A stretch of DNA of 64,000 bases from Paenibacillus fonticola DSM 21315 (GTDB lineage: Bacteria > Bacillota > Bacilli > Paenibacillales > Paenibacillaceae). The position numbers and the translations under genes are program-made. Below the pieces are notes generated by a model. That model made no database searches and was not told where the DNA came from. It saw nothing but the letters and a program-made list of their open reading frames with translations. Positions 1-64,000 of the stretch are shown here, piece by piece (positions within the stretch are counted from its first letter, which is position 1; each line of letters starts with the position of its first letter). Location of the stretch: assembly GCF_000381905.1 (NCBI RefSeq), contig NZ_KB907267.1:1-64000 (forward strand). Direction: 5' to 3'.

Positions 1-27
1 TTGTGTCAAGAGAACATAAATATATTT

Positions 28-56
28 TTGATTAGGCGAAGATTTTTTAATATAAT
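28..56 (+). promoter_or_regulatory. sigma-A promoter of the XRE regulator
   Basis: TTGATT at 28-33, a 17-nt spacer and a perfect TATAAT at 51-56. This places the transcript start just upstream of the regulator gene at 94. Confidence 0.7.
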
Positions 57-71
57 TGAAGAAAACTTCAA
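56..71. promoter_or_regulatory. inverted repeat, likely XRE operator
   Basis: Perfect dyad TTGAAG-AAAA-CTTCAA directly after the -10 box, over the expected transcription start. Small XRE repressors commonly bind such dyads, so autoregulation by the product of 94-300 is inferred. Confidence 0.5.
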
Positions 72-93
72 CTAATCTGAGAGGGAACTGGCA

Positions 94-300
94 ATGATAA
101 GTTATAAACCATTACAAAAATTGCTGATAGATCGGGATATAAAGAAACAGGAGTTATTAAAAATGACAGGGATCTCATCAGCAACGATGGCTAAATTGAA
201 TACGAACGAATATGTTTCTCTAGAAGTCATTGATAAAATTTGTGCAGCGTTGGATTGTCAGCCTGGTGATTTATTGGAGCATATTCCTGAGCATGAATAA
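94..300 (+). CDS. XRE-family helix-turn-helix regulator (YozG/Cro-like)
   Basis: A 68-residue protein that is little more than a single HTH_XRE domain. The sequence around KKQELLKMTGISSATMAKL fits the helix-turn-helix, followed by the family-typical C-terminal segment ending in CQPGDLLE. It is presumably a cytoplasmic DNA-binding repressor. The ATG at 94 follows a GAGGGA ribosome site, a good sigma-A promoter and a dyad over the start point. The 3' third of the gene plus its downstream hairpin occurs again as a remnant at 1267-1413, so this unit has been duplicated and partly lost. The target genes are unknown; the adjacent acetyltransferase gene is one candidate. Confidence 0.8.
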   Translation: MISYKPLQKLLIDRDIKKQELLKMTGISSATMAKLNTNEYVSLEVIDKICAALDCQPGDLLEHIPEHE

Positions 301-365
301 AGAATGGAATAGAGCGTGAAATGATTTTGCAATAAGAGTTAGTTTTAAAAATATAATCAGATAAA

Positions 366-405
366 CACGCCCCGGCATAAGATAAGAAAATCTAAGGCCG
401 GGGTG
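366..405 (+). terminator. hairpin of the GACCCGGCCTAAG family, copy 1
   Basis: Arms CACGCCCCGGC and GCCGGGGTG flank a loop and are followed by a short T run. It lies after the XRE gene and probably ends its transcript. It belongs to a family of nine related hairpins in the window and is preceded by the shared motif TATAATCAGAnAAACACG. Confidence 0.6.
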
Positions 406-447
406 TTTTGCGAACGAAAGAATGTTATATGAAATAACAAGCGAAAT

Positions 448-948
448 ATGGACATGGACGGTGGGAGCATGGAGGTCGTTGTAATAGAAGCTTCAAGAGC
501 AGATAGACATCTGATTGAAAATCTAATTCAGTTTTACACTTATGATTTTACTGAATTTACAGGAGCAGCAATTCTTGAAGATGGTACTTTTCGGTCATTG
601 CCTGATTTAGGCACATACTGGAGTGAACCAAATAAGAATCATGCATATATCATTAAAGCAAATGATGAAATTACGGGATTTACATTGATTAAAGAAATAG
701 AAGGGACTAGAAAGTACAATTACTTAGCTCATTTTTTTATTTTACGTAAATACAGAAGATCTGGGATTGGTCGAAAAGCAGCAAAAGAAGTATTGAGTAA
801 ATACCAAGGGGAGTGGGAGTTGTATCAGTTGGAGAATAACATTCCAGCGCAGAATTTTTGGGATAAAGTAATCGAAGATATATCAGATCAGGAGGTAAAG
901 GTAAGAATTGAGAACGGAAGAAGATATCAGAACTTCATTTGTAAGTGA
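448..948 (+). CDS. GNAT-family N-acetyltransferase
   Basis: A 166-residue single GNAT domain. The acetyl-CoA-binding motif A is visible as RKYRRSGIGRKAAKEVL near residues 101-117, preceded by the beta-4 strand (YLAHFFIL) and followed by an ENNIPAQNFW segment typical of the acceptor side. It should transfer an acetyl group from acetyl-CoA to an amine; the substrate cannot be told. Three in-frame ATGs lie at 448, 454 and 472. None has a strong ribosome site, and 472 (MEVVVIEA) gives the most family-like N-terminus. The gene ends in junction module 1. Confidence 0.75.
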   Translation: MDMDGGSMEVVVIEASRADRHLIENLIQFYTYDFTEFTGAAILEDGTFRSLPDLGTYWSEPNKNHAYIIKANDEITGFTLIKEIEGTRKYNYLAHFFILRKYRRSGIGRKAAKEVLSKYQGEWELYQLENNIPAQNFWDKVIEDISDQEVKVRIENGRRYQNFICK

Positions 949-949
949 A

Positions 950-1048
950 CGAGGCCTTAGAGGATCTAACTACAATGTTAGTTGGGCTCTTTTTTTCACC
1001 ACCTCTATTTTACAAATAGGCTATAATCTTGATTGATGATGGTTTGCT
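950..1048 (+). repeat. junction module copy 1 (terminator plus TATAAT block)
   Basis: A CTAAC-TACAAT-GTTAG hairpin with a T run ends the acetyltransferase transcript. The conserved block TCTATTTTACAAATAGG and a perfect TATAAT at 1022-1027 follow. The pattern recurs ten times in the window, always on this strand. No plus-strand gene follows closely here: 1049-1266 shows no convincing gene. Confidence 0.7.
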
Positions 1049-1266
1049 AAATCACGCGGAAATGGAAGAGGGTGAATGCATCCGCACCACCTAACTGCAT
1101 TGCGGCCGATACGGATGAGGCGTCTGGTATTGAAAAGGTATATTAGAAATTTTAATATCAATCTTGATTTAACAGAGTTAATTAATAAATAACAGATATG
1201 GCTAAGACCTGTTAGTTTAGGTAAAGAGGATGTTCTATTTTTTTGAGAGACGATAAGGAAAGCTTT

Positions 1267-1334
1267 ATAAAATTTGTGCAGCGTTGGATTGTCAGCCTGG
1301 TGATTTATTGGAGCATATTCCTGAACATAAATAG
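1267..1334 (+). pseudogene. remnant of the XRE regulator gene
   Basis: Nearly identical to the last 66 bases of the gene at 94-300. The translated end would read KICAALDCQPGDLLEHIPEHK before a stop. Similarity continues through the downstream hairpin to about 1413. There is no N-terminal HTH and no start in the right frame, so it is a duplication scar. The longer open frame here (1243-1554) is in another frame and looks spurious. Confidence 0.8.
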
Positions 1335-1390
1335 AAAATGGAATAGAGCCTCAAATGATTTTGTAATAATAGTTATCTTTCAAAAATATA

Positions 1391-1463
1391 ATCAGACAAA
1401 CACGCCCCAGCCTAAGATAGACGGACAGCTCACCCCTAACTGCGGTTGCGCAGTTAGGGGGTG
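1391..1463 (+). repeat. hairpin family copy 2, interrupted, plus a second hairpin
   Basis: The left arm CACGCCCCAGCCTAAGATAG matches the hairpin family, but the right arm is replaced. In its place is a new perfect 12-bp stem, CCCCTAACTGCG / CGCAGTTAGGGG, with a GTTG loop (1433-1460). 1464-1628 shows no gene. Confidence 0.5.
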
Positions 1464-1628
1464 GGCCGTCGTGAACACAAAAATTTTAAGTAAAATCTCG
1501 CTTCGTGCTGTCCTTTACGCAAAGTTCCACATCATGCTGACAAGTTTGGTTTAAGGAAACAATCGTTCTTCCGTAATTTACAAAAGTCATCTGTCCATTA
1601 CCCCCCCAGTAAAGGATAGACTTTAGCT

Positions 1629-1898
1629 CTACCGCTTGCCGATGACCTCTATCATCAAGTTGGCACCAAGTCTGAACCCATACTGAAAAGTAGCTTCAGC
1701 ATATATACTGTCCACGCTACTACGCAGGTCAAAATACTCCTCAAGCTTACGAAACGTTTCCTCACCCAATTGGTTTCGCCATTGCTCCGTTTGAACCGAT
1801 ATTTGTCGACTTAGAGAACGGTATTTTGGATGAGACGGCACAATAGCCTCAACAGGATCAAGTTCCCCCCGGTACAGGGCTTCCAGAATCGAATTCAT
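1629..1898 (-). CDS. DUF6809-like small protein
   Basis: An 89-residue acidic, probably helical cytoplasmic protein beginning MNSILEALYRGELDPVE and containing the LEEYFDLRSSVDSIYAEATFQYGFRLG stretch (quoted in part) that I associate with the DUF6809 family common in Paenibacillus. The start has a TGGGGGGAAA ribosome site a few bases upstream. Function is unknown. It lies 138 bp downstream of the RHH gene at 2037-2216 in the same direction and may be co-transcribed with it, although an intervening hairpin could limit read-through. Confidence 0.65.
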   Translation of the reverse strand: MNSILEALYRGELDPVEAIVPSHPKYRSLSRQISVQTEQWRNQLGEETFRKLEEYFDLRSSVDSIYAEATFQYGFRLGANLMIEVIGKR

Positions 1899-1995
1899 AT
1901 TTTCCCCCCATTAAGTATAATCGCATCACTTGAATGAGATTCCTGCACATGATAGGATATTTATGCAGTCTGCTCAATAAAGCGATTGCTCGATA

Positions 1996-2032
1996 GGAAG
2001 TGGCGGTGTTCTTCGTGGGACGCGCCGCTTCC
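1996..2032. terminator. hairpin between RHH gene and DUF6809-like gene
   Basis: GGAAGTGGCG / CGCCGCTTCC pair with one G-T wobble around a 17-nt loop. On the plus strand a T-rich tail follows; on the minus strand no T run follows, so its effect on the minus-strand genes is uncertain. Confidence 0.35.
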
Positions 2033-2036
2033 TTCT

Positions 2037-2216
2037 TTATTTTTGGAGATCGTCATACATCTTTTCAATCCCTTTGCGGATCACATCTGAACGGTTCGTA
2101 TTCAGCTTCTCGGTGCAAGCATCGAGCTTATTTAAAATGGCTTGATCGACACGTACTCGAATCAAATCGCTTTTGGGATTGTCAGATGGTGGACGCCCCA
2201 TCTTTTTGGACGACAT
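2037..2216 (-). CDS. ribbon-helix-helix (CopG/MetJ-type) regulator
   Basis: A 59-residue protein starting MSSKKMGRPPSDNPKSD. It carries a basic tail, then a beta-strand LIRVRVD (residues 18-24), a first helix (QAILNKLDACTEKLN) and a second helix (RSDVIRKGIEKMYDDL). This is the classic ribbon-helix-helix layout of small DNA-binding repressors. The start ATG (2216) follows a GGGGTGAAG ribosome site. The promoter upstream is bracketed by a 9-bp inverted repeat, which suggests self-repression. RHH proteins often act as antitoxins, but no toxin is adjacent; the next gene is DUF6809-like. Confidence 0.8.
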   Translation of the reverse strand: MSSKKMGRPPSDNPKSDLIRVRVDQAILNKLDACTEKLNTNRSDVIRKGIEKMYDDLQK

Positions 2217-2227
2217 CGCTTCACCCC

Positions 2228-2275
2228 ACTTTTTGTGTCCATAATAAATATATTATTGTAGCAACAAAAAGTCAA
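2228..2275 (-). promoter_or_regulatory. RHH gene promoter framed by an inverted repeat
   Basis: Reading the minus strand, TTGACT (2275-2270), a 17-nt spacer and TATATT (2252-2247) form a promoter. The 9-mers ACTTTTTGT (2228-2236) and ACAAAAAGT (2264-2272) are exact reverse complements on its two sides, the second overlapping the -35. They probably serve as operators for the RHH protein. Confidence 0.6.
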
Positions 2276-2441
2276 TCCAAATACTGTTCGTTGCTTTTTC
2301 TTAATAGGTTAAATATTTATGAGCGAGAATGTCTCTTGTTATAGTAAGCATAGAAATTGGATAGATATATTCTCTTAGTTAGGGTACGCCTCTAAATCCA
2401 GTATTTTGTGAGAAGAGCAGTTTCTTTATTCCAGTGAGTTA

Positions 2442-2759
2442 CCATGTAGATTCTGATTATATAATTTATGGAAAATACCACCTAAAGACAGGGGAATTAA
2501 CAATAAAGTTAGTCGTAGCTTCCCCATACAAGGATTCAAATTGGAAATCCGATTATTATTTTAATCGTAGGTATGTGTTAACTGAATCAAAGAATAATAA
2601 ATTGTTCCTAATAGACAAATATGGAAAGACGCTCAAAGATAGAATCTTTGGGAACATTAATTATAAAACGATTGCTTTTATGATAGTAACAGGCTTTATC
2701 TTCCAGCTTTTTCCCAAAAAAATGACGAAGAGCTGGCTAGTATCCTGTTAGAAGTTTAG
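2442..2759 (+). pseudogene. broken 3' part of a secreted beta-propeller-like protein gene
   Basis: Corresponds to the last third of the intact gene at 43044-44093: shared VDSDYIIY, LKTGE, DSNW, VLTES, KLFLI-like and NYKTI blocks. The reading frame shifts at least once near 2670, and in the restored frame the product would end ELASILLEV. No start, signal peptide or N-terminal two thirds remain. The hairpin immediately after it is the same type as that after the intact paralogue, so gene and terminator travelled together. Confidence 0.8.
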
Positions 2760-2778
2760 ATGAACTAGTTTTAATCAC

Positions 2779-2855
2779 GAGACGACATTACGGTGAAGTC
2801 TCTATTTGCCGTTTCCTCTATTTTACAAATGGGCTATAATCTTGGGTAGTGATGG
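2779..2855 (+). repeat. junction module copy 2
   Basis: Hairpin GAGAC...GTCTC (2779-2802), then CGTTTCCTCTATTTTACAAA and TATAAT at 2835-2840. The next start codon is 72 bp downstream of the TATAAT, consistent with a promoter for 2913-3407. Confidence 0.75.
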
Positions 2856-2912
2856 AGTGGGGCGAAGTTCGCGAAAAAGGAGTTAGATGAAAATCTACTA
2901 AGGATTGAAAAT

Positions 2913-3407
2913 ATGAAGGATCTAAAAAACAAAGCAGGTATATATTATCTTGCGGTAGCTACAGGCTATATTGGTAGAAGTGATGTTATTAGGTGGGCTG
3001 ATTGTTGCATTGAACATTTAGATGTTCCTTACGATTTCATTGAACTCTCATTATCAGGTTCAAAATCAATTGAAGATACTTTGTCTTTTCTAAAGACTAT
3101 TTATGGTAAGAATTCATTTGTGACCCCAATGTATATTATGCTTGGTCTTATTCGCTCGGATTTTATTAAGCAGAAGATATCTGAAAATGATTTCTTCACG
3201 TATATTTTTCGGTTGTATACCCATGGTTGTATGTCAGATAAAGATGTTGTTGAATTTTCTTTTCTAGATCGGTTAAGTGATGGATATTATTTAGCGACAG
3301 AAGGGATATACGGAAATACAGAATGTGTTGTACAAGAAGCTATTGATGAGTTAAAGCGATTTGAAGAATATAAAAGCTATCTTGAAGGAGTATTCTTGGA
3401 AGAGTAG
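2913..3407 (+). CDS. hypothetical protein, possibly DUF2247/immunity-like
   Basis: A 164-residue soluble acidic protein with no signal peptide or membrane segment. Phrases such as GYIGRSDVIRWAD and IELSLSGSKSIEDTLSFL resemble, from memory, the DUF2247 family, which occurs near polymorphic-toxin immunity genes; this assignment is tentative. The ATG follows AAGGATTG. It stands alone between junction modules 2 and 3 with no toxin partner, as expected for an orphan immunity gene. Confidence 0.6.
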   Translation: MKDLKNKAGIYYLAVATGYIGRSDVIRWADCCIEHLDVPYDFIELSLSGSKSIEDTLSFLKTIYGKNSFVTPMYIMLGLIRSDFIKQKISENDFFTYIFRLYTHGCMSDKDVVEFSFLDRLSDGYYLATEGIYGNTECVVQEAIDELKRFEEYKSYLEGVFLEE

Positions 3408-3481
3408 AAAATTCGTCTATCACTGCATTCGCGGGGATTACGCCCTTGGGTTGTCAGAAGTATAATCACGGGAGTAGCTCA

Positions 3482-3546
3482 GACAAACACGACGCGACCT
3501 AACACAAGATCTATCTAAGTACGGGGCGTGTCGTAGATGCAAGGAA
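3482..3546 (+). repeat. hairpin family copy 3 (degenerate)
   Basis: CACGACGCGACCTAACACAA and the partner GGGGCGTGTCGT form an imperfect stem. It is preceded by the shared block TATAATCACGGGAGTAGCTC and followed by AGATGCAAGGAACGTTATAT, similar to what follows copies 1 and 5. Confidence 0.5.
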
Positions 3547-3596
3547 CGTTATATTAAGATCTTGATAAAACTCAAACTAAGAATGGCTCGAATAAC

Positions 3597-3805
3597 TACA
3601 GCAGAATCACCAACCCCGATGCCGTCGCGCCCGAGAATCCATCCTGTTGAGAAGCTGAACGTCATCCCCTATAACCTCGACTGGGGCGGCCAAAATCGCA
3701 AGCGCCTGATGGACGACCGAGGTGCTGAGAGCGGGCAAGGGGAAGGATTGGGGGAGTTTTTGGGTGAGCAGGGACATGATGAGTGAGAGAATTGAAGATC
3801 TAAGA
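3597..3805 (+). other. non-coding approach segment shared between junctions
   Basis: No convincing gene. The stretch CGATGCCGTCGCGCCCGAG recurs almost unchanged near 7700 ahead of module 5, and GGGTGAG...GAGAGAATTGAAG recurs ahead of modules 5 and 6. These segments look like remnants that belong to the junctions rather than to genes. Confidence 0.45.
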
Positions 3806-3890
3806 GAGGGCTTAACTACAATGTTGTAGTTAAGCTCTATTTGTTGTTTCCACTATTTTACAAATATATTATAATCTTGGGTAATGAGGG
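3806..3890 (+). repeat. junction module copy 3
   Basis: Perfect 12-bp stem GCTTAACTACAA / TTGTAGTTAAGC with a 2-nt loop (3810-3835), then the conserved block and TATAAT at 3870-3875, ending AATCTTGGGTAATGAGGGAG. 3891-4036 shows no gene. Confidence 0.75.
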
Positions 3891-4036
3891 AGGGTGGTGG
3901 TGGGGTGGGATTAGGAGGCAGTAACATCGTCAAAATGGAAGAGCCTCTTTCTTTTGCTTTTTACTTGAGCATTTTTACGCTGCAATCTTCGGCACTTTTA
4001 GTATGCAATAAATACCCGCCAACTTTTAACGAAAAT

Positions 4037-4067
4037 ATACGCTAAGCCTTCGGCCGGCTTAGCGTAT
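4037..4067. terminator. perfect 12-bp hairpin
   Basis: ATACGCTAAGCC / GGCTTAGCGTAT with loop TTCGGCC, followed by a T-rich tail on the plus strand. It lies just beyond the 3' end of the possible minus-strand gene 4116-4316. Confidence 0.55.
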
Positions 4068-4115
4068 TTCTTACTCTAAGCCCAATAGTTCGGGCGGTAT
4101 AGCCCAGACCATCGG

Positions 4116-4316
4116 TCATTCAACTTCCTTTTGTTTCAGCGATCCCCTATGACCCCAAACGGGATCGCCTCCACTTTGTTTAGCTTCTAATAGCGCTCGA
4201 CCGATGCGGAAATAAAGGCGCAACTTGTCATTGATCGCTTTTCCCGACTGTTGAAAGCAATCGGCGTGATTTCGTTTGGCTCGGTTGAATAGCATGCCGA
4301 GTATACGATCGTGCAT
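4116..4316 (-). CDS. small hypothetical protein, uncertain
   Basis: A 66-residue basic open frame starting [20 protein letters not shown]. No family was recognised and the ribosome site is poor. Support is its position just upstream (in its own direction) of a strong hairpin and protein-like composition. It may be a fragment or chance frame. Confidence 0.3.
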
Positions 4317-4501
4317 ATGGAAATGAGATCCTCATATTAGGGGATCTCCTTTGCAGATTTCAATGTGTTTTTAAATTTTATACTTGCTTTTAGATGTATT
4401 TATAATCTTTATATGCTAAAATATGTTAGAAATAAATTGAAAAACAGCAACTCCTTTTTTTAATGAAAAAAGGTAAGCGACATCACCAACCTACGGAGTG
4501 A

Positions 4502-4711
4502 GCCGATAGTGCTCAAACGATTATCAAAGGATGTTTAAAAGACATTGCTATCGGTGCTCCATGGGCCAGAAAGGGAAGTGTTGGGAATAACGCTCCAATG
4601 GAGAGCTTTTGGGCAAAGCCAAGCAATAATGGCTTAATGGCAGGCTTGTCAAAATACGCAGTAAATAACCATATGATGTCTGAAGAGATTGTGACACAAT
4701 CAAAAAAATAA
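4502..4711 (+). pseudogene. possible IS3-family transposase remnant
   Basis: Open frame without a start. It reads LKDIAIGAPWARKGSVGNN and then APMESFWAK, closely resembling the catalytic-core end of IS3-type transposases (consensus RKGNxxDNAPMESFW). The sequence after it does not look like a transposase and runs to a stop at 4711. No terminal repeats or second orf were seen. An alternative is the C-terminal tip of some other protein such as a secreted toxin; the lipoprotein gene 16 bp downstream could then be its immunity gene. Confidence 0.4.
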
Positions 4712-4726
4712 AAAAGAGTGTGAAAT

Positions 4727-5335
4727 ATGAAAAAAATATTAATGGTTTGTATTATGATCATGTTGATGCTAGCATCGGCTTGTGGAAATGTTGAAATGAC
4801 ATCAAATCCAAATACTTCTAGTGATCCTAAACCTGAAACGGATGAATCTATTATTCCAAAAAACACATCCGAATATTGTACTGTAGAACGTATAAATTTG
4901 GATAGTGAAACTGAAAAATATTTCTATGGAACTTGGAAAGTTGAGAAGCTTTTAGGATTTGCAAATTCATATAATGATGCTTCTGAATATCCAACAGGGC
5001 AAAAATTTATTGGAGATGAAATTATAGTCAATAAAGACTTTTTTTCATCAAAGGGACTTAAAAACTATAAGAAATATCAATATGAACTAAAGAATCCATT
5101 ATATGAGATTACAGCGACATGTTATAACTCTCTCTCTTTTTATAGATTATATAAAATAGATATCCCAAACTTAAATGAAAATGATGTAGTAAAAGTAATA
5201 GATATAAGTGACCCTTCTACAAAAATGAGCATACCTGTAGGTATAGGTTTTTTTGTTGTTAATAACGATAGGCTTATCTTGTCATCAGAGGCAACTATTT
5301 TTGAGCTTAAAAAAATTACGAATGAAATGAATTAA
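4727..5335 (+). CDS. hypothetical lipoprotein
   Basis: A 202-residue protein with a short lipoprotein signal (hydrophobic MKKILMVCIMIMLMLASAC, lipid-modified Cys at 19), a Ser/Thr/Pro-rich linker and a globular domain starting near FYGTWKVEKLLGF. That domain resembles uncharacterised Gram-positive lipoproteins with a GTWKVEK-type opening. It should be anchored to the outer face of the membrane. The function is unknown. The gene ends before a strong bidirectional terminator shared with the convergent lysozyme gene. Confidence 0.7.
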   Translation: MKKILMVCIMIMLMLASACGNVEMTSNPNTSSDPKPETDESIIPKNTSEYCTVERINLDSETEKYFYGTWKVEKLLGFANSYNDASEYPTGQKFIGDEIIVNKDFFSSKGLKNYKKYQYELKNPLYEITATCYNSLSFYRLYKIDIPNLNENDVVKVIDISDPSTKMSIPVGIGFFVVNNDRLILSSEATIFELKKITNEMN

Positions 5336-5434
5336 GGTTATGTAATAAGTTCTGTACTAATAGAATAGAAAATATCCAGGAAGGTAAGGATATCCTATAA
5401 GCGATTCTGAAAATGCCTGTGAATATAATTTTTT

Positions 5435-5474
5435 AAACAAGAAAGGTCAGTTTAAAGGCTGACCTTTCTTGTTT
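5435..5474. terminator. bidirectional terminator between convergent genes
   Basis: Perfect 16-bp stem (5435-5450 with 5459-5474), loop TTTAAAGG, with A/T-rich flanks on both sides. It serves the lipoprotein gene (plus) and the lysozyme gene (minus). Confidence 0.85.
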
Positions 5475-5493
5475 ATGTCGTAAAACGATTAAA

Positions 5494-6072
5494 CTATAGT
5501 GAATATACTGGATATTTGTGAGTATATTTCATGCCTTTACAAAATAAAGTTGCTTCTTCATTTCTTCTTGGTTTTAAATTTCTATCATATGAAAATGCTT
5601 TGCTGACTAATTTTGAACAAGTATCAAGATCATCTGGTAGAATTGGGCCGATAAAAGGAAATATAAGAGCATGGGCAAGCATAGCTTTTACATCATCGGT
5701 TTTTAGCACCCCAGGACCTCCATTAAAAGTTAACGAAACAAGTGCATCAAACTGAGATTGTGTAAATTGACAACCTTTAGGAAGTACCAAGTCATTTACT
5801 GCCTTTACAGCCTTTGCAGTATCTTCAGTAAAAAAAGTATTTGCCTTAGACTGAGAAATTGGTGAAGTATAATCTAGTTTTAAAGACTTTGATAGATCAT
5901 CAGCTTCTTTTTGGGTTAGAAGAGAATTTTTAGTATATACTTTAGTCTTTGTTATCAAATGTCCCCATCCAACTGTTGGATACCCTTTAGGATCTCCATA
6001 AAATTTCAAGGAAAATCCCTCATGTTTTTTGATAAGGTCTGCTCCACCTGTGCCTAAAGAAAAATTTGACAT
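5494..6072 (-). CDS. phage-type lysozyme (GH24 muramidase)
   Basis: A 192-residue T4-lysozyme-family enzyme that would cleave the beta-1,4 bond between MurNAc and GlcNAc. The catalytic triad spacing E-x8-D-x5-T is intact: Glu18 in KKHEGF, Asp27 in YGDPKG and Thr33 in YPTVGWGH. FNGGPG and the later R/K-rich end also fit the family. There is no signal peptide, as is usual for endolysins that need a holin. No other phage gene is nearby, so it is a stray phage or bacteriocin-type lysin. The start follows AAAGGAG. Codon use is AT-rich like the surrounding cassette DNA. Confidence 0.88.
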   Translation of the reverse strand: MSNFSLGTGGADLIKKHEGFSLKFYGDPKGYPTVGWGHLITKTKVYTKNSLLTQKEADDLSKSLKLDYTSPISQSKANTFFTEDTAKAVKAVNDLVLPKGCQFTQSQFDALVSLTFNGGPGVLKTDDVKAMLAHALIFPFIGPILPDDLDTCSKLVSKAFSYDRNLKPRRNEEATLFCKGMKYTHKYPVYSL

Positions 6073-6219
6073 AATAAAAACTCCTTTGTATTTGTATTGT
6101 TATTAAGATTTCGAAATGCAAATTTATAAAGGAGATTACTAGGATAAAGGTGAGATTAGAAATGTATCCCTCATTTCCAATGGCACCATATAATGTCCTT
6201 GATTTCATTATAATATATA

Positions 6220-6233
6220 GCGTAACGTTACGC
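6220..6233. promoter_or_regulatory. 14-bp perfect palindrome upstream of lysozyme gene
   Basis: GCGTAACGTTACGC, 147 bp upstream of the lysozyme start within an AT-rich intergenic region. It could be an operator; no cognate regulator is identifiable. Confidence 0.35.
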
Positions 6234-6256
6234 AATATATTATTAAAAAAGGTTTG

Positions 6257-6365
6257 CCTGTTAGAAGTTTAGATGAACCAGGTTTAATCGGAGACGACAC
6301 TACGGTGAAGTCTCTAATTGTCGTTTCCTCTATTTTACAAATGGGCTATAATCTTGGGTAGTGAT
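6257..6365 (+). repeat. junction module copy 4 with a 3' gene stub
   Basis: Begins with CCTGTTAGAAGTTTAGATGA, identical to the last codons of the pseudogene at 2442-2759. The GAGAC...GTCTC hairpin (6291-6314) and TATAAT at 6347-6352 follow. The rest of that gene is missing, so the lysozyme region has replaced it. Confidence 0.75.
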
Positions 6366-6512
6366 GGAGGGCGTTAGGGAGAGAAGTCACAGTGATACAA
6401 GATGATTAGAAGGTTCGCTAGTCACGCGAAAGTCGAGGGGGGACGAAGCTCACGACAAAGGAGTTTGTGAAATCATTGCATGAGTTGTTTTGAACGTAAA
6501 TCAAGGTGGTGA

Positions 6513-7022
6513 ATGAATATCAAAATACGCATAATAGGAGCATGTGGAAGCGGCAAATCTTACATCGCAAAAGAGTTATCAAAGAATTATGGAATAAACT
6601 ATTACGAGCTGGATAATCTTGTTTGGGATCGTAGTGCAGAAAATTTACGATATCCGATAGAAGTAAGAGATTCAATGCTAGATGCAATCATACATAAAGA
6701 AAGTTGGATAGTTGAAGGCGCTCATTATAAATGGGGGCAGGAAAGCTTTAGGAAAGCGGATCTAATTTTTATTCTTCAACCTAATAGATTCATTCGTGAT
6801 CTCAGAGTAATTCAAAGATTTATAAAGACAAGAATAGGTTTAGAAGAATGGAATTATAAGCAATCGGTAAAGAATTTATATCAAATGCTATTTATATGGA
6901 ATCGTAGCTACGATCGGGAGGGGATGAATCAGGTACTTGAGATTACAGATGAATTTGCAGAGAAAAGAATAATAATTAAAAATAATCAAGAGATAATAAA
7001 ACGGATTGAAAAATATTGTTAG
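6513..7022 (+). CDS. P-loop kinase-like protein (FlaR/adenylate-kinase-like)
   Basis: A 169-residue single-domain NTPase. The Walker A motif GACGSGKS lies at residues 9-16, followed by YYELDNLVWD and ESWIVEGAHYKW. This is the arrangement of the small adenylate-kinase-like proteins often labelled DNA-topology-modulation protein FlaR. The true substrate is unknown; a nucleotide or small-molecule kinase is more likely than a direct DNA role. The ATG follows AAGGTGGTGA. It is preceded by module 4, whose TATAAT would drive it. Confidence 0.7.
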   Translation: MNIKIRIIGACGSGKSYIAKELSKNYGINYYELDNLVWDRSAENLRYPIEVRDSMLDAIIHKESWIVEGAHYKWGQESFRKADLIFILQPNRFIRDLRVIQRFIKTRIGLEEWNYKQSVKNLYQMLFIWNRSYDREGMNQVLEITDEFAEKRIIIKNNQEIIKRIEKYC

Positions 7023-7035
7023 CTATTCAAGTTAG

Positions 7036-7078
7036 CAAAGGAAATTAGAAGTAACTTTTTTACAATAGATATTGCCAA
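7036..7078 (+). pseudogene. 43-bp scar of an R2K ATP-grasp gene
   Basis: Matches the codons for KEIRSNFFTIDIAK in the ATP-grasp genes at 13011 and 30133 almost base for base. Everything else of that gene is missing. Immediately downstream is the stalk-domain gene that follows the intact ATP-grasp copy in the 30-31 kb region, showing a deletion within a two-gene unit. Confidence 0.8.
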
Positions 7079-7093
7079 TAATAAAAAAAGGAA

Positions 7094-7672
7094 GTGATTA
7101 ACATTAATAAATCAAGAGCTAATATAATCGTATTTATTTTTTTATTATTTTTAATCCCATACGATTCGGTGATTGCAGCGGGTGATAATACAGAATTAAA
7201 AATTAGTATTGATGGCCATAAAGTCGATTTTATGGATGGGTTGCCATTTATTAATAGTTTGAACAATTGTGTATATGTACCAATGGATTTTTTTCAGGAT
7301 GATAAAATACAAGCCCAAGCAACTTGGGTAGAAGATTTGAATCATGTATCTTTTTTAAGTAGAGACGGTATTGTTAGTTCCTTTTTTATAGGCAATGAGG
7401 ATTATAGTTATTTTGAACTTGGTACAGATTATCGAGCTATAGTAAGAAAGAAAAGTATTGCGGTACCGATTCTAGTTGAAGGTAAACCATATCTGCCCTT
7501 AAGAGTCGTTGTGGAGACTTTTGGTATAAATGTAAGGTGGGATGGAATAAATAAAGAGGTAATTTTGGAAACAAGTGATGAATTTAGAGATAGCCTTGAA
7601 ACCGGAAAGGAATGGAGGGAGCTGCTTGAATTTATAGAATCAAATCCTGTTATATATGGGAATGTAGAATAG
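7094..7672 (+). CDS. secreted stalk-domain (copper amine oxidase N-like) protein
   Basis: A 192-residue exported protein. The signal peptide is FIFLLFLIPYDSVIAAG. The C-terminal half carries the PF07833-type motif: KPYLPLRVVVETFGINVRWD followed by KEVIL. In Paenibacillus these domains occur on cell-surface proteins and are not oxidases themselves. The GTG at 7094 is conserved in the decayed copy at 31087 but sits very close to the AAGGAA site, so the exact start is uncertain. It is the second gene of an ancestral ATP-grasp/stalk pair whose first gene is only a scar here. Confidence 0.7.
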   Translation: MININKSRANIIVFIFLLFLIPYDSVIAAGDNTELKISIDGHKVDFMDGLPFINSLNNCVYVPMDFFQDDKIQAQATWVEDLNHVSFLSRDGIVSSFFIGNEDYSYFELGTDYRAIVRKKSIAVPILVEGKPYLPLRVVVETFGINVRWDGINKEVILETSDEFRDSLETGKEWRELLEFIESNPVIYGNVE

Positions 7673-7727
7673 TTACGGCAATTACTAGCAGCTCACCAAC
7701 TTCAACGCCGTCGCGCCCGAGTAAGTG

Positions 7728-7830
7728 AATTGAAGATTTAGAGAGGGTTTAGCTACAATGTGTTAGTTAGGCTCTCTTTGTCGTTTCCTCTATTTTACAA
7801 ATGAACTATAATCTTGGGTAAAGAAGGTAC
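7728..7830 (+). repeat. junction module copy 5
   Basis: Hairpin AGCTACAATGTGTTAGTTAG-type (imperfect), then CGTTTCCTCTATTTTACAAA and TATAAT at 7807-7812. The acetyltransferase start is 72 bp after the TATAAT. Confidence 0.7.
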
Positions 7831-7884
7831 ATGGGTAGTAAGAGAATAGTTGTGCCTTAATCAACGATTTAAGGGGGAGTTAAC

Positions 7885-8697
7885 ATGATAACAGAACTCA
7901 ATAAAAAAGATTTTTATAAGATAAGACATATCACTGATAAATGTAAAAATATCGAGGTTCGGGCTGTCATTCAGGGGAATAATCCAGGTACGGTCTATGT
8001 GGACCATCCAACGGAGCCTACAGCCGCTTTAATTTGGATCCAAGGCCAACAAAGCTTTCAACTCGTTGGAGATCCTCAGAGTAAAACATTTTTAGAAAGT
8101 TTAGAAGGATACATGAGCACTAATATTGAACCCAAATTAAAGGAACAAGATATTAATTGGGTTGAGATTGGAGTTGAAATGAATACTTGGGATAAAACCA
8201 TACAATCCATATTTAATAATCGTAAACTTTCGAATGATATTCAACATGTGTTCTGTTTGAAAGGAAAATCAAAATCGATAGAGACTCAAGATAATAAAAT
8301 AACTATTCGAAAAATGGATATAGATTTGTTGAAGTCAAGACAATTAGAAAACCATTCTTTTTTAGAAAAGAAAATACTTTGTTTTTGGGATTCAATAGAT
8401 TCCTTTTTACAGCAGGGATTTGGTTACATTGCTGAGTATAACAACAGTGTTGTCAGTTTATGCTTTTCGGCATTTGTTATAGATCAGACGCACGCTATTG
8501 ATGTAGAGACTCTAGAAATGTACAGAAGGAGTAATTATGGCACAGCAGTAGCTAATGCATTTGTACAAGAATGCATAAGAAGAGGAATTCATCCTTATTG
8601 GGATTGTTCTCCGGAGAATACCGGGTCTATTCGAATAGCAAAGTCAATCGGAATGTCACCGGATTTTGACTATCAAATATTTTGGTGCAGCATATAA
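7885..8697 (+). CDS. GNAT acetyltransferase, ZmaR-like (PF12746 type)
   Basis: A 270-residue protein with a family-specific N-terminal half and a C-terminal GNAT fold. Visible features are GFGYIAEYNNSVVSLCFSAF, HAIDVETLEMYRRSNYGTAVANAF (quoted in two parts; acetyl-CoA loop RRSNYGTA) and HPYWDCSPENTGSIRIAKSIGM. The group includes the zwittermicin A resistance acetyltransferase ZmaR, so a role in antibiotic self-protection is possible but not shown. The strong GGGGGAG ribosome site precedes the ATG by 7 bases. It lies alone in its cassette, driven by module 5. Confidence 0.75.
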   Translation: MITELNKKDFYKIRHITDKCKNIEVRAVIQGNNPGTVYVDHPTEPTAALIWIQGQQSFQLVGDPQSKTFLESLEGYMSTNIEPKLKEQDINWVEIGVEMNTWDKTIQSIFNNRKLSNDIQHVFCLKGKSKSIETQDNKITIRKMDIDLLKSRQLENHSFLEKKILCFWDSIDSFLQQGFGYIAEYNNSVVSLCFSAFVIDQTHAIDVETLEMYRRSNYGTAVANAFVQECIRRGIHPYWDCSPENTGSIRIAKSIGMSPDFDYQIFWCSI

Positions 8698-8734
8698 CAC
8701 TGTGTTCAAGTGACGGGGACAAGAATAAGCTAAA

Positions 8735-8790
8735 CAACAAACGACCCGGCCTGAATCAAGAGATATCTAGGGGATTCCACGGGGCTAAAA
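8735..8790 (+). repeat. hairpin family copy 4 (degenerate)
   Basis: ACGACCCGGCCTGAATCAAG matches the left arm of the family; the right arm is largely eroded (AGATATCTAGGGG). It lies between two genes and may no longer terminate. Confidence 0.35.
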
Positions 8791-8848
8791 TCAACACAAT
8801 GATACGTCGAAACGCTTCAACTAATTGGGAGAAAAAGGGGGGGATGAA

Positions 8849-9685
8849 ATGTTGAAAAAGGTTGTAGTTATTGTAATTTCTATGTTTGTCGTTGCAGGGA
8901 CTGCCTATGCAGGATCGCTTTGGGGGAGTTACAAGGGGTACCCAATAATTAAGATTACATCCAACGGAAAAACTATTAACATGCCTGATGTACCCGCGAT
9001 ATCCATGGAGGGACGCCCCCTTGTGCCTGTTTCTTTACTCAAAGAAATAGGTGTTAAAGCAGACTTTGATGCTAATAAACAAACTGTAGATGTTAAGGTG
9101 CCACAAAATAACCTATCAGTGACAGAACTGAATAAACGATTTGATAGTATTGGTGCTCTTGTTGCCTACAATGAATTAGGGAATGTAATTACGGAGGGTA
9201 CGGCTTTTTTTACGAACGGGTTTGTAGTCACAAATTATAGATTTCTATTGTTAGCAGAATCTTTCAAAGTTTACGTAAGTAATACCGGGAAGAATATTGA
9301 ATTTGGGAATCTCGATGAGATAGTCGCCTTTAGTGACCCTGGGGTGAGCCTTATTGGTTTTCCTTACGAAACCGATAATTCTTTATCCATAAGTACAAAA
9401 AAACCACAAAAAGGGGATAGAGTTTATTCCATTTGGAACGAGATGAATGGCCTAAAAATTAGAGAAGGAGTCATACTTTCGGTTGAATTGGATGGTTCGT
9501 TCAATCATAGTGCCGAGAATGACTCAGGGGAGGGCAGCGTGATTCTTGATGAAGAAGGAAATTTAATTGGTGTTACTGGTGTTTGGAGTCTCTTTGACGA
9601 AGACAAATGGAAAAAAGTAATACCAGTACAAAAACTTGAAAACTTAATGAAGAACGCTAATAAATTTAATAAGGAGAAGAAATGA
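8849..9685 (+). CDS. stalk domain plus degenerate trypsin-like domain, exported
   Basis: A 278-residue protein: signal peptide MLKKVVVIVISMFVVAGTAYA, a stalk (copper amine oxidase N) domain around residues 25-85 (GRPLVPVSLLKEIGVKADFD), then a chymotrypsin/HtrA-like fold (GTAFFTNGFVVTNYRFLLLA, DPGVSLIGF, KKPQKGDRVYSIW, ILDEEGNLIGVTG). The catalytic His expected in the VVTNxHV strand is absent, and the GNSGGP-like Ser motif reads SGEGSV. It is therefore probably not a protease but a binding domain. The ATG at 8849 follows a G-rich site; an upstream TTG at 8825 is less likely because it would bury the signal peptide. Translationally coupled to the next lipoprotein. Confidence 0.7.
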   Translation: MLKKVVVIVISMFVVAGTAYAGSLWGSYKGYPIIKITSNGKTINMPDVPAISMEGRPLVPVSLLKEIGVKADFDANKQTVDVKVPQNNLSVTELNKRFDSIGALVAYNELGNVITEGTAFFTNGFVVTNYRFLLLAESFKVYVSNTGKNIEFGNLDEIVAFSDPGVSLIGFPYETDNSLSISTKKPQKGDRVYSIWNEMNGLKIREGVILSVELDGSFNHSAENDSGEGSVILDEEGNLIGVTGVWSLFDEDKWKKVIPVQKLENLMKNANKFNKEKK

Positions 9686-10164
9686 AAAAATATTTATTGT
9701 CTTTATCATTGATAACCCTATTAATGGGCTGTAATAAACCTGAACTAATATATAAAGCCCCAACCAATGAACAAATAGCTGATTATGTACATAGTAATAG
9801 TCTAGATTTAGAAGATAGTATATGGATTAATGACTCAGCAATCATTTTACTCAAGAATTCATTAATTACACTTTATGCAGATCAGCATGGAAAGGTATAT
9901 GACCAAAAAACATCATGGGGAATAAATTCTTCAAATCCAGTGTTTGTAGGAAACGGCAACCCATTCATAGCAGTTTTAATTAATGATAACTTGTTAAGTT
10001 CTGGTGCTGATCGTATCTTAATTACTTATACTAATGGTAAATCCTATTCAAGAGGAATTACAGGAAAAAAGGGTTATTTGATTCCCAATGCGGAAATTAG
10101 TGAAGTAAATGAAATAATAATATTTGATAATGATGGAGAAGAACTTTACAGGAAGCTTTTGTAA
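9682..10164 (+). CDS. small lipoprotein coupled to the pseudo-protease
   Basis: A 160-residue lipoprotein (signal MKKYLLSLSLITLLMGC, modified Cys17) with a beta-rich domain after a short linker. Its ATG overlaps the stop of the preceding gene (ATGA), so the two proteins are made together and probably work together at the membrane surface. No family recognised. Confidence 0.7.
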   Translation: MKKYLLSLSLITLLMGCNKPELIYKAPTNEQIADYVHSNSLDLEDSIWINDSAIILLKNSLITLYADQHGKVYDQKTSWGINSSNPVFVGNGNPFIAVLINDNLLSSGADRILITYTNGKSYSRGITGKKGYLIPNAEISEVNEIIIFDNDGEELYRKLL

Positions 10165-10234
10165 CCCAGAACGAGGGGACGTCACACAAACTTTATTCAC
10201 GCTGTATGACCTAACGGTCTCTTGGTTGTCTGGG

Positions 10235-10383
10235 ATTGAGGGAGCTTCTGGGTGAGTAAAGATATGGTGAGGGAATTGAGGTCTTAATAAGGAGTCTAAC
10301 TACAATGTTGTAGTTAGGCTCTTTTTGTCGTTTCCTATATTTTACAAATGGGCTATAATCTTGGGTAGTGATGAGGGAGGGAT
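10235..10383 (+). repeat. junction module copy 6
   Basis: The approach segment GGGAGCTTCTGGGTGAG resembles that of module 3. A perfect CTAACTACAA / TTGTAGTTAG hairpin with T run follows, then the conserved block and TATAAT at 10354-10359. The next start codon is 65 bp downstream. Confidence 0.75.
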
Positions 10384-10424
10384 TTGCGAATACCTAAAAT
10401 CAAGAATAGAAAGAGCGGATCAGT

Positions 10425-10889
10425 ATGAATGAACTTTCTGTCGAGATGCAGAGAAGTAAGTATGTTGATTTAGAACATCCAGTAATATTAATTGATGGGA
10501 CCCCACTCGATTTATATCTGAATAATTTGTATCCAGATAATTTGTATTTAGGACTAATTCCTACAATTACTGATTGGATTGGTTTGAAGGAAGAAACGGA
10601 ATTAGTACTTGATCGATTCTATTCGGATCATGAGAAAGTTATTCTACCTATTCTAATGTGTCCAGATGATTGTGATTTAATCTGCACAATAGTTGTTGCT
10701 GAAGTAATAAAGAAGGATAATCAAGTACTATGGAACCGGCTCGGAGTGGATTTAAGTAAGCTAGGAATTCCTTATAATTATGAATTAGTAGGTACTGAAG
10801 TCGACTGGTTAAACTTGGTGCCAAAAATGAAGTTTGATAGGAACAACTACATTGAGAATCTTAAAACAGTATATAAACGATTGGGTTGA
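10425..10889 (+). CDS. hypothetical protein, immunity-like
   Basis: A 154-residue soluble acidic protein. A central ILPILMCPDDCDL segment followed by VLWNRLGVD resembles the layout of the downstream broken gene (Cys-containing turn, then a V-x-W strand), so the two may be distant paralogues. No known family was assigned. The TATAAT of module 6 lies 65 bp upstream. It may be an orphan immunity gene. Confidence 0.6.
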   Translation: MNELSVEMQRSKYVDLEHPVILIDGTPLDLYLNNLYPDNLYLGLIPTITDWIGLKEETELVLDRFYSDHEKVILPILMCPDDCDLICTIVVAEVIKKDNQVLWNRLGVDLSKLGIPYNYELVGTEVDWLNLVPKMKFDRNNYIENLKTVYKRLG

Positions 10890-10892
10890 ATA

Positions 10893-11428
10893 ATGAAGAT
10901 ATTTTCAAAGAAAAATAATGAAAATAATCAAGATATATTATCTGTTGGTATGGAAATAGAGACTAGAAAAGTATACAAAAATATAACAAAAGTAAAAGGA
11001 CGAATGGTTCCTGTTATGATTGGAGAGTTTCTCTGTATATTAATGGGAATAAGTTGTCTGAAGACGAAGTGTTTGTAGAGGAAGAGTTTTTCAAGTCCTT
11101 ACTTCATCCAGGAAAATACCCTATGTTCACATGTACTTGTGGGATATTTGGTTGTGGGGGCTATCATGTTGAAGTTATCCATGGGGACAAAAGTGTGATT
11201 TGGTTAACAGAGCAATCCCCTTTCGAGGATCGCTCCATCAAAAGTTCAAATAAGTTCATTTTTTCATGGGATCAAATTATCAGGTTTTCAGAAGAGTTAG
11301 TACAAAAATTTGAGAACCTCAAAAGCTTAATGAATACTAATGACTTAGATTTTGGTTTTGATGTTGAAAGGTATAACCGGATAATAAATAAAGCTATTGA
11401 AAGAAAAACAATCAATAACAATTTTTAA
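10893..11428 (+). pseudogene. frameshifted hypothetical (Cys-rich, immunity-like)
   Basis: Two overlapping frames join into one protein. The first, from ATG 10893 (MKIFSKKNNENNQ...), runs through KGRMVPVMIG. A one-base shift near 11025 leads into VSLYINGNKLSEDEVFVEEE and on to FTCTCGIFGCGGYHVEV. The restored product would be about 178 residues. The CxCGxxGCGG turn suggests a structural or metal-binding loop. The gene starts 3 bp after the preceding one and was presumably co-transcribed with it. Confidence 0.7.
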
Positions 11429-11476
11429 GGTACACGATTACTCCAGAGACATAAAAAACCGCACAGAGTGCTTAAT

Positions 11477-11713
11477 TCAATTTCGTAATTCATGTTCAAT
11501 ATCCTTTAGGCGGATCGTCTTACCTTGTTTAAATTCTAACTCTGCTTGCTCAATTGCTTTCAGGTCACTTTCACTTAATTCCTCATCATCATAAGGAATG
11601 TGTGCATCTAGGGGATTGCTTATGAGACGTTTTAAGAAGTCAGCAACTAAAGGAATATCCCTATTTGGTAATTAATGGATTAAATTAGCTAGATCTTTCT
11701 TGGATACGGCCAT
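11477..11713 (-). pseudogene. antitoxin-like small protein with an internal stop
   Basis: Reading the minus strand from ATG 11713: MAVSKKDLANLIH, an in-frame TAA, then LPNRDIPLVADFLKRLISN... to a stop at 11477. The second half (SESDLKAIEQAELEFKQGK) is clearly related to the intact 75-residue protein at 50996-51220 (ASDLKAIEKGQLEFQSGQ). The full-length product would be 78 residues. The family resembles small antitoxin-like proteins found alone in Bacilli. A GGGG-rich ribosome site precedes the ATG. The remaining stretch to 11877 shows no other gene. Confidence 0.7.
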
Positions 11714-11877
11714 TTTCAACAGCCCCTTTCATTACGAATGTAGCCAATGAAATTCAAGAATATTCATTCATAATAACACATACTTGAAGTTGTCGGTAAT
11801 TTCAAAGAAGCGAGTAGACAGTGAAATTGTTTCAGCGAATAACCCGACGAGGCTATGAGATTTAAGGAAGTGAACAA

Positions 11878-12435
11878 ATGTATATTACTGGGGATCTGCA
11901 TGGATATATCGATATTAGTAAGTTGAATTCAAAACGTTTCCCACAGAACAGTAGGCTAACTAAAGAAGACTTAGTTATCATAGCAGGGGACTTTGGATTA
12001 GTATGGGATAATAAAAATGATGAAAAATACTGGCGGAAGTGGTTGAATAATAAGAATTTCACGACCCTGTTTATTGATGGAAATCATGAGAACCATAACA
12101 TGCTGGATTCCTATCCAGTCGAATATTGGAATGGCGGTAAAGTACATATTATTAATGATAGCATTATTCATTTAATGAGAGGTCAAGTCTTTACTATTAA
12201 CGGGTATAAAATTTTCACGTTCGGTGGTGCCAATTCACATGATAAGGAACACAGAAGAGAAAACTATAATTGGTGGGCGAGAGAAATGCCATCCAAGGCG
12301 TTTTATTTGCTAATATTAAGCAGATACGGGATTGAAAGAGTGCTAGTCCCTTATAACCTAGGAGATTTAGGGAGTATTGATGATATTAATATTGAATCTA
12401 TAGGTGATAATTTAACCCTCCTAACACGTCATTAA
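11878..12435 (+). CDS. metallophosphoesterase with an abnormal C-terminus
   Basis: A 185-residue calcineurin-like phosphoesterase. Metal-binding motifs are GDLHG (residues 5-9), GDFGLVW (about 37-43) and GNHENH (about 68-73), with FGGANSHDKEHR later. After WWAREMPSK the expected helix and the C-terminal histidine motifs (a THxxP-type and a GHxH-type) are absent and replaced by unrelated residues ending LTLLTRH. The di-metal site is therefore incomplete and the gene is probably truncated and fused to foreign sequence, possibly inactive. The ATG has a good AAGGAAGTGA site. Confidence 0.65.
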   Translation: MYITGDLHGYIDISKLNSKRFPQNSRLTKEDLVIIAGDFGLVWDNKNDEKYWRKWLNNKNFTTLFIDGNHENHNMLDSYPVEYWNGGKVHIINDSIIHLMRGQVFTINGYKIFTFGGANSHDKEHRRENYNWWAREMPSKAFYLLILSRYGIERVLVPYNLGDLGSIDDINIESIGDNLTLLTRH

Positions 12436-12478
12436 GAACGCGTCGCAGATGCTCGAATCGAGGAAAAGGAAGATCTTC

Positions 12479-12958
12479 ATGAAGCTAATGCCAGAATATG
12501 CACAAATCTTAATTGTGGGAGTAGTATTTCAGAATTCATGGACTTGGTATATTACTGAAAGAGAGTATTGGTTTTTGAACATAGAAATGGAAGAGAGATT
12601 TGGGATTGAAGTTCTTGATGAATCAACTGCGGAGACTTTTTTACATAAAATAGAGGAATATAAAGTATCAACCTTAGAACTGACTGATATGATCGTGGAG
12701 CTTAAAAATGTATTCCAGTATTACGACGAAGTGTTAGAATTTTTACCTACAATTTATGTCGATTTTGATAAGAGAGAATTCTATTCGTCATTTCCAGAGC
12801 CTATGTCTTTTGAAGATTATGTTCCAGAAGGTTGGATAGGCGAGTATGAAAGCTTCTATGAATTAGTGCCGGTTGAGGAAAGATATTGGCTCGTTGACAA
12901 TGAAAATTTATTTGAAAAATTATACAAAGATCTGAGGAAAACTTGGTTTGATATTTAA
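12479..12958 (+). CDS. hypothetical acidic protein
   Basis: A 159-residue soluble protein from ATG 12479 (MKLMPEYAQILIVG), which has an AAGGAAG ribosome site; a longer frame from 12449 has none. It is strongly acidic and aromatic-rich (SFPEPMSFEDYVPEGWIGEY). No family recognised. Size, acidity and cassette position fit an orphan immunity-type gene. Confidence 0.55.
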   Translation: MKLMPEYAQILIVGVVFQNSWTWYITEREYWFLNIEMEERFGIEVLDESTAETFLHKIEEYKVSTLELTDMIVELKNVFQYYDEVLEFLPTIYVDFDKREFYSSFPEPMSFEDYVPEGWIGEYESFYELVPVEERYWLVDNENLFEKLYKDLRKTWFDI

Positions 12959-13010
12959 TTCAGGAAACTCGACTTCTGATAAACTCTGCAAATGAAAAGG
13001 AAGTGAAGTC

Positions 13011-13904
13011 ATGATCGTTATTTTTTGTTGTGAACCATTTAATGATAAAGCTGTTGATGCATATTATGAGAGTGAATATTTAGGTGCTAAATCATTAGGA
13101 CTCGATGTTTGTTTAATTTCAATGGAGGATCTGCTATTAAACAATGTAAGTAAAGCGTTAAGAAGTGTTCCAACCGTAGAAGATACGGAAATTGCAATTT
13201 ATCGTGGGTGGATGCTTAAGCCGTATTATTATGAGCTTTTATATAAAGGATTGTTAGCTAAAAATATAAAATTAATAAATACCACTGAAGAATATCTGGA
13301 GTGTCATCACTTCCCTAATGCATATAACCATATAAAACATAGAACTCCGCTTAGCTATTGGCTTGATATTGAAACAATGAATACGAATAATTTAGATGAT
13401 ATTCTAGATAGATTCGGTGAAAAGTCCCTTATTGTTAAGGATTATGTGAAGTCTAGAAAGCATGAGTGGGAAGAGGCGTGTTTTATTCCGTCAGCAGCAA
13501 ATAAAACTCAAGCTCTTCAAGTCATTCATAATTTCATACAAAGGCAAGGCGAGGAGTTGAATGGCGGTATTGTATTAAGGGAGTTTATACACTTGGAGGG
13601 AATAACAAAACACCCCATAAGTGGAATGCCTTTATCTAAAGAGTATCGTTTATTTTTCGTAAATAATAAGTTAGTTCATAGGTTTGAGTACTGGGATGAA
13701 GCTACTTATGATGTGGAAGATAAAGTGAATATGGATGAGTTTTTAGAAATAGCGAGGGGAATTAGAAGTAACTTTTTTACAATAGATATTGCCAAGACCG
13801 CAGCAGGTGAATGAATTGTAATTGAAGTTGGTGACGGACAGGTTTCAGCATTGCCTGAAAAGGTGAGAGTAGAACGATTTTATCAGTCAATTAAGAGCTT
13901 GTGA
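13011..13904 (+). pseudogene. R2K-clade ATP-grasp gene with a late nonsense codon
   Basis: Nearly identical to the intact gene at 30133-31026. The Trp codon in AGEWIVIEVGDGQ is here TGA (13812-13814), which removes the last 30 residues including the catalytic IVIEVGDGQ strand. Upstream motifs remain (IVKDYVKSRKHEWEEACFI). It may still give a 267-residue truncated product, but an ATP-grasp lacking its last metal-binding strand should be inactive. A strong AAGGAAGTGAAG site precedes the ATG. No stalk gene follows here. Confidence 0.8.
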
Positions 13905-13927
13905 GTGAATTATAATATGATTAATTA

Positions 13928-14044
13928 ATGAGGAAGGTATATGAGAAGATTGGATTTAAGAAAAAGAAATTATTAGAGAAACATGAATGGCATGAAGGGG
14001 AATACCGGGATTGTTGGCTTCTTGAATATGAAGTGCAGAAATGA
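13928..14044 (+). pseudogene. C-terminal fragment of a GNAT acetyltransferase
   Basis: A 38-codon frame reading VYEKIGFKKKKLLEKHEWHE and then a short tail to a stop. This is the typical end of GNAT enzymes (the acetyl-CoA Tyr helix and last strands). No N-terminal part is present. Confidence 0.7.
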
Positions 14045-14166
14045 AAAATACATGTTGTTATTGAACTTCGATGGCAGCTGCATCCCCTAAGATAAAGCTA
14101 TCCAAAGGAAATGGACATCTCGAGTAAATTGAGGCTAGGCGAAAGTCCTTAATAAGGAGTTAATCA

Positions 14167-14703
14167 ATGAAGATAGAACCGAATAAAGAATTTGCTTGTA
14201 AATTAAGCATCATGCTGGGGAGTAAATTAATCCGGTATAAACACTTCCAGTTGTTTTGCGATGATATAATTCTTGAATATACAAAACCACCGTATTGGAT
14301 AATTGAATTGGCAACAGTGCGCTTTCAAGGAAGCGCTATCGAAATAGTCAACAAATATATCAATTCAGAACCATTTATTGATTTTTATAATAGTCATTTG
14401 TTTGATCAATACATTGCTTGTTTGTACATAAAGTACGATCGAAGAGAAATATCTTGGGCTAGTTTTCTACTTGAGTCTGGACAATATGCTGACAATTGCC
14501 AAAGTGTGAAAGAACCCTGTGAGTATTTTTTTGATTTATTAACGAAGTATGAGGACTCTGATTTCAATATTGACCTCGAATATAATCAAAAAGCAGAGAT
14601 ACAAAATAAATTCGCTATGGAAATCGAAGAAATACAATCTATTTATGATATATTTAGAGGTTATTACAAACAGTTCATTAATAAGGAAAGAAAAGCACCT
14701 TAG
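14167..14703 (+). CDS. hypothetical protein, immunity-like
   Basis: A 178-residue soluble protein with a perfect AAGGAG site 9 bp before its ATG. Aromatic-rich N-terminal half (YWIIELATVRFQGSAIEIV) and an acidic helical C-terminus. No family recognised. It stands alone between the ATP-grasp/GNAT remnants and module 7. Confidence 0.6.
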   Translation: MKIEPNKEFACKLSIMLGSKLIRYKHFQLFCDDIILEYTKPPYWIIELATVRFQGSAIEIVNKYINSEPFIDFYNSHLFDQYIACLYIKYDRREISWASFLLESGQYADNCQSVKEPCEYFFDLLTKYEDSDFNIDLEYNQKAEIQNKFAMEIEEIQSIYDIFRGYYKQFINKERKAP

Positions 14704-14824
14704 TAGGGATTACGAAGAAGAAGAGTCAACGTCTAGCACTGTATCTACTTTGAAGTATTACTGAGATCAGCAGAGAAGTTGTTTCAGTTATCCTTCTATA
14801 AGCTTCTAACAAATAACTTAATTC

Positions 14825-14900
14825 CGAGACTTCACTTTCGTGGAGTCTCCTTTTGTGGTTTCCGCTATTTTACAAATAGGCTATAATCTTGGGAAGGGTG
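14825..14900 (+). repeat. junction module copy 7, upstream of biosynthetic operon
   Basis: Hairpin GAGACTTCAC-TTTC-GTGGAGTCTC (one G-T pair), then the conserved block and TATAAT at 14882-14887. It is the only promoter-like element found before the seven-gene operon, whose first ATG is 161 bp downstream. Confidence 0.7.
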
Positions 14901-14926
14901 TAGAAACCTGTAGAAAGTTGTAGAAA
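14899..14926 (+). repeat. three TGTAGAAA repeats, 10-bp period
   Basis: TGTAGAAA at 14899, 14909 and 14919, helically phased, starting 12 bp after the TATAAT of module 7. It could be a regulator-binding site controlling the operon. No other module copy has it. 14927-15048 shows nothing else apart from the ribosome site. Confidence 0.5.
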
Positions 14927-15048
14927 TATAGTAGGGCCGGAGTGCTCAGCCATATGTTCATAGGATTTTTTCTAAATAAAGAGGGGTCTCATTTGAATTT
15001 CATGTAAAAATTATTGCAGCTATGTTCTAGCAACTGGAGGTGGATGTG

Positions 15049-16041
15049 ATGCAGGTTCGGAAGATTAAGATAGTAGGAACGGGTAAGTATTTGCCGGAGC
15101 AAGTGATTACAGCAGAAGACTTAGATAAAAAATTAGGTGTGCCCAGCGGATGGGTGCTGAAAAAAACAGATGTTAGCGTTAGACATGTTGTAAAAGAGGA
15201 AACCGCTTCTCTCATGGGAGCAAGGGCCGCGGAGGCTGCGTTAGAGGATGCTGGGCTTACTTTTTCGGATATCGACTGTCTTGTATCGACAAGCGGCACC
15301 GTGGAGCAGTCCATTCCGTGCACGGCTTCTTTAATCCAAAAGGCATTGGGACAAGAGCATTCTGGAGTTCCTGCGTTTGATATAAATTCTACTTGTTTAA
15401 GTTTTTTAACCGGACTGGATGTTATGTCTTATATGGTAGCGGCAGGGCGGTATCAACGTGTTCTGCTCGTAGCGACGGAAGTGGCTTCGGTTGGCTTGGA
15501 TTGGTCTCATAAAGAAAGTGCGGCTTTGTTTGGAGATGGGGCTGCGGCTGTGGTGATCAGTAGGGCAGAGGAGGATGAAGCCTCCCAGATTATCTGTTCC
15601 TCCATGCAAACATACAGTGCGGGAGCCCATCTCTCCCAAATTAGAGGCGGAGGGACGAAAATTCATCGCCGGCATACCGATGAGATAGAGCCATTCTTAT
15701 TTGAAATGGATGGACGAGCGATCTATAAAATGGCGTCACAAATATTGCCGGATTTTGTCGATGCTTTATTCCAAGTGGGGGGCTGTCAGATGACCGATCT
15801 GAAGCTCGTCATTCCGCATCAAGGCAGCGCGATGGCTATGCGATTGATATCGAAGAAGCTAAGGATAGCGGAACACCAATTAATGAATATTTCACCGACG
15901 CACGGAAATACGATTGCCGCATCGATTCCGATGGCTTTGCATGAAGCTATCAAGCAAGGGCGGATCAAGCGGGGAGAGCGGCTGTTATTGTTAGGCACAT
16001 CAGCGGGCTTCTCTGTCGGAGGAATGATCCTTGAATACTAA
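15049..16041 (+). CDS. KAS III-like 3-oxoacyl-ACP synthase (FabH/OleA superfamily)
   Basis: A 330-residue thiolase-fold condensing enzyme with an intact Cys-His-Asn triad: Cys116 in INSTCLSF, His257 in IPHQGS and Asn287 in THGNTIA. It would condense an acyl thioester with an extender or second acyl chain. The protein is not the housekeeping FabH, to judge from its position in a specialised operon. ATG 15049 lies 8 bp after GGAGG. First gene of a seven-gene unit; the OleD-like reductase two genes downstream suggests the product is a beta-keto acid later reduced. Confidence 0.82.
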   Translation: MQVRKIKIVGTGKYLPEQVITAEDLDKKLGVPSGWVLKKTDVSVRHVVKEETASLMGARAAEAALEDAGLTFSDIDCLVSTSGTVEQSIPCTASLIQKALGQEHSGVPAFDINSTCLSFLTGLDVMSYMVAAGRYQRVLLVATEVASVGLDWSHKESAALFGDGAAAVVISRAEEDEASQIICSSMQTYSAGAHLSQIRGGGTKIHRRHTDEIEPFLFEMDGRAIYKMASQILPDFVDALFQVGGCQMTDLKLVIPHQGSAMAMRLISKKLRIAEHQLMNISPTHGNTIAASIPMALHEAIKQGRIKRGERLLLLGTSAGFSVGGMILEY

Positions 16042-17344
16042 CTCCAAGCAAAGAATGCGAGAGGAAGAAGGGCTAGAGAGGCAAGGAGGACAAGCAGAAC
16101 AAGAAGGACATCAGCGTATCCTGTTAACAGGCGGAAGAGCGCCGGCTACCTTGGATTTAGCTCGTCAGCTTGCTGCGGCGGGGCATCAGGTATATATGGC
16201 GGAGAGCTGTCCGGTTCACCTTTGTGTTCATTCGCGCGCGATCGTCCGAAATTATAGTGTGCCAAAGCCCAATGAGGATTCAGATGGATATATTAGCGCA
16301 CTCCAAGAAATTATTATGCTAGAAAAGATAGACTGGCTGATTCCAACTTGCGAGGAGATATTTTTTGTTGCCCGAGGCTTAGAGCGTTTAAGCCAGCATT
16401 GCTGTGTTTTTACGGATTCACTAGACAAGCTGCGGCGCTTACATAGTAAATGGGAATTTATTGGTCAGACGAGGGAGTTTGGTTTATTAGCACCAGCAAC
16501 AAGTCTATTAACCTCTCAAAAGGATGTGAAGGCCGCTTTGGCTGTCCCGGGGAGATGGGTTTTTAAGCCGGTTTATTCCCGTTTTGCGGCCAAGGTTTTC
16601 ATGGTGCAAACGAGGGTAGCGAGTACAGTTGCTAAGGGCGAGAAGAACAAGGAGCCAGATGAAACAGAAATACCAGATGAAGCTGAAATATTGGAAAAAA
16701 TGAAGCATCTCTCTCCACAGCAGCCTTGGGTTGCACAGCAATTTATGGAAGGAACAGCCTATTGCAGCTACAGCATAGCCAAGCAAGGGAAACTGACGGC
16801 TCATGCGGTTTATCCCGTGAAATTTACGGCTGGCCCTGGTGCTTGTATTAGCTTCGAGGCTGTACATCACCCAGAAATTGACCGCTGGGTCCAGCACTTC
16901 GTGAGTTCAGAGCGATTTACGGGGCAAATCTCCTTTGATTTTATCGTCACCGATGCGGGCCAAGTCTACTCTATTGAATGCAATCCAAGAGCAACAAGTG
17001 GAATTCACCTATTCCGAGCGGAAGATCAGCTTGATCAGGCGTTTTTTTATACTGAAGAAGGGCCAGAGCAGATCATCACCCCGCACCCGGGTCATAAAGC
17101 GATCATTTCTTTAGCGATGTTGTCCTATGGATTGTTGTCGATTCGTTCCTGGTTCAAATTCAAGGAGTGGCTTCGGTTGCTTATGGGCGGCAAAGACGTT
17201 GTGTTCCGATTGCGAGACCCGCAGCCGTTCCTTCAGCAGTTTAAGCTTCTGTGGTGGAATGTCAAAGTAAGCAGGCAGCAGCATATCTCGATCTTAGAAG
17301 CATCAACGCATGATATTGAATGGAATGGTGAGGAAGTGAAATGA
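16031..17344 (+). CDS. ATP-grasp ligase
   Basis: A 437-residue pre-ATP-grasp/ATP-grasp protein. It has an N-terminal Rossmann-like start (RILLTGGRAPATLDLARQLA, about residue 33), the ATP-binding strand GRWVFKPVYSRFAAKV, VAQQFMEGT and the Mg-binding IECNPRATSG. An unusual Glu-rich insert (KNKEPDETEIPDEAEI) interrupts the small ATP-binding lobe. It should ligate a carboxylate to an amine or thiol through an acyl phosphate. The start is a TTG, supported by GGAGGA 7 bp upstream, inside the preceding gene, giving an 11-bp overlap and likely translational coupling. Confidence 0.75.
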   Translation: MNTNSKQRMREEEGLERQGGQAEQEGHQRILLTGGRAPATLDLARQLAAAGHQVYMAESCPVHLCVHSRAIVRNYSVPKPNEDSDGYISALQEIIMLEKIDWLIPTCEEIFFVARGLERLSQHCCVFTDSLDKLRRLHSKWEFIGQTREFGLLAPATSLLTSQKDVKAALAVPGRWVFKPVYSRFAAKVFMVQTRVASTVAKGEKNKEPDETEIPDEAEILEKMKHLSPQQPWVAQQFMEGTAYCSYSIAKQGKLTAHAVYPVKFTAGPGACISFEAVHHPEIDRWVQHFVSSERFTGQISFDFIVTDAGQVYSIECNPRATSGIHLFRAEDQLDQAFFYTEEGPEQIITPHPGHKAIISLAMLSYGLLSIRSWFKFKEWLRLLMGGKDVVFRLRDPQPFLQQFKLLWWNVKVSRQQHISILEASTHDIEWNGEEVK

Positions 17345-18345
17345 GTACAAGCGTACTAGTGACAGGCGGGACGGGGTTTCTCGGAAGGAGCCTAGCACAA
17401 ACCCTAAGTAAGCTGGGATATCAGGTTACAGCGACTGGACGAAATGAATCCATAGGGGAGGAATTGAAAAACGAAGGTATCGCCTTCATCCCCTGTGATC
17501 TTGCGGACACCGAGCGGATCGTTCAGCTATGTGCTGGACAAGACTTTGTGTTTCATTGCGGCGCATTGTCTTCGCCTTGGGGGAAATATAGCCACTTTTA
17601 TGATAGTAATGTGATCGGTACCCGAAATATATTGGAAGGCTGCCGGCAGCATCAGGTGAGCAGGTTGATTTATGTGTCGACACCGAGCTTATATTTTGAT
17701 TATACCGATCGCTTGAACGTACCAGAATCAGCACCGCTTCCGGATCAAGCCGTGAATGCGTATGCCGCAACGAAGCGTCTGGCCGAAGGAGAAGTGGATC
17801 TTGCTTTTGAGGCAGGACTTCCCGTGATTACCATCCGTCCTCGTGCGATCTTTGGCCCCGGGGATCAGGCGATACTTCCGCGGCTGCTTCAAGCGAACCG
17901 ACAAGGACGCGTTCCCTTAATTCATGGCGGCCAGGCTCTGATGGATTTGACCTACATCGATAATGTGGTTGATGCGCTAATCCAATGCATGTCCTCCCCT
18001 GCATCGACGCTAGGCAAAAAGTACAATATTACCAATGGCGAGCCGGTAGCATTGATAGATTTACTTCAGCAATTATTTGATAAGCTGGGGGAACCGCTGC
18101 GCGGCAAGCATATTTCCTATCCTCTGGCCTACGGGGCAGCCGCCTTGCTAGAGTGGAAAGCCCACCTGACCAGGAGTAAAAAGGAACCTCTGCTCACTCG
18201 CTATACGGTGGGTCTATTAGGAAAGACGCTTACGCTAGATATATCAGCAGCGAAACAAGATTTGAACTATACTCCACGTAAAAGTATTGATGAAGGGATA
18301 TCCGAATATGTCACATGGATCAAACAACGAGACTCACTTATTTAG
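17341..18345 (+). CDS. NAD(P)-dependent reductase, OleD/3-beta-HSD-like
   Basis: A 334-residue extended SDR. The nucleotide motif TGGTGFLG is at residues 8-15, NVIGTRNILEGC precedes VSTPS, and the catalytic pair is YAATK. Further motifs GPGDQAILPRL, TYIDN, ITNGEP and SIDEGI align by eye with OleD, the reductase of the bacterial olefin/beta-lactone pathway that reduces a 2-alkyl-3-keto acid. It overlaps the ATP-grasp stop by 4 bp. Together with the KAS III-like enzyme it suggests a keto-acid to hydroxy-acid step. Confidence 0.8.
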   Translation: MSTSVLVTGGTGFLGRSLAQTLSKLGYQVTATGRNESIGEELKNEGIAFIPCDLADTERIVQLCAGQDFVFHCGALSSPWGKYSHFYDSNVIGTRNILEGCRQHQVSRLIYVSTPSLYFDYTDRLNVPESAPLPDQAVNAYAATKRLAEGEVDLAFEAGLPVITIRPRAIFGPGDQAILPRLLQANRQGRVPLIHGGQALMDLTYIDNVVDALIQCMSSPASTLGKKYNITNGEPVALIDLLQQLFDKLGEPLRGKHISYPLAYGAAALLEWKAHLTRSKKEPLLTRYTVGLLGKTLTLDISAAKQDLNYTPRKSIDEGISEYVTWIKQRDSLI

Positions 18346-19171
18346 CACCCGTGTTAAATTGACTCTGTTCTCGGCGGGAAGCTGTTCCCAATCTGAGAAA
18401 ATAACGATCCGTGGCGGAGAGTGGCGGACGATTCAAATTCCTGCCCTGTTTGCCTGCATGGAGCATCCAAGGTTAGGCCCCATCTTATTTGATACGGGGT
18501 ATTCGGAACGATTCTTCCAAGCAGCAAGTCGTTTTCCTTATTCGCTCTATCGAAGGGCGACCCCTGTTTCTATCACAGAAAGGGAGACGGCGGTCTATCA
18601 ATTACAAGAGGCAGGGATTGAATTAAGCGACATTAAATATGTCGTTTTATCCCACCTTCATGCAGATCATATTGCCGGGGTTTGTGATTTTCCTGAAGCT
18701 TCGTTTATTTATTTAAAATCAGCTTACGATAAAATGAAGCACCGCAGAGGGCTAGCGGCGGTTCGGGCAGGCTTCCTGCCGGACTTATTACCGGGTGATT
18801 TTGAGGAGCGTTCTCTACCGATAGATGAACAACAACGGATCTCGCTGCCCTCTAGTTTTCCATTTGAGCGGGGCTTGGATCTTTTTGGCGATGGAAGTGT
18901 GATTGCAGTGGATTTGCCAGGACATGCTGCTGGTCAAATTGGCGTTCTACTTCATACGGGGGATCAGCCGTATTTTTTATGTGCGGATGCTGTATGGTCC
19001 AGTCGAGCTTACCGTGAATCCCGGCCTCCCCATTGGCTGGCTGGCCTGATTATGGATGATCGGCGGCAGTATCAAGAAAGCTTCCAGCGCATATGCCAAT
19101 TCCACAAGCAGCACCCAGAATATCGAATTATTCCATCCCATTGCAGTGAAATCGGGGAATCTCTTACATAG
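18308..19171 (+). CDS. MBL-fold metallo-hydrolase
   Basis: A 287-residue metallo-beta-lactamase-fold enzyme. The zinc motif HLHADHIAG, a later LPGHAAGQIG histidine, ADAVWS aspartate and IPSHC histidine are all present, so it should be active. It resembles lactonase-type members (AHL lactonase group); a lactone or thioester substrate made by the operon is plausible. ATG 18308 has AAGGGA 9 bp upstream and lies 38 bp inside the preceding gene; in-frame starts further upstream look worse. Confidence 0.75.
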   Translation: MSHGSNNETHLFSTRVKLTLFSAGSCSQSEKITIRGGEWRTIQIPALFACMEHPRLGPILFDTGYSERFFQAASRFPYSLYRRATPVSITERETAVYQLQEAGIELSDIKYVVLSHLHADHIAGVCDFPEASFIYLKSAYDKMKHRRGLAAVRAGFLPDLLPGDFEERSLPIDEQQRISLPSSFPFERGLDLFGDGSVIAVDLPGHAAGQIGVLLHTGDQPYFLCADAVWSSRAYRESRPPHWLAGLIMDDRRQYQESFQRICQFHKQHPEYRIIPSHCSEIGESLT

Positions 19172-19182
19172 GGGAGGGAGTC

Positions 19183-20565
19183 ATGTTGATCGACAAAGGA
19201 GCGATTGTATACCACTATTTACGGACAAAATTTCATCAAAGGCCGGCCAATCGCGGGGAGATTGAACAGTGGCAGGAACAGAGAGTGCTAAGCCATGTTC
19301 CTTTTGTCCGCAAGCATTCTGCTTTTTATCGCGAGCTTTGGAAGGAGTATACGGATGCCCAGTGGCGGCAATTTCCGATCATGGATAAAGAGCTGATGAT
19401 GGAGCATTTTGACCCATTAAATACGGTGGGAATCACGAAAGAAGAAGCTTTTGCCGTGGCGTATCAAGCGGAAAACAGTCGGGACTTTGCCCCTACCATC
19501 GGTTCGATTACGGTCGGACTCTCATCAGGGACATCTGGAAATCGCGGTATTTTCCTCGTCAGTCCGCAGGAAAGAAGGGCATGGGCTGGAACAGTCCTCG
19601 CTAAAATGCTGCCTCATTCATTGCTGCAAAAGGAGAGCATCGCTTTTTTCCTGCGGGCGAATAGCAATTTATATGGCAGTGTCGGCAGCCAGCGGCTTCA
19701 ATTTCATTATTATGATTTGTTAAGTCCGGTTCAGGAGCATATTGAACGATTGAACGAGCAGCGTCCAGGATTAATCGTCGCTCCGCCATCGATGCTCCGG
19801 ATTTTGGCTCAAGCAAGTCAACAAGGGCATTTGCGCATCCATCCCCATAAAATCATCTCTGTTGCTGAAGTGCTGGATCCGTTGGATCGGAAGGCCATAG
19901 AGACGCAGTTCGAACAAAAGGTACATCAAGTCTACCAATGCACGGAAGGATTTCTTGCTTGTACTTGTTCGCATGGCACCCTTCACCTGAACGAAGATAT
20001 TGTAATCATTGAAAAAGAATATTTAGATCAGAAGCTTGGTCGATTTGTCCCGATCATTACGGACTTTTCGCGAAGGACGCAACCGATCGTGCGCTACCGC
20101 TTAAATGATGTCCTAACCGAACGTGCTGAGCCATGTCCTTGTGGTTCTCCTTTTCTAGCATTAGAGTCCATAGAGGGACGCTGCGATGATATATTCTATG
20201 GCTACAGTGTACATGACAACAAGCTAAAGCCGATATTTCCTGACTTTATAAGCCGGGCGATTATTCATGCTTCCGAGAAAGTGCTTGAATATTTAGCGAT
20301 TCAACATTCGCCTGACCGCGTTGAAATTGTCTTGAGGGTCGATGAGGCTGGCTCTAGTTCTGCACCCATTGAACAGCAGATCACTCATGCCATGAATGAT
20401 TTATTTCTTAAAATGAATTGCAAGCCGCCAGCCATTGAATTTAGCTTATATGATCAGGGTGTTCACGCTAAATACGATAAGCATGGGGAGCTAACCGACC
20501 TGAAAAAACTGCGCCGCGTGGAAAGGAGATTTCAGCTTGGAGAGGATACAGATCCGTTTATATGA
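19183..20565 (+). CDS. F390-synthetase/PaaK-like adenylate-forming enzyme
   Basis: A 460-residue member of the coenzyme F390 synthetase-like branch of the ANL superfamily. Motifs: the ATP-phosphate loop GLSSGTSGNRG (about 107-117), YQCTEGF, and RYRLNDVL in place of YRTGD. A CPCG pair lies near residue 323, and the C-terminal lobe includes KYDKHGELTDLKKLRRVERR. It would activate a carboxylate as an acyl-AMP. The ribosome site GGGAGGGAG is 3 bp before ATG. It follows the hydrolase gene by 11 bp. Confidence 0.78.
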   Translation: MLIDKGAIVYHYLRTKFHQRPANRGEIEQWQEQRVLSHVPFVRKHSAFYRELWKEYTDAQWRQFPIMDKELMMEHFDPLNTVGITKEEAFAVAYQAENSRDFAPTIGSITVGLSSGTSGNRGIFLVSPQERRAWAGTVLAKMLPHSLLQKESIAFFLRANSNLYGSVGSQRLQFHYYDLLSPVQEHIERLNEQRPGLIVAPPSMLRILAQASQQGHLRIHPHKIISVAEVLDPLDRKAIETQFEQKVHQVYQCTEGFLACTCSHGTLHLNEDIVIIEKEYLDQKLGRFVPIITDFSRRTQPIVRYRLNDVLTERAEPCPCGSPFLALESIEGRCDDIFYGYSVHDNKLKPIFPDFISRAIIHASEKVLEYLAIQHSPDRVEIVLRVDEAGSSSAPIEQQITHAMNDLFLKMNCKPPAIEFSLYDQGVHAKYDKHGELTDLKKLRRVERRFQLGEDTDPFI

Positions 20566-21694
20566 TGCAGATACCATAGACGATCTCCCATGGCCGGACA
20601 CCAAAGATGGGCAGTACGCTAAACAGTTTCTTGTGCCATTCGTGAAGCGCCAGCCCTCGCATTATATCAACAATATTCAAGCGAAATATATGGCGGTATT
20701 TCTTGATGGTATCGTGCTGCCTATTTCAATCACTGAAACGCAATATGACAATTCCTATGTATGCTCTCCTTATACGCATTATGTAAGCTATGCCAAGCAA
20801 GAGCTCGTATTGCTCCAAAATGCACTGCTGCGTAAAGGCTTGTCAGCCCTGCTCGGCGGATTAGGGCAATTGTTTAAAGCGAGCCAGATCAATAAGGCGG
20901 TCCATGTAAACAACTGGTTCGTCTCAACGAATTTATATCCCGAATTAACACCGGATCAACTAAGGGCGCTGCACTCTTTTTTAACCGAGCAGTTCCCTGA
21001 TTATGCGATCATTTATCGATCCCTTAATGAAGCGAACCATGAGGAGCTTATGCAGGAGTTTCGCCAATTCAATTATAAAATGATAGCATCCCGCCAAATC
21101 TATCTCGTTCATCCTAGCCAGTCTACCTTTTTAAGTTCCAAGTCACGCAAGCTGTTAAAAAAGGACTATGCCTTAATCGATCGTCATGGCTATGAGATGT
21201 TAGATAATGATCAATTGTCAGATCAAGATATTTCGCGAATATTGGAGCTGTACAATGCTTTGTATTTGCAAAAATATTCGATGTACAATCCGCAATTTAA
21301 CGAAGATTTTATCGCTCTCGCGATTAAGAATAAGATTCTTCATCTTCAGGCGCTTCGGAAAAATGGGCGTATTGATGCCGTGATAGGTTATTTTTGCCGC
21401 AACGGAGTCATGACGACCCCATTGCTTGGTTACGATCTTTCTTTGCCAAGAGAAATCGGTTTGTACCGGATGTTGTCTGCACTTTTATTCTACATTGCAC
21501 TAGAGAACGGTCATTTATTAAACAGAAGCTCCGGTGCTGCTCATTTCAAAAGGAAGCGGGGTGCTGCGGCTGAGATGGAGTACTCGGCTGTTTACGATAG
21601 ACACTTACCGTTTCAAAGGCGGCTTTGCTGGTCATTTTTGCAAACCGTCCTTAACAAAATTGGAATTCCTATCATCCGAAAATATAAGCTCTAA
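20537..21694 (+). CDS. GNAT/FemAB-like acyltransferase-type protein
   Basis: A 385-residue protein with a weakly conserved N-terminal half and a C-terminal GNAT-like half (SSKSRKLLKKDYALIDRHG, LYNALYLQKYSMYNPQF, IDAVIGYFCRNGVMTTPLLG, RSSGAAHFKRKRGA in pieces). This resembles FemAB/GNAT-type acyl or aminoacyl transfer proteins seen in lipid and peptide pathways. It starts with TTG, 8 bp after AAGGAG located within the end of the preceding gene (29-bp overlap), so it is translationally coupled. It probably attaches the activated acyl chain to an acceptor. Confidence 0.6.
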   Translation: MERIQIRLYDADTIDDLPWPDTKDGQYAKQFLVPFVKRQPSHYINNIQAKYMAVFLDGIVLPISITETQYDNSYVCSPYTHYVSYAKQELVLLQNALLRKGLSALLGGLGQLFKASQINKAVHVNNWFVSTNLYPELTPDQLRALHSFLTEQFPDYAIIYRSLNEANHEELMQEFRQFNYKMIASRQIYLVHPSQSTFLSSKSRKLLKKDYALIDRHGYEMLDNDQLSDQDISRILELYNALYLQKYSMYNPQFNEDFIALAIKNKILHLQALRKNGRIDAVIGYFCRNGVMTTPLLGYDLSLPREIGLYRMLSALLFYIALENGHLLNRSSGAAHFKRKRGAAAEMEYSAVYDRHLPFQRRLCWSFLQTVLNKIGIPIIRKYKL

Positions 21695-21715
21695 CTATAA
21701 AGGAGGCTGCAGGGC

Positions 21716-22567
21716 ATGATGCAAAACAGACCGATTGCTTTGGTGACGGGAACATCCAGCGGTTTTGGGTTACTGATCACGCTGGCATTAGCCGGAAGCG
21801 GCTATCATGTCATTGCCACGATGCGCAATATCACGAAGCAGGATGCGTTGATGCAAGCTGCGGAGCAAAAAGGTCTAAGCCAGCATATCGAGTGCTGTTC
21901 CCTTGATGTGAGCGATCAGCAAGCAATTGGCAAGACCGTGGATGAACTGATAAAGCGTTATGGGCGCATTGATGTGCTTGTGAATAATGCCGGCATCTCA
22001 CTTGGCGGCTTTGTGGAGGAGATTCCACTAGAGGACTGGATCCACGCCATGGACACGAATTTTTTCGGTCTTGTTGCTCTAACCCAAGAAGTATTGCCAC
22101 ATATGCGATCGAGAAAATACGGGAAAATTATTAACATCAGCAGCATCAGCGGCAGACTTGGCTTTCCCGGGTACGGGCCTTATGCGGCTTCAAAGTTTGC
22201 GGTGGAGGGATTCAGTGAATCGCTTCGTTTGGAAATGCTGCCATACGGCGTTTATGTGTCATTAGTTGAACCAGGCGCATACAAAACCGCGATTTGGTCC
22301 AAAGGCTTCGATTATATTTCGATGAAGGCAAGGAAAGATTCACCCTATCAGGAGCCTCTTGCAGCCATTCTGGCCTACAGCAATAACGTAGCTAACAACG
22401 CCAGCGATCCGCAGGATGTGGCCAGGACGGTGGTGCAAATCGCCCAAGCTCGCTATCCCAAATTGCGTTACGTGTTAGGAAAGGGAGCATGGACTGCGAT
22501 ATGGGGGAAGGCGCTTCTCCCTTGGAAATGGTTCGAGCAAATTGTATTGCGCCAGCTCCGGAAATAG
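21716..22567 (+). CDS. short-chain dehydrogenase/reductase
   Basis: A 283-residue classical SDR. The cofactor motif TGTSSGFG lies near residue 13, NNAGIS follows, and the catalytic YAASK is around residue 159 with ISSISG before it. No acidic residue dictates NAD versus NADP clearly; MRN after beta-2 hints at NADP. Last gene of the operon, 21 bp after the previous gene, with AAAGGAGG upstream of ATGATG (21716 or 21719). It would supply a second redox step on the product. Confidence 0.82.
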   Translation: MMQNRPIALVTGTSSGFGLLITLALAGSGYHVIATMRNITKQDALMQAAEQKGLSQHIECCSLDVSDQQAIGKTVDELIKRYGRIDVLVNNAGISLGGFVEEIPLEDWIHAMDTNFFGLVALTQEVLPHMRSRKYGKIINISSISGRLGFPGYGPYAASKFAVEGFSESLRLEMLPYGVYVSLVEPGAYKTAIWSKGFDYISMKARKDSPYQEPLAAILAYSNNVANNASDPQDVARTVVQIAQARYPKLRYVLGKGAWTAIWGKALLPWKWFEQIVLRQLRK

Positions 22568-22601
22568 GAATTAAGAATATCGGCAGAATAGTTAATATAC
22601 A

Positions 22602-22720
22602 ACGTCACTTTCCGTGACGTTTAGAGGACGGACATTGAGAATAGAAGATGTAATTATAGATACGGGGTCTTTTATTGTTTCCTCTAATCTACAAATGAAC
22701 TATAACCTTCGATAAAGAAG
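22602..22720 (+). repeat. junction module copy 8 (degenerate), after the operon
   Basis: A perfect ACGTCAC / GTGACGT hairpin (22602-22620) is followed by TTGTTTCCTCTAATCTACAA and TATAAC at 22701-22706. TAATATTGAAACCAAACTAA just after it resembles a piece of the acetyltransferase gene at 8118-8140, a possible leftover of a lost gene. No gene is evident up to 22882. Confidence 0.55.
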
Positions 22721-22882
22721 GTACATGGCCTAATATTGAAACCAAACTAAGAGGGAGAGGCCAAGCTACTACTCCAGACCAAGTCATTGTTGAATTTCCA
22801 TTCGGTATAACAGTGTAACATACCAAAGAGCAGTGGAAATATAATCAGTTTCTTCAGTCTCTTCATTTTGAGATGACCTGCT

Positions 22883-23617
22883 TTAACTTTTTTCACTATG
22901 CTTTAGACCCTTCAGTATAAAGGCAGAAAGGCAGCCGCAAAGAAGTAAGCTTATGCAACTAAGGATTACTTGACTTGTTGATGCGTCATAGTATCCAGAA
23001 ATAGTAAATACAGCCGTAATGGGATAAAGGGCTTTTAGGAAATTTGACATACTCATAAATAGTCCGGCAAAAGAATAAATTTCAGCAAATAACAGCGCAA
23101 GCCAATATCCCTTTTTCATACGCGATACAAAAGCAATAATGGGTGAGATAGCAAGGAATATACCTAAGCCGTCCAGAAAATATGCTTTCAGAAAACCTAA
23201 AACCATTTCTAGTGACAAATCAGAAAAATGTAAGATGGCTTCAACCGAAAATGTTATAGTAAAGAGCAGCAAGTAAAGGAGTATGCTAAACGCAAAAGTA
23301 ACAATCATTTTTACAGCGGTTAAGCTCACTTCATTTACGGGAATAAGCCGCAGAGATTTTATAGTGTCCTCCTGTTCTTCACGACAAATCATATAACTGC
23401 CCAAAAGGGCAATGACCGCGGGAAGAACAAAAAAAGTTGCCCATGGTTGAGCCATAGTCATATACCAGCCTGCATTGTCTATATTCCGAGAGCCGTCATA
23501 CACATCCTGCCCCCCTAAAAAAACAATAACCGCTACCATAACTGTTGCAAAAACGGTAATCCAAACAATATTTAAACGGCGAATCTTTTGACATTCCGCC
23601 CAAAGTAATTTTTTCAT
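22883..23617 (-). CDS. ABC-2 type permease of a lantibiotic-type exporter (second)
   Basis: A 244-residue membrane protein with about six membrane spans starting with a short cytoplasmic segment (MKKLLWAECQKIRRLNIVW). It matches the EpiG/MutG/SpaG group of lantibiotic-immunity permeases by size and arrangement. It is the last gene of the minus-strand unit regulator-kinase-ATPase-permease-permease. It would help remove a peptide antibiotic from the membrane. Confidence 0.75.
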   Translation of the reverse strand: MKKLLWAECQKIRRLNIVWITVFATVMVAVIVFLGGQDVYDGSRNIDNAGWYMTMAQPWATFFVLPAVIALLGSYMICREEQEDTIKSLRLIPVNEVSLTAVKMIVTFAFSILLYLLLFTITFSVEAILHFSDLSLEMVLGFLKAYFLDGLGIFLAISPIIAFVSRMKKGYWLALLFAEIYSFAGLFMSMSNFLKALYPITAVFTISGYYDASTSQVILSCISLLLCGCLSAFILKGLKHSEKS

Positions 23618-23627
23618 GATTCACACC

Positions 23628-24365
23628 TCACTTTCTTCTTCCCAATGCGATATTTGCAAGTAGTACTGCAACAATATCCCAAACGCAAATACAAAGAAAT
23701 GCTAAAGGAATGTTAAGTGCTTGTGTAAATACAAGACCCGGAATATCTCCGTTTCGCATGACAATAACTGCCATACTGGATAATGGGTGTAGATACATAT
23801 TTACCGTCATTAAAATAAAGCCGAGAAAGACATAGACCAATGTTATGGAAACTGGGAGAATGTATCCTTTTTGCGACGCAGATAATGCCAAAATCGGTAG
23901 CATTGTAAAAGAAGTGAGAACACCAATCTCTAAACATTTTTTCAGCAAATATAAGACGCTTCCCCAGTCAAATTCGACATATCCGGGAAGGACACTAAAC
24001 ATAACAGAAGCAACGGCTGTAATCAGCATGAAGCAAATGGAGTAAATCAAAACTAAAAAAAATTTACTGAAGAAGTATCCCATTTTGCTGATAGGCACAA
24101 TCCAAAGTTGTTTGAGCATATCGTGCTGCTTTTCCTCGTACATAAGCATAGTGCAAAGTGTTCCCAAAACGACAGGCAAGATAAACCAAAGCGTGTAACC
24201 AAACGCTGACCATCTATAAAACTGTAACGGATCACCACCTAATTCTTTCACATATTTGAAATATAATAGTGCGAAAAACGGCATAAAGAGGGCGGCTAAC
24301 AACATGAGCCAGACAAATTTCCTGCGGCGCAGTTTAAGGAATTCTATCTGAATAAGTCTAAGCAA
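23628..24365 (-). CDS. ABC-2 type permease of a lantibiotic-type exporter (first)
   Basis: A 245-residue membrane protein starting MLRLIQIEFLKLRRRKFVWL, the typical opening of EpiE/MutE/SpaE-like permeases, with about six membrane spans. It overlaps the ATPase gene by 8 bp and is separated from the second permease by 10 bp. The two would form a heterodimeric channel with the ATPase. Confidence 0.78.
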   Translation of the reverse strand: MLRLIQIEFLKLRRRKFVWLMLLAALFMPFFALLYFKYVKELGGDPLQFYRWSAFGYTLWFILPVVLGTLCTMLMYEEKQHDMLKQLWIVPISKMGYFFSKFFLVLIYSICFMLITAVASVMFSVLPGYVEFDWGSVLYLLKKCLEIGVLTSFTMLPILALSASQKGYILPVSITLVYVFLGFILMTVNMYLHPLSSMAVIVMRNGDIPGLVFTQALNIPLAFLCICVWDIVAVLLANIALGRRK

Positions 24366-25281
24366 TGCCTTCTCCTCCTGTGATTTTTTTGAAATAGTCC
24401 TCTAAGGTGTCATTACAAAGCCCCGAACTCATAACGGTTATATTCTGCGTCACAAGGGCTTTATTGATTTCGCCCATATCCAGAGCGGTGTCATAAAGCC
24501 GTAAAGTATGGTCGTCTTGAACAGAATAATCTTTCAAGTGAAATTGACGTTCTAAAATCAGTAACGCTTTTGGAATGTCTGAAACTTGCAGCAAGACATA
24601 TTTACGGTTTTTCTTTTCCAGTTCGCTCATGCTGCTTTCTTCCAAAAGAATGCCGTGGTCGATGATTCCAATATCATCAGCCAATAATGAAATTTCCGAA
24701 AGAATATGACTGGAAATAAGAATTGTCTTTCCTTGTGTGGCGCTCAAATTCTTAATAAAGTCTCTTACTTCTGCAATGCCGATAGGGTCAAGACCGTTTG
24801 TAGGTTCGTCCAAAATCAGCATTTCCGGGTCATGCAAAATAGCGTTTGCAATACCAAGACGCTGCTTCATTCCAAGGGAATACTTACTAAACAATTTTTT
24901 GTCTTTATAAGGTAATCCTACTACTTTCAATGCGGTTTCAACTGCGTGTGGGGCGGCTGTACCGCGCAGCTTCGCAAAAATCTCCAAGTTTTCCGTTCCT
25001 GTCAAATTTGGATAAAATCCCGGTGTTTCGATAATAGCACCGATACGGGGATATACTCGTTTTTCCCGGCCTTTGATACTCTGTCCGAATACATTTACCT
25101 CGCCAGAAGTGATTGGAGTCAACCCTAAAATCATTTTCATAATCGTGGTTTTTCCGGCTCCGTTACGTCCTAACAGACCGTAAATCCGACCTTTTTTTAC
25201 ATGGAGATTGACTGAGTTAACTGCTGTCTGCTCACCGTAAACTTTTGTCAGTTGTTTCGTCTCAATCACAAAATCATTCAT
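24358..25281 (-). CDS. ABC transporter ATP-binding protein, bacitracin/lantibiotic type
   Basis: A 307-residue ATPase from ATG 25281 (MNDFVIETKQLTKVYGE), chosen because it has a GAGGATA site; an upstream in-frame start is possible. Walker A GRNGAGKTT, signature YSLGMKQRLGIA and Walker B LILDEPTNGLD are intact, followed by the H-loop SSHILSE. The C-terminal extension is typical of BcrA/NukF/CprA-like exporters that protect against cationic peptides. It is preceded by three 11-bp-spaced repeats that probably bind the adjacent response regulator. Confidence 0.85.
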   Translation of the reverse strand: MNDFVIETKQLTKVYGEQTAVNSVNLHVKKGRIYGLLGRNGAGKTTIMKMILGLTPITSGEVNVFGQSIKGREKRVYPRIGAIIETPGFYPNLTGTENLEIFAKLRGTAAPHAVETALKVVGLPYKDKKLFSKYSLGMKQRLGIANAILHDPEMLILDEPTNGLDPIGIAEVRDFIKNLSATQGKTILISSHILSEISLLADDIGIIDHGILLEESSMSELEKKNRKYVLLQVSDIPKALLILERQFHLKDYSVQDDHTLRLYDTALDMGEINKALVTQNITVMSSGLCNDTLEDYFKKITGGEGIA

Positions 25282-25329
25282 ATAAAATATCCTCACTTTC
25301 AATAATTGTGCTTTCGCAATATGCTAACC

Positions 25330-25400
25330 AATATAATGGCAGAACAATCACAGTTAAAAGTATAAAACATTAACCTTGCCAAAACCTTGTCGTAACCTTG
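25330..25400 (-). promoter_or_regulatory. response-regulator boxes and promoter of the ABC genes
   Basis: On the minus strand CAAGGTT occurs three times at an exact 11-bp period (plus-strand AACCTTG at 25372, 25383, 25394). Downstream TTAACT (25357-25352), a 16-nt spacer and TATATT form a promoter. Direct repeats of about one helical turn are typical of OmpR-type regulators such as SpaR. Confidence 0.65.
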
Positions 25401-25428
25401 CTTTTATCTTGTTTTAGCAGTAAGGCAG

Positions 25429-25454
25429 TAAAAAAGCCCTGCGTCTACAGGGCT
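25429..25454 (-). terminator. terminator after the histidine kinase gene
   Basis: On the minus strand AGCCCTG-TAGACG-CAGGGCT followed by TTTTTT; the stem overlaps the kinase stop codon. It separates the regulator/kinase transcript from the ABC genes. Confidence 0.8.
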
Positions 25455-26362
25455 TTAGGAAGTAATATTGTAAATATGGTTTCCGTACCGGGAGTGCTCT
25501 CGGCAGTGATAGTTCCTTTGTGAACGCTGACAAGTTCCTTAGCAATAGCCAAACCCAAACCATTTCCTTTTGCAACCCGTGAATGGTCGCATTGGTACAT
25601 TCTTTCAAAAATATGTGGGAGGTTGTCAGAAGATATACCTTTTCCGTTATCTGTTATTACAATTTTGGCCTGCTGTTCATTCTCAAAAATGCGTAAGGCC
25701 ATATTGTCACCTCCACTGTGTGTAATAATATTTTGTAATAGATTATTGAGAATACGGCTATATGCAGTTGCGTCTATGCGCATGGAATACTCTGTTTCAG
25801 GTATGTCAAATTCATATTCAAAATGACTGTTTTCTAAAATAGGAATCCAATCAGCTATAATATTACGGGATAACTCATTCAAATCAAAAATCTCAAAATG
25901 AAAATTTTGTTCCCCGGAATCTAATTTAACCCATTCAAACAGATTTTCTACAAAATGTTTTAAGTGCTGAGCTTTATCAGACGCAACATGGATATATTCG
26001 TCCTTTTCTTCTCCGACAACAATTTTACTTTCCATTGCTTCCAAATAACCAACCAAAGAAGCAAGTGGAGTTTTCACATCATGGGAAAGACTTGTCATTA
26101 GCCGTTTGTATGCCTGCTCTGATTGTTTTTGCTGAATAAGTCGTGATTGGCTGTTGATTGCAATTTCGTTAATATCATAACAAATTTGCTTTGTCATATC
26201 GCTTTCGCTTGCTAAAACCCGTCGATTAAGATTTCCGTTTTTTATATCTTCTAAAGCGTCTTTTATAAGTGTAAGCTGTGTTCGGACACGCCGCAAAACA
26301 GAAACAAGGTACGCTATAATAAGTAGGGTAAGAACCAATGCAAAAAGTAGATAAACACTCAT
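25445..26362 (-). CDS. sensor histidine kinase of the ABC resistance locus
   Basis: A 305-residue kinase with one N-terminal membrane segment (YLLFALVLTLLIIAYLVSVL) and almost no extracellular part, as in the intramembrane-sensing or CprK/SpaK-like kinases linked to peptide exporters. It has a HAMP-like linker, the H-box SLSHDVKTPLASL, N-box LNNLLQNI, and ATP-lid motifs DNGKGI and GNGLGLAIA. It lies 7 bp after the response regulator gene and phosphorylates it in response to an antimicrobial peptide, by inference. Confidence 0.85.
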   Translation of the reverse strand: MSVYLLFALVLTLLIIAYLVSVLRRVRTQLTLIKDALEDIKNGNLNRRVLASESDMTKQICYDINEIAINSQSRLIQQKQSEQAYKRLMTSLSHDVKTPLASLVGYLEAMESKIVVGEEKDEYIHVASDKAQHLKHFVENLFEWVKLDSGEQNFHFEIFDLNELSRNIIADWIPILENSHFEYEFDIPETEYSMRIDATAYSRILNNLLQNIITHSGGDNMALRIFENEQQAKIVITDNGKGISSDNLPHIFERMYQCDHSRVAKGNGLGLAIAKELVSVHKGTITAESTPGTETIFTILLPKAL

Positions 26363-26369
26363 ATTTATC

Positions 26370-27077
26370 TCAAGCCTCCTTATTAAAACGATAGCCTACA
26401 CCTCGAACTGTTAAAATATAAAATGGACGGTCGGGGTCTGGTTCAATCTTTTTGCGTAATTTACTGATGAAAGACATAATGTTACTATCGTCAAAAGCAT
26501 ATTCATCTTCCCACACTTGCGTATAAATCTGTTTTTTGGTAAACACCCGTCCTTTATTAGAAGATAGAAACGAAAGCAAGTCAAACTCTTTGCTTGTAAG
26601 TTCAACTGGAATATCATTGACAGAAACAATGCGATTTGCTTTATCAATGACCATTCCTTTCAGCACCAAGCACTCCGTCTCTATTTCCGTCGTAGGGTTT
26701 AAGGTGGTATAGCGGCGGATAAGAGAATTGACACGAGCCATCAGCTCGTTAATACTGAACGGCTTTGTCAAATAATCATCAGCACCAAGCCGCAGCCCGA
26801 ACACTTTATCTTCCTCGTCATTTTTGGCGGTTAGCATGAGTACCGGGATATTACTTGTTTCTCTAATTCTTTTTAGAACTTGAAAACCGTCTATATCCGG
26901 CATCATTACGTCCAAAATCACAAGAGAAAGTGAGCAGCTGTTTTTATTTTCGTCAGCCAGACGCAGCCCCTCCACACCGCCATGTGCAATAATAGCAGAC
27001 AAATTCTCTTGCTCTACACATTTTTTCATAAGAGCGCAAAGCTCTTTGTCATCATCTATAATCAAAACACTATTCAT
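26370..27077 (-). CDS. OmpR-family response regulator
   Basis: A 235-residue regulator. The receiver domain has the acidic cluster IIDDD at the N-terminus, the phospho-acceptor Asp in LVILDVMMPDIDG and Lys in YLTKPF. The winged-helix DNA-binding domain includes LTSKEFDLLSFL and VRGVGYRFN. AAAGGAGCTG precedes the ATG. It presumably binds the CAAGGTT repeats in front of the ABC genes. Confidence 0.9.
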   Translation of the reverse strand: MNSVLIIDDDKELCALMKKCVEQENLSAIIAHGGVEGLRLADENKNSCSLSLVILDVMMPDIDGFQVLKRIRETSNIPVLMLTAKNDEEDKVFGLRLGADDYLTKPFSINELMARVNSLIRRYTTLNPTTEIETECLVLKGMVIDKANRIVSVNDIPVELTSKEFDLLSFLSSNKGRVFTKKQIYTQVWEDEYAFDDSNIMSFISKLRKKIEPDPDRPFYILTVRGVGYRFNKEA

Positions 27078-27337
27078 GTTACAGCTCCTTTCCTCTCTTT
27101 ATTCTGCCGTTAATCGGCTTTTCCGCGTCCTTTGGTATCAGCACAAGGAGCTGAAATATATTCCATAACTTGACCGTCCTTTCGTTTGCAAACAATATCA
27201 CAATATATTATATACGGACAGACGTACCCTCGTCTGTCTTTCCTTATCACCATCAAAGGGGCAGAGGCGATGAATTATCGGATCGAAAAGAAGGAAAGCT
27301 TTGGGCTATAATGATGGGTGAAGTCGAGGGGGAACGC

Positions 27338-27366
27338 TTGTACGCAGATGTAAATAAAGGTAAAAT
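27338..27366 (+). promoter_or_regulatory. sigma-A promoter of the holin-like toxin gene
   Basis: TTGTAC, exactly 17 nt, TAAAAT. The surrounding ~57 bp recur almost unchanged at 41291-41350 upstream of another small membrane protein gene. Confidence 0.7.
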
Positions 27367-27462
27367 ATAACTACAATTGAATCTTGGGTGGGCATGGTTT
27401 CCCTTCGAGCAGAGAATTTTCGAAGTAATGTTTCCTTCGGAAACTTTGGAGGAGGTGAAGCC

Positions 27463-27558
27463 ATGGAAGTGAAAGATGCATTAACGATCATGTTCCTGTT
27501 TGGAACGTTCATTCTTGCTCTTTTAACATACATCAATAATAACAACAAGAGAAAGTAA
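27463..27558 (+). CDS. holin-like toxin peptide, 31 residues
   Basis: MEVKDALTIMFLFGTFILAL plus a short polar tail (LTYINNNNKRK): one membrane helix and a basic C-terminus. This is the typical make-up of the Firmicutes putative holin-like toxin family (type I toxin-antitoxin peptides such as TxpA/BsrG relatives). A very strong GGAGGAGGTGA site precedes the ATG. The 5' leader contains hairpins CTTCGA...TCGAAG and GTTTCC-TTC-GGAAAC, as expected for a toxin mRNA with controlled translation. An antisense RNA would be expected over the 3' end; no clear promoter for it was identified. Confidence 0.7.
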   Translation: MEVKDALTIMFLFGTFILALLTYINNNNKRK

Positions 27559-27597
27559 AAACCCACCCAAAGGTTAAGGCCAAAGGTGGGTTTTGTT
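27558..27597 (+). terminator. terminator of the toxin mRNA
   Basis: AAAACCCACC / GGTGGGTTTT, a perfect 10-bp stem starting at the stop codon, with a T run in the right arm. Confidence 0.8.
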
Positions 27598-27642
27598 CCT
27601 AGACGACTTAGAAGGGAATAAACCATCCAAGCCAATTGTACT

Positions 27643-27675
27643 GACCAAGTGTTCGCAGCACTTGGTCTTTATTAC
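27643..27675 (+). terminator. additional hairpin downstream of toxin gene
   Basis: GACCAAGTG-TTCGCAG-CACTTGGTC followed by TTTATT. It may act as a backup terminator or, on the minus strand, lie within an antisense RNA. Confidence 0.5.
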
Positions 27676-27788
27676 ATATATAATAGCACAAAGAAAAAAA
27701 TGTATCAAAACGTGAGTTGGCAATATAGAAGCGTATTTATTACCGTGTTCACGAAGCTGTACTTACGCCCTGTTGGCCAGATGTATAA

Positions 27789-29042
27789 TCATGGATTTGA
27801 TTCAATGACCGTCGTCGGTGTTGCCTCTTTTACGATGATCATCCCATCGTATGCTTCATTCGGTACCATTTCAAGGGTATATAATTTTTTTGAAGATTTA
27901 TACCAGGTGCTGAAGTCATCACCAATGTTCGGCATTCTCTGTTTTTGCGATATAATTTCAGCAAGTTCTTTTGAATTGCTCGCTAGTTCAAAGTCAACGT
28001 AAAAAATATTGCTTTCGACTTCACTAAATACCTTCACAAAGGGGTCACTATTATGAATGGTATGGTTCTCTCGTTTATTAGCTCCTTTGTTATCTGCCTG
28101 AAATGTATTGTTTATAAAGTCAGTCCCAATTGCAAAATAATGATTTCCATACATTTCGTCCAAATAGTCTCCCATGGATTTATAACCAAAGGCGGCGGAT
28201 GTTTTTTCAATATGTCCGTTATGTGCAGAGATGAATAATTTATCGTGTCCACGTTGTGCTTCAAATTCCACAATCCACTTTACATTTTCCGCCAAGTACT
28301 CATCCCGCAGCATCGTATATTGCTTATCATTTCCCAGAAGGCTTGTACGCTGTCTCATGACGTTAGCATACTGCAAAGCAAAAGCATAGAATTGCTGTGA
28401 TGTCTGTGCTAAATATTCATCTTCATTGGATTGTAAATCCGTGATGATGTCATCGATTATTCCGTCCAGTTCCTCTAGTTGTTCGGCGGTTAAATTACGC
28501 ATGGTATCATTAGATACATGTTGTAATTGTGCAGTATATTTTTCTGCCATTTCTTCATTCACCGTTTCATAAAAAGCCAGCAAACCTTTTTTACTAGCAT
28601 CATACCGCTGCATATCATTGCCATAAAAATATATTTTTTCATCTGCAGTTTCATTATATTCATGCAGCCATTCTACCAAATCGATCATTTGCTGCGTTTT
28701 ATAAATGCCGTAGTCAAGAGCAAATACCGCTTCTTTAGCTGTCCCGGTTCCATACAAAATATAGTCATTAATTTGCTGACCGGCTCCAAAGTCGCCTTCT
28801 AGAACAAAAACCCGCACATTTTCATTTTTAATTAACGCTTCAAATAAGTTCTTTTTCAATTCCTGAAATTCAACATTCCCATGTGTGGCTTCTCCTAAAC
28901 CGAAAATCGTTACATCATCAGGAACATCAATATCTTCCACCCTTGTAACATATTTTTCTGCTTCATCTATCCCTACAGTTCCGCAACCTGTAATTAAGGT
29001 TAGTAAAATACCAGCAGCTAAAAATAGTTTAGCAAACCTCAT
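27789..29042 (-). CDS. erythromycin-esterase-family lipoprotein
   Basis: A 417-residue lipoprotein (signal ending LLTLITGC, modified Cys20) with an erythromycin esterase domain (PF05139 type). Key motifs are GLGEATHGN near residue 49, FVLEGDFGAG, and the late AHNGHI. Only some members hydrolyse macrolide lactones; surface-anchored members are of unknown substrate, so macrolide resistance is only a possibility. The gene follows the PadR/DUF2812 pair in the same direction, 18 bp downstream of the DUF2812 gene, and is probably in that operon. Confidence 0.82.
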   Translation of the reverse strand: MRFAKLFLAAGILLTLITGCGTVGIDEAEKYVTRVEDIDVPDDVTIFGLGEATHGNVEFQELKKNLFEALIKNENVRVFVLEGDFGAGQQINDYILYGTGTAKEAVFALDYGIYKTQQMIDLVEWLHEYNETADEKIYFYGNDMQRYDASKKGLLAFYETVNEEMAEKYTAQLQHVSNDTMRNLTAEQLEELDGIIDDIITDLQSNEDEYLAQTSQQFYAFALQYANVMRQRTSLLGNDKQYTMLRDEYLAENVKWIVEFEAQRGHDKLFISAHNGHIEKTSAAFGYKSMGDYLDEMYGNHYFAIGTDFINNTFQADNKGANKRENHTIHNSDPFVKVFSEVESNIFYVDFELASNSKELAEIISQKQRMPNIGDDFSTWYKSSKKLYTLEMVPNEAYDGMIIVKEATPTTVIESNP

Positions 29043-29060
29043 ATGTATCCCACTTTCTTT

Positions 29061-29636
29061 CTAATTTTCTTTGAATGTTGCGTATTGCCGGTAGGCTTTG
29101 AAGAAACCGATACTAAAAATAATCAATAAAAATAATGGAATTAATCTGAAAAGCGCAAACGGGGTTTCAAATAAAAAAGCTAACCAAAATAGTTTGCCCT
29201 TCATTTCCCAAAGGCCTTCCGTTAAATATATACCGTTGTTGTATAAGTAAAAACAAATCACTAAAAATATCAGTCCTAATGATAAGGAATATTTCATTAG
29301 CCGTTTATAATATTGAGATGTGGATTGGCGATCAGAGAAAATTTCATTTTGATCTCCAGCTTCTTTTTGCCAATATTGAATGGTTCCGAATCGTGACCCC
29401 TTTACATGGGACCATCCAAAATCCTCATAAATGGTCTTGTATTCTACAAACTTTTCCTTCGGTAAAACATCTTGATAATCCAGTCGTACGACATAATCTT
29501 CGCTCATTTTTTCAAAGGTATAGATCCCTGAATTACTGATTTTCGTGCAGCGATAACCTTGTTGTAATTGCTCGTTCAGCCATTTCTCTTCCTCAACAAT
29601 ATTAAAGAACATCTTGAATTTTTTCATCTTCTTCAC
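29061..29636 (-). CDS. DUF2812 membrane protein
   Basis: A 191-residue protein with an N-terminal soluble DUF2812 domain (MKKFKMFFNIVEEEKWLNEQ, FEKMSEDYVVRLDYQD) and two C-terminal membrane helices. DUF2812 proteins are nearly always encoded next to a PadR regulator, as here. It overlaps the PadR gene by 4 bp. Possibly a co-sensor or signalling partner; the function is not established. Confidence 0.85.
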   Translation of the reverse strand: MKKMKKFKMFFNIVEEEKWLNEQLQQGYRCTKISNSGIYTFEKMSEDYVVRLDYQDVLPKEKFVEYKTIYEDFGWSHVKGSRFGTIQYWQKEAGDQNEIFSDRQSTSQYYKRLMKYSLSLGLIFLVICFYLYNNGIYLTEGLWEMKGKLFWLAFLFETPFALFRLIPLFLLIIFSIGFFKAYRQYATFKEN

Positions 29637-29932
29637 TCCTTTTCGTACAGAGATAAGATATGCTGTAATCTTTGCTGCTCTCCCTTTAAAATGGTTAATC
29701 CTTCATCTGTAATTTTGTATATTTTTCTTCTCCCCGTTTGCCCATCTGGCTCAATCCAACCATGTTTGTTTAAATTATCAAGTGCGCCATATAAGGTTCC
29801 AGCGGCTAAGACTACGGTGCCATTACTCATTTGCTCAATTTCTTGCATCAATGCATAACCATGAAGAGGTTCTCGCAGCGCTAATAAAATATAATGCATC
29901 GTTTCAGACAGGGGTAACAATGGATGTTTCAT
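29633..29932 (-). CDS. PadR-family transcriptional regulator
   Basis: A 99-residue winged-helix repressor with typical PadR phrases: LREPLHGYALMQEIEQM, GTLYGALDNLNKHGWIE and TGRRKIYKITDEG. First gene of a three-gene minus-strand unit (PadR, DUF2812, esterase-like). A palindromic region immediately upstream is a likely autoregulatory operator. Confidence 0.9.
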   Translation of the reverse strand: MKHPLLPLSETMHYILLALREPLHGYALMQEIEQMSNGTVVLAAGTLYGALDNLNKHGWIEPDGQTGRRKIYKITDEGLTILKGEQQRLQHILSLYEKE

Positions 29933-29943
29933 ATTTTCACCTT

Positions 29944-30003
29944 CTATTCAGTTGGACTATATAGTTGAACTTAATAATAATATAATACAGTTGAACTGAA
30001 TAG
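29944..30003 (-). promoter_or_regulatory. PadR operator/promoter region
   Basis: CTATTCAGTTGGACT (29944-29958) and AGTTGAACTGAATAG (29989-30003) are inverted repeats with two mismatches. The first also forms an imperfect palindrome GTTGGACTAT/ATAGTTGAAC. TATA-rich DNA lies between. PadR family members bind such dyads at their own promoter. Confidence 0.6.
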
Positions 30004-30010
30004 TAAACCC

Positions 30011-30066
30011 CATTTTTTCGTTTCCTCTATTTTACAAATGGGCTATAATCTTGGGTAATGATTAGG
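30011..30066 (+). repeat. junction module copy 9 (hairpin lost)
   Basis: Only the right half remains: TCGTTTCCTCTATTTTACAA, TATAAT at 30044-30049, then CTTGGGTAATGATTAGGGA. It abuts the PadR operator directly, so the recombination point lies near 30010. The ATP-grasp start is 83 bp after the TATAAT. Confidence 0.75.
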
Positions 30067-30132
30067 GAAGGATTTGCGAATCATGAGGATATCTCGAATT
30101 CTGATAAACTTAGCAAATGAAAAGGAAGTGAA

Positions 30133-31026
30133 ATGATGATCGTTATTTTTTGTTGTGAGCCACTTAATGATAAAACTGTAGATGCATATTATGAGAGTGA
30201 ATATCTGGGTGCTGAATCATTGGGACTCGATGTTTGTTTAATTTCAATGGAGGATCTGTTACTAAACAATGTAAATAAAGCGCTAAAAAGTATTCCAACC
30301 GTAGACGATACAGAAATTGCTATTTATCGTGGTTGGATGCTTAAGCCGCAGTATTATGAACTTTTGTATAAAGGATTGTTAGCTAAAAATATAAAATTAA
30401 TAAATACCACTGAAGAATATCTTGAATGTCATCATTTCCCTAATACATATAAGAATATAAAACATAGAACTCCGCTTAGCTACTGGTTAGAAATTGAAAC
30501 GGTGAATACGAATAAATTGGATAATATTCTAGATAAATTCGGTGATAAGCCCCTTATTGTTAAGGATTATGTGAAGTCTAGAAAGCATGAATGGGAAGAG
30601 GCGTGCTTTATTCCGTCAGCAGCAAATAAAACTCAAGCTCTTCAAGTCATTAATAATTTCATACAAAGGCAAGGCGAGGAGTTGAATGGCGGTATTGTAT
30701 TAAGGGAATTTATACACTTGGAGGGAATAACAAAACACCCCATAAGTGGAATGCCTTTATCTAAAGAATATCGTTTATTTTTCCTAAATAATAAGTTAGT
30801 TCATAGGTTTGAGTACTGGGATGAAGCTACTTATGATGCGGAAGATAAAGTGAATATGGATGACTTTTTAGAAATAGCGAAGGAAATTAGAAGTAACTTT
30901 TTTACAATAGATATTGCCAAGACCGAAGCAGGCGAATGGATTGTAATTGAAGTTGGGGACGGACAGGTTTCGGCATTGCCCGAGAAGGTGAATGTAGAAA
31001 AATTTTATCAATCAATTAGAGTCTAG
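30133..31026 (+). CDS. R2K-clade ATP-grasp protein (R2K_3-like), intact
   Basis: A 297-residue ATP-grasp enzyme. Motifs typical of the R2K/CDC123-like clade are visible: YRGWMLKP, PLIVKDYVKSRKHEWEEACF, GGIVLREFIHLEG, KEYRLFFLNNK and the final WIVIEVGDGQVS, carrying Arg and two Lys plus the acidic metal ligands. The clade is predicted to ligate or modify peptides or proteins; no substrate is known here. ATG 30133 and 30136 are both possible; 30136 matches the homologue at 13011 and gives better spacing to AAGGAAGTGA. It is followed by a decayed stalk-domain gene. Confidence 0.8.
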   Translation: MMIVIFCCEPLNDKTVDAYYESEYLGAESLGLDVCLISMEDLLLNNVNKALKSIPTVDDTEIAIYRGWMLKPQYYELLYKGLLAKNIKLINTTEEYLECHHFPNTYKNIKHRTPLSYWLEIETVNTNKLDNILDKFGDKPLIVKDYVKSRKHEWEEACFIPSAANKTQALQVINNFIQRQGEELNGGIVLREFIHLEGITKHPISGMPLSKEYRLFFLNNKLVHRFEYWDEATYDAEDKVNMDDFLEIAKEIRSNFFTIDIAKTEAGEWIVIEVGDGQVSALPEKVNVEKFYQSIRV

Positions 31027-31086
31027 TAAGTTAATTCAAAAAAGGCAGAAGCACCAGATAACAATGCAATATAACATAAAAAGGAC

Positions 31087-31330
31087 GTGGTTAACATTAA
31101 TAAATCAAGAGTTAATATAATCGTATTTATTTTATTATTTTTAATCCCATACGATTCGGTGATTGCAGCGGGTGATACAGATTAAAAAATTAGTATTGAT
31201 GGTCATAAAGTCGATTTTATAGATGGGCAAAAGTATTGCGGCACCGATTCTAGTTGAAGGTAAACCATATCTGCCCTTAAGAGTCGTTGTGGAGTCTTTT
31301 GGTATAAATGTAAGGTGGGATGAAATATAA
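31087..31330 (+). pseudogene. stalk-domain gene with internal deletion
   Basis: Nearly identical to the gene at 7094-7672 from its GTG through the signal peptide and GHKVDF. It then jumps (about 215 bp missing) to GKPYLPLRVVVESFGINVRW and a premature stop. A small indel after the signal peptide also breaks the frame. 31331-31539 shows no gene. Confidence 0.85.
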
Positions 31331-31539
31331 GTATCCAGATGGAAACGAAGGCCATTAATAGAAGACTTAAAGAGTGATATAAAATCCATATTAAGAACGA
31401 ACCTAAGGTAGGTTAATTTGAAAAAGTCATTAGCACTAATAAACACCGTATCTACGCTATGGGCCTTGCCCTTTCGTGAATTAAAAATGTTTTATGTAAT
31501 TTACTGTAAAGAATAACGTCTAAGGAAGGATTTTAAGAA

Positions 31540-32091
31540 ATGAAAACAAAGGTAACAGGTGTTATATTATACCCCTTGTTTAGTGAATATGAATTAATGG
31601 TTGCTCTATCTGTACTTAAACAGGGAGAGCACCCAATAAAGACAATAGGGATAACTTCTGAAGCAATAAGAGGTGAATCAGATCTAACTTGTATTACTGA
31701 TACAACTATCTATGATGTAGATATAAATACCCTAGATAGTTTACTATTTCCTGGCTGTATGGATATTTCAACGCTATTTGATAATGAAGATTTGATAGAT
31801 TTTATTAGAAGATGTGCTTTAAATAATAGGAATCTCATAATTGCAGCAATCTCAAGCTCTCCATTTCTATTAGCAAAAGCAGGATTGTTAGAAAATCGTA
31901 AGTATACAGTTGGAATTTATGAAGAACAGAGAAAAGAAATAGGAATTTTTAATGAAGAGAATTATTGTAATGATCTTGTAGTACAAGATGGAAATATTCT
32001 AACTGCAAGAGGGAGAGGGTTTATTGAATTTGGAAAGAGGTTTGGACAATTATTAAAATTAGATTTCGATTCTAATTGGTATTATGGATAA
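31540..32091 (+). CDS. DJ-1/PfpI-like protein lacking the nucleophile Cys
   Basis: A 183-residue flavodoxin-like protein with DJ-1/PfpI features: GVILYPLFSEYELMVALSVL at the N-terminus and a LLFPGCMD strand. The nucleophile-elbow position reads IAAISSSPFLLAKAGLL, where active members have Cys (AICxG). It is therefore unlikely to be a Cys-dependent hydrolase or glyoxalase; a sensor or inactive relative is possible. The ribosome site AAGGA is 11 bp upstream. Confidence 0.65.
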   Translation: MKTKVTGVILYPLFSEYELMVALSVLKQGEHPIKTIGITSEAIRGESDLTCITDTTIYDVDINTLDSLLFPGCMDISTLFDNEDLIDFIRRCALNNRNLIIAAISSSPFLLAKAGLLENRKYTVGIYEEQRKEIGIFNEENYCNDLVVQDGNILTARGRGFIEFGKRFGQLLKLDFDSNWYYG

Positions 32092-32242
32092 TAATTTGAA
32101 TGAACAATCATGGAATGAAAGTATGGAGAAACGCCCTTTTTTCGATCGTCAACCAGATGGAAAGTCGCTATAGATACATGGGGGAGTCTATGATTGAGTG
32201 TTAGAAGAAAACAGACCGACTAAATTCATTGGAGTTTATAAT

Positions 32243-32824
32243 ATGTCACTATCATTTCAGATAAATAGAAGAAGAATGAAAATAGAATCAACTGAAATTA
32301 CAGTTGTCATTCTAAAGCAGAAAAACATTAACATTATCGTTAGAGAAGAATTAGGCCATTTACTATTAATCGATGCTGCTGATTGTCGTGAGATGTTTCT
32401 ATTAGCAAGTCTTTTCAAGCATTCAATGGAAAGCCATGATGTCATATTTTTAGAGCGTGAAGATGATTCAAAGACAGATCTTTTCATTTTTAATGGCGCA
32501 ATAAAACCACTAGCATTGAAGGATTTAAGAAAAATTAAAACGTCTATGAGGTTCATAAAACCCGAAATATACAGTTTGCCATTGATCAATTCCTATGATG
32601 AAAGAATATGGGATACATATGGACATTGGAAGTATGATGAACAACTAAGGGTTAAGGCAGATAAAGACTTAGGATTGATTAATGCCTCACAACTTGGATT
32701 TGAACTTTTAGTTGATCAATGCTCTTATCTTGCAAGTTCATTTTCTGGACATGCTCATTTTAATTGGTATTCAACGAAGTCTTCGATAGAACTTATTATT
32801 CGTAATATTGCTAGAAATAATTAA
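32243..32824 (+). CDS. hypothetical protein
   Basis: A 193-residue soluble protein from ATG 32243 (MSLSFQINRRRMKIESTEI), with GGAG 9 bp upstream; a GTG at 32198 would add 15 residues but lacks a site. No family recognised. The C-terminus has SFSGHAHFNWYSTKSS. The 106 bp before it contain a short frame ending EKRPFFDRQPDGKSL that may be the tail of a lost gene. Confidence 0.55.
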   Translation: MSLSFQINRRRMKIESTEITVVILKQKNINIIVREELGHLLLIDAADCREMFLLASLFKHSMESHDVIFLEREDDSKTDLFIFNGAIKPLALKDLRKIKTSMRFIKPEIYSLPLINSYDERIWDTYGHWKYDEQLRVKADKDLGLINASQLGFELLVDQCSYLASSFSGHAHFNWYSTKSSIELIIRNIARNN

Positions 32825-32853
32825 TCGGGCTATGAAACTCGCAAGGAGGTTCA

Positions 32854-33029
32854 TTGACACCTACGCCTGATTTATCTATTGAAGTTGACGATGTAGATAT
32901 TTGTTTTGAACGAATGAAGAATGCAGGATTTCTAATTGGATATGGTCCTATAGAAGAGCCTTGGGAGTTTGACGTTTTTTTGTTCGCGACCCATTTGGCA
33001 AGCTAATAAACATTCTTGCCCATACATAA
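32854..33029 (+). pseudogene. VOC/glyoxalase-family C-terminal fragment, frameshifted
   Basis: LSIEVDDVDICFERMKNAGF and IGYGPIEEPW match the second half of VOC-fold proteins. A run of T's near 32980 shifts the frame, after which VRDPFGKLINILAHT gives the expected ending. AAGGAGG lies just before a TTG at 32854, but the N-terminal half is missing. Confidence 0.8.
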
Positions 33030-33077
33030 TAGTTATCGGAAATCAATGCAAGGATAACTTCAAGTAAGGAGAAAGCG

Positions 33078-33623
33078 ATGAGAGGAAAAATAATATTCAT
33101 TATTATACTTTGCCTGGGAGCTTTTTCAGTTTGGTATTTCGTGCCCAAACAATACAAGACGACACTAGAGGGTGTTTATTACCAATTAGGAAACGATAAA
33201 GTATTCGAGAGAATAAAAATACATCTCGACGGAACGTTAAAAAATCGAATTGATGGTAAAAAAACTTTTATAGGTACAGTTAACTTTGAAGGAAAGGAAT
33301 TACCCAGAACTCCGCAAGATAGAACAGAACTTGAATTGCATTATCATGGTGATCATATAGGCTCTATATTTTCCGGCTTTCGAATTATTGATGAAGCAGG
33401 CAGAGTAGAAGCTGATATTTTTAATTTTGGTACGGTGTATGCAAATGCTAAATTTTCTCAAATTACTATTACTATGCTTACTGGTGAGAATAATAGAACA
33501 TGGTCTCCATCTAATGGATTTATGATAACTGCTCCTGCTAATAACAGAGAAGAAGCAATTAAGATATCCCAGAAGCTAATGGATGAATTTAGAATAACAT
33601 TAAATGATTTATTGAAGCACTAA
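33078..33623 (+). CDS. membrane-anchored hypothetical protein
   Basis: A 181-residue protein with one N-terminal membrane segment (IIFIIILCLGAFSVWYFV) and an extracellular beta-rich domain (YKTTLEGVYYQLGNDKVFER). No lipobox and no clear signal peptidase site, so it is probably anchored. Good AAGGAGA site. The function is unknown. Confidence 0.65.
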   Translation: MRGKIIFIIILCLGAFSVWYFVPKQYKTTLEGVYYQLGNDKVFERIKIHLDGTLKNRIDGKKTFIGTVNFEGKELPRTPQDRTELELHYHGDHIGSIFSGFRIIDEAGRVEADIFNFGTVYANAKFSQITITMLTGENNRTWSPSNGFMITAPANNREEAIKISQKLMDEFRITLNDLLKH

Positions 33624-33688
33624 GCGAACCGTATGTAATGCAGATAATACAGCTTCTGAAAAAAAATATTTCGATGTGAAAAATTAAG

Positions 33689-33724
33689 AGGACAGTCACT
33701 TGGTTAGTGGCTGTTCTTTTTTTA
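33689..33724 (+). terminator. terminator after 33078-33623
   Basis: GACAGTCACT-TGGTT-AGTGGCTGTT (two G-T pairs) followed by CTTTTTTTAT. It marks the boundary between AT-rich cassette DNA and the GC-richer transporter operon. Confidence 0.75.
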
Positions 33725-33819
33725 TATACTCCTAGATGTCTTAAAACATAGGTTCAAGTGAAGTGCGGGATTTATTCGGCGATCCGAAAAATGAACCCAC
33801 CGATACGAAATTTGGAACA

Positions 33820-33848
33820 TTACACCTGGCCCCGGCCGCTATTACAAT
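33820..33848 (+). promoter_or_regulatory. sigma-A promoter of the sugar-transport operon
   Basis: TTACAC, 17 nt, TACAAT, 62 bp upstream of the first permease gene. Confidence 0.55.
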
Positions 33849-33910
33849 AGATACAGATAGTTGAAAGGGCTTACAAAGACAGATAATAAACAGCTTGGAG
33901 GTCAGAGGGG

Positions 33911-34879
33911 ATGGAAATGCAGCCGTCTACACAACCCGAAGCCATGCAACAGATAAAACCGCCGCCATCGGCAAGGCGGAAATGGCTGAAAAATCTTTAC
34001 TCGCAGAGACATATTCAAATTATGGCTTTGCTCGGCGTCGCCTGGATGATTATTTTTAACTATATTCCGATGTACGGCGTCATTATCGCGTTTAAGGACT
34101 ACGACATTATTAGAACCATTGCCGAAGCCCCTTGGGCTGGGCTTAAGCACTTTAAGGAATTTTTGGCGGATGAGAATTTCGGTTATGTCATGAAAAATAC
34201 ACTGGGTATCAGCTTGCTTAAGCTAATGACCTTTCCGCTGCCAATCATATTTGCGCTCTTCTTGAATGAAATACGGTCGCTGCGGTATAAGAAGGCAATC
34301 CAGACGATCTCGTATCTCCCGCACTTCCTATCCTGGGTCGTACTTGGTGGAATTCTGGCGACCTGGCTGTCTGATGTGGGTATCATCAATGATATTCTTA
34401 TGGCGCTCCATATCATCGATAAACCGATATCATTTCTGGCTGAGCCGAAATATTTCTGGACCATCGTCATTACTTCGGATGTATGGAAGGAGCTGGGCTG
34501 GTCAGCGATCATTTACTTGGCCGCCATTACGAGCATATCGCCGGAGATGTATGAAGCCGCCACCATTGACGGGGCCGGTCGACTCCAGCAAATGTGGTAT
34601 GTCACGCTTCCTTCTATTAAAGCAACCATTAGCATTTTGTTTATTTTGGCGGTCAGCGGTGTGATGAGCTCCAACTTTGACCAAATCCTGGTGCTGCGCA
34701 ACTCGCTGAATGACAGCGCAAGTAACGTTATCGATTATTACGTCTACTATACGGGGATATCCTCGGGCCGTTACTCGTACTCTGCGGCGATCGGATTGTT
34801 CAAGTCCGTCATAGCACTTATTCTGCTGCTGATTGCGAACCAAGTATCCAAAAAACTCAACGACACTTCGTTGTTTTAG
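33911..34879 (+). CDS. carbohydrate ABC transporter permease, LplB-like
   Basis: A 322-residue permease with six predicted membrane segments after a Pro-rich cytoplasmic start. The EAA loop that contacts the ATPase is MYEAATIDGAGRLQQMWYVT. It belongs to the LplB group that imports complex oligosaccharides in Paenibacillus. No ATP-binding subunit is encoded here; such systems usually share one MsmX-type ATPase encoded elsewhere. GGAGG precedes the ATG. The operon order is permease, permease, binding protein, kinase, regulator. Confidence 0.88.
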   Translation: MEMQPSTQPEAMQQIKPPPSARRKWLKNLYSQRHIQIMALLGVAWMIIFNYIPMYGVIIAFKDYDIIRTIAEAPWAGLKHFKEFLADENFGYVMKNTLGISLLKLMTFPLPIIFALFLNEIRSLRYKKAIQTISYLPHFLSWVVLGGILATWLSDVGIINDILMALHIIDKPISFLAEPKYFWTIVITSDVWKELGWSAIIYLAAITSISPEMYEAATIDGAGRLQQMWYVTLPSIKATISILFILAVSGVMSSNFDQILVLRNSLNDSASNVIDYYVYYTGISSGRYSYSAAIGLFKSVIALILLLIANQVSKKLNDTSLF

Positions 34880-34897
34880 GCCAAGGGGGACCTGCAC

Positions 34898-35788
34898 ATG
34901 TTTTCATTACGCCGCAGAACGAAAGGCGAAGTCGTCTTCGATACGCTTAACAATTTGGTCATGCTGATCATTTGCTTCGTCACACTGTATCCGATCTGGT
35001 ACGTATTAATTAATGCTTTTAATGATGGAAAGGATGCGATGCTTGGAGGCATTTACTGGTGGCCGAGGGTGTTCAGTTTGGAGAATTTCGAAGCGGTATT
35101 CGAAAATCCCGGCATCATGACCGCGATGGGCCTCACCGTTGCGAAAACCGTTATCGGTGTAGCAGCCCACGTATTCTTTACCGCGATGGTCGCATACGCT
35201 TTTTCCCGCAGAGAGCTGATTGCAGGAAAGTTCTACATTCTGATGGGAACGATCACCATGATCTTTTCTGGAGGTCTGATCCCAACGTTCCTGCTCATCC
35301 GCGATCTGCATATGCTCGATAAATTTATAGTGTACATTATCCCGGTGCTGTTCAGCTTTTTTGATCTGATCATCTTTATGACCTTCTTCCGGGAAATTCC
35401 CGATGGTCTGGAGGAGGCGGCCCGGATCGATGGGGCTAACGACTGGACGGTCTTTCTGAGAGTCGTGCTTCCGGTATCCTTGCCTGTTTTGGCAACGATT
35501 GCCTTGTTCCACGGGGTATATCAATGGAATGATTATTTCACAGGAATCATTTATGTCAATAATGAGAACCTGCAGCCGATTCAGACGTTCCTATATCGGG
35601 TTGTGGCACAATCGAGTTCAAATATTATGACTACAGCGGTCCAAGGTAGTGCGATAACGAAAACGGTAACCTCACAATCGATTAAACTGGCCACGATGGT
35701 CGTCACGACCTTGCCGATCGTGTTCGCTTATCCGTTCCTGCAGCGTTATTTTGTCAAAGGAATGATGATTGGCTCGATCAAAGGTTGA
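34898..35788 (+). CDS. carbohydrate ABC transporter permease, YtcP/LplC-like
   Basis: A 296-residue permease with six membrane segments. The EAA loop reads GLEEAARIDGANDWTVFLRV, and the C-terminus PFLQRYFVKGMMIGSIKG is the hallmark of the LplC/YtcP group. It partners the LplB-like permease 18 bp upstream. Confidence 0.9.
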   Translation: MFSLRRRTKGEVVFDTLNNLVMLIICFVTLYPIWYVLINAFNDGKDAMLGGIYWWPRVFSLENFEAVFENPGIMTAMGLTVAKTVIGVAAHVFFTAMVAYAFSRRELIAGKFYILMGTITMIFSGGLIPTFLLIRDLHMLDKFIVYIIPVLFSFFDLIIFMTFFREIPDGLEEAARIDGANDWTVFLRVVLPVSLPVLATIALFHGVYQWNDYFTGIIYVNNENLQPIQTFLYRVVAQSSSNIMTTAVQGSAITKTVTSQSIKLATMVVTTLPIVFAYPFLQRYFVKGMMIGSIKG

Positions 35789-35837
35789 GCAAGCGGTTCG
35801 ATTTGGCCGGTTTCACCAGGCTTCAGCACTTTGCGGT

Positions 35838-35873
35838 AACTCCTCCAGGCCGCTTCATCGCGGCTTTGGAGTT
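35838..35873 (+). promoter_or_regulatory. hairpin between permease and binding-protein genes
   Basis: AACTCC...GGAGTT outer arms enclose GCCGC-TTCATC-GCGGC. With no strong T run it is more likely an mRNA stabiliser or partial attenuator, common ahead of highly expressed binding-protein genes. Confidence 0.45.
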
Positions 35874-35916
35874 GCACATATAGGATCAATACAAAATGGG
35901 AAAAGGGGTAAAAAGC

Positions 35917-37590
35917 ATGGTCAAGAAAAGCAAGTCCCAAAAAATGATGATGTTGCTGATGGCGGTCATCCTGGTTCTGTCTCTGGCTGCTTGCGGTGGC
36001 GGCAATGCCAAAAAGGAAAGCGTTAACAGCTCCAACAATGCCGAGCAGAAAGCATCCGAGCCTACAGCGGTTCCATCAGCGGACGAACCGGGATGGAAAT
36101 CGGACACGTCTCCGATCACGTTCGACTGGTATTTGAACTTTTCCTGGTTCCCGAATAAATGGGGGGTTGACCCGACTTCCCAATATGTAACTAAGAAGAC
36201 GGGTGTAGATATCAACTTCATCGTGCCTGCCGGTAATGAAAACGAGAAACTGAACACATTGATTGCTTCCGGTAAACTTCCTGACCTCATTACGCTCGGC
36301 TGGTATGAGGACAACGTAAAGAAAATTATCGAAGGAGGCCTTGTTGAACCGCTGAACAAGCTGGCCGAACAATATGATCCATACTTCTTCAAAGTGGCCG
36401 ACCCGGACAAAATCGGCTGGTATACCCAACCGGACGGGAATTTGTACGGTTATCCGAACTCATCCTCGTCTCCTAAAGACTATGAGAAATATGGCGAGAA
36501 ATATGTATCCAACCAAACCTTTGTCGTTCGCAAGGATATTTATGAAGCGATCGGCAGCCCGGACATGCGGACGCCCGAAGGCTTCGTGGCGGCTCTGAAA
36601 GCAGCTCAGGAGAAATTCCCGGATATCAACGGTCAGCCATTGATCCCGCTTGGTTTGCATGAATTTACGACTACTGGCAATGATTCCCTCGAGGGCTATA
36701 TCCAAAACTTCCTGGCCATCCCGAGAGAAAAAGACGGCAAGCTGTATAACCGTGAAACGGATCCTGAATACGTAACCTGGCTGAAAACGCTGCGTAAAGC
36801 AAATGAAGAGGGTTTGCTGGCGAAGGATATCTTCATCGACAAGCGCGCTCAAATGGAAGAAAAGATTGCGCAAGGACGTTATTTTGCGATGCTATACCAA
36901 CGCACGGATTTCGCCGCGCAATTGGGCACCCTGTACCAGCAAGATCCGAACAAAATTTACATCGCGGTTGATGGGCCCGCCAATTCCAAGCTGGATCCGC
37001 CTAACCTGAACGGACCTTCCATCTCCGGCTGGACAGTTACGCTGATTTCCAAAGATGTTAAGGACAAGGCGCGCGCCATTAAATTCCTGACCTATCTGAT
37101 GAGTGAAGAAGGGCAAAAGGATTTTTACCTGGGTGAAAAAGGCGTAAGCTATAATACAATAGACGGTAAGGAACAATTCTTGCCAGAAGCTTTTGACATG
37201 ATGAATAATGACCGTGCGGCATTCGATAAGCAGTATGGATCTTCCTTCACCTTCTGGATGATGCAGGATACCAACATTACCCAACAGTGGACGCCGGAAT
37301 CAGTCGAGCCTTACAAACAATTGGAGGATTGGACTCGCGGCAAGACGGTGAGTGTCTCCGAATTTGATTTGATCGATCCGCTAGCCAACTCCGAAGAAGG
37401 CATCATTCTTACCAAAATCAAGGATCTGCGCGGCAAAACACTGCCGAAGCTCTTGATGGCTTCCTCCGAAGCCGAATTCGACAATATTTGGGCGGATTAC
37501 ATCAAGAAGCAAGAAGACTTCGGTCTTGCGAAAGTGCAAGCCTTCCAACAAGTAAAATACGAAGAGAACAAGAAGAAACTTGGCATGTAA
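35917..37590 (+). CDS. extracellular sugar-binding lipoprotein (LipO/YtcQ-like)
   Basis: A 557-residue solute-binding lipoprotein. ATG 35917 (MVKKSKSQKMMMLLMAV) is chosen because AAAGGGG lies 8 bp upstream; the lipobox is LSLAAC with a GGG-Asn/Ser-rich linker. The mature part (FDWYLNFSWFPNKWGVDPTS, TPEGFVAALKAAQEKFPD, KEKFLTYLM-like) is typical of large family 1 binding proteins that pair with LplB/LplC permeases. It captures an oligosaccharide for the importer. Confidence 0.88.
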   Translation: MVKKSKSQKMMMLLMAVILVLSLAACGGGNAKKESVNSSNNAEQKASEPTAVPSADEPGWKSDTSPITFDWYLNFSWFPNKWGVDPTSQYVTKKTGVDINFIVPAGNENEKLNTLIASGKLPDLITLGWYEDNVKKIIEGGLVEPLNKLAEQYDPYFFKVADPDKIGWYTQPDGNLYGYPNSSSSPKDYEKYGEKYVSNQTFVVRKDIYEAIGSPDMRTPEGFVAALKAAQEKFPDINGQPLIPLGLHEFTTTGNDSLEGYIQNFLAIPREKDGKLYNRETDPEYVTWLKTLRKANEEGLLAKDIFIDKRAQMEEKIAQGRYFAMLYQRTDFAAQLGTLYQQDPNKIYIAVDGPANSKLDPPNLNGPSISGWTVTLISKDVKDKARAIKFLTYLMSEEGQKDFYLGEKGVSYNTIDGKEQFLPEAFDMMNNDRAAFDKQYGSSFTFWMMQDTNITQQWTPESVEPYKQLEDWTRGKTVSVSEFDLIDPLANSEEGIILTKIKDLRGKTLPKLLMASSEAEFDNIWADYIKKQEDFGLAKVQAFQQVKYEENKKKLGM

Positions 37591-37609
37591 TAATCGTTCT
37601 GCCCAAAAC

Positions 37610-37630
37610 GCCCGCGGCCCGCGGGCTTTT
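37610..37630 (+). terminator. partial terminator/attenuator
   Basis: GCCCGCG-GCC-CGCGGGC followed by TTTT. Short T run and the following kinase gene 30 bp away suggest partial read-through, so the binding protein is made in excess over the regulators. Confidence 0.7.
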
Positions 37631-37660
37631 GGGTGTATATAAAAAGGAGTCAAACGGCTG

Positions 37661-39580
37661 ATGAAGAGTGACAAGCGCTGGACAGCATGGTGGGATATGT
37701 TTAAATACTGGTTTAGGCGCCGTTCGCTTCAGAGCCGCCTGATTGCTTCCTATATTTTTATCATTTTGGGACCCAGTTCGTTGGTGTCCTTTTACTCGTA
37801 TGAAGTGATCAATAACATGTATATCCGTGATGCCGAGGATAAGAACGTGTCGCTCTTGGAAATGGAAGTGCAGCATATTGATACCCAGATTGAAGCGATG
37901 GTAAGGGCGATGCAAGTCGCCTACGATGATTTTGAAGTAAGGAATTACCTGGTTAATACGGCTGAGCCTGGGGCCAAGGATCTGGTCGATTTTAATAACA
38001 ACAGCTTTAGAAGTTTGACGCGAATTCAATATTATAACCCGAATGTAGAGCATCTTCGCCTGTTCTCAAGCAGCAACATCACAGAAATCTGGCCGATCTT
38101 CTTCAGGGAAACCCGTGTGGCGGGCGAGCCATGGTATCAAAGAGCGAAGGAACTCAAAGGGATGGAATCCTGGTCCTTCCTTTACAATGACCCGGACTTG
38201 GTAAAGCGTTTCAAAGGTCAGACTCCTGCGCCAACACCCAAGGTTTCTCTGCTGCGTGAGATGAGTATTCCGGCCAATCATCATGTCGGAATGGTTCAGG
38301 TAGATATGCTGCTGGAGAAATTCAGTCCGAGAACCTATGCGCCAGCGCAGGACAGCGAATCGCAAATGCTGCTTGTGGACGATGAAACCCAGATTTTCAC
38401 CCGGGAGCAGAACTCCTTTTTAAAGGTTAATCCGGAAATGGAACAGGCAATCCAGGATCGCCTTGCGCGATATAAGGCAACGGGGGATTGGGATATTCAT
38501 TACAAAGAGAACGGAAACTCATTTCTTCTGCTGCACAAGCCGCTTGAGCGGATCAATGCGGATCTGCTGAATATCGTGTCCATGGACGGTGTGCTGAAGG
38601 AAATTTCATATATGCGCAATGTTTTGATCGGAGCCAATATCGGATTTATCACGTTGGTTACGGTGATCGCTTATATTCTAAATGCGTTTATCCTCAAAAA
38701 TCTTCGCTTGCTGACCGAACAAATGAAGAAGGTGCGGCGCGGAGAGAGCTATAGCGGAATAACGATCCGTGGCGGCGGCGAGGTCGGAGAGCTGGCGCAT
38801 CACTTCTCCAAGCTGATGAACACCATCAATACGCTGGTAGCTAAAGCCGTGCACAAGGAAGCGCTCACGAAAGAAGCAGAATTGCGTACACTCCATAATC
38901 AAATAGACGCTCATTTTTTGTACAATACGCTGGAAAACATCAAAATGCTGGCCGAAATTGAAAATCAAAGGAAGATATCCGATGCGCTGACGTCACTCGG
39001 GGGGATGATGAGGTATAACTTCAAGTGGTCCGGGGAGTATGTTAAGCTGCGCGATGAAATTCGCCATATCGAAAACTATATCGAGGTCATGAACATTCGT
39101 TTTGATGAGCCAGTTGACTTGCAACTGGACATTCCGAACGATCTTCTCGATATGGAGATGCTTAAGATGTCCCTTCAACCGGTGATTGAAAATGCGGTGA
39201 AGCATGCCTGGACCGGGGAAGAGACGGGGGCGCGGCACATCTCGATTAAGGTTCAGGAATTACCGCAAAGCGATGTGCGGATTGTGGTGACGGATAACGG
39301 GAGAGGGGTTGACGAAGCCTCGCTGCTCGATTTGAACCAGGAACTAGAGAAGTCAGGTTCCACAGATAAGGTACCTGGTAATATTGCTTCGAAATCGCCG
39401 AATCATTACGGCATTGGCCTTCGCAATGTTCAGGAGCGTATTCGGCTTTACTATGGTAAGAAATACGGCCTGAAAGTATTCAGCGAGCAAGGACAGTTCA
39501 CCAAGGTTGTCATTGTTATGCCGAAGGTACTGTTAACAGGAAGGGTTGGCACGGATGACAAAACTATTGATCGTGGATGA
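37661..39580 (+). CDS. YesM-type sensor histidine kinase
   Basis: A 639-residue kinase with an N-terminal membrane segment (SRLIASYIFIILGPSSLVSF), a large extracellular sensor, a second segment around residue 310-335, a HAMP domain (MKKVRRGESYSGITIRGGGE) and the His_kinase domain. The phospho-His lies in QIDAHFLYNTLENI, the ATPase domain has PVIENAVKHAW, DNGRG and GIGLRNVQERI. It probably senses the substrate, perhaps through the binding protein, and signals to the AraC-type regulator. Confidence 0.9.
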   Translation: MKSDKRWTAWWDMFKYWFRRRSLQSRLIASYIFIILGPSSLVSFYSYEVINNMYIRDAEDKNVSLLEMEVQHIDTQIEAMVRAMQVAYDDFEVRNYLVNTAEPGAKDLVDFNNNSFRSLTRIQYYNPNVEHLRLFSSSNITEIWPIFFRETRVAGEPWYQRAKELKGMESWSFLYNDPDLVKRFKGQTPAPTPKVSLLREMSIPANHHVGMVQVDMLLEKFSPRTYAPAQDSESQMLLVDDETQIFTREQNSFLKVNPEMEQAIQDRLARYKATGDWDIHYKENGNSFLLLHKPLERINADLLNIVSMDGVLKEISYMRNVLIGANIGFITLVTVIAYILNAFILKNLRLLTEQMKKVRRGESYSGITIRGGGEVGELAHHFSKLMNTINTLVAKAVHKEALTKEAELRTLHNQIDAHFLYNTLENIKMLAEIENQRKISDALTSLGGMMRYNFKWSGEYVKLRDEIRHIENYIEVMNIRFDEPVDLQLDIPNDLLDMEMLKMSLQPVIENAVKHAWTGEETGARHISIKVQELPQSDVRIVVTDNGRGVDEASLLDLNQELEKSGSTDKVPGNIASKSPNHYGIGLRNVQERIRLYYGKKYGLKVFSEQGQFTKVVIVMPKVLLTGRVGTDDKTIDRG

Positions 39581-41174
39581 TGAGAAGAATATCCGTATCG
39601 GTCTGAAGACCATGATTGAACGCGAGTTCCCGGATCAATACGAGTTAGTGACGGCGGCCCACGGTGCCGAGGCGCTTGAGATGTACCTGGAGGCCGACAT
39701 AGAAATCATCATCACGGATATCCGCATGCCGGTGATGGATGGAATCGCTTTGATTGAGAAAATCTCTGCAGAACCGCTGGCGAGCGGGCAGGGTGGCCGG
39801 CCGATGGTCATTATTTTAAGCGGATATGAGGATTTTAAATATGCCAAGGCTGCCATTCAGTATCAAGCGGTCGATTATCTGCTGAAACCGATCCGCAGGG
39901 AGGAGCTGTTTGCGGCGCTGCGCAAATGCCAAGACCATCTGGCGAAGCGATCACAAATGACCGAGCAGTTGGCTGTGACGGAGAGCTACCGGCTTGAGGT
40001 TCAAGCGGTGCGTTTGCAGGAATTGCTGCTGCAGCAGGAAGTTACGGAGGACGAGGTCAGGGAATGGAGCGCCGAAATCGGCTTTAACCAATATATCCTG
40101 CCTTTTTCTGTCGCGGTATTGACATACAAAAATGAGGATGGCAGCCGCATGAAGAAGGAGGATTTGAAGTCGCTCGTCCTGCATATGTTTGAAAGTGTGG
40201 ACGGTACACTTAATGCTTCCTTGCTGGATAGAGAGGGGCAAGTGATCCTTATCGGGGGACCTCAAAGCAAGTTTGCGCAAATGTCGCTCTTGGCTGCAGA
40301 GCGCGAACTCGACGGGATGCTGATTGGTGTCAGCCGGGAAGGCAGCCTGCTCCCGGATCTGGTCAGTTGTTACCGTCAGGCCTGCGAATCGCTGAAATAT
40401 ACGTTTATTTATCCGAATTCCCGGATGATCTGGTACGAGGAGCTGAATAGGAAGCGGCTGGTTTACCCTGTACCAAAGGAGGCGATCCGCAAGCTTGGCA
40501 ATATACTGGGCACAAATCGGGAGAAAGAGATGGGGCCGCTGCTCCAGGAGATTTTCCGGATTGACCAGTTGCTTGAGATCGATATCACCTACCTTGAGGA
40601 CGTTAGTCAGCATATGAACGAACAGGTGCTGGATGAGGTGTTCCGGGTTTACGGCGAAGCCTCCGTGGATGTGCTTAAGCTGTACCGCAAAGTGGGGGAC
40701 ATGTCGAACTTCTGCCATTTTCACGACTATTTCAGGTCCTTGGAACAGCTGCTGTCGGATCTCGATGAGTATATTAAAGAAATCAGATCTGCTCACAGTG
40801 AACAGGGAGACATGAGAGAAGCGGTGGTGTATATCGAGAACAATTACCATCGTCCGCTGAATATGGCGGTCGTAAGCAACTATGTATCGCTCAATTATTC
40901 CTATTTCAGTGAGGCATTTAAAGCGTATACCGGCGAGAGCTTTGTAACCTATTTGAAAAAAGTGAGGATCCGCAAGGCAAAGGAACTGCTCGGGAAAGGC
41001 CACCCCAAATTGTCTGATATCAGCGCCGCGGTTGGTTTCGAGAATAGCCGTCAATTCTCCCGTGTGTTCAAAGAGCTGGAGGGGGTGTCTCCGCAGGAGT
41101 ATCGGGACAAATTAGCTGCCGGCATCGTGCGGTTTGCGGGCGGTGAAAACCGAGTGGATGGCGATCAGGATTAG
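39555..41174 (+). CDS. YesN/AraC-type response regulator
   Basis: A 539-residue regulator. The receiver domain has LLIVDDE, the phospho-acceptor Asp in IIITDIRMPVMDG, and Lys in YLLKPI. A long middle region follows, then a C-terminal AraC double HTH (RPLNMAVVSNYVSLNYSYFS, VGFENSRQFSRVFKELEGVS). ATG 39555 is preferred over the TTG at 39546. It overlaps the kinase gene by 26 bp. It likely activates the transport operon. Confidence 0.9.
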   Translation: MTKLLIVDDEKNIRIGLKTMIEREFPDQYELVTAAHGAEALEMYLEADIEIIITDIRMPVMDGIALIEKISAEPLASGQGGRPMVIILSGYEDFKYAKAAIQYQAVDYLLKPIRREELFAALRKCQDHLAKRSQMTEQLAVTESYRLEVQAVRLQELLLQQEVTEDEVREWSAEIGFNQYILPFSVAVLTYKNEDGSRMKKEDLKSLVLHMFESVDGTLNASLLDREGQVILIGGPQSKFAQMSLLAAERELDGMLIGVSREGSLLPDLVSCYRQACESLKYTFIYPNSRMIWYEELNRKRLVYPVPKEAIRKLGNILGTNREKEMGPLLQEIFRIDQLLEIDITYLEDVSQHMNEQVLDEVFRVYGEASVDVLKLYRKVGDMSNFCHFHDYFRSLEQLLSDLDEYIKEIRSAHSEQGDMREAVVYIENNYHRPLNMAVVSNYVSLNYSYFSEAFKAYTGESFVTYLKKVRIRKAKELLGKGHPKLSDISAAVGFENSRQFSRVFKELEGVSPQEYRDKLAAGIVRFAGGENRVDGDQD

Positions 41175-41297
41175 CTCACCCAAGCTCGTACCTTACCGTG
41201 CTATGACCAACTCAATAGCTATGAAGTGGCACGGAACGTAAAGGCCCAAGCGATGATCTGAAATTCATTCCGGTGCCCAAAGGAAAATTGAAAGCGC

Positions 41298-41326
41298 TTG
41301 TACGCAGATGTTAATAAAGGTAAAAT
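41298..41326 (+). promoter_or_regulatory. duplicate of the toxin-gene promoter
   Basis: TTGTAC, 17 nt, TAAAAT, inside a ~57-bp block nearly identical to 27333-27390 (both end AATCTTGGGTGG). It lies 67 bp upstream of the membrane protein gene at 41393. Confidence 0.65.
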
Positions 41327-41392
41327 ATAACTGCAATGGAATCTTGGGTGGTTAACTAATCCGTAAGGAAACAAATTGAATGGAGTGATCTT

Positions 41393-41695
41393 GTGTTATT
41401 TATTAATTTTAGTTCTGGACTGACTATTCTTGTTATCGTTGCTATCGTTCTTATTTTGACGTTCATTTTCAAGAGAGATAATAAAAAAAGTACAGTACTT
41501 AAGGACACGGGAAGTTTAATTCAATCTCTCTCCATAGCGATAGCCGTTGGTTATGGCCTGGTGTTTTTATCGGAGATCGGTAGTGTTCAGGATTTTAGCG
41601 GGAAGCTTCATTACAGTCTTGTTCTAATCTTTTACGGAGTTCTTGTTAATTTAATTGCCAATATATCTGCTCGAATCGTAAATAAAACTATCTGA
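41393..41695 (+). CDS. small membrane protein
   Basis: A 100-residue protein starting with GTG (site GGAG, 7 bp). Three membrane segments are visible: LTILVIVAIVLILTFIF, the region around SIAIAVGYGLVFL, and LVLIFYGVLVNLIANI. No family recognised. It is driven by the same promoter as the holin-like toxin gene but shares no coding similarity with it. Confidence 0.6.
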   Translation: MLFINFSSGLTILVIVAIVLILTFIFKRDNKKSTVLKDTGSLIQSLSIAIAVGYGLVFLSEIGSVQDFSGKLHYSLVLIFYGVLVNLIANISARIVNKTI

Positions 41696-41718
41696 AACCG
41701 GTGCAAAGGATAAATCAT

Positions 41719-42123
41719 ATGAAAATTGAAATGGCTAGCGAATCTGATTACAACTTCATTGTTGGTCGAGATCGTCACATCGCTGAATTATTAGTTAACT
41801 CAAAAATTAGCAATGGAGAAATATATATTTTTAGAGAACAAGATAAAGAGATTGGTTGGATGAGGTATGGTTATTTTTGGGACAATATACCTTTCATGAA
41901 TTTGATATGGATTGATGAAGAGTATCGGGGGCGTGGATTTGGAAAGGAAGTAGTAGAATTTTGGGAAGAATTAATGAAGGGTAGAGGCTTTAAGTTGGTT
42001 ATGACCTCAACGTTATCTAATGAAGAGGCTCAGCATTTTTACAGAAAGCTGGGGTATAAAGATGTCGGAGGTTTATTACTAGAGAATGAGCCACTTGAAA
42101 TATTAATGACAAAGCAATTATAA
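41719..42123 (+). CDS. GNAT-family N-acetyltransferase
   Basis: A 134-residue GNAT enzyme from ATG 41719 (AAAGGAT, 7 bp). The acetyl-CoA loop EYRGRGFGKEVVEFW is intact, preceded by MNLIWID and followed by SNEEAQHFYRKLGYKDVGG. Substrate unknown. Probably co-transcribed with the small membrane protein gene 23 bp upstream. Confidence 0.85.
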   Translation: MKIEMASESDYNFIVGRDRHIAELLVNSKISNGEIYIFREQDKEIGWMRYGYFWDNIPFMNLIWIDEEYRGRGFGKEVVEFWEELMKGRGFKLVMTSTLSNEEAQHFYRKLGYKDVGGLLLENEPLEILMTKQL

Positions 42124-42317
42124 GTAACCACCATTATCAATTTTTACAGGTAACGATATTAGTTTTACAATTCCAGATTCGGCTTTCTGCTTATTCTTGT
42201 TAAGTTAACGGGCAGGTTTGGGATTAGCAATCCATAAGAAACAACCCAAGTTGAATTATGATAAATTGTAGTTAATGTTTAATGTAGATATCCCTCATGA
42301 ACCAAGGAGAACTAAAA

Positions 42318-42893
42318 ATGAGAAAACTCGTTCTATTTCTGCACGCATCGCTTGACGGTTTTGTAGAAGGGCCGAATGGTGAAATGGATATTGGCTGGGT
42401 TTCCTACGATGCTGATTTGGAGAAACACGCGAAAGAAATTCTGAGTACTGCCGACACTGTCATTTGGGGACGTGGGACTTATCAGATGATGCACAGTTAC
42501 TGGCCATCTGTGCCTTCGAACCCATCAGCTTCGCAGCATGAACGGAATCATGCCGAGTGGATCGAAAAGACAGCCAAAATCGTTTTTTCCACGACGCTGG
42601 AGAAAGTCGAATGGAATAATTCCAGACTCGTGAAAGAACATGTCGAGGAAGAGATCAATAACCTCAAACAGCAGCGAGGCAAGGATATGGTCATCCTCGG
42701 CAGTCCTAGGTTAGCACACCACCTTATGCAGCTTGATTTAATTGATGAGTATAAAATTACGGTTTCTCCCGTCCTGATCGGTAAGGGATTGCCGTTATTC
42801 CAAGGTCTCAAGGAGAAGATCAATCTTAAGCTAATTGAAAACAAGACCTTTGATTCTGGAGCCATAGGCCTCGTTTACCAGACGGTAAGATAA
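42318..42893 (+). CDS. dihydrofolate reductase family protein (RibD C-terminal type)
   Basis: A 191-residue RibD_C/DHFR-fold protein. Family phrases: LFLHASLDGFVEGPNGEMDI, TVIWGRGTYQMM, DMVILGSPRLAHHLMQLDLI and PVLIGKGLPLF. These stand-alone proteins are NADPH-dependent reductases of unknown substrate, not classical folate enzymes. AAGGAGA is 7 bp before the ATG. A strong terminator follows. Confidence 0.88.
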   Translation: MRKLVLFLHASLDGFVEGPNGEMDIGWVSYDADLEKHAKEILSTADTVIWGRGTYQMMHSYWPSVPSNPSASQHERNHAEWIEKTAKIVFSTTLEKVEWNNSRLVKEHVEEEINNLKQQRGKDMVILGSPRLAHHLMQLDLIDEYKITVSPVLIGKGLPLFQGLKEKINLKLIENKTFDSGAIGLVYQTVR

Positions 42894-42940
42894 TCTTGTC
42901 ACTTAAGGTGTCAACGTTAACGGGAGACGATAGCTCAATT

Positions 42941-42970
42941 AACCGCCTTTTCACAAAGGCGGTTTTCTTA
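42941..42970 (+). terminator. terminator after the reductase gene
   Basis: AACCGCCTTT-TCAC-AAAGGCGGTT, perfect 10-bp stem, followed by TTCTTA. Confidence 0.85.
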
Positions 42971-43001
42971 TGGTCACAAATCAACATTAGTGGGTGGAAT
43001 A

Positions 43002-43010
43002 TGGTATAAT
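43002..43010 (+). promoter_or_regulatory. extended -10 promoter
   Basis: TGGTATAAT, an extended -10 element, 34 bp upstream of the GTG start at 43044. Confidence 0.5.
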
Positions 43011-43043
43011 CAGGAAATGAATTTAACGATGGAGGTTCTTCCT

Positions 43044-44093
43044 GTGAAGAAAATGAGCTTATTGTTTTCATTGATATTGTTGTTTACATTTTTCTCGACA
43101 GCCCAAACTACGGAAGCTGCTGCAAAATACTCAGAAACATTACTTGCTGATTCCACGAAAGCATACGCATTAACCTTAACCCAAACCTTACTAATCGATC
43201 ATATTAACAACCAGCTTCAAGTATTGGATCTCAGCACTCAACAAATCGTATGGAGCAAGAAATTTCCCGTCGTGTATGACAGCCAAGTATTAACCAACCC
43301 TTTAAAGATCATCGTTATTACATCGGAAAATAAAAAACTGAAAAAGGTGACCATTTCCGCTGACGGAACTATTCTATCGGAGCAAGTATTTACTCATATT
43401 AAACTAACAGAAAATTTGAGGATTAGCTGGGCGCCTGCAATGAATAAAGACAAGGAAAAGTTGGCTGTTGTGAGTGGCGGCCAGGTACTGCTTTATGAAT
43501 ATCCTTGGAAAAAGCCAATAGCTACTCTCCCTTACAGTTTGACTGAGGATAAGAAATATGAAAATACTATTCTAAAAGACGTCCAACTACACACGCCGTA
43601 TGTAGTCATCAAATTAACTGGGGATAACTCTACTCAATCACAGGATTTATACAGAATATTGAATATAACTGCCAAAAGGGCGATTACAATCCCTGCTGAG
43701 TGGAATGTGAACACTAGTTTTTTGGTTGAAGGAAATGAATTGATTGTAAATTCTTCAAGTCAAATCGGCCACCCCCTTGGAATTAATGTAGATTCTGATT
43801 ATATCATTTATGCAAAATACGACCTAAAGACAGGGGAAATCAACAACAAAGTTAGTCGCAGCTTCCCCACATGGGATTCAAATTGGAATTCTGATTATTT
43901 TAATCGTAAGCTCGTGTTAACGGAGTCAGGGGAAAATAAAATATTCCTTATCAACCAGTATGGGGAGACGCTTAAAGAATTCCCCAGAACTTTTGGGAAC
44001 TTTAATTATAAAACGATTGGTTACGATGGTAACAGGCTCTATTTACTAGTTCCATCGGAAGGTAATGGAGCTGAGCTGGTTAGTATCCTTTAA
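43044..44093 (+). CDS. secreted beta-propeller-like protein
   Basis: A 349-residue exported protein. GTG 43044 follows GGAGG by 8 bp and gives the signal peptide KKMSLLFSLILLFTFFSTAQ ending near TEAAA. Repeating short strands such as LLIDHINNQLQVLDLSTQQI and ENKIFLINQYGETLKEF suggest a WD40/PQQ-like propeller. The role is unknown. A broken relative lies at 2442-2759 and a 3' stub at 6257; all three are followed by the same hairpin. Confidence 0.7.
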   Translation: MKKMSLLFSLILLFTFFSTAQTTEAAAKYSETLLADSTKAYALTLTQTLLIDHINNQLQVLDLSTQQIVWSKKFPVVYDSQVLTNPLKIIVITSENKKLKKVTISADGTILSEQVFTHIKLTENLRISWAPAMNKDKEKLAVVSGGQVLLYEYPWKKPIATLPYSLTEDKKYENTILKDVQLHTPYVVIKLTGDNSTQSQDLYRILNITAKRAITIPAEWNVNTSFLVEGNELIVNSSSQIGHPLGINVDSDYIIYAKYDLKTGEINNKVSRSFPTWDSNWNSDYFNRKLVLTESGENKIFLINQYGETLKEFPRTFGNFNYKTIGYDGNRLYLLVPSEGNGAELVSIL

Positions 44094-44117
44094 AGTTTTT
44101 AGTGAATAACTTGGGTG

Positions 44118-44190
44118 AGAGACGACACTTCGGTGAAGTCTCTTTTTGTCGTTTCCTCTATTTTGCAAATGGGCTATAACCTAGGGTGAA
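44118..44190 (+). repeat. junction module copy 10
   Basis: AGAGAC...GTCTCT hairpin whose inner arm is CAC-TTCG-GTG (a stable TTCG tetraloop), T run, conserved block and TATAAC at 44175-44180. 44191-44365 shows no gene. Confidence 0.75.
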
Positions 44191-44365
44191 TCAGATGCAT
44201 TCCGCAGATATTGCTTAAATAACGGGCAAGGTCTGCGGTTTTTTTGCGTTCTACCACAACTAAAAAGAAGGAGCCGTTTAGACCGAAACCAAGCCATGAA
44301 GATTACATGGATGTTTGAATTGATGAAGATCGAGTTAGCCACAGCTACGGATCGATCCTGATGAC

Positions 44366-44418
44366 TTGACATTGTTCTACGTGTCGTAGTAATTTTATAC
44401 CACTACACCTCGTAGTGG
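44366..44418 (+). promoter_or_regulatory. promoter with two CTAC/GTAG dyads (putative BlaI operators)
   Basis: TTGACA at 44366-44371, dyad CTAC-GTGTC-GTAG (44377-44389) in the spacer, TAATTT as a -10, then dyad CACTAC-ACCTC-GTAGTG (44401-44417). The same elements at exactly the same spacing precede the BlaI gene (45985-46036), so the two promoters are probably controlled by that repressor. Confidence 0.65.
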
Positions 44419-44518
44419 TTAATTTCGGTATGGACGCATATCGAAATCAAGAAATGTTCACCGTGAACCGAGCTTTAGGCCAACAACACCCCGTACACTT
44501 TTGAAAGGATGTCGAAAG

Positions 44519-45909
44519 ATGAAGTATTTAAGGATGAAGTATTTAAGATGGAAGAAGATCATGGTGTCAATAAGCGTGCTGTCGTTAACGATGCTAGTCT
44601 CCGCTTGCATCGGGGGAGACAGTAAGAGTGAAGGCGGCCTGAGGCCGCTCCCCCAGGGCGAGGAGCCAACGATCAAGGTGATGTATTATTATGACGAAAG
44701 TGAATTTTTCCGGGATTACGGAACTTTGTTTGTAAGTAAATTTCCAAACATCAACGTGGAAGTCCTAAACATGCAGTCGCTGGAAAACTGGGGATCGCTT
44801 ACTGACGAGGACATTTACAAATTCATTGAAGAGGAAAAACCGGACGTGCTGCTGCTTGGGACCAATCAATACGAGAAGCTCGCGGGTGAGGGCAAGCTAT
44901 ACGCCCTCGATCCTCTCATTACGCAGGATAAGTTCGATCTCGAAGGCATTAATCCGTCCATTGTCAAGTTGCTGCGGGACAAGGGAGGCGGCAGCTTATA
45001 CGGGTTAACTCCGACTTTCAACAGCCAGGCATTGATCTACAATGTCGACCTTTTCCAAAAATACGGAATCGAACCACCGACTGACTCGATGAGTTGGGAG
45101 GAGGTATTTGCTCTGGCCAACCGCTTCTCGACCAACGGTGGCGACCAAAATCGCGTATACGGATTCGGATTGCCCGATTACAGCGATTACGCTGATCTGG
45201 CCTATACAATCGGTCTCTCAAACGAGCTAAGAATGGTGAAGCCAACTCTAAGGTGACACTTGAAGGGGACTCCTGGAAGAGCGTTTTCCAGATGGTCGTA
45301 AACGAGGTTAACTCCAAAGCAATACATCTTCCGAGCCCGGGGAAGCAAGTTCAGATCGCTGGGGATTATTACAGTCAAGATCCTTTCATTTCGGAGAAAG
45401 TTGCGATGAAGCTCGTCAATTCATTTGAAATTGAGAACCTTAAAGAAGCCAAGGCTATTCTTGGAGCTGAGAAGATGCCTAACTGGAACATCGTCACGGC
45501 GCCGTTCAATCCAAGCAAGCGCGGCCAGAGCAGTTATTTCAACATCAGCAACGTATTCGCGGTCAATGCAGACTCACAAAATCTGCGGGCTGCATGGGAG
45601 TTCGTCCAGTTTATCAACAGCGACGGATTCGCCCGGGCGAAAGCCGAAACTCCCGATACCAATGGATTGCTAAGCCGTACCGCCTATATTTCGGATGTAG
45701 ATGGCGTCAGCATGGAACCGTTGTTCAAATTGGAACCTGCTTCCAACTACACTGATCCGCTGGAAGAGGCTCCTGCCAGCTTTCGAAGCCTGATTATGCC
45801 CATTTTGCAAAAAGAACTGCAAGCTGTGATCGACAACAAGAAGACGATGGACGAAGCGATTAGTGAGTTGCAAAATCGAGCTCAGGATGCGCTTGTGCAA
45901 GCCCCATAA
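44519..45909 (+). pseudogene. solute-binding lipoprotein gene, single frameshift
   Basis: ATG 44519 (AAAGGAT site) encodes a lipoprotein signal ending MLVSAC and the N-terminal half of a family 1 solute-binding protein up to about residue 240. Near 45225-45250 the frame shifts by one base and continues as VTLEGDSWKSVFQMV to a normal C-terminus (AQDALVQAP). The joined product of about 460 residues is a relative of the intact protein at 49286-50572. Sequencing error or recent inactivation cannot be distinguished. Confidence 0.8.
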
Positions 45910-45928
45910 AGAGGATAAAGGAAAGAGT

Positions 45929-45948
45929 GAAGCGGCGGAAGCCGCTTC
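45929..45948 (+). terminator. hairpin after the binding-protein gene
   Basis: GAAGCGGC-GGAA-GCCGCTTC, perfect 8-bp stem, weak T tail. Confidence 0.55.
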
Positions 45949-45984
45949 CTCGTACTGTCGTCCGCCAAGGCATCCCACCATTAC

Positions 45985-46036
45985 TTGACAATTCACTACA
46001 TAAAGCAGTATGTTATTTTAACTACGGAGCATAGTG
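45985..46036 (+). promoter_or_regulatory. BlaI gene promoter with two dyads
   Basis: TTGACA (45985-45990), CTAC-ATAAA-GCAG (45996-46008), -10 TATGTT after an 18-nt spacer, then AACTAC-GGAGC-ATAGTG (46020-46036). Layout identical to 44366-44418. Autoregulation is usual for BlaI/MecI repressors. Confidence 0.65.
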
Positions 46037-46079
46037 ATTTGGTTTGTTATGCCGATTACGATGTAATAGGGGGTTCACA

Positions 46080-46457
46080 ATGAATAAGATTCAAAAGCTA
46101 TCGGATACGGAATTGGAGCTAATGGAAGCGATTTGGGCGTGTACGCCTCCGGTCACCTCCACCGAGCTGTTGCGTCTGTTTGCTGAACGGGGAAAAGAAT
46201 GGAAAGCACAGACCATATCTACCTTTCTATCACGTTTAGTGGACAAAGGAGCGCTTACCGCTACAAGACGTGATGGACGGACTAACGAATATTCGCCTCG
46301 CATTTCGTCTGAGGATTATAAGCTGCTGGAGACGCAGCACGTTCTGGACGGATTGTATCAAGGCTCCGTTAAAAATTTGATTTCAGCGATGTACGATGGA
46401 GACAAACTTTCAGAGCAAGACATTACCGAACTGAAAAAATGGTTATCAGAAAAGTAG
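46080..46457 (+). CDS. BlaI/MecI/CopY-family repressor
   Basis: A 125-residue winged-helix repressor with family signatures KLSDTELELMEAIWAC, WKAQTISTFLSRLVDKGAL and ISAMYDGDKLSEQDITELKK. The proteolytic cleavage region of BlaI-type repressors lies between the DNA-binding and dimerisation parts. ATG 46080 follows AGGGGG. It is paired with the M56 protein 9 bp downstream, which would inactivate it on signal. Likely targets are its own promoter and that of the binding-protein gene 1.6 kb upstream. Confidence 0.88.
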   Translation: MNKIQKLSDTELELMEAIWACTPPVTSTELLRLFAERGKEWKAQTISTFLSRLVDKGALTATRRDGRTNEYSPRISSEDYKLLETQHVLDGLYQGSVKNLISAMYDGDKLSEQDITELKKWLSEK

Positions 46458-46466
46458 GTGCTGCAG

Positions 46467-47807
46467 ATGAACACCATTCTTGAAATGCTGTTTACTTTGA
46501 CCGTGGCCGGAAGTGTCGCTACGGCTTTTATGCTTGCACTGCGGCTCATACCCACGGATATCTTTCCTGCAAAGTGGCGTTACGGACTCGGTGAAATGGC
46601 AGTCGTTTTTTATCTTTTTCCCGCGGCCCTTTGCATTTCGGGGTTTTCGTGGCTTTTTACATCCAATTCAATATTCAATTTACAACATACGCAAACCATG
46701 CAGTTTCCAGAGATCAATCCGAAGCCGTTTGTGCCTGAACAGACTATTTCAGCAAATGTTGCCGTCCTCCTCCTAAGCATATGGGCAATCGGAGCTCTCG
46801 GTTTCATGGCATGGCACATGTACTGTTATAAAAGCTTTTTGAAGAAATTAGAACATACGCGTACCGCCGTTCCGCAGAACAGCGAAGCTGGTGAACAGCT
46901 TCCTTTAATCAAGAAAGCTCTTGGCCTAAAAAGCAACGTTCAGCTTGCTTACAGCTCCATTATACGAAGTCCTGTTCTTGTCGGGCTTTGGAAGCCTACT
47001 ATTTACCTCCCGATGGAGAATCTTGTGAATTTGAATATGGACATGGTGCTCCAGCATGAGTTGATCCATCTGAAACGAAAAGATTTATGGGTCAAGATGC
47101 TCACGTTGGGGGCCAGTGCTTTGCATTGGTTTAATCCCTTGGTTCACATGATCCGCAAGGACATTCATACCTGGAGCGAGCTGTCTTGTGATGAAGAAGT
47201 CGTAAAAGGGATGTCTCATGCGGACCGTAAGTGCTATGGGGAAACGATCTTGAACGTTATGGCAGGCTCAAGGAATGTACCAGCGCAATTCAGCTCCTTT
47301 TTATCCGGTGACGGCAAACATTTAAAAAGGAGACTGACAGTTATGCTTAACGTAAAGAAATCGAATAAGAAAACCATCTTTCTAACGATTACAACATTAG
47401 TTCTGGTTGCTGTGATTAGCACAACTGCAGCAATATGGGCTTCCAATAACGCACCTAAAGTAGTTGACAGTGTAGATGCTGCTGAAGTTTATAAAAAGAC
47501 ATCCATTGGTAGTGAGGCAACACCTCCTGAGGCTTCTCAAGAATCGACAAAGGACAGTGTGGCAGCTTCCTTTGAAGCTCCTCAACAACAGGTAAAGGAA
47601 AGTGAACTAGTTTCTGTGGTTCCTCAAGAACAGGTAAAGGACATAGAGGCGGTTCCATCTGAAGCTCCTCTACAACCGGTAAGGGACATAGAGGCCATTC
47701 CCTCTGAGGCTTCAACAACGGTAAAGGATAGAGATGCAGCTTCATTTGAAGCTTCTCAACAACGTAAGCGTCAAATACCCCTCAGCGTGTTGCAGGATAG
47801 GGGCTGA
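46467..47807 (+). CDS. M56 (BlaR1-like) metallopeptidase with repeat tail
   Basis: A 446-residue integral membrane peptidase. About four N-terminal membrane segments surround the zinc motif QHELIHLKRKD, with SELSCDEEVVKG as the third ligand. It lacks the C-terminal penicillin-sensing domain of BlaR1. After the last membrane helix (FLTITTLVLVAVISTTAAIW) there is an extracellular tail of about five imperfect 16-20-residue repeats of the type EAPQQQVKESELVSV. It probably senses something other than a beta-lactam and releases the BlaI-type repressor. Confidence 0.8.
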   Translation: MNTILEMLFTLTVAGSVATAFMLALRLIPTDIFPAKWRYGLGEMAVVFYLFPAALCISGFSWLFTSNSIFNLQHTQTMQFPEINPKPFVPEQTISANVAVLLLSIWAIGALGFMAWHMYCYKSFLKKLEHTRTAVPQNSEAGEQLPLIKKALGLKSNVQLAYSSIIRSPVLVGLWKPTIYLPMENLVNLNMDMVLQHELIHLKRKDLWVKMLTLGASALHWFNPLVHMIRKDIHTWSELSCDEEVVKGMSHADRKCYGETILNVMAGSRNVPAQFSSFLSGDGKHLKRRLTVMLNVKKSNKKTIFLTITTLVLVAVISTTAAIWASNNAPKVVDSVDAAEVYKKTSIGSEATPPEASQESTKDSVAASFEAPQQQVKESELVSVVPQEQVKDIEAVPSEAPLQPVRDIEAIPSEASTTVKDRDAASFEASQQRKRQIPLSVLQDRG

Positions 47808-48138
47808 TTTATGCTGTTATTATTATTTCGATGTAAATATCCGGTAAGTTAGAGGCAGCGATGATGACCATGGAAGCAGACGTCTCAAGGTTTCCGGCAC
47901 TCTCGGGTCTTTGAGTTGTGGCAGTAAGTTTGTGCATAAATTGGATTACATTTAGAAACTGATTTTAGATGACTTTTGATAGCACCATATTCACGCTTCG
48001 GGCCTTAGGGTCTTCGGTCCAGCAGACGAGGCTTCGGGGATGAAGGAGCAATTGGAACACATCGATCTACCTAAGCAAGGAGTTATCTAAGGGAAATCGA
48101 TGTCGTGAATACAAGAAATGCAAAGAAGCATATTCAGA
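47808..48138 (+). other. gene-free stretch
   Basis: No convincing coding region or strong signal. Short inverted pieces (CTTCGGGCCTTAGGGTCTTC) occur but nothing recognisable. Confidence 0.4.
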
Positions 48139-48190
48139 CAACACACGACCCGGCCTAAGAGAAGAGCGATCAAAGGCTGGGTCGCGTTGT
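48139..48190 (+). repeat. hairpin family copy 5
   Basis: ACGACCCGGCCTAAG pairs imperfectly with GGCTGGGTCGCGT; preceded by ATTCAGACAACAC and followed by AGATGCGGAAGCGTTA, as in copies 3 and 6. Confidence 0.6.
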
Positions 48191-48295
48191 AGATGCGGAA
48201 GCGTTAAGTGAAATTTCCCTGTAAAGACATTAAAGTCATTAATAACTCTTTTAGGTTATAATGAAAGCATAATAATGATTAGGGAGGGAAATTCA

Positions 48296-48583
48296 ATGAA
48301 GCGAGAAGAGATTGAAAATAAATTAAGAACTGAAAAACAATATTTGAAGGAACATTTTTATGTTGAGAAGATTGGGTTATTTGGTTCATTTGCTCGCAAT
48401 GAGCAAACAGAAAACAGTGATATTGATTTATTAGTTGAATTTTCTCGACCTGTAGGATTTGAATTTTTGGATTTAAAGGACTATTTAGAGTCTGTACTTG
48501 GCAGAGAAGTTGATCTTGTAACCCCTAAAGCCATTAAACCATATATGAAAGATGAAATTCTTAGTGAGGTACAATATCAGTGA
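48296..48583 (+). CDS. MntA-like minimal nucleotidyltransferase, orphan
   Basis: A 95-residue minimal nucleotidyltransferase. The motif GSFARNEQTENSDIDLLVEF (residues 30-49) supplies Asp42 and Asp44, and Asp73 in EVDLVT is the third metal ligand, so it looks active. In MntA/HepT modules the enzyme adds AMP to a HEPN ribonuclease partner and neutralises it. No HEPN gene lies on either side, so it is an orphan or has lost its toxin. GGGAGGG precedes the ATG; it is framed by hairpin copies 5 and 6. Confidence 0.85.
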   Translation: MKREEIENKLRTEKQYLKEHFYVEKIGLFGSFARNEQTENSDIDLLVEFSRPVGFEFLDLKDYLESVLGREVDLVTPKAIKPYMKDEILSEVQYQ

Positions 48584-48643
48584 ACGGCGTAATCACGCTG
48601 CGAGACCTGTTAGATGTATAATCAAGGAAGAAGCTCAGACAAC

Positions 48644-48688
48644 ACACGACCCAGCCTAAGATACGAGCTATCTAAGGCTGGGTCGTGT
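48644..48688 (+). terminator. hairpin family copy 6
   Basis: A 20-bp stem with one mismatch (ACACGACCCAGCCTAAGATA with its partner at 48669-48688), loop CGAGC. Preceded by TGTATAATCAAGGAAGAAGC, also found before copy 9. Confidence 0.75.
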
Positions 48689-48827
48689 CGTGATACGAGA
48701 ACGTTTTAGGAAATCAGAGCATTAGCGCACTTAATCATCCAATAGAATCAATTTTAGAAGAGGTGGACAAGTATGTTGAATGAACAAATAAGAAGTTGAA
48801 TTAAGAACAGTAAAACTCTTCAGTTTT

Positions 48828-48990
48828 ATTAAAGAAGATATTTGAGCCAGAAGGAATTATTTTTTGCCAAAATGGTGGAATTTTCAATGATTTGAAACAT
48901 TATCACATGCATGTTTATTCCAAAATTTACTGGAGATGGATTCGGTTGGTCTGGACCAACAGGGGAATTCAAAACAGAAAGAACATTATA
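48828..48990 (+). pseudogene. HIT-family protein remnant
   Basis: EPEGIIFCQNGGIFNDLKHY then HMHVYSK gives the histidine triad core (HxHxH) of HIT hydrolases; one base shift follows, leading to TGDGFGWSGPTGEFKTER in the next frame. Start and N-terminus are lost. ATGs near 48773 are followed by early stops. Confidence 0.7.
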
Positions 48991-48999
48991 AAATCTAGA

Positions 49000-49199
49000 A
49001 AACACATGTAGAAAGCCTAAACTTTAAATCTGGAGGGGCACTAACTCAAATAAGTGGATTTAATATTAGAGATTTAAAGGATCATGGATATCACCCCATG
49101 AAATATTTGATTGAGGATTACGAGAATGGAATGATTAATTTCTATTGTGCTGACATTGAGTTTGTAGGTCTTAAGGAAAGCGAGAACATAACAATTTAA
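49000..49199 (+). pseudogene. 3' fragment of an unknown gene
   Basis: An open frame without a start, reading SGGALTQISGFNIRDLKDHG and ending GLKESENITI. Well-formed protein-like sequence, no family recognised. Confidence 0.5.
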
Positions 49200-49285
49200 C
49201 ATACATAAAAGAAATATTGAATGTTGGTTTAAGTGACATATGTTCACATTCAAAAGAATATAGTGAGAGGGACTTGTCTAATATA

Positions 49286-50572
49286 ATGAGAAAAATGACT
49301 ATTGTATTTATTGTATTAATAATTCTAACAGCTTGCAATTCCACAAATGAACCGCAGGGTGGGAAGATTAAAGTTTTATACTGGAATCAAGAAATGTTTA
49401 ACGCGGATTACGGAAATATGTTCTATTCGAAATATCCTGATATTGAGGTTGAAGTGGTTTCACTTGATAACCTGGTCAATCGATCTGAAGGCTCCATAGA
49501 TGAACTCATTAAACAAATAGACCAGGCGAATATAGATGTCGTATTTACGAGGTCATATGAAGAATACCTTACCTTTTCTAACCGAGAGGTGCTTGAAAGT
49601 CTCGATGAGTGGATACAAAAAGATCATTTTGATATTGATAATTTTAATCCCCACATTACTTCATTGTTACGAGAAAATGCATCAAATCGTTTAAATGGTT
49701 TAGCCCCCATGTTTTCTAGTATCGCGTTATTTTACAATAAGGATATGTTTGACCAATTCAGTATTGAATATCCCGAGGATCAATTAAGTTGGAAAGATGT
49801 TTTTGGGTTAGCGACCAGATTTGTAGATGATAAGGATGATACCTATGGTTTTTCATTCGAGGGTTCCTTATACGAATTAGTAAGTATGATAGGTAGAACC
49901 AATGGGCTAAATATAGTTACAGTCAACAACAATAATATTTGGATAATGAATGATTCCGAAGAATGGGAAAACATATTAGCAACTGTACAAGAAGTGCATC
50001 AATCTGGTGCGATTCACATAACTGAACCAGTATTTACTGCTACTCTTGATGTGAAGGGCAAGGAAGAGCTTTTTATTAACGGGAAGTCAGCAATGACCAT
50101 ATCCACGACAAGCCTTATTGAGCAATATGAGAAATCTGATAAATCGTTTACTTTAGGTATAGTGACAGTGCCTGTTGATCCGGCTTTTCGAGATAGTTCG
50201 TATACAATAAGGCCGAATCAAGTATTTGGAATTTACTCTAGATCCCCAAATAAAGAATTGGCATGGAAATTTATTTCGTTTGTCAATAGCGATGAAGTAG
50301 CAAAAGTAAAATCTAAATCTGTTACCGGATTATACACAAGAACAACATACTCTGAAGAGTTATTTGGTCACTCACTTGAACCGTTTTATAAGTTAAATCA
50401 TGACATTCGCATTCGTTATCCAATTGATTTACCACGTGACTTTAACAGGGCGCTAAACGAGCTAGTTACTAAGGAAGCAACTCAGTTTCTTTCAGGGAGC
50501 CAAAATAGCCATGAGACCGTTATTAAAGTAAAACAAGAAGGCGAAGTTTTATATAAAAATATGAAGGAATAA
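49286..50572 (+). CDS. extracellular solute-binding lipoprotein (family 1)
   Basis: A 428-residue lipoprotein from ATG 49286 (signal MRKMTIVFIVLIILTAC); an earlier start would bury the signal peptide. The order of motifs is that of sugar-binding proteins: KIKVLYWNQ, GLAPMFSSIALFYNKDMFDQ, LSWKDVFGLATRF, GKSAMTIST and NKELAWKFISFVNSDE. It is a relative of the frameshifted gene at 44519-45909. No permease or ATPase genes are adjacent, so it may sense or scavenge rather than serve a dedicated importer. Confidence 0.82.
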   Translation: MRKMTIVFIVLIILTACNSTNEPQGGKIKVLYWNQEMFNADYGNMFYSKYPDIEVEVVSLDNLVNRSEGSIDELIKQIDQANIDVVFTRSYEEYLTFSNREVLESLDEWIQKDHFDIDNFNPHITSLLRENASNRLNGLAPMFSSIALFYNKDMFDQFSIEYPEDQLSWKDVFGLATRFVDDKDDTYGFSFEGSLYELVSMIGRTNGLNIVTVNNNNIWIMNDSEEWENILATVQEVHQSGAIHITEPVFTATLDVKGKEELFINGKSAMTISTTSLIEQYEKSDKSFTLGIVTVPVDPAFRDSSYTIRPNQVFGIYSRSPNKELAWKFISFVNSDEVAKVKSKSVTGLYTRTTYSEELFGHSLEPFYKLNHDIRIRYPIDLPRDFNRALNELVTKEATQFLSGSQNSHETVIKVKQEGEVLYKNMKE

Positions 50573-50623
50573 AATGAGGCAGGAAAAAGGACTTGAACAT
50601 AAAAAAGAAAGGGCGTGTGACAA

Positions 50624-50980
50624 ATGCTTTATAGAAGAAAAACTTATATCATTGAGCCAGCATTTATTGATGAGTTTAATCAGTTATTTAATGAGATATT
50701 ATTACCCTCCCAGTTGAAATATGGAGCCAGATTAATTGGACGATGGATGCTTGAAAAAGACGAGAACAATACAGAAGTATTTGCCATGTGGGAGTATGAC
50801 AGTTATGAAGATTATGAAAGAATAGAAAGTCAGATAAAATCAGATACAGAACATGTATTGAAGGTACAAAATCGTTTCGATCAAATTGGTAGAGATAGGT
50901 TAAAGAAGGTACTCAAAGCAGACATCAAACAGGAGTTTTTTAAATCCACTGTACCTAGAGAAAAAACAATATTAAGATAG
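50624..50980 (+). CDS. NIPSNAP-family protein
   Basis: A 118-residue ferredoxin-like (dimeric alpha/beta barrel) protein. MLYRRKTYIIEPAFIDEFNQ, then LIGRWMLE and AMWEYDSYEDYERIES, match the NIPSNAP domain. These stand-alone bacterial members are of unknown function. AAAGGG precedes the ATG by about 11 bp. Confidence 0.78.
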   Translation: MLYRRKTYIIEPAFIDEFNQLFNEILLPSQLKYGARLIGRWMLEKDENNTEVFAMWEYDSYEDYERIESQIKSDTEHVLKVQNRFDQIGRDRLKKVLKADIKQEFFKSTVPREKTILR

Positions 50981-50995
50981 GTCAGATTACAGTTG

Positions 50996-51220
50996 ATGAG
51001 TGTCCCAAATGATGAATTGGAACATATTTTGGATCATTTGAATGATAAGAATAAAATTGTGGCTAAGAGCTTTTTATCGTGGTTACTTGAGAAACAGTTG
51101 GATGAAGAAGATGATTATTTAACAGCCAGTGATTTAAAAGCCATTGAAAAGGGACAATTAGAGTTCCAGAGCGGACAAACTAAATCATTAGGGGATTTGA
51201 AACGTGAGCTCGAGATATAG
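50996..51220 (+). CDS. small antitoxin-like protein
   Basis: A 74-residue acidic protein (MSVPNDELEHILDHLNDKNK, ASDLKAIEKGQLEFQSGQ). It is related to the broken gene at 11477-11713. Similar short proteins in Bacilli occur alone and resemble Phd/AxeM-type antitoxins in size and charge; no toxin gene is next to it. The ribosome site is weak (TAGG); a TTG at 50993 adds one residue. Confidence 0.6.
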   Translation: MSVPNDELEHILDHLNDKNKIVAKSFLSWLLEKQLDEEDDYLTASDLKAIEKGQLEFQSGQTKSLGDLKRELEI

Positions 51221-51399
51221 GGTTAGAATTAATAGTATTTGTTATACGTGTAGGTCCAAGAGGTGATGTATATAAATAACAACAAACCTCGGCAAAGAGT
51301 CTGTAAAGAAATAAACTATACTATGTTAAGTATAACGAGAAATGGAGGGAATTAATATCCGCATTGGCAAAAAAACGAAGAAAAGAACTTGTACTGACG

Positions 51400-51437
51400 A
51401 CCCGACCTAAGAGCAATCTAAAGGTCGGGTTGCTTTT
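51400..51437 (+). terminator. hairpin family copy 7
   Basis: ACCCGACCT / AGGTCGGGT, perfect 9-bp stem, followed by TGCTTTT. 51221-51399 shows no further gene. Confidence 0.75.
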
Positions 51438-51554
51438 GTAAATTCTACCACAGCTAGTACAATAAACCTGTCTAATTTGGTATGATTTTACTAGATACAT
51501 ATTGATGTCCAAAGTTGGATATTCTCTTATTAATTAATATACATAAAGGAAGGA

Positions 51555-51812
51555 ATGGACGGATTGGATTACAAATTTTGTTCTTCATGTGGGAGACGAC
51601 TAAATGCTTCGGCTCGATTCTGTGAGCATTGTGGTATGAATCTTGTGCCACAGGCGGCAGAGCAGGTACCATCACAAGCCCCACCGCCACCACCACGAGT
51701 ACCCGCATCAGGGCCACCACCAGTGCCGCGAATGCCTTCATCGGTGCCATCCTACATGTCACCGCCGCCACCATATGGTACTCACAGCGTTATTGAGGAA
51801 GCGTTATTCTAG
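51555..51812 (+). CDS. zinc-ribbon protein with Pro-rich tail, probably truncated
   Basis: An 85-residue protein: a double-Cys zinc ribbon at the N-terminus (FCSSCGRRLNASARFCEHCG) and then a Pro-rich linker (SQAPPPPPRVPASGPPPVP). In related proteins the linker leads to a membrane or extracellular domain; here it stops soon after PPPPYGTHSVIEEALF, 30 bp before the convergent oxidoreductase gene, so the C-terminal domain is probably lost. AAGGAAGG precedes the ATG. Confidence 0.7.
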   Translation: MDGLDYKFCSSCGRRLNASARFCEHCGMNLVPQAAEQVPSQAPPPPPRVPASGPPPVPRMPSSVPSYMSPPPPYGTHSVIEEALF

Positions 51813-51841
51813 TACCTTCGTGACGTCGGTCTGGCCAATAA

Positions 51842-53440
51842 TTATTCTTCGTCCCGTTCTGCAATTCTAGAGCGATTGCGCAGTTGATTAGCAATCGTAT
51901 ATCCGATAAGGAACGCAGCGGCAGAAGTATTGCCGTCGACCGTAAATGGAATGAGGGAGGCGTCGGCGACGATTAAATCCTTTACCCCGTGTACATTTCC
52001 TAGACGATCAACGACTCCGCCCTTGTTCCTTGGGGCCATCCGAAGGAAGCTCTGCTGGTGATGATTATGATCGAAGTTTTCCTTAATAAACTGTTCTAGC
52101 TGCAAATCATCATCTATAACATCCAAACTCGGTGTTACGAGACGGATGGAAGGATCTATGCTTGCCAGTTCGGCCGCAATTTTTTTGATATATATTTTAT
52201 AAATATTTTTAACTGCTTCCATGTCTCTTGGATCTGACAGAAACCCTTCATCAGCCAACACAATGTTGAGCGGATCATTATTTTGAATGGTAATCGATCC
52301 CCGGCTCTTGGGCCGCAAATATAGAATCGCGATGGTTAACATGCCATCCGAACCGATTCCAATCAGTTGTACGGCTCTACGGTCAGGTTTTGTTCCAGTG
52401 GGGTCAGGCAAAAAGGCTCCTCCTGTGTATAGCGCATCCGGATCATTGGAAGGCAGTGCAGCATCATCGGGGTTCGTTGTAAACACAGCAGTGTTTAATG
52501 TGTGATTTTTTAATCTTTGGCCTACGTTCGGATTATGAACAATGACAGGTATTCCCGCTGCTTTTAGCGTTTTGGCGGGGCCTATCCCCGAGAGCATTAA
52601 CAATTGGGGACTATTTATTCCTGCTGAAATGATCACTTTTTTTCTCGAAAATACTTTAATGAACTTCCCTTCTTTTAATAACTCTACGCCTATAGCCCGT
52701 TTGCGGTCAAAAAGCACGCGAAGGGCTGTTGTCTTATAGTAAACGGTTAGTTTACGTCCATTCTTGCCTCGGCCAGAGGATGTAACGATATCGGAGGACA
52801 AAAAAGCGGTTGACGAGCTTTCCCGGTCTCCATTTGGCATTTGATACAATTGCCAGCGGGTGAATGGACCGAGTGGAGTATCAGTATCATTGTAGTCAAG
52901 AATGCTAGGAAATCCGGTGGCTTGCTCAATGGCGAGGACGAGCTTATCCGCCAGGGGCGTTGGTTCCGAAGGCGCTTGCCTGATGTCTATTCTTCCTTGA
53001 AACCCGCGCGCCTCCACGTTATCGGTTTCACCATTATAATTTTCTAGTCGTTTAAAGCGACGAATGGCTTTATCCGGGGACCAAATGGGACCGAGTAACT
53101 GTTCCCACTCTCTAAGCACCGCTGTGGTTGGACGCACATACTGCTCCCCGTTAATGGAAGATCCGCCGCCGGAGAGGCGGCCGGTTGTCCATTCAAAAGA
53201 TCGATCATCTATGTTCTCTTGAGGGACGCCTTCTCCTTGCCAGAAGTAATTGGGGAAAAAGCTCTCCTCCAGTTCCAGAGCAAAGCTTGAATCCATAATG
53301 GGTTTGTCTTTATCATGATTTTCGCCCGCTTCGATGACGAGTACAGAAGTTTTCTTATCATCTGTAAGCGTTTTGGCGATGACTGCGCCTGCTGGTCCTG
53401 TACCTATAACGATATAATCAAAAGATGATTTCCCTTTCAT
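51842..53440 (-). CDS. GMC-family FAD oxidoreductase
   Basis: A 532-residue flavoprotein. The N-terminal FAD-binding motif VIGTGPAGAVIAKTL is at residues 11-25; GRLSGGGSSINGEQYVRP is the GMC signature; SAGINSPQLLMLSGIGP is the second signature; the C-terminus has VADASLIPFTVDGNTSAAAF. It oxidises an alcohol group with FAD; substrate unknown (cholesterol-oxidase/choline-dehydrogenase superfamily). AAAGGAG precedes the ATG. It stands as a single gene. Confidence 0.9.
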   Translation of the reverse strand: MKGKSSFDYIVIGTGPAGAVIAKTLTDDKKTSVLVIEAGENHDKDKPIMDSSFALELEESFFPNYFWQGEGVPQENIDDRSFEWTTGRLSGGGSSINGEQYVRPTTAVLREWEQLLGPIWSPDKAIRRFKRLENYNGETDNVEARGFQGRIDIRQAPSEPTPLADKLVLAIEQATGFPSILDYNDTDTPLGPFTRWQLYQMPNGDRESSSTAFLSSDIVTSSGRGKNGRKLTVYYKTTALRVLFDRKRAIGVELLKEGKFIKVFSRKKVIISAGINSPQLLMLSGIGPAKTLKAAGIPVIVHNPNVGQRLKNHTLNTAVFTTNPDDAALPSNDPDALYTGGAFLPDPTGTKPDRRAVQLIGIGSDGMLTIAILYLRPKSRGSITIQNNDPLNIVLADEGFLSDPRDMEAVKNIYKIYIKKIAAELASIDPSIRLVTPSLDVIDDDLQLEQFIKENFDHNHHQQSFLRMAPRNKGGVVDRLGNVHGVKDLIVADASLIPFTVDGNTSAAAFLIGYTIANQLRNRSRIAERDEE

Positions 53441-53575
53441 CGGAGCACTCCTTTATAAAATAGACTAATGTAGAGTATTACGTTGTACCATGCTGTGTGC
53501 TAGTCTAATTCGGAAAGGCAATAAATGACCCTGCCTCGGGCAGTAGAATCTTAACTGAAAGGTGCCTGCATTGAT

Positions 53576-54136
53576 ATGAATGATATCGCTGATTATTTGG
53601 ATAACGTACCTACCTTGAAGAAGCCAATCCATTGGAGACAAGTATCCAGCCAGTTTAAGCTAGGCAAGGTTTTCGATGAAGCATTGGTGAGTAATATTAG
53701 CATGATCCCTTTTATTGGCTCAGAGTGTGTGGTCATGCAATTGGATGACGGCAGATGGGAACTGCCAGGTGGAACGATGGAACCCGGGGAGAGCTATTTA
53801 AAGTGTTTAAGAAGGGAAATGCTTGAGGAGTTAGGCGCGGAGATAAGTGATTTTGAAGTGTTTGGTTATTTTTATTGTTTTTCCAGTGCAGAGGAGCCGT
53901 ATCGGCCCCATATCCCTCATCCTAATTTTATTAGACTGATTTGCTTGGGAGAAGTGAGGATCGTTTCAGGGCCATTGAATCCGACGGATGGTGAGAAGGT
54001 TGTAGCCGTGGAAGCCGTAAGTATAGACGAGGCAGTCAAAAGATTTGAGGCGATCGGTCGATTTGACATTGCTGATCTGTATAGGCTTGCGTATCAAATA
54101 AAAGAATCGAGGAGCGATAATAAATCACATGATTAA
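53576..54136 (+). CDS. Nudix hydrolase
   Basis: A 186-residue protein with a complete Nudix box: GGTMEPGESYLKCLRREMLE then ELG, fitting Gx5Ex7REUxEExGU. It hydrolyses a nucleoside-diphosphate-linked compound in the cytoplasm; substrate unknown. It overlaps the next gene by 8 bp. Confidence 0.88.
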   Translation: MNDIADYLDNVPTLKKPIHWRQVSSQFKLGKVFDEALVSNISMIPFIGSECVVMQLDDGRWELPGGTMEPGESYLKCLRREMLEELGAEISDFEVFGYFYCFSSAEEPYRPHIPHPNFIRLICLGEVRIVSGPLNPTDGEKVVAVEAVSIDEAVKRFEAIGRFDIADLYRLAYQIKESRSDNKSHD

Positions 54137-55004
54137 ACGAGTATTTATTGTACTGTTAGTTCTATTTGTTTTTATTCCTTTACAGAGCAATATAGACGCT
54201 CAAACCAATGCAGCAGTCCCTTCATATAAAATTGTTATCGATAATAAAGAACTCAAGCTCTCAACGCCCCCTTTTCAACATAATGGAACAACGATGGTGC
54301 CATTCCGTCCTGTCTTTAACCAGCTTGGATTAGATGTAGAGTGGGATCCTGTGCATCATCAAGTGGTGGGAAAGAATTCAGAAGTGACAATTACACTAAC
54401 CATCGGCTCGGTTTATGCCAAAGTGAATGATGCTGCCGAAGTTATGCCGCTAGCGCCAGTACTTCGCAATGGAACAACTTATATTCCCCTTCGGTTTGTC
54501 GGAACGGCGAGTGGAGCGGATGTAGAGTTTTATGGTGAGAGCTTAAATGTAGTCTGGATTATTTCTGCAAAACAGGATCAACTGCTTAGTGCTGTGATAC
54601 GCAAAAATGTAGCGGAGGTTAAAAGGTTATTAGAATCAGGCGCTGATCCCACCATTATGGTTGGACCTGAGGGCTCGGCCATATATCACTTTATTGATGA
54701 CTCCCTTGATATCGTGAAGTTGTTTCTTGAAAACGGGATGGATATAAATTATTACGCGGAAGACTACTCTTATAGCAGAACTCTGCTCCAAATTGCGGCT
54801 GCTGATGGCCAGGTGGAAATCGTGAAGTTCCTATTAGATGCTGGTGCAGATCCCTTAATAATAACGGGTACCAATTGGACGGCACTAGAGGTTGCGGAAT
54901 ATTGGAGAGGTCGGGTTGAAGCGGGGTATCAGAATATGGATCCTTCAAGAACGCCGTCTGTGGAGTCATACGATGAGATCATTGAACTTCTACGGAAGCG
55001 GTGA
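54129..55004 (+). CDS. stalk-domain plus ankyrin-repeat secreted protein
   Basis: A 291-residue exported protein. Signal peptide FIVLLVLFVFIPLQSNIDAQ, then a stalk (copper amine oxidase N) domain with MVPFRPVFNQLGLDVEWDP and TTYIPLRFVGTASGADVEF, and from about residue 155 three ankyrin repeats (VAEVKRLLESGADPT, DIVKLFLENGMDINY, LLQIAAADGQVEIVKFLLDA). The fusion of a surface domain with ankyrin repeats suggests protein binding outside the cell. It is coupled to the Nudix gene by overlap. Confidence 0.82.
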   Translation: MIKRVFIVLLVLFVFIPLQSNIDAQTNAAVPSYKIVIDNKELKLSTPPFQHNGTTMVPFRPVFNQLGLDVEWDPVHHQVVGKNSEVTITLTIGSVYAKVNDAAEVMPLAPVLRNGTTYIPLRFVGTASGADVEFYGESLNVVWIISAKQDQLLSAVIRKNVAEVKRLLESGADPTIMVGPEGSAIYHFIDDSLDIVKLFLENGMDINYYAEDYSYSRTLLQIAAADGQVEIVKFLLDAGADPLIITGTNWTALEVAEYWRGRVEAGYQNMDPSRTPSVESYDEIIELLRKR

Positions 55005-55008
55005 ATAA

Positions 55009-55257
55009 ATGAATAATTCATTTACAGGAAAAGATTTAGATTTATTTTATAAAATGGGGTGCTATTTAATGAAAGAGAGATATTATTTTATATATGCATT
55101 AGTTTTATTAGTTTTCTTTAGCTTATTTATACATCCTACTTTATATAAATATACTGAGATCGAAATAAACGATCAAACACTTCCTGTGAAAATTAATCGG
55201 TTAACTAATAATGCCAAGGTACTGACATCTGGTGGCTGGCTTGATATTACGAAATAA
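55009..55257 (+). CDS. small membrane-anchored protein
   Basis: An 82-residue protein with one membrane segment (YYFIYALVLLVFFSLFI) and a short extracellular part (EIEINDQTLPVKINRL). ATG 55009 has GGAAGCGGTGA upstream; a second in-frame ATG at 55069 has GGGGTG and may be the true start. No family recognised. Confidence 0.5.
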   Translation: MNNSFTGKDLDLFYKMGCYLMKERYYFIYALVLLVFFSLFIHPTLYKYTEIEINDQTLPVKINRLTNNAKVLTSGGWLDITK

Positions 55258-55410
55258 AATTAAACAACGTTAGCGAGTAGCCCACGAAAGGCATTTAAGG
55301 GATTTCAATTTGCGTTTTAGCCATAATTTATTAGGAAACCATCAAACTATTGTATAATGGCTTACACATGAATCGATTTCACAATCACCCTGGGAATGAG
55401 GTGTAGGTTA

Positions 55411-56151
55411 TTGTATAGAGTGGCTTTGTGCGACGATGAGGAAAAACAACGGGAGCTGGTTAAGAATATTCTGATTGCACTCTCGATAAAGTCTAATATA
55501 GAATTTGAAATTGAATGCTTTGATTCGGGAGAGCAGCTCGTATCTCATTATGAGAACAATGAAAAGCCCTTTCATATTTTAATATTGGATGTTGAAATGA
55601 GTGGTATTAACGGAATACAAACAGCCCATATCATTAGAAATTTAAAAAATCTCGATGAACAAATTATATTTCTAACAAGCTACCCGGAATATATGGTAGA
55701 AAGCTTCGACGTAATGACCTTCCAGTATTTGATCAAGCCAATTGCCCCCCACATTTTGGAGGAGAAAGTTATAAAGCTGTGCCAATACTTCCAAGCCCTT
55801 GATAAGAAGTGGATGATCATTAAGTCAGAGTATGAGGAAGTGGTTTTAAGATATGATGACATCATTGCTATTGAAGCTGCCAAGAGCTTAACGATAAAAA
55901 GTAAATTAAACTTTATCACAACGGGTCAAACTTATGAAAGCAGAGGCATTATATCCGATTATGCTTTAGCATTAAAGGATTTTAATTTTTTGCAAATCCA
56001 TCGTTCCATTATTATCAATTTGATTCATGTGAAGAAATTCGCGAGCGGGGTTGTGCTGATGTCCAACGATGCAAAGTTGCCCATAGGCCGTACTAAAGTG
56101 AAAGAGGTTAAAGATTTCTATACCAAATTTATGATTATGAAGGATCATTAA
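55411..56151 (+). CDS. LytTR response regulator (AgrA-like)
   Basis: A 246-residue regulator from TTG 55411, chosen for the GAGGTGTAGG site 7 bp upstream; an ATG at 55396 lacks one. The receiver has ALCDDEEKQ, the phospho-Asp in LILDVEMSGINGIQTA and Lys in YLIKPIAP. The LytTR DNA-binding domain follows (VVLRYDDIIAIEAAKS, FLQIHRSIIINLIHV). It pairs with the following GHKL kinase and likely forms a peptide-signal circuit, although no signal peptide gene was found. Confidence 0.85.
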   Translation: MYRVALCDDEEKQRELVKNILIALSIKSNIEFEIECFDSGEQLVSHYENNEKPFHILILDVEMSGINGIQTAHIIRNLKNLDEQIIFLTSYPEYMVESFDVMTFQYLIKPIAPHILEEKVIKLCQYFQALDKKWMIIKSEYEEVVLRYDDIIAIEAAKSLTIKSKLNFITTGQTYESRGIISDYALALKDFNFLQIHRSIIINLIHVKKFASGVVLMSNDAKLPIGRTKVKEVKDFYTKFMIMKDH

Positions 56152-56152
56152 T

Positions 56153-57448
56153 ATGATTCAATATAATCTGCTTATTGTCGGCTGTGTCGCACTTGTCATG
56201 TGTTTTCAAGGCACTTTGTTTTTTAATTCTGTGCTTGATAAATCAACGAGAAAAGCGAATAGAGTTATTTACTTCATCCTATTCGTGGTTCTTGATTACA
56301 TATACTTGACAGTTCATATGACTACGGTTGTATCCTCAATCCTGGCGCTGGTGATGGTGTTTAGTTTAGCGCAAGCTTATCGAGTGGAGTTAAAAACTAA
56401 AATTACTTTTACGATACTTTATGTTGTTATAATGACGATCGTTAATTTGATCTCCCTATATATATTTTATGTCATAGACTCCGTTGACTTAAGCACCGTT
56501 GATCCTACCTATATACAAGCTCATTCCTTTATTAAAGTGATATTATTGAGTTGCATTATCATGTTTGCTGTCATTCAAATTATACGACTCATAGCCAAAC
56601 GCAGGAGCTTCCCTATACATTATCGTTACTACATTATATTTATGATCGTTCCCGCAATAAGTATTTACCAGCTTAATGTTCTAACGACTTACAGTGAAAA
56701 AAATATTTATTATTTTATTTCGATCATCGGATTTCTTGTCCTAAATGTGGGGATCATCTATATTTTTGATCATATCATTGATAAATTTCAATTCATGCAT
56801 GAGAATGCTCAATTGCAGCAGCAAATGGATTATCAAGATGCGAACTACGAGAAAACGGTGCACAGCTTCAAATCGATGAAGAGAATCATTCATGATACGC
56901 ACCAGCAATTTCTGTATATTGAAGAGTGTATTAACCGAAATGAATTAGCAGCGGCAAGGGAGCATATTAAGGCTACATTGAATAAAGTCGAAGGAGCCTA
57001 TCACAGGGTCAATACGGGGAATCTAGTGATAGATGCTCTCGTCACGAATACGCTTAATATTGGCCAGGCCAATGGAATAAAAATAAATACAAAGTTAAGC
57101 CTGTATTCGCAGGAATTAAATATGGATAGGTATGACTTATGTGTCGTGTTAGGCAACATGTTGGATAATGCCGTAGAGGCATCTAAGAAGGTTAAGATTG
57201 CTGAGGATAGATATATCCTTATTAAAATACATTCCGACGAGTCGGCTCTATTCATTCATATCCTTAATCATATGGAGAATGAAGCAGCCCATTTGCATAG
57301 CCAAAAGGAAAACCCGGATATCCATGGCATTGGTTTGACAAATATATCCAGAATCTGTGACAAGTATGGTGGAAATATGACCATTGAAGCGAAACATAAA
57401 GTTTTTCATAATATGGTTTTCATCCCATTTGAGAAGAACAATCCTTAA
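56153..57448 (+). CDS. GHKL-type sensor kinase (AgrC-like)
   Basis: A 431-residue kinase with about six to seven membrane segments in the first half, then a dimerisation helix with IIHDTHQQFLYIEE, an N-box (GNMLDNAVEASKKV) and GIGLTNISRI of the GHKL ATPase. This is the AgrC/NatK layout. It starts 1 bp after the regulator stop with AAGGAT upstream. It probably senses a peptide or membrane-active ligand. Confidence 0.82.
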   Translation: MIQYNLLIVGCVALVMCFQGTLFFNSVLDKSTRKANRVIYFILFVVLDYIYLTVHMTTVVSSILALVMVFSLAQAYRVELKTKITFTILYVVIMTIVNLISLYIFYVIDSVDLSTVDPTYIQAHSFIKVILLSCIIMFAVIQIIRLIAKRRSFPIHYRYYIIFMIVPAISIYQLNVLTTYSEKNIYYFISIIGFLVLNVGIIYIFDHIIDKFQFMHENAQLQQQMDYQDANYEKTVHSFKSMKRIIHDTHQQFLYIEECINRNELAAAREHIKATLNKVEGAYHRVNTGNLVIDALVTNTLNIGQANGIKINTKLSLYSQELNMDRYDLCVVLGNMLDNAVEASKKVKIAEDRYILIKIHSDESALFIHILNHMENEAAHLHSQKENPDIHGIGLTNISRICDKYGGNMTIEAKHKVFHNMVFIPFEKNNP

Positions 57449-57477
57449 ACTACATGTTGTTTAGGGATTGTTTTTTT
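57439..57477 (+). terminator. terminator of the two-component operon
   Basis: CAATCCTTAAAC / GTTTAGGGATTG (one G-T pair) followed by seven T's, overlapping the kinase stop codon. Confidence 0.88.
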
Positions 57478-57567
57478 CGTTTCAGGGTGTTTTTCTGTAT
57501 GAACTCCTTTGCCGTAGTACGATTCATTCAGTAATACAATCTGATCATGGAAGAGGGGAGCTAAGGG

Positions 57568-59622
57568 ATGATGAAAAAAATAATTACCGTATGCCTTGCC
57601 GCTATGCTTTTTGTAATACCAAGTCCCCATACGTTGGCACAAAATAATAAAGTTTCACTGAAGGAAAAGGCTCACAGCCTAGCTTCTGAGCTCGTGGCCA
57701 GTTATGGTGTAAGTGGGTTGCAGTATGCCATCATGGATCATGGATCCATTGTTTTATCCGATAGTGCTGGTGTATATGATAAAGCTACCAATTCACCAGT
57801 AACCAAAGATACGATGTTCGGTATAGGCTCGATAAGCAAGATTTATGTAACTGCAGCAACGATGATGCTCGTGGATTCGGGGCAAGTTGATATTGATCAG
57901 CCGCTTACCGTCTATATCAAGGATTTTAAAATGGCAGATGAAAGATATAAAGAAATTACGCCACGTATGTTGATGAATCATTCTTCAGGACTTTACGGTA
58001 GTCACTATGGAAATAGTATGCTGTTTGATGACAATGATACACAAAATCATGATGAATTATTGAGAAGATTGCAGTCTGAAAATTTGAAATCAGACCCAGG
58101 TGAATATTCCGTCTATTGTAATGATGGTTTTCAACTGCTTGAAATATTGATTGAACGAGTGAGCGGCGTAAGCTATAGTGAATTCCTTGAAAAATACATT
58201 AGCACCCCATTGAATTTAAGCTCTACCAAAACTCCGCTCGATGATTTTGATCGGCAAAAACTCGCAAAAACTTATTTTCCTACGATGGATCATGCTTTGC
58301 CCGTTGAGAATGCGAATATTTTTGGGGCAGGAGGCCTATACTCCACTGCGGAAGAATTAACTAAGTTTGCAGATGTATTAATAGGTAACCGAACAGATAT
58401 TTTATCTGAACAATCCGTAAAGTCCATGCAAAATCATGAGTATAAAAAAGGATTGTGGGTTGCTGAAGAGGCGAACATCTTTAACTACGGTTTAGGGTGG
58501 GACGCCGTTCGTTTGACACCGTTTAATGAATATGGAATTACGGCATTAAACAAAGGTGGGGATACCGTTTCATATCACTCTGACTTAACTACAATACCGG
58601 AATATAATATCTCAATAGCTGTGCTTTCATCCGGTGGAGCTTCAATTTACAACAGCGCTTTTACAAATAATATCTTATTGGAGTACTTAAAAGATAAAGG
58701 GATTATTAAAGACATCCTGCCGAATAAAACATTTGAAGCCCCTGTTAAAGTGGAAATGCCATCTGATTTACTCGCACACTCTGGGCTATACGGTATGGTA
58801 GGTGAAACTATCCATGTCGAAATTAAGAACGGCGAAATCGACTTGCCTGCATTCATAGGAGGGCTTGTTCCACCGCAACAATATGTGTATACGGGCGATG
58901 GGCAATTCAAAAGTAAAGATGGTAGTGCAGTCATAAGTTTTGAGCAGCAAAAGAATGGAGTTACCTACATTAAGCTCAGCACATACTTGAATTTTCCAGG
59001 AGTAGGCCAGTTGCTTATGGTGACCTATGAATATCAAAAGCTGGACCCTAACCCGCTCCAGGAGGCCACGAGAAAGGCCTGGGAAAATAGGAACGGAAAA
59101 AAATACTACGCTCTGGATGAAAAGATCACTTCTATGTTCTATCTGTCACAAGAGATATTAACAAAGAATATATCCGTTGATTTGGAATATGGATACGCCA
59201 CAGGCACGAAAATTATGGATGAGAACAAAGCAGTCAATGTGGTCAAGATTCCTATTATGAATGGAAGAGATGCATTTGATTTAAATTTCTATAAAGAGGG
59301 ACACGCGGAATATTTAGTGATCGAAGGATTCTCCTATATTAGCGAGGATGCTGTAAAACCCATCTATGGAGGGAAATCGTCCACTTGCACCATACCATCT
59401 AATGGCCGTGCCGTATGGTTTAAGATCGATGAACAATCAGCCAATAAGACAATGACCGTGGATATTCCAGAAGGAGGAGGCTTTGCCGTTTATGATGCAA
59501 AGGGTATCCCCGTCAATTTCTCTATTGCCAGCATGAGCAATTCAGTCGTACTGCCAGAAGGTGGGCTAATCGTTTTTGGCGGAAATGCAGGGGAAGTATT
59601 TAAAATCAATTTATCGCTGTAA
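57568..59622 (+). CDS. secreted serine hydrolase (class C beta-lactamase-like)
   Basis: A 684-residue exported protein with signal peptide MKKIITVCLAAMLFVIPSPH. The N-terminal catalytic domain (about residues 30-390) has the nucleophile motif GSISK (Ser88, Lys91), the YCN triad Tyr and a KGGD-like third motif in ALNKGGDTVSYHS. The C-terminal 290 residues are an additional domain region of unknown function. These enzymes act as DD-peptidases, esterases or peptide hydrolases at the cell surface. It follows the AgrA/AgrC-like pair and may be its target. ATG 57568 or 57571; GGGGAG upstream. Confidence 0.85.
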   Translation: MMKKIITVCLAAMLFVIPSPHTLAQNNKVSLKEKAHSLASELVASYGVSGLQYAIMDHGSIVLSDSAGVYDKATNSPVTKDTMFGIGSISKIYVTAATMMLVDSGQVDIDQPLTVYIKDFKMADERYKEITPRMLMNHSSGLYGSHYGNSMLFDDNDTQNHDELLRRLQSENLKSDPGEYSVYCNDGFQLLEILIERVSGVSYSEFLEKYISTPLNLSSTKTPLDDFDRQKLAKTYFPTMDHALPVENANIFGAGGLYSTAEELTKFADVLIGNRTDILSEQSVKSMQNHEYKKGLWVAEEANIFNYGLGWDAVRLTPFNEYGITALNKGGDTVSYHSDLTTIPEYNISIAVLSSGGASIYNSAFTNNILLEYLKDKGIIKDILPNKTFEAPVKVEMPSDLLAHSGLYGMVGETIHVEIKNGEIDLPAFIGGLVPPQQYVYTGDGQFKSKDGSAVISFEQQKNGVTYIKLSTYLNFPGVGQLLMVTYEYQKLDPNPLQEATRKAWENRNGKKYYALDEKITSMFYLSQEILTKNISVDLEYGYATGTKIMDENKAVNVVKIPIMNGRDAFDLNFYKEGHAEYLVIEGFSYISEDAVKPIYGGKSSTCTIPSNGRAVWFKIDEQSANKTMTVDIPEGGGFAVYDAKGIPVNFSIASMSNSVVLPEGGLIVFGGNAGEVFKINLSL

Positions 59623-59664
59623 AGTTAGTCTATAGTGGAAAAGGTGACGAAAAACGTCTAAAAC

Positions 59665-59709
59665 AACCCGACCTAAGATTAAGAACGATCTTAGGTCGGG
59701 TTTTTTTTG
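59665..59709 (+). terminator. hairpin family copy 8, strong terminator
   Basis: AACCCGACCTAAGAT / ATCTTAGGTCGGGTT, perfect 15-bp stem, followed by T's. It ends the serine hydrolase transcript. 59710-59940 shows no gene. Confidence 0.9.
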
Positions 59710-59960
59710 TAAGTACGGTCAAAAGGGGGAGTGGGATACAAGATCGATCCCGATCAAATTTATATTTTCTATCTCCGATCAGCGGAGCTGCTTAGGTTCT
59801 ATCTTCAATCGCCTAAATGCTCACCCCCATAAATGCCTCCACCCCCCATCTCAACCCCTTAGCTCCAGTCGACAGGCAGGGTTGATCACGAAATCGCAGG
59901 AAATGTGTATAATCGCCTGGAAGGTGCTATTAAAAAATAAAAGAGGAGGATCTGTATGAG

Positions 59961-62900
59961 ATGAATTTGAGGGATAACAAGGTCTGGATTTTGACGTTGG
60001 CGATCTGGCTCGGCTTTACGGGACTGCTCCCTGCCACGATCATAAAGGCCGCCGAATTGCCGTTCGCTCAAGGAACGGGTTATGGGCCAGGAGCTTATGA
60101 TTACGAGGCGGCGCAGCCGACAGCTTTTAATTGGGCGAGGCAGTCCAGGTTTGTGGGAAGCCCGGATCACGATGTGAAGTGGTCGTTTGCAGCAGAGGGA
60201 GAAGTATATTCAACCCCTGCCATCGGGGCAGACGGTACGCTGTATGTCGGGTCGTATGATGGAAAGCTGTATGCGCTGAATTCGAAAACGGGCAAGCTAA
60301 AATGGGCCTTTGAGACAGCTTGGGCCATCGCCTCATCGCCTGCAATCGGAGCAGACGGCACGATCTATATCGGTTCTGGGGATGGAAAGCTGTATGCACT
60401 GGATCCGAATGCGCCAAATGATGACGAACGTGAGAAGTGGTCGTTTGCCACAGGGAATCGGATATATTCTTCTCCTGCGATTGGACAGGACGGCACCATT
60501 TATATTAGTTCATATGATGGGAAATTGTACGCGTTAGATCCTGATGCTGACGATGATAAACGGGAGTTGTGGTCTTATGAAATTGGTGGCCAATTAGATT
60601 CTTCACCTGCGGTCGGAGCAGATGGCACGATCTATGTTGGCTCCGGGGATGGAATCTTCTATGCGTTGGACCCCGGTGCGGAGGATGACACCCAGAGGTT
60701 GAAGTGGTCGTTTGAACCAGAGACGGCAGAGGATTGTTTGTGGATGATGGATGGACCGTGTTCGTTCTACTCATCGCCCGCGATCGGAGCAAACGGCGAC
60801 GTGATCTATGTCGGTTCGGATGATGGATACGTGTATGCATTGGATCCAAATGCCGATGATGATGAAGATCGGTTGAAGTGGTCCTATGAAACATGGGGAT
60901 CGATATCCTCATCGCCTGCGATTGGGAAAGACGGTACGGTTTATGTGGGTTCATCGGATGGATTGTTATATGCGCTGGATCCTGATGCTGTGGATGATAA
61001 CAACCGGGAAAAATGGTCGTTCGATACATCGGTGAAGAATTGGAATATGATCGTCTCATCACCTGTAGTGGGAGCAGACGGCACGGTCTATATTGCTTCG
61101 ATAGGCTGGTATGGGGATGGAACGTTATTTGCGCTGGATTCGCATGCTCAGGGTGAGAACGAACGGGTGAAATGGTCTTTTGCCACAACCCGAGAAATAC
61201 GTTCATCCCCTGTGATCGGCCCGGATGGCACGGTTTATATCGGTTCTGATGATGATAAGCTCTATGCCCTTGGAACGCGGCTGCCGATTGCTGCTCCAGA
61301 TGGGGTTGCCGCCGATGCCGGCGAGAATGAAGTAAAGCTGACATGGGAAGCAGTTGACGGGGCTGTCGGCTATAGGCTCTATTACTACCAGGGAACAGCC
61401 GCTCCTGTTCAGTCCGATCAATGGGAGCTTGTCAACGAGGACGAGCTTATTACCGGAACCGATTATTCTGTGAAAAACCTGACAGCGGGTCAGTTGTACT
61501 GGTTTACAGTACAGGCAATTGACAAGGATGGAACGGAAAGCGACCGGTCGGAGCAGGCCTCTGGAACACCTTACGCGAACATAGCGGAAGTAATAGCCCT
61601 CGCGCCAGTTCAGGTTGCCAAAGGTACACAGCTTGCGGAATTGTATTGGCCTGCTGAGGTGCAGGTTCGGCTGACTGATGGTTCTGAGGCCGATGTGCCT
61701 GTCAGCTGGGATTTGGTGAACACAGACTATGACCCAGGACAGGTTGGAGCTTATCCCATCATAGGAGAGCTGCGGCTCCCAAGGCACATTCGTAATCCAA
61801 ATAACTTGAATGCGGAGCTGACGGTGAGCGTGATGCCGGGCAACGATGCGAAGCTGCGCAATCTGCAAATCAACGGGGAGCCGCTGCAAGGTTTCAAATC
61901 TGAAATTTATACCTATAACCTGCGTTTTCCTTATCCGACAGAGCAGATTACGGTGACGGCCGCAACATACGAACTGGAAGCGGCTGTTGAGATCGTCGGA
62001 GGAAATCTACAGTGGTTGCAGGTGGGAGGCAACCTGATTGAAATTATCGTCACTGCGGAAAATGGAGACACACAACGATACACGCTCTCTGTAATCAGAG
62101 AACCGGATGCGGCAGCCCCCGTCTGGCCGCCAGGCAGCGAGCTGATCGTCTCGGACATTACACAGACAAGCGTGAAACTAACGTGGCCTGCGGCACAGGA
62201 TCATTTCGAAGTTGTCGGATATCGTCTGTACCTGAATGACGGGATACAGGCGGATCAAGTAAGCAGCAAATATAAATACTCGGTAACGGAAAGCGTCTAT
62301 ACGTATACGATGACAGGTCTTGCCCCAGATACGAGCTATCGCTTTACCGTCAAAGCTTATGATGCTGCGGGGAATGATAGTGAGCCTGGATTAAGCAAGA
62401 CAGCCGTAACACTTCGGCATTCCTCCTCCGGCGACGGAGATTCGTATAGGGGTTCGGGAGGAGGCAGCTCGTATTTATCCCGGAACGCCAACTTGAAGTC
62501 GCTGGAAGTATGGGTGGACGATAAGCGCCTCTCCTTAACACCGGCATTTAGAGCAGATATATTGTCTTATACAATTAAGACGGAAGCGAAGCAAATCGAG
62601 TTGAAAATCTCCGCCGAGTACTCTAAGACTAAAGTGACATGGCAGGATCAAACGTTAGGTGATGGTATTAAAATTGACTTGCAGGAAGGGGAGAACGTCA
62701 TTCCGCTGCAAGTCAAGGCAGAGGACGGGACCCTCAAGACGTATACACTTACTATTGAGCGAAAATCACCCCAATCCGCTGAACCTGAAACGTCGCCAAT
62801 ATCGTTTAACGACATCGCCGGACACTGGGCGGAAAGCTATATCCAACGTGCAGCGTCGAAAGGCATCGTTAGCGGTTATCCAGACGGCTCGTTCGAACCA

Positions 62901-63332
62901 AACCGCCCGCTTACCCGCGTCGAGTTTGCAGTTATGCTGGCAGGTGCCTTGAAATTGGAAGGCGAAGCAGCTGCACTGGCATTCACCGATCATGATCAAA
63001 TCGGCGAATGGGCGAATCAAGGCGTTGCGCAGGTGCTGCAGGCAGGCATCATCAAAGGTTATGAAGATGGCAGCTTCCGTCCGAACACTCACATCACCCG
63101 TGCGGAAATGGCGGCGATGATCACACGAGCACTCCAACTGCAGCCTGACACAGATGTGTCAACAAGCTTTGCTGATGACGGTGCGATTCCTCAGTGGGCG
63201 AAAGGCGCGGTAGAAGCAATCCGTGAACTTGGCCTCGTGGCCGGCCGCGGCGAGAACCATTTTGTACCGAACGACACGGCGACCCGTGTGGAAGCGACGG
63301 TGATCGTGCTCAAAATGCTGGAGCTGCAATAA
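59961..63332 (+). CDS. SLH surface protein with propeller, FN3 and cadherin-like domains
   Basis: A 1123-residue exported protein. Signal peptide to about residue 34; eight PQQ/propeller-type repeats at about 72-438 (each with PAIGADGTLYVGSYDGKLYA-like core); FN3 domain at 441-540; Ig-like segment 541-630; cadherin-like sandwiches at about 632-715 and 837-935; a second FN3 at 718-815; and three SLH domains from 947 to the end (FNDIAGHWAESYI, GYPDGSFEPNRPLTRVEF). SLH domains bind secondary cell-wall polymer, so the propeller is displayed at the surface. GAGGAGG precedes ATGAGATGA, so a two-codon frame overlaps the real start at 59961. Confidence 0.88.
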   Translation: MNLRDNKVWILTLAIWLGFTGLLPATIIKAAELPFAQGTGYGPGAYDYEAAQPTAFNWARQSRFVGSPDHDVKWSFAAEGEVYSTPAIGADGTLYVGSYDGKLYALNSKTGKLKWAFETAWAIASSPAIGADGTIYIGSGDGKLYALDPNAPNDDEREKWSFATGNRIYSSPAIGQDGTIYISSYDGKLYALDPDADDDKRELWSYEIGGQLDSSPAVGADGTIYVGSGDGIFYALDPGAEDDTQRLKWSFEPETAEDCLWMMDGPCSFYSSPAIGANGDVIYVGSDDGYVYALDPNADDDEDRLKWSYETWGSISSSPAIGKDGTVYVGSSDGLLYALDPDAVDDNNREKWSFDTSVKNWNMIVSSPVVGADGTVYIASIGWYGDGTLFALDSHAQGENERVKWSFATTREIRSSPVIGPDGTVYIGSDDDKLYALGTRLPIAAPDGVAADAGENEVKLTWEAVDGAVGYRLYYYQGTAAPVQSDQWELVNEDELITGTDYSVKNLTAGQLYWFTVQAIDKDGTESDRSEQASGTPYANIAEVIALAPVQVAKGTQLAELYWPAEVQVRLTDGSEADVPVSWDLVNTDYDPGQVGAYPIIGELRLPRHIRNPNNLNAELTVSVMPGNDAKLRNLQINGEPLQGFKSEIYTYNLRFPYPTEQITVTAATYELEAAVEIVGGNLQWLQVGGNLIEIIVTAENGDTQRYTLSVIREPDAAAPVWPPGSELIVSDITQTSVKLTWPAAQDHFEVVGYRLYLNDGIQADQVSSKYKYSVTESVYTYTMTGLAPDTSYRFTVKAYDAAGNDSEPGLSKTAVTLRHSSSGDGDSYRGSGGGSSYLSRNANLKSLEVWVDDKRLSLTPAFRADILSYTIKTEAKQIELKISAEYSKTKVTWQDQTLGDGIKIDLQEGENVIPLQVKAEDGTLKTYTLTIERKSPQSAEPETSPISFNDIAGHWAESYIQRAASKGIVSGYPDGSFEPNRPLTRVEFAVMLAGALKLEGEAAALAFTDHDQIGEWANQGVAQVLQAGIIKGYEDGSFRPNTHITRAEMAAMITRALQLQPDTDVSTSFADDGAIPQWAKGAVEAIRELGLVAGRGENHFVPNDTATRVEATVIVLKMLELQ

Positions 63333-63416
63333 AATGTATATGGATAATTCCTCCTTTATTGGGTGTTGTCCCCGCTCGATTATTAGATGTATAATCATGG
63401 AAGAAGCTTAATCATC

Positions 63417-63460
63417 AAATGACCTAGCCTAAGATAAAAGTTATCTAGGCTAGGTCATTT
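63417..63460 (+). terminator. hairpin family copy 9
   Basis: AAATGACCTAGCCTAAGATA pairs with TTATCTAGGCTAGGTCATTT (one bulged A) and is followed by T's; preceded by TGTATAATCATGGAAGAAGC. It ends the SLH protein transcript. Confidence 0.85.
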
Positions 63461-63506
63461 TCGTACTTTCCCTTTTGTAATCGTGACGAGGAAGAGTAGG
63501 GGAGAT

Positions 63507-64000
63507 ATGAATAATGATAACGATCACCTAAAAGGAATGATGCTGCGAATGGAAGAGGTACTTGTTCTTACATATAAAAAATCAGAAGTCTATAACAATC
63601 TTAGACTATATGTGCGGAAGCCAAAGCTGCCCAAAAGCGATGCTTCCTGTATCATTTTTTTTCACGGAGCAGGGTTCAGTAATAATAAAGTAAATGCTGG
63701 TCAATTTCAGCACCATGCTGCTCATTTTTCATCCTTGGGCATATTGACCATTCGTGCGGAATATCGTCCTTTAGAACTTGAAGGGTTGTTTTCCCCTATA
63801 GAAAGTTTGAAGAACGCCAAATCGGCAATTCGATGGGTTAGGGAGAATTCGGAACTTCTAGGTATTGACCGAAACAAGGTCATAGCTGCGGGTGCTTCAG
63901 CCGGGGGATATCTATGTCTGTGCACTGCCATGATTTCCGGGTTTAACGATCCAGCCGACAATTTATTTACGGATCCCGCGCCCAATGCGATGATTGTATT
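63507..64000 (+). CDS. alpha/beta hydrolase, partial at window edge
   Basis: The frame is open from ATG 63507 to the end of the window (164 codons). FFHGAGFSNNK supplies the oxyanion HG motif and GASAGGYL the nucleophile elbow GxSxG, with AIRWVRENSELLGID before it, as in hormone-sensitive-lipase/BD-FAE-type esterases. Cytoplasmic (no signal peptide). The site GGGGAG lies close before the ATG; a later in-frame ATG (63537 or 63540) is possible. Confidence 0.8.
   Translation, partial: MNNDNDHLKGMMLRMEEVLVLTYKKSEVYNNLRLYVRKPKLPKSDASCIIFFHGAGFSNNKVNAGQFQHHAAHFSSLGILTIRAEYRPLELEGLFSPIESLKNAKSAIRWVRENSELLGIDRNKVIAAGASAGGYLCLCTAMISGFNDPADNLFTDPAPNAMIV

What the first reader, a model, noticed from the sequence alone, without database searches (positions are those of the whole stretch)
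15049..22567. Undescribed seven-gene biosynthetic operon with OleA/OleD-like logic
KAS III-like synthase with intact Cys116/His257/Asn287, an ATP-grasp ligase, a reductase with many OleD-type motifs, an MBL hydrolase with lactonase-like motifs, an F390-synthetase-like adenylating enzyme, a GNAT/FemAB-like protein and an SDR. Gene overlaps show it is one transcript. Olefin/beta-lactone pathways use a thiolase-fold condensing enzyme, an OleD reductase and an ANL enzyme, so a head-to-head acyl condensation followed by reduction and activation is a reasonable model, with ATP-grasp and acyltransferase steps adding an amine or amino acid. No carrier-protein gene was seen, so CoA substrates or a housekeeping ACP are implied.
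Basis: partly seen in the sequence, partly recalled or inferred. Interest (0 to 1): 0.72.

Follow-up and report, generated by a model that had tools for sequence, protein, structure and literature searches.

The report
Widespread undescribed lipid biosynthesis operon
A seven-gene operon in a Paenibacillus-like bacterium contains a four-enzyme core that turns up again in distant bacteria, including some E. coli, and that probably builds an unknown decorated lipid by joining fatty chains.

Summary
The seven genes are real, at the stated coordinates, intact and tightly spaced. The conserved unit is a four-gene core: KAS III-like synthase, OleD-like reductase, metallo-beta-lactamase-fold (MBL) hydrolase, F390/PaaK-like adenylating enzyme. 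It recurs in Bacillota, Fusobacteriota and alpha-, beta- and gammaproteobacteria: 28 of 33 loci picked by the adenylating enzyme hold all three partners; a relative lies in 672 of 5426 E. coli genomes. ATP-grasp, GNAT and SDR are one tailoring set; other lineages use glycosyltransferases, desaturase/hydroxylase/PAP2, sulfotransferase or Rieske proteins. The synthase splits from FabH rows (100/100). Its nearest solved relatives are MxnB and CorB, which fuse two acyl chains; it lacks OleA's catalytic glutamate in 37 of 37 rows. Hydrolase and adenylating enzyme are not OleB or OleC. So 'OleA/OleD-like logic' is partly right; olefin or beta-lactone as product is unproven. The GNAT model folds most like FemX, MprF and Sbb17, so an aminoacylated lipid is my guess for Paenibacillaceae. 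I found no paper naming the cluster. The product is unknown.

The parts
15049..16041 (+). KAS III-like condensing enzyme (core), CorB/MxnB-type signature EQxxP, CLSF, PHQxS; Cys116-His257-Asn287
   Evidence: (PRK07204 475 bits, cut-off 402)
16031..17344 (+). ATP-grasp ligase (accessory), carbamoyl-phosphate-synthase / L-amino-acid-ligase type fold
   Evidence: (PRK06849 411 bits, cut-off 406)
17341..18345 (+). OleD-like extended SDR reductase (core), TGxTGFLG and Y141xxxK145
   Evidence: (NF042422 266 bits, cut-off 580)
18287..19171 (+). Metallo-beta-lactamase-fold hydrolase (core), full two-metal ligand set, Trp at the lactonase Tyr site
19183..20565 (+). F390-synthetase/PaaK-like adenylate-forming enzyme (core), TIGR02304
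   Evidence: (555 bits, cut-off 252)
20537..21694 (+). Tandem-GNAT protein with FemX/MprF/Sbb17-like predicted fold (accessory)
   Evidence: (no family)
21716..22567 (+). Classical SDR oxidoreductase (accessory), PRK06914
   Evidence: (395 bits, cut-off 320); its relative lies between the MBL and F390 genes in L056

Best explanation
It is a biosynthetic operon for an unidentified polar lipid. Shown: a co-inherited four-enzyme core with intact active sites, and lineage-specific tailoring genes. Inferred: the KAS III-like enzyme joins two acyl chains (Claisen condensation, as CorB/MxnB do) to a 2-alkyl-3-oxoacyl product; the OleD-like enzyme reduces the ketone to a 2-alkyl-3-hydroxyacyl unit, the kind of backbone seen in mycolic acids; the MBL hydrolase frees the acid from its thioester (or opens a lactone); the F390/PaaK-like enzyme makes the acyl-AMP and hands it to an acceptor. 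In Paenibacillaceae the ATP-grasp ligase and the FemX/MprF-like transferase would add amino-acid groups and the last SDR a further reduction; other lineages would use sugars, sulfate or chain modification instead.
For: Core KAS-OleD-MBL-F390 in 28 of 33 F390-picked loci from Bacillota, Fusobacteriota and proteobacteria; all 11 loci picked by the synthase, all Paenibacillus, also hold the adenylating enzyme. Distances of the four proteins correlate at r 0.90-0.94 over 29 loci (0 of 2000 permutations as high). Best solved relatives of the synthase are the two-chain fusing MxnB and CorB, clearly in the window (254/252 bits, FabH 194), narrowly in E. coli (171/157, FabH 150); shared EQxxP, CLSF, PHQxS. 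OleD is the top model of the reductase (Shewanella OleD for E. coli). Tallied adenylation-motif residues and a C-terminal Lys are conserved in 40-42 of 42. Tailoring: FA hydroxylase, FA desaturase, PAP2, sulfotransferase; GT21 and EryCIII/GT28-like glycosyltransferases. GNAT fold: Sbb17 Z 17.0, FemX Z 16.4, MprF Z 14.3. One natural MBL-F390 fusion (P. ihumii).
Against: No OleA/PpyS-type glutamate, so nothing proves two-chain chemistry; the Cys-His-Asn triad is shared with FabH. The broad PRK09352 synthase-3 model is met narrowly. The order of the MBL and adenylation steps is a guess. Tandem-GNAT folds also include N-myristoyl transferases (Z about 12) and mycothiol synthase (12.3), and Foldseek's own first match is a protein of unknown function, with TM-scores of at most 0.51 by query length among the rows shown. 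The tree holds no OleA or chalcone-synthase rows, MxnB/CorB sit on a long branch, and core against MxnB/CorB is only 80/55. Five of 33 loci lack part of the core nearby. No carrier-protein model matched the operon's proteins.
Confidence: 0.42

Rival explanations
1. FabH-like one-chain chemistry: the KAS III-like enzyme extends one acyl thioester with malonyl-ACP, the OleD-like enzyme reduces the 3-oxo group, the MBL is the thioesterase, and the adenylating enzyme attaches the 3-hydroxy acid to an amine or sugar.
For: Glu base missing in 37 of 37; Cys-His-Asn as in FabH; FabH-type models score 240-252 bits, PRK09352 just over its cut-off; E. coli synthase scores nearly as well with FabH as with CorB.
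Against: Tree split from five FabH-type rows 100/100; FabH's Asn after PHxA and its SGF/AGF are Ser (37 of 37) and mostly LSF here; OleD acts on 2-alkyl-3-oxo acids (family name); housekeeping enzymes already make 3-hydroxyacyl chains (general knowledge).
Confidence: 0.3
2. A second, non-orthologous ole pathway: the adenylating enzyme forms a beta-lactone (OleC role) and the MBL opens or decarboxylates it (OleB role), giving beta-lactones or olefins.
For: Same four roles, lactonase-related MBL, and an MBL-F390 fusion that parallels the oleBC fusions reported in passages of PMC7064751.
Against: No OleB/OleC-type Pfam or NCBIfam match among the seven proteins (for the last SDR and the reductase only the best 25 NCBIfam models were shown); no OleA Glu; amino-acid, sugar and sulfate tailoring genes do not fit a plain hydrocarbon.
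Confidence: 0.13
3. Alpha-pyrone or lactone signal synthesis like photopyrones or corallopyronin.
For: Closest solved synthases are CorB/MxnB; lactonase-related MBL.
Against: Pyrone formation by PpyS needs no reductase or adenylating enzyme (PMC4578411, part 1), yet both are in the core of 28 of 33 loci; no gene is annotated as LuxR in the 12 of 14 plasmid stretches that carry annotation.
Confidence: 0.08

Closest known systems
oleABCD / oleACD (olefin and beta-lactone pathways)
   Same: Thiolase-fold condensing enzyme plus OleD-family reductase plus adenylate-forming enzyme plus hydrolase; a natural hydrolase-ligase fusion in one genome
   Different: Synthase lacks OleA's Glu and is nearer CorB/MxnB; ligase is PaaK/F390-type; hydrolase is MBL fold; extra amino-acid, sugar or sulfate genes
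MxnB / CorB (myxopyronin, corallopyronin two-chain ketosynthases)
   Same: Best solved sequence matches; EQxxP, CLSF, PHQxS; Val against Ile/Leu at the OleA Glu site
   Different: The core has a reductase, MBL and adenylating enzyme; long branch between them
TIGR02304, PRK07204, PRK06849, PRK06914 (NCBI protein families)
   Same: Four window proteins score over these cut-offs
   Different: The models name single proteins; no pathway is stated in the hits
FemX / MprF / Sbb17 aminoacyl-tRNA-dependent transferases
   Same: Predicted fold of the GNAT protein (Z 13-17)
   Different: About 10% identity; donor and acceptor unknown; no Pfam match for the window protein, a weak Acetyltransf_6 match for its Paraburkholderia relative

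Membership tests
OleA | Glutamate (E117 in X. campestris) before a proline, catalytic base | tested here: not met
   Ile or Leu before the proline in 37 of 37 rows; Glu rule from passages of PMC7064751 and part 1 of PMC4578411
OleA | Cys-His-Asn triad of the thiolase fold | tested here: met
   37 of 37; also true of FabH, so not diagnostic
oleABCD operon | OleB (alpha/beta hydrolase) and OleC (AMP-binding ligase) homologues | tested here: not met
   MBL fold and TIGR02304 instead; no alpha/beta hydrolase or AMP-binding Pfam match among the seven at E 0.001
OleD (NF042422) | Score over the curated cut-off of 580 bits | tested here: not met
   266 bits, but the best model
FabH (TIGR00747) | Score over cut-off 292 | tested here: not met
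   240 bits
FabH-type synthases (PRK09352, beta-ketoacyl-ACP synthase 3) | Score over cut-off 249 | tested here: met
   252 bits, narrowly; the E. coli relative 211, under it
FabH | Grouping with FabH in a tree | tested here: not met
   split 100/100 from five FabH-type rows: three solved FabH and two other KAS III of the own genome
CorB/MxnB two-chain ketosynthases | Shared active-site signature | tested here: met
   EQxxP, CLSF, PHQxS; a set of my own making, not a published test
CorB/MxnB two-chain ketosynthases | Condenses two carrier-bound long chains | not testable with these tools
   needs enzyme assay
TIGR02304 F390 synthetase-related protein | Score over cut-off 251.9 | tested here: met
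   555 bits
AHL lactonase (AttM/AiiA) | Two-metal ligand set with Tyr three residues after the bridging Asp (roles recalled), and score over cut-off | tested here: not met
   Metal ligands in 38 of 38; Trp in 37 of 38 at the Tyr site; 90 bits against cut-off 390
Fem/MprF aminoacyl-tRNA transferase | Tandem-GNAT fold close to FemX/MprF | tested here: met
   Z 13-17 over about 250-290 residues; a shared fold shows no function
Fem/MprF aminoacyl-tRNA transferase | Uses aminoacyl-tRNA | not testable with these tools
   needs assay

The most novel reading that the evidence does not exclude
A phylum-crossing lipid pathway unknown until now: a non-orthologous counterpart of oleABCD that makes mycolate-like 2-alkyl-3-hydroxy acids in Bacillota, Fusobacteriota and proteobacteria (including about one complete E. 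coli genome in eight), activates them as acyl-AMP and joins them to lineage-specific head groups, in Paenibacillaceae an amino acid taken from tRNA.
Probability: 0.25. Interest if true: 0.85.

Novelty: new variant of a known kind. Interest (0 to 1): 0.6.

Why it matters
A conserved enzyme set for which I found no assigned product sits in unrelated bacteria, among them 672 of 5426 complete E. coli genomes. One gene removal and a lipid comparison would make its product directly testable. If two-chain condensation is right, it would add a second, independent route to alpha-branched beta-hydroxy lipids outside the mycolic-acid bacteria and the ole pathway.

Tried and rejected
FabH: rejected by tree and signatures and TIGR00747, though PRK09352 is narrowly met. 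True ole operon: rejected by the missing Glu, OleB and OleC. AHL lactonase role for the MBL: Tyr replaced by Trp in 37 of 38. A search of 149 genomes for PRK09258, which I recall as the OleA family, to get OleA rows (E limit 1e-70) rang nowhere, controls included, so no OleA row is in the tree; this is a gap. Rfam: no match over gathering scores in 14000-23500. Promoter and terminator scans found fewer sites than shuffles (9 against 13.4; 5 against 8.2). Papers: 'F390 synthetase-related protein' 0; 'F390 synthetase' with 'synthase III' 1, the ladderane paper PMC2649909, whose passages mention an F390 synthetase-annotated ligase in Desulfotalea psychrophila in another gene setting; a six-term search, 290 papers of which I saw 25 titles and abstract starts, none on this cluster; 'coenzyme F390 synthetase' 6, two of them looked into by passage, gene-list mentions only; 'CoF synthetase' 0; ole and beta-lactone terms 6; family accessions 0; E. 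coli gene set 0; operon gene set 0. CorB/MxnB 5, of which I read part 1 of 3 of PMC4578411 and passages of PMC5724707 and PMC12304814. Most subscription papers and all preprints are outside this library. I could not sample proteobacterial genomes evenly, so their prevalence is known only from plasmid records and E. coli.

Exceptions to the core among 33 F390-picked loci: L049 and L050 (F390 relative alone), L019 (F390 plus ATP-grasp within the 8 kb flanks fetched), L055 (decayed: synthase start followed by MBL, reductase and ATP-grasp lost), L067 (synthase gene about 8 kb away, genes scattered). The 33 are 19 genome regions (of 20 non-window genomes that rang; the one split over two contigs, G145, was left out) and 14 plasmid records of the 84 that matched (30 listed). 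Two of the 14 (L021, L063) carry no annotation and were read by my own ORF comparison. Rows dropped before counts: repeat loci of the same genome (L052, L054, L055), L053 in the tree, five near-copies of 34 in the distance test.
Full report
What is there. The window (a 64 kb piece of contig C23 of a 6.31 Mb genome) holds seven intact + strand genes at 15049-22567. Neighbouring genes overlap by 11, 4, 59 (if the MBL starts at TTG 18287) and 29 bases or are 11 and 21 bases apart, which fits one transcript; promoter and terminator scans add nothing. G+C is 47% in the operon, 34% and 39% in the 5 kb before and after, 41% in the window.

Families (Pfam). Synthase: PRK07204 475 bits (cut-off 402); PRK09352, a broad synthase-3 model, 252 (cut-off 249); FabH TIGR00747 240 (cut-off 292). 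ATP-grasp: PRK06849 411 (cut-off 406). Reductase: OleD NF042422 is the top model (266, cut-off 580), Shewanella OleD next (234), first non-Ole model 127. MBL: AttM lactonase model 90 (cut-off 390). Adenylating enzyme: TIGR02304 555 (cut-off 252). SDR: PRK06914 395 (cut-off 320). GNAT protein: no family.

The unit is a four-gene core. Neighbourhoods of relatives were mapped by protein comparison. The same KAS, OleD-like, MBL and F390-like set lies in Paenibacillus and relatives, Pontibacillus, a Paenibacillus urinalis plasmid with all seven genes, E. coli, Pseudomonas sp. FeN3W, Ketogulonicigenium, Burkholderia (L021), Fusobacterium (L063), Paraburkholderia, Paracoccus, Rhizobium and Roseateles. 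The order is KAS-OleD-MBL-F390 in most of these, with the ATP-grasp gene (where present) after KAS in the Bacillota loci, but KAS comes last in Fusobacterium L063 and in L045, and an SDR splits MBL and F390 in L056. Of 33 loci chosen by the adenylating enzyme alone, 28 have all three partners (80 bits or more) on the same strand within 6.5 kb; the five exceptions are under Tried and rejected. All 11 loci chosen by the synthase, all Paenibacillus, also hold the adenylating enzyme. Protein distances of the four members correlate at 0.90-0.94 over 29 loci, with 0 of 2000 permutations as high; shared ancestry of the hosts adds to this, so it shows that the genes travel together, not how. Prevalence of TIGR02304 at E 1e-60, own genome included: 9 of 398 Bacillota genomes and 13 of 40 of the window's genus; one of 14 control genomes rings, Deinobacterium chartae, whose neighbourhood I did not see. 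The E. coli version matches 672 of 5426 E. coli genomes (671 over at least 80% of the query); in the one record whose surroundings I read it lies between narI and purU. So it is a patchy accessory trait. Decay in P. woosongensis (L014/L055) fits that.

Tailoring differs by lineage. The window and 21 of 24 other Paenibacillaceae loci have the ATP-grasp with GNAT and/or SDR; L051 and L060 lack all three and L014 is decayed. In L056 the SDR sits between the MBL and F390 genes, so it belongs to the pathway. Paraburkholderia: ATP-grasp and GNAT. Rhizobium and Roseateles: GNAT, Rieske protein and a nearby ATP-grasp on the other strand. E. coli and Burkholderia: PAP2, fatty-acid hydroxylase, fatty-acid desaturase. 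Fusobacterium L063, L045 of the window's class and L051 of its genus: GT21 and/or EryCIII/GT28-like glycosyltransferases next to, or one gene from, the core. Ketogulonicigenium and two Paracoccus: divergent TetR and sulfotransferase (Pfam for one of them). Lipid-modifying and head-group genes recur, which is why I read the core as the maker of a lipid anchor.

The synthase. Its best solved relatives are MxnB 4v2p (254 bits) and CorB 4yuc (252), then FabH (194 and below), with OleA (3s21/3s23) at 66. The E. coli synthase has the same top two, but with little margin (171 and 157 against 150 for FabH). In a maximum-likelihood tree five FabH-type rows (three solved FabH, two other KAS III of the own genome) are split from 36 core synthases plus MxnB/CorB with 100/100 support; core rows against MxnB/CorB are only 80/55, and the program warns of long branches. 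Core synthases share with MxnB/CorB the Gln of EQxxP (37 of 37), LSF after the Cys (Leu 34, Ser 35, Phe 37 of 37) and the Ser of PHQxS (37 of 37), where the FabH-type rows have other residues, SGF/AGF and Asn. OleA's general base is a Glu followed by Pro (passages of PMC7064751); PpyS has it too and CorB/MxnB have V94 there (part 1 of 3 of PMC4578411). My alignment puts CorB V94 on window Ile92, and 37 of 37 core synthases have Ile or Leu. PMC5724707 (passages) says MxnB must bind two carrier-bound long chains and has two substrate tunnels. Hence two-chain condensation is plausible by kinship with CorB/MxnB, but the OleA mechanism is not.

The other core enzymes. The reductase keeps TGxTxxLG and YxxxK. 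The MBL keeps all metal ligands (roles recalled) in 38 of 38 rows but has Trp in 37 of 38 where AHL lactonases have Tyr. In the adenylating enzyme the tallied residues of the SGTSG loop, YxxTE, Asp309, GRxDD and a C-terminal Lys are kept in 41 or 42 of 42 rows, Asp294 in 40; solved relatives are PaaK-type ligases at low score. In P. ihumii the MBL and F390 genes are one 756-codon frame. Passages of PMC7064751 report oleBC fusions, a suggestive parallel, though one genome's fusion may be neutral.

Accessory proteins by predicted fold. The GNAT model (mean pLDDT 81.9, 10 rows) is nearest in the second-look alignment to Sbb17/Sba18 (Z 17.0-16.6, rmsd 3.5-3.6 A, 262-265 residues), FemX (Z 16.4, 4.1 A, 289) and MprF (Z 14.3, 4.0 A, 259), ahead of N-myristoyl transferases and mycothiol synthase (about 12). 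Foldseek itself puts a staphylococcal protein of unknown function first, then MprF-type synthases, with TM-scores of at most 0.51 by query length in the rows shown. Sbb17, FemX and MprF move amino acids from tRNA (entry titles; MprF recalled). The ATP-grasp model (mean pLDDT 86.2) matches L-amino-acid ligases first by Foldseek and purine, carbamoyl-phosphate and PylC-type enzymes within about 3 Z units of each other. Together they make an amino-acid addition likely for Paenibacillaceae, not certain.

Mechanism, shown and inferred. Shown: co-conservation, intact active sites, kinship. Inferred: condensation of two chains, reduction, release, acyl-AMP activation, then head-group attachment. The main rival is one-chain FabH-like chemistry with the same later steps. 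The experiment that separates them is the synthase assay in the next steps.

Novelty. I found no paper that names this cluster, within an open library that leaves out most subscription journals. Single families are known to NCBI. I rate it a new variant of a known kind (two-chain condensing pathways such as ole and CorB/MxnB), interest 0.6.

Noticed in passing
window 14804-14900 and copies at 1002, 2771, 3840, 6284, 7769, 10316, 30013: A hairpin-bearing repeat (stem 14826-14849) lies just upstream of the operon: 11 matches in the genome counting itself, 8 of them on this contig; similar stretches also flank the operon in P. bouchesdurhonensis L004. Folding z-score -2.5, no Rfam match.
   Followed up: partly
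L004 5495-6652: P. bouchesdurhonensis has a second, partial copy of the synthase 5' part with its upstream stretch, about 3 kb before the operon.
   Followed up: no
L055 7436-8649 (L014 9007-10220): P. woosongensis carries a decayed operon: synthase start followed directly by the MBL; ATP-grasp and reductase are gone, F390, GNAT and SDR remain.
   Followed up: partly
L005 12416-14686: P. ihumii reads MBL and F390-like enzyme as one 756-codon frame.
   Followed up: partly
L017 5188-12069: E. coli version of the cluster with PAP2, fatty-acid hydroxylase and desaturase, next to narGHJI; in 672 of 5426 complete E. coli genomes, 671 places on chromosomes and 2 on plasmids.
   Followed up: yes
L065 794-1030: In Paracoccus alcaliphilus an annotated phosphopantetheine-binding protein and NRPS lie a few kb from the core, beyond the sulfotransferase, on the other strand; no such gene was seen in the window's operon.
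   Followed up: no
L019, L067: Two Pseudomonas plasmids of 0.9-1.0 Mb carry the F390-related gene with an ATP-grasp relative among unknown genes; in L067 synthase, reductase and MBL relatives are scattered over about 9 kb.
   Followed up: no
window 13011-13814: An R2K-clade ATP-grasp protein lies upstream of the operon, of another Pfam family than the operon's own ATP-grasp.
   Followed up: no
window 22883-27077: Minus-strand genes that look like two ABC-type permeases, an ABC ATPase, a histidine kinase and a response regulator follow the operon (read from the ORF translations, not scanned).
   Followed up: no
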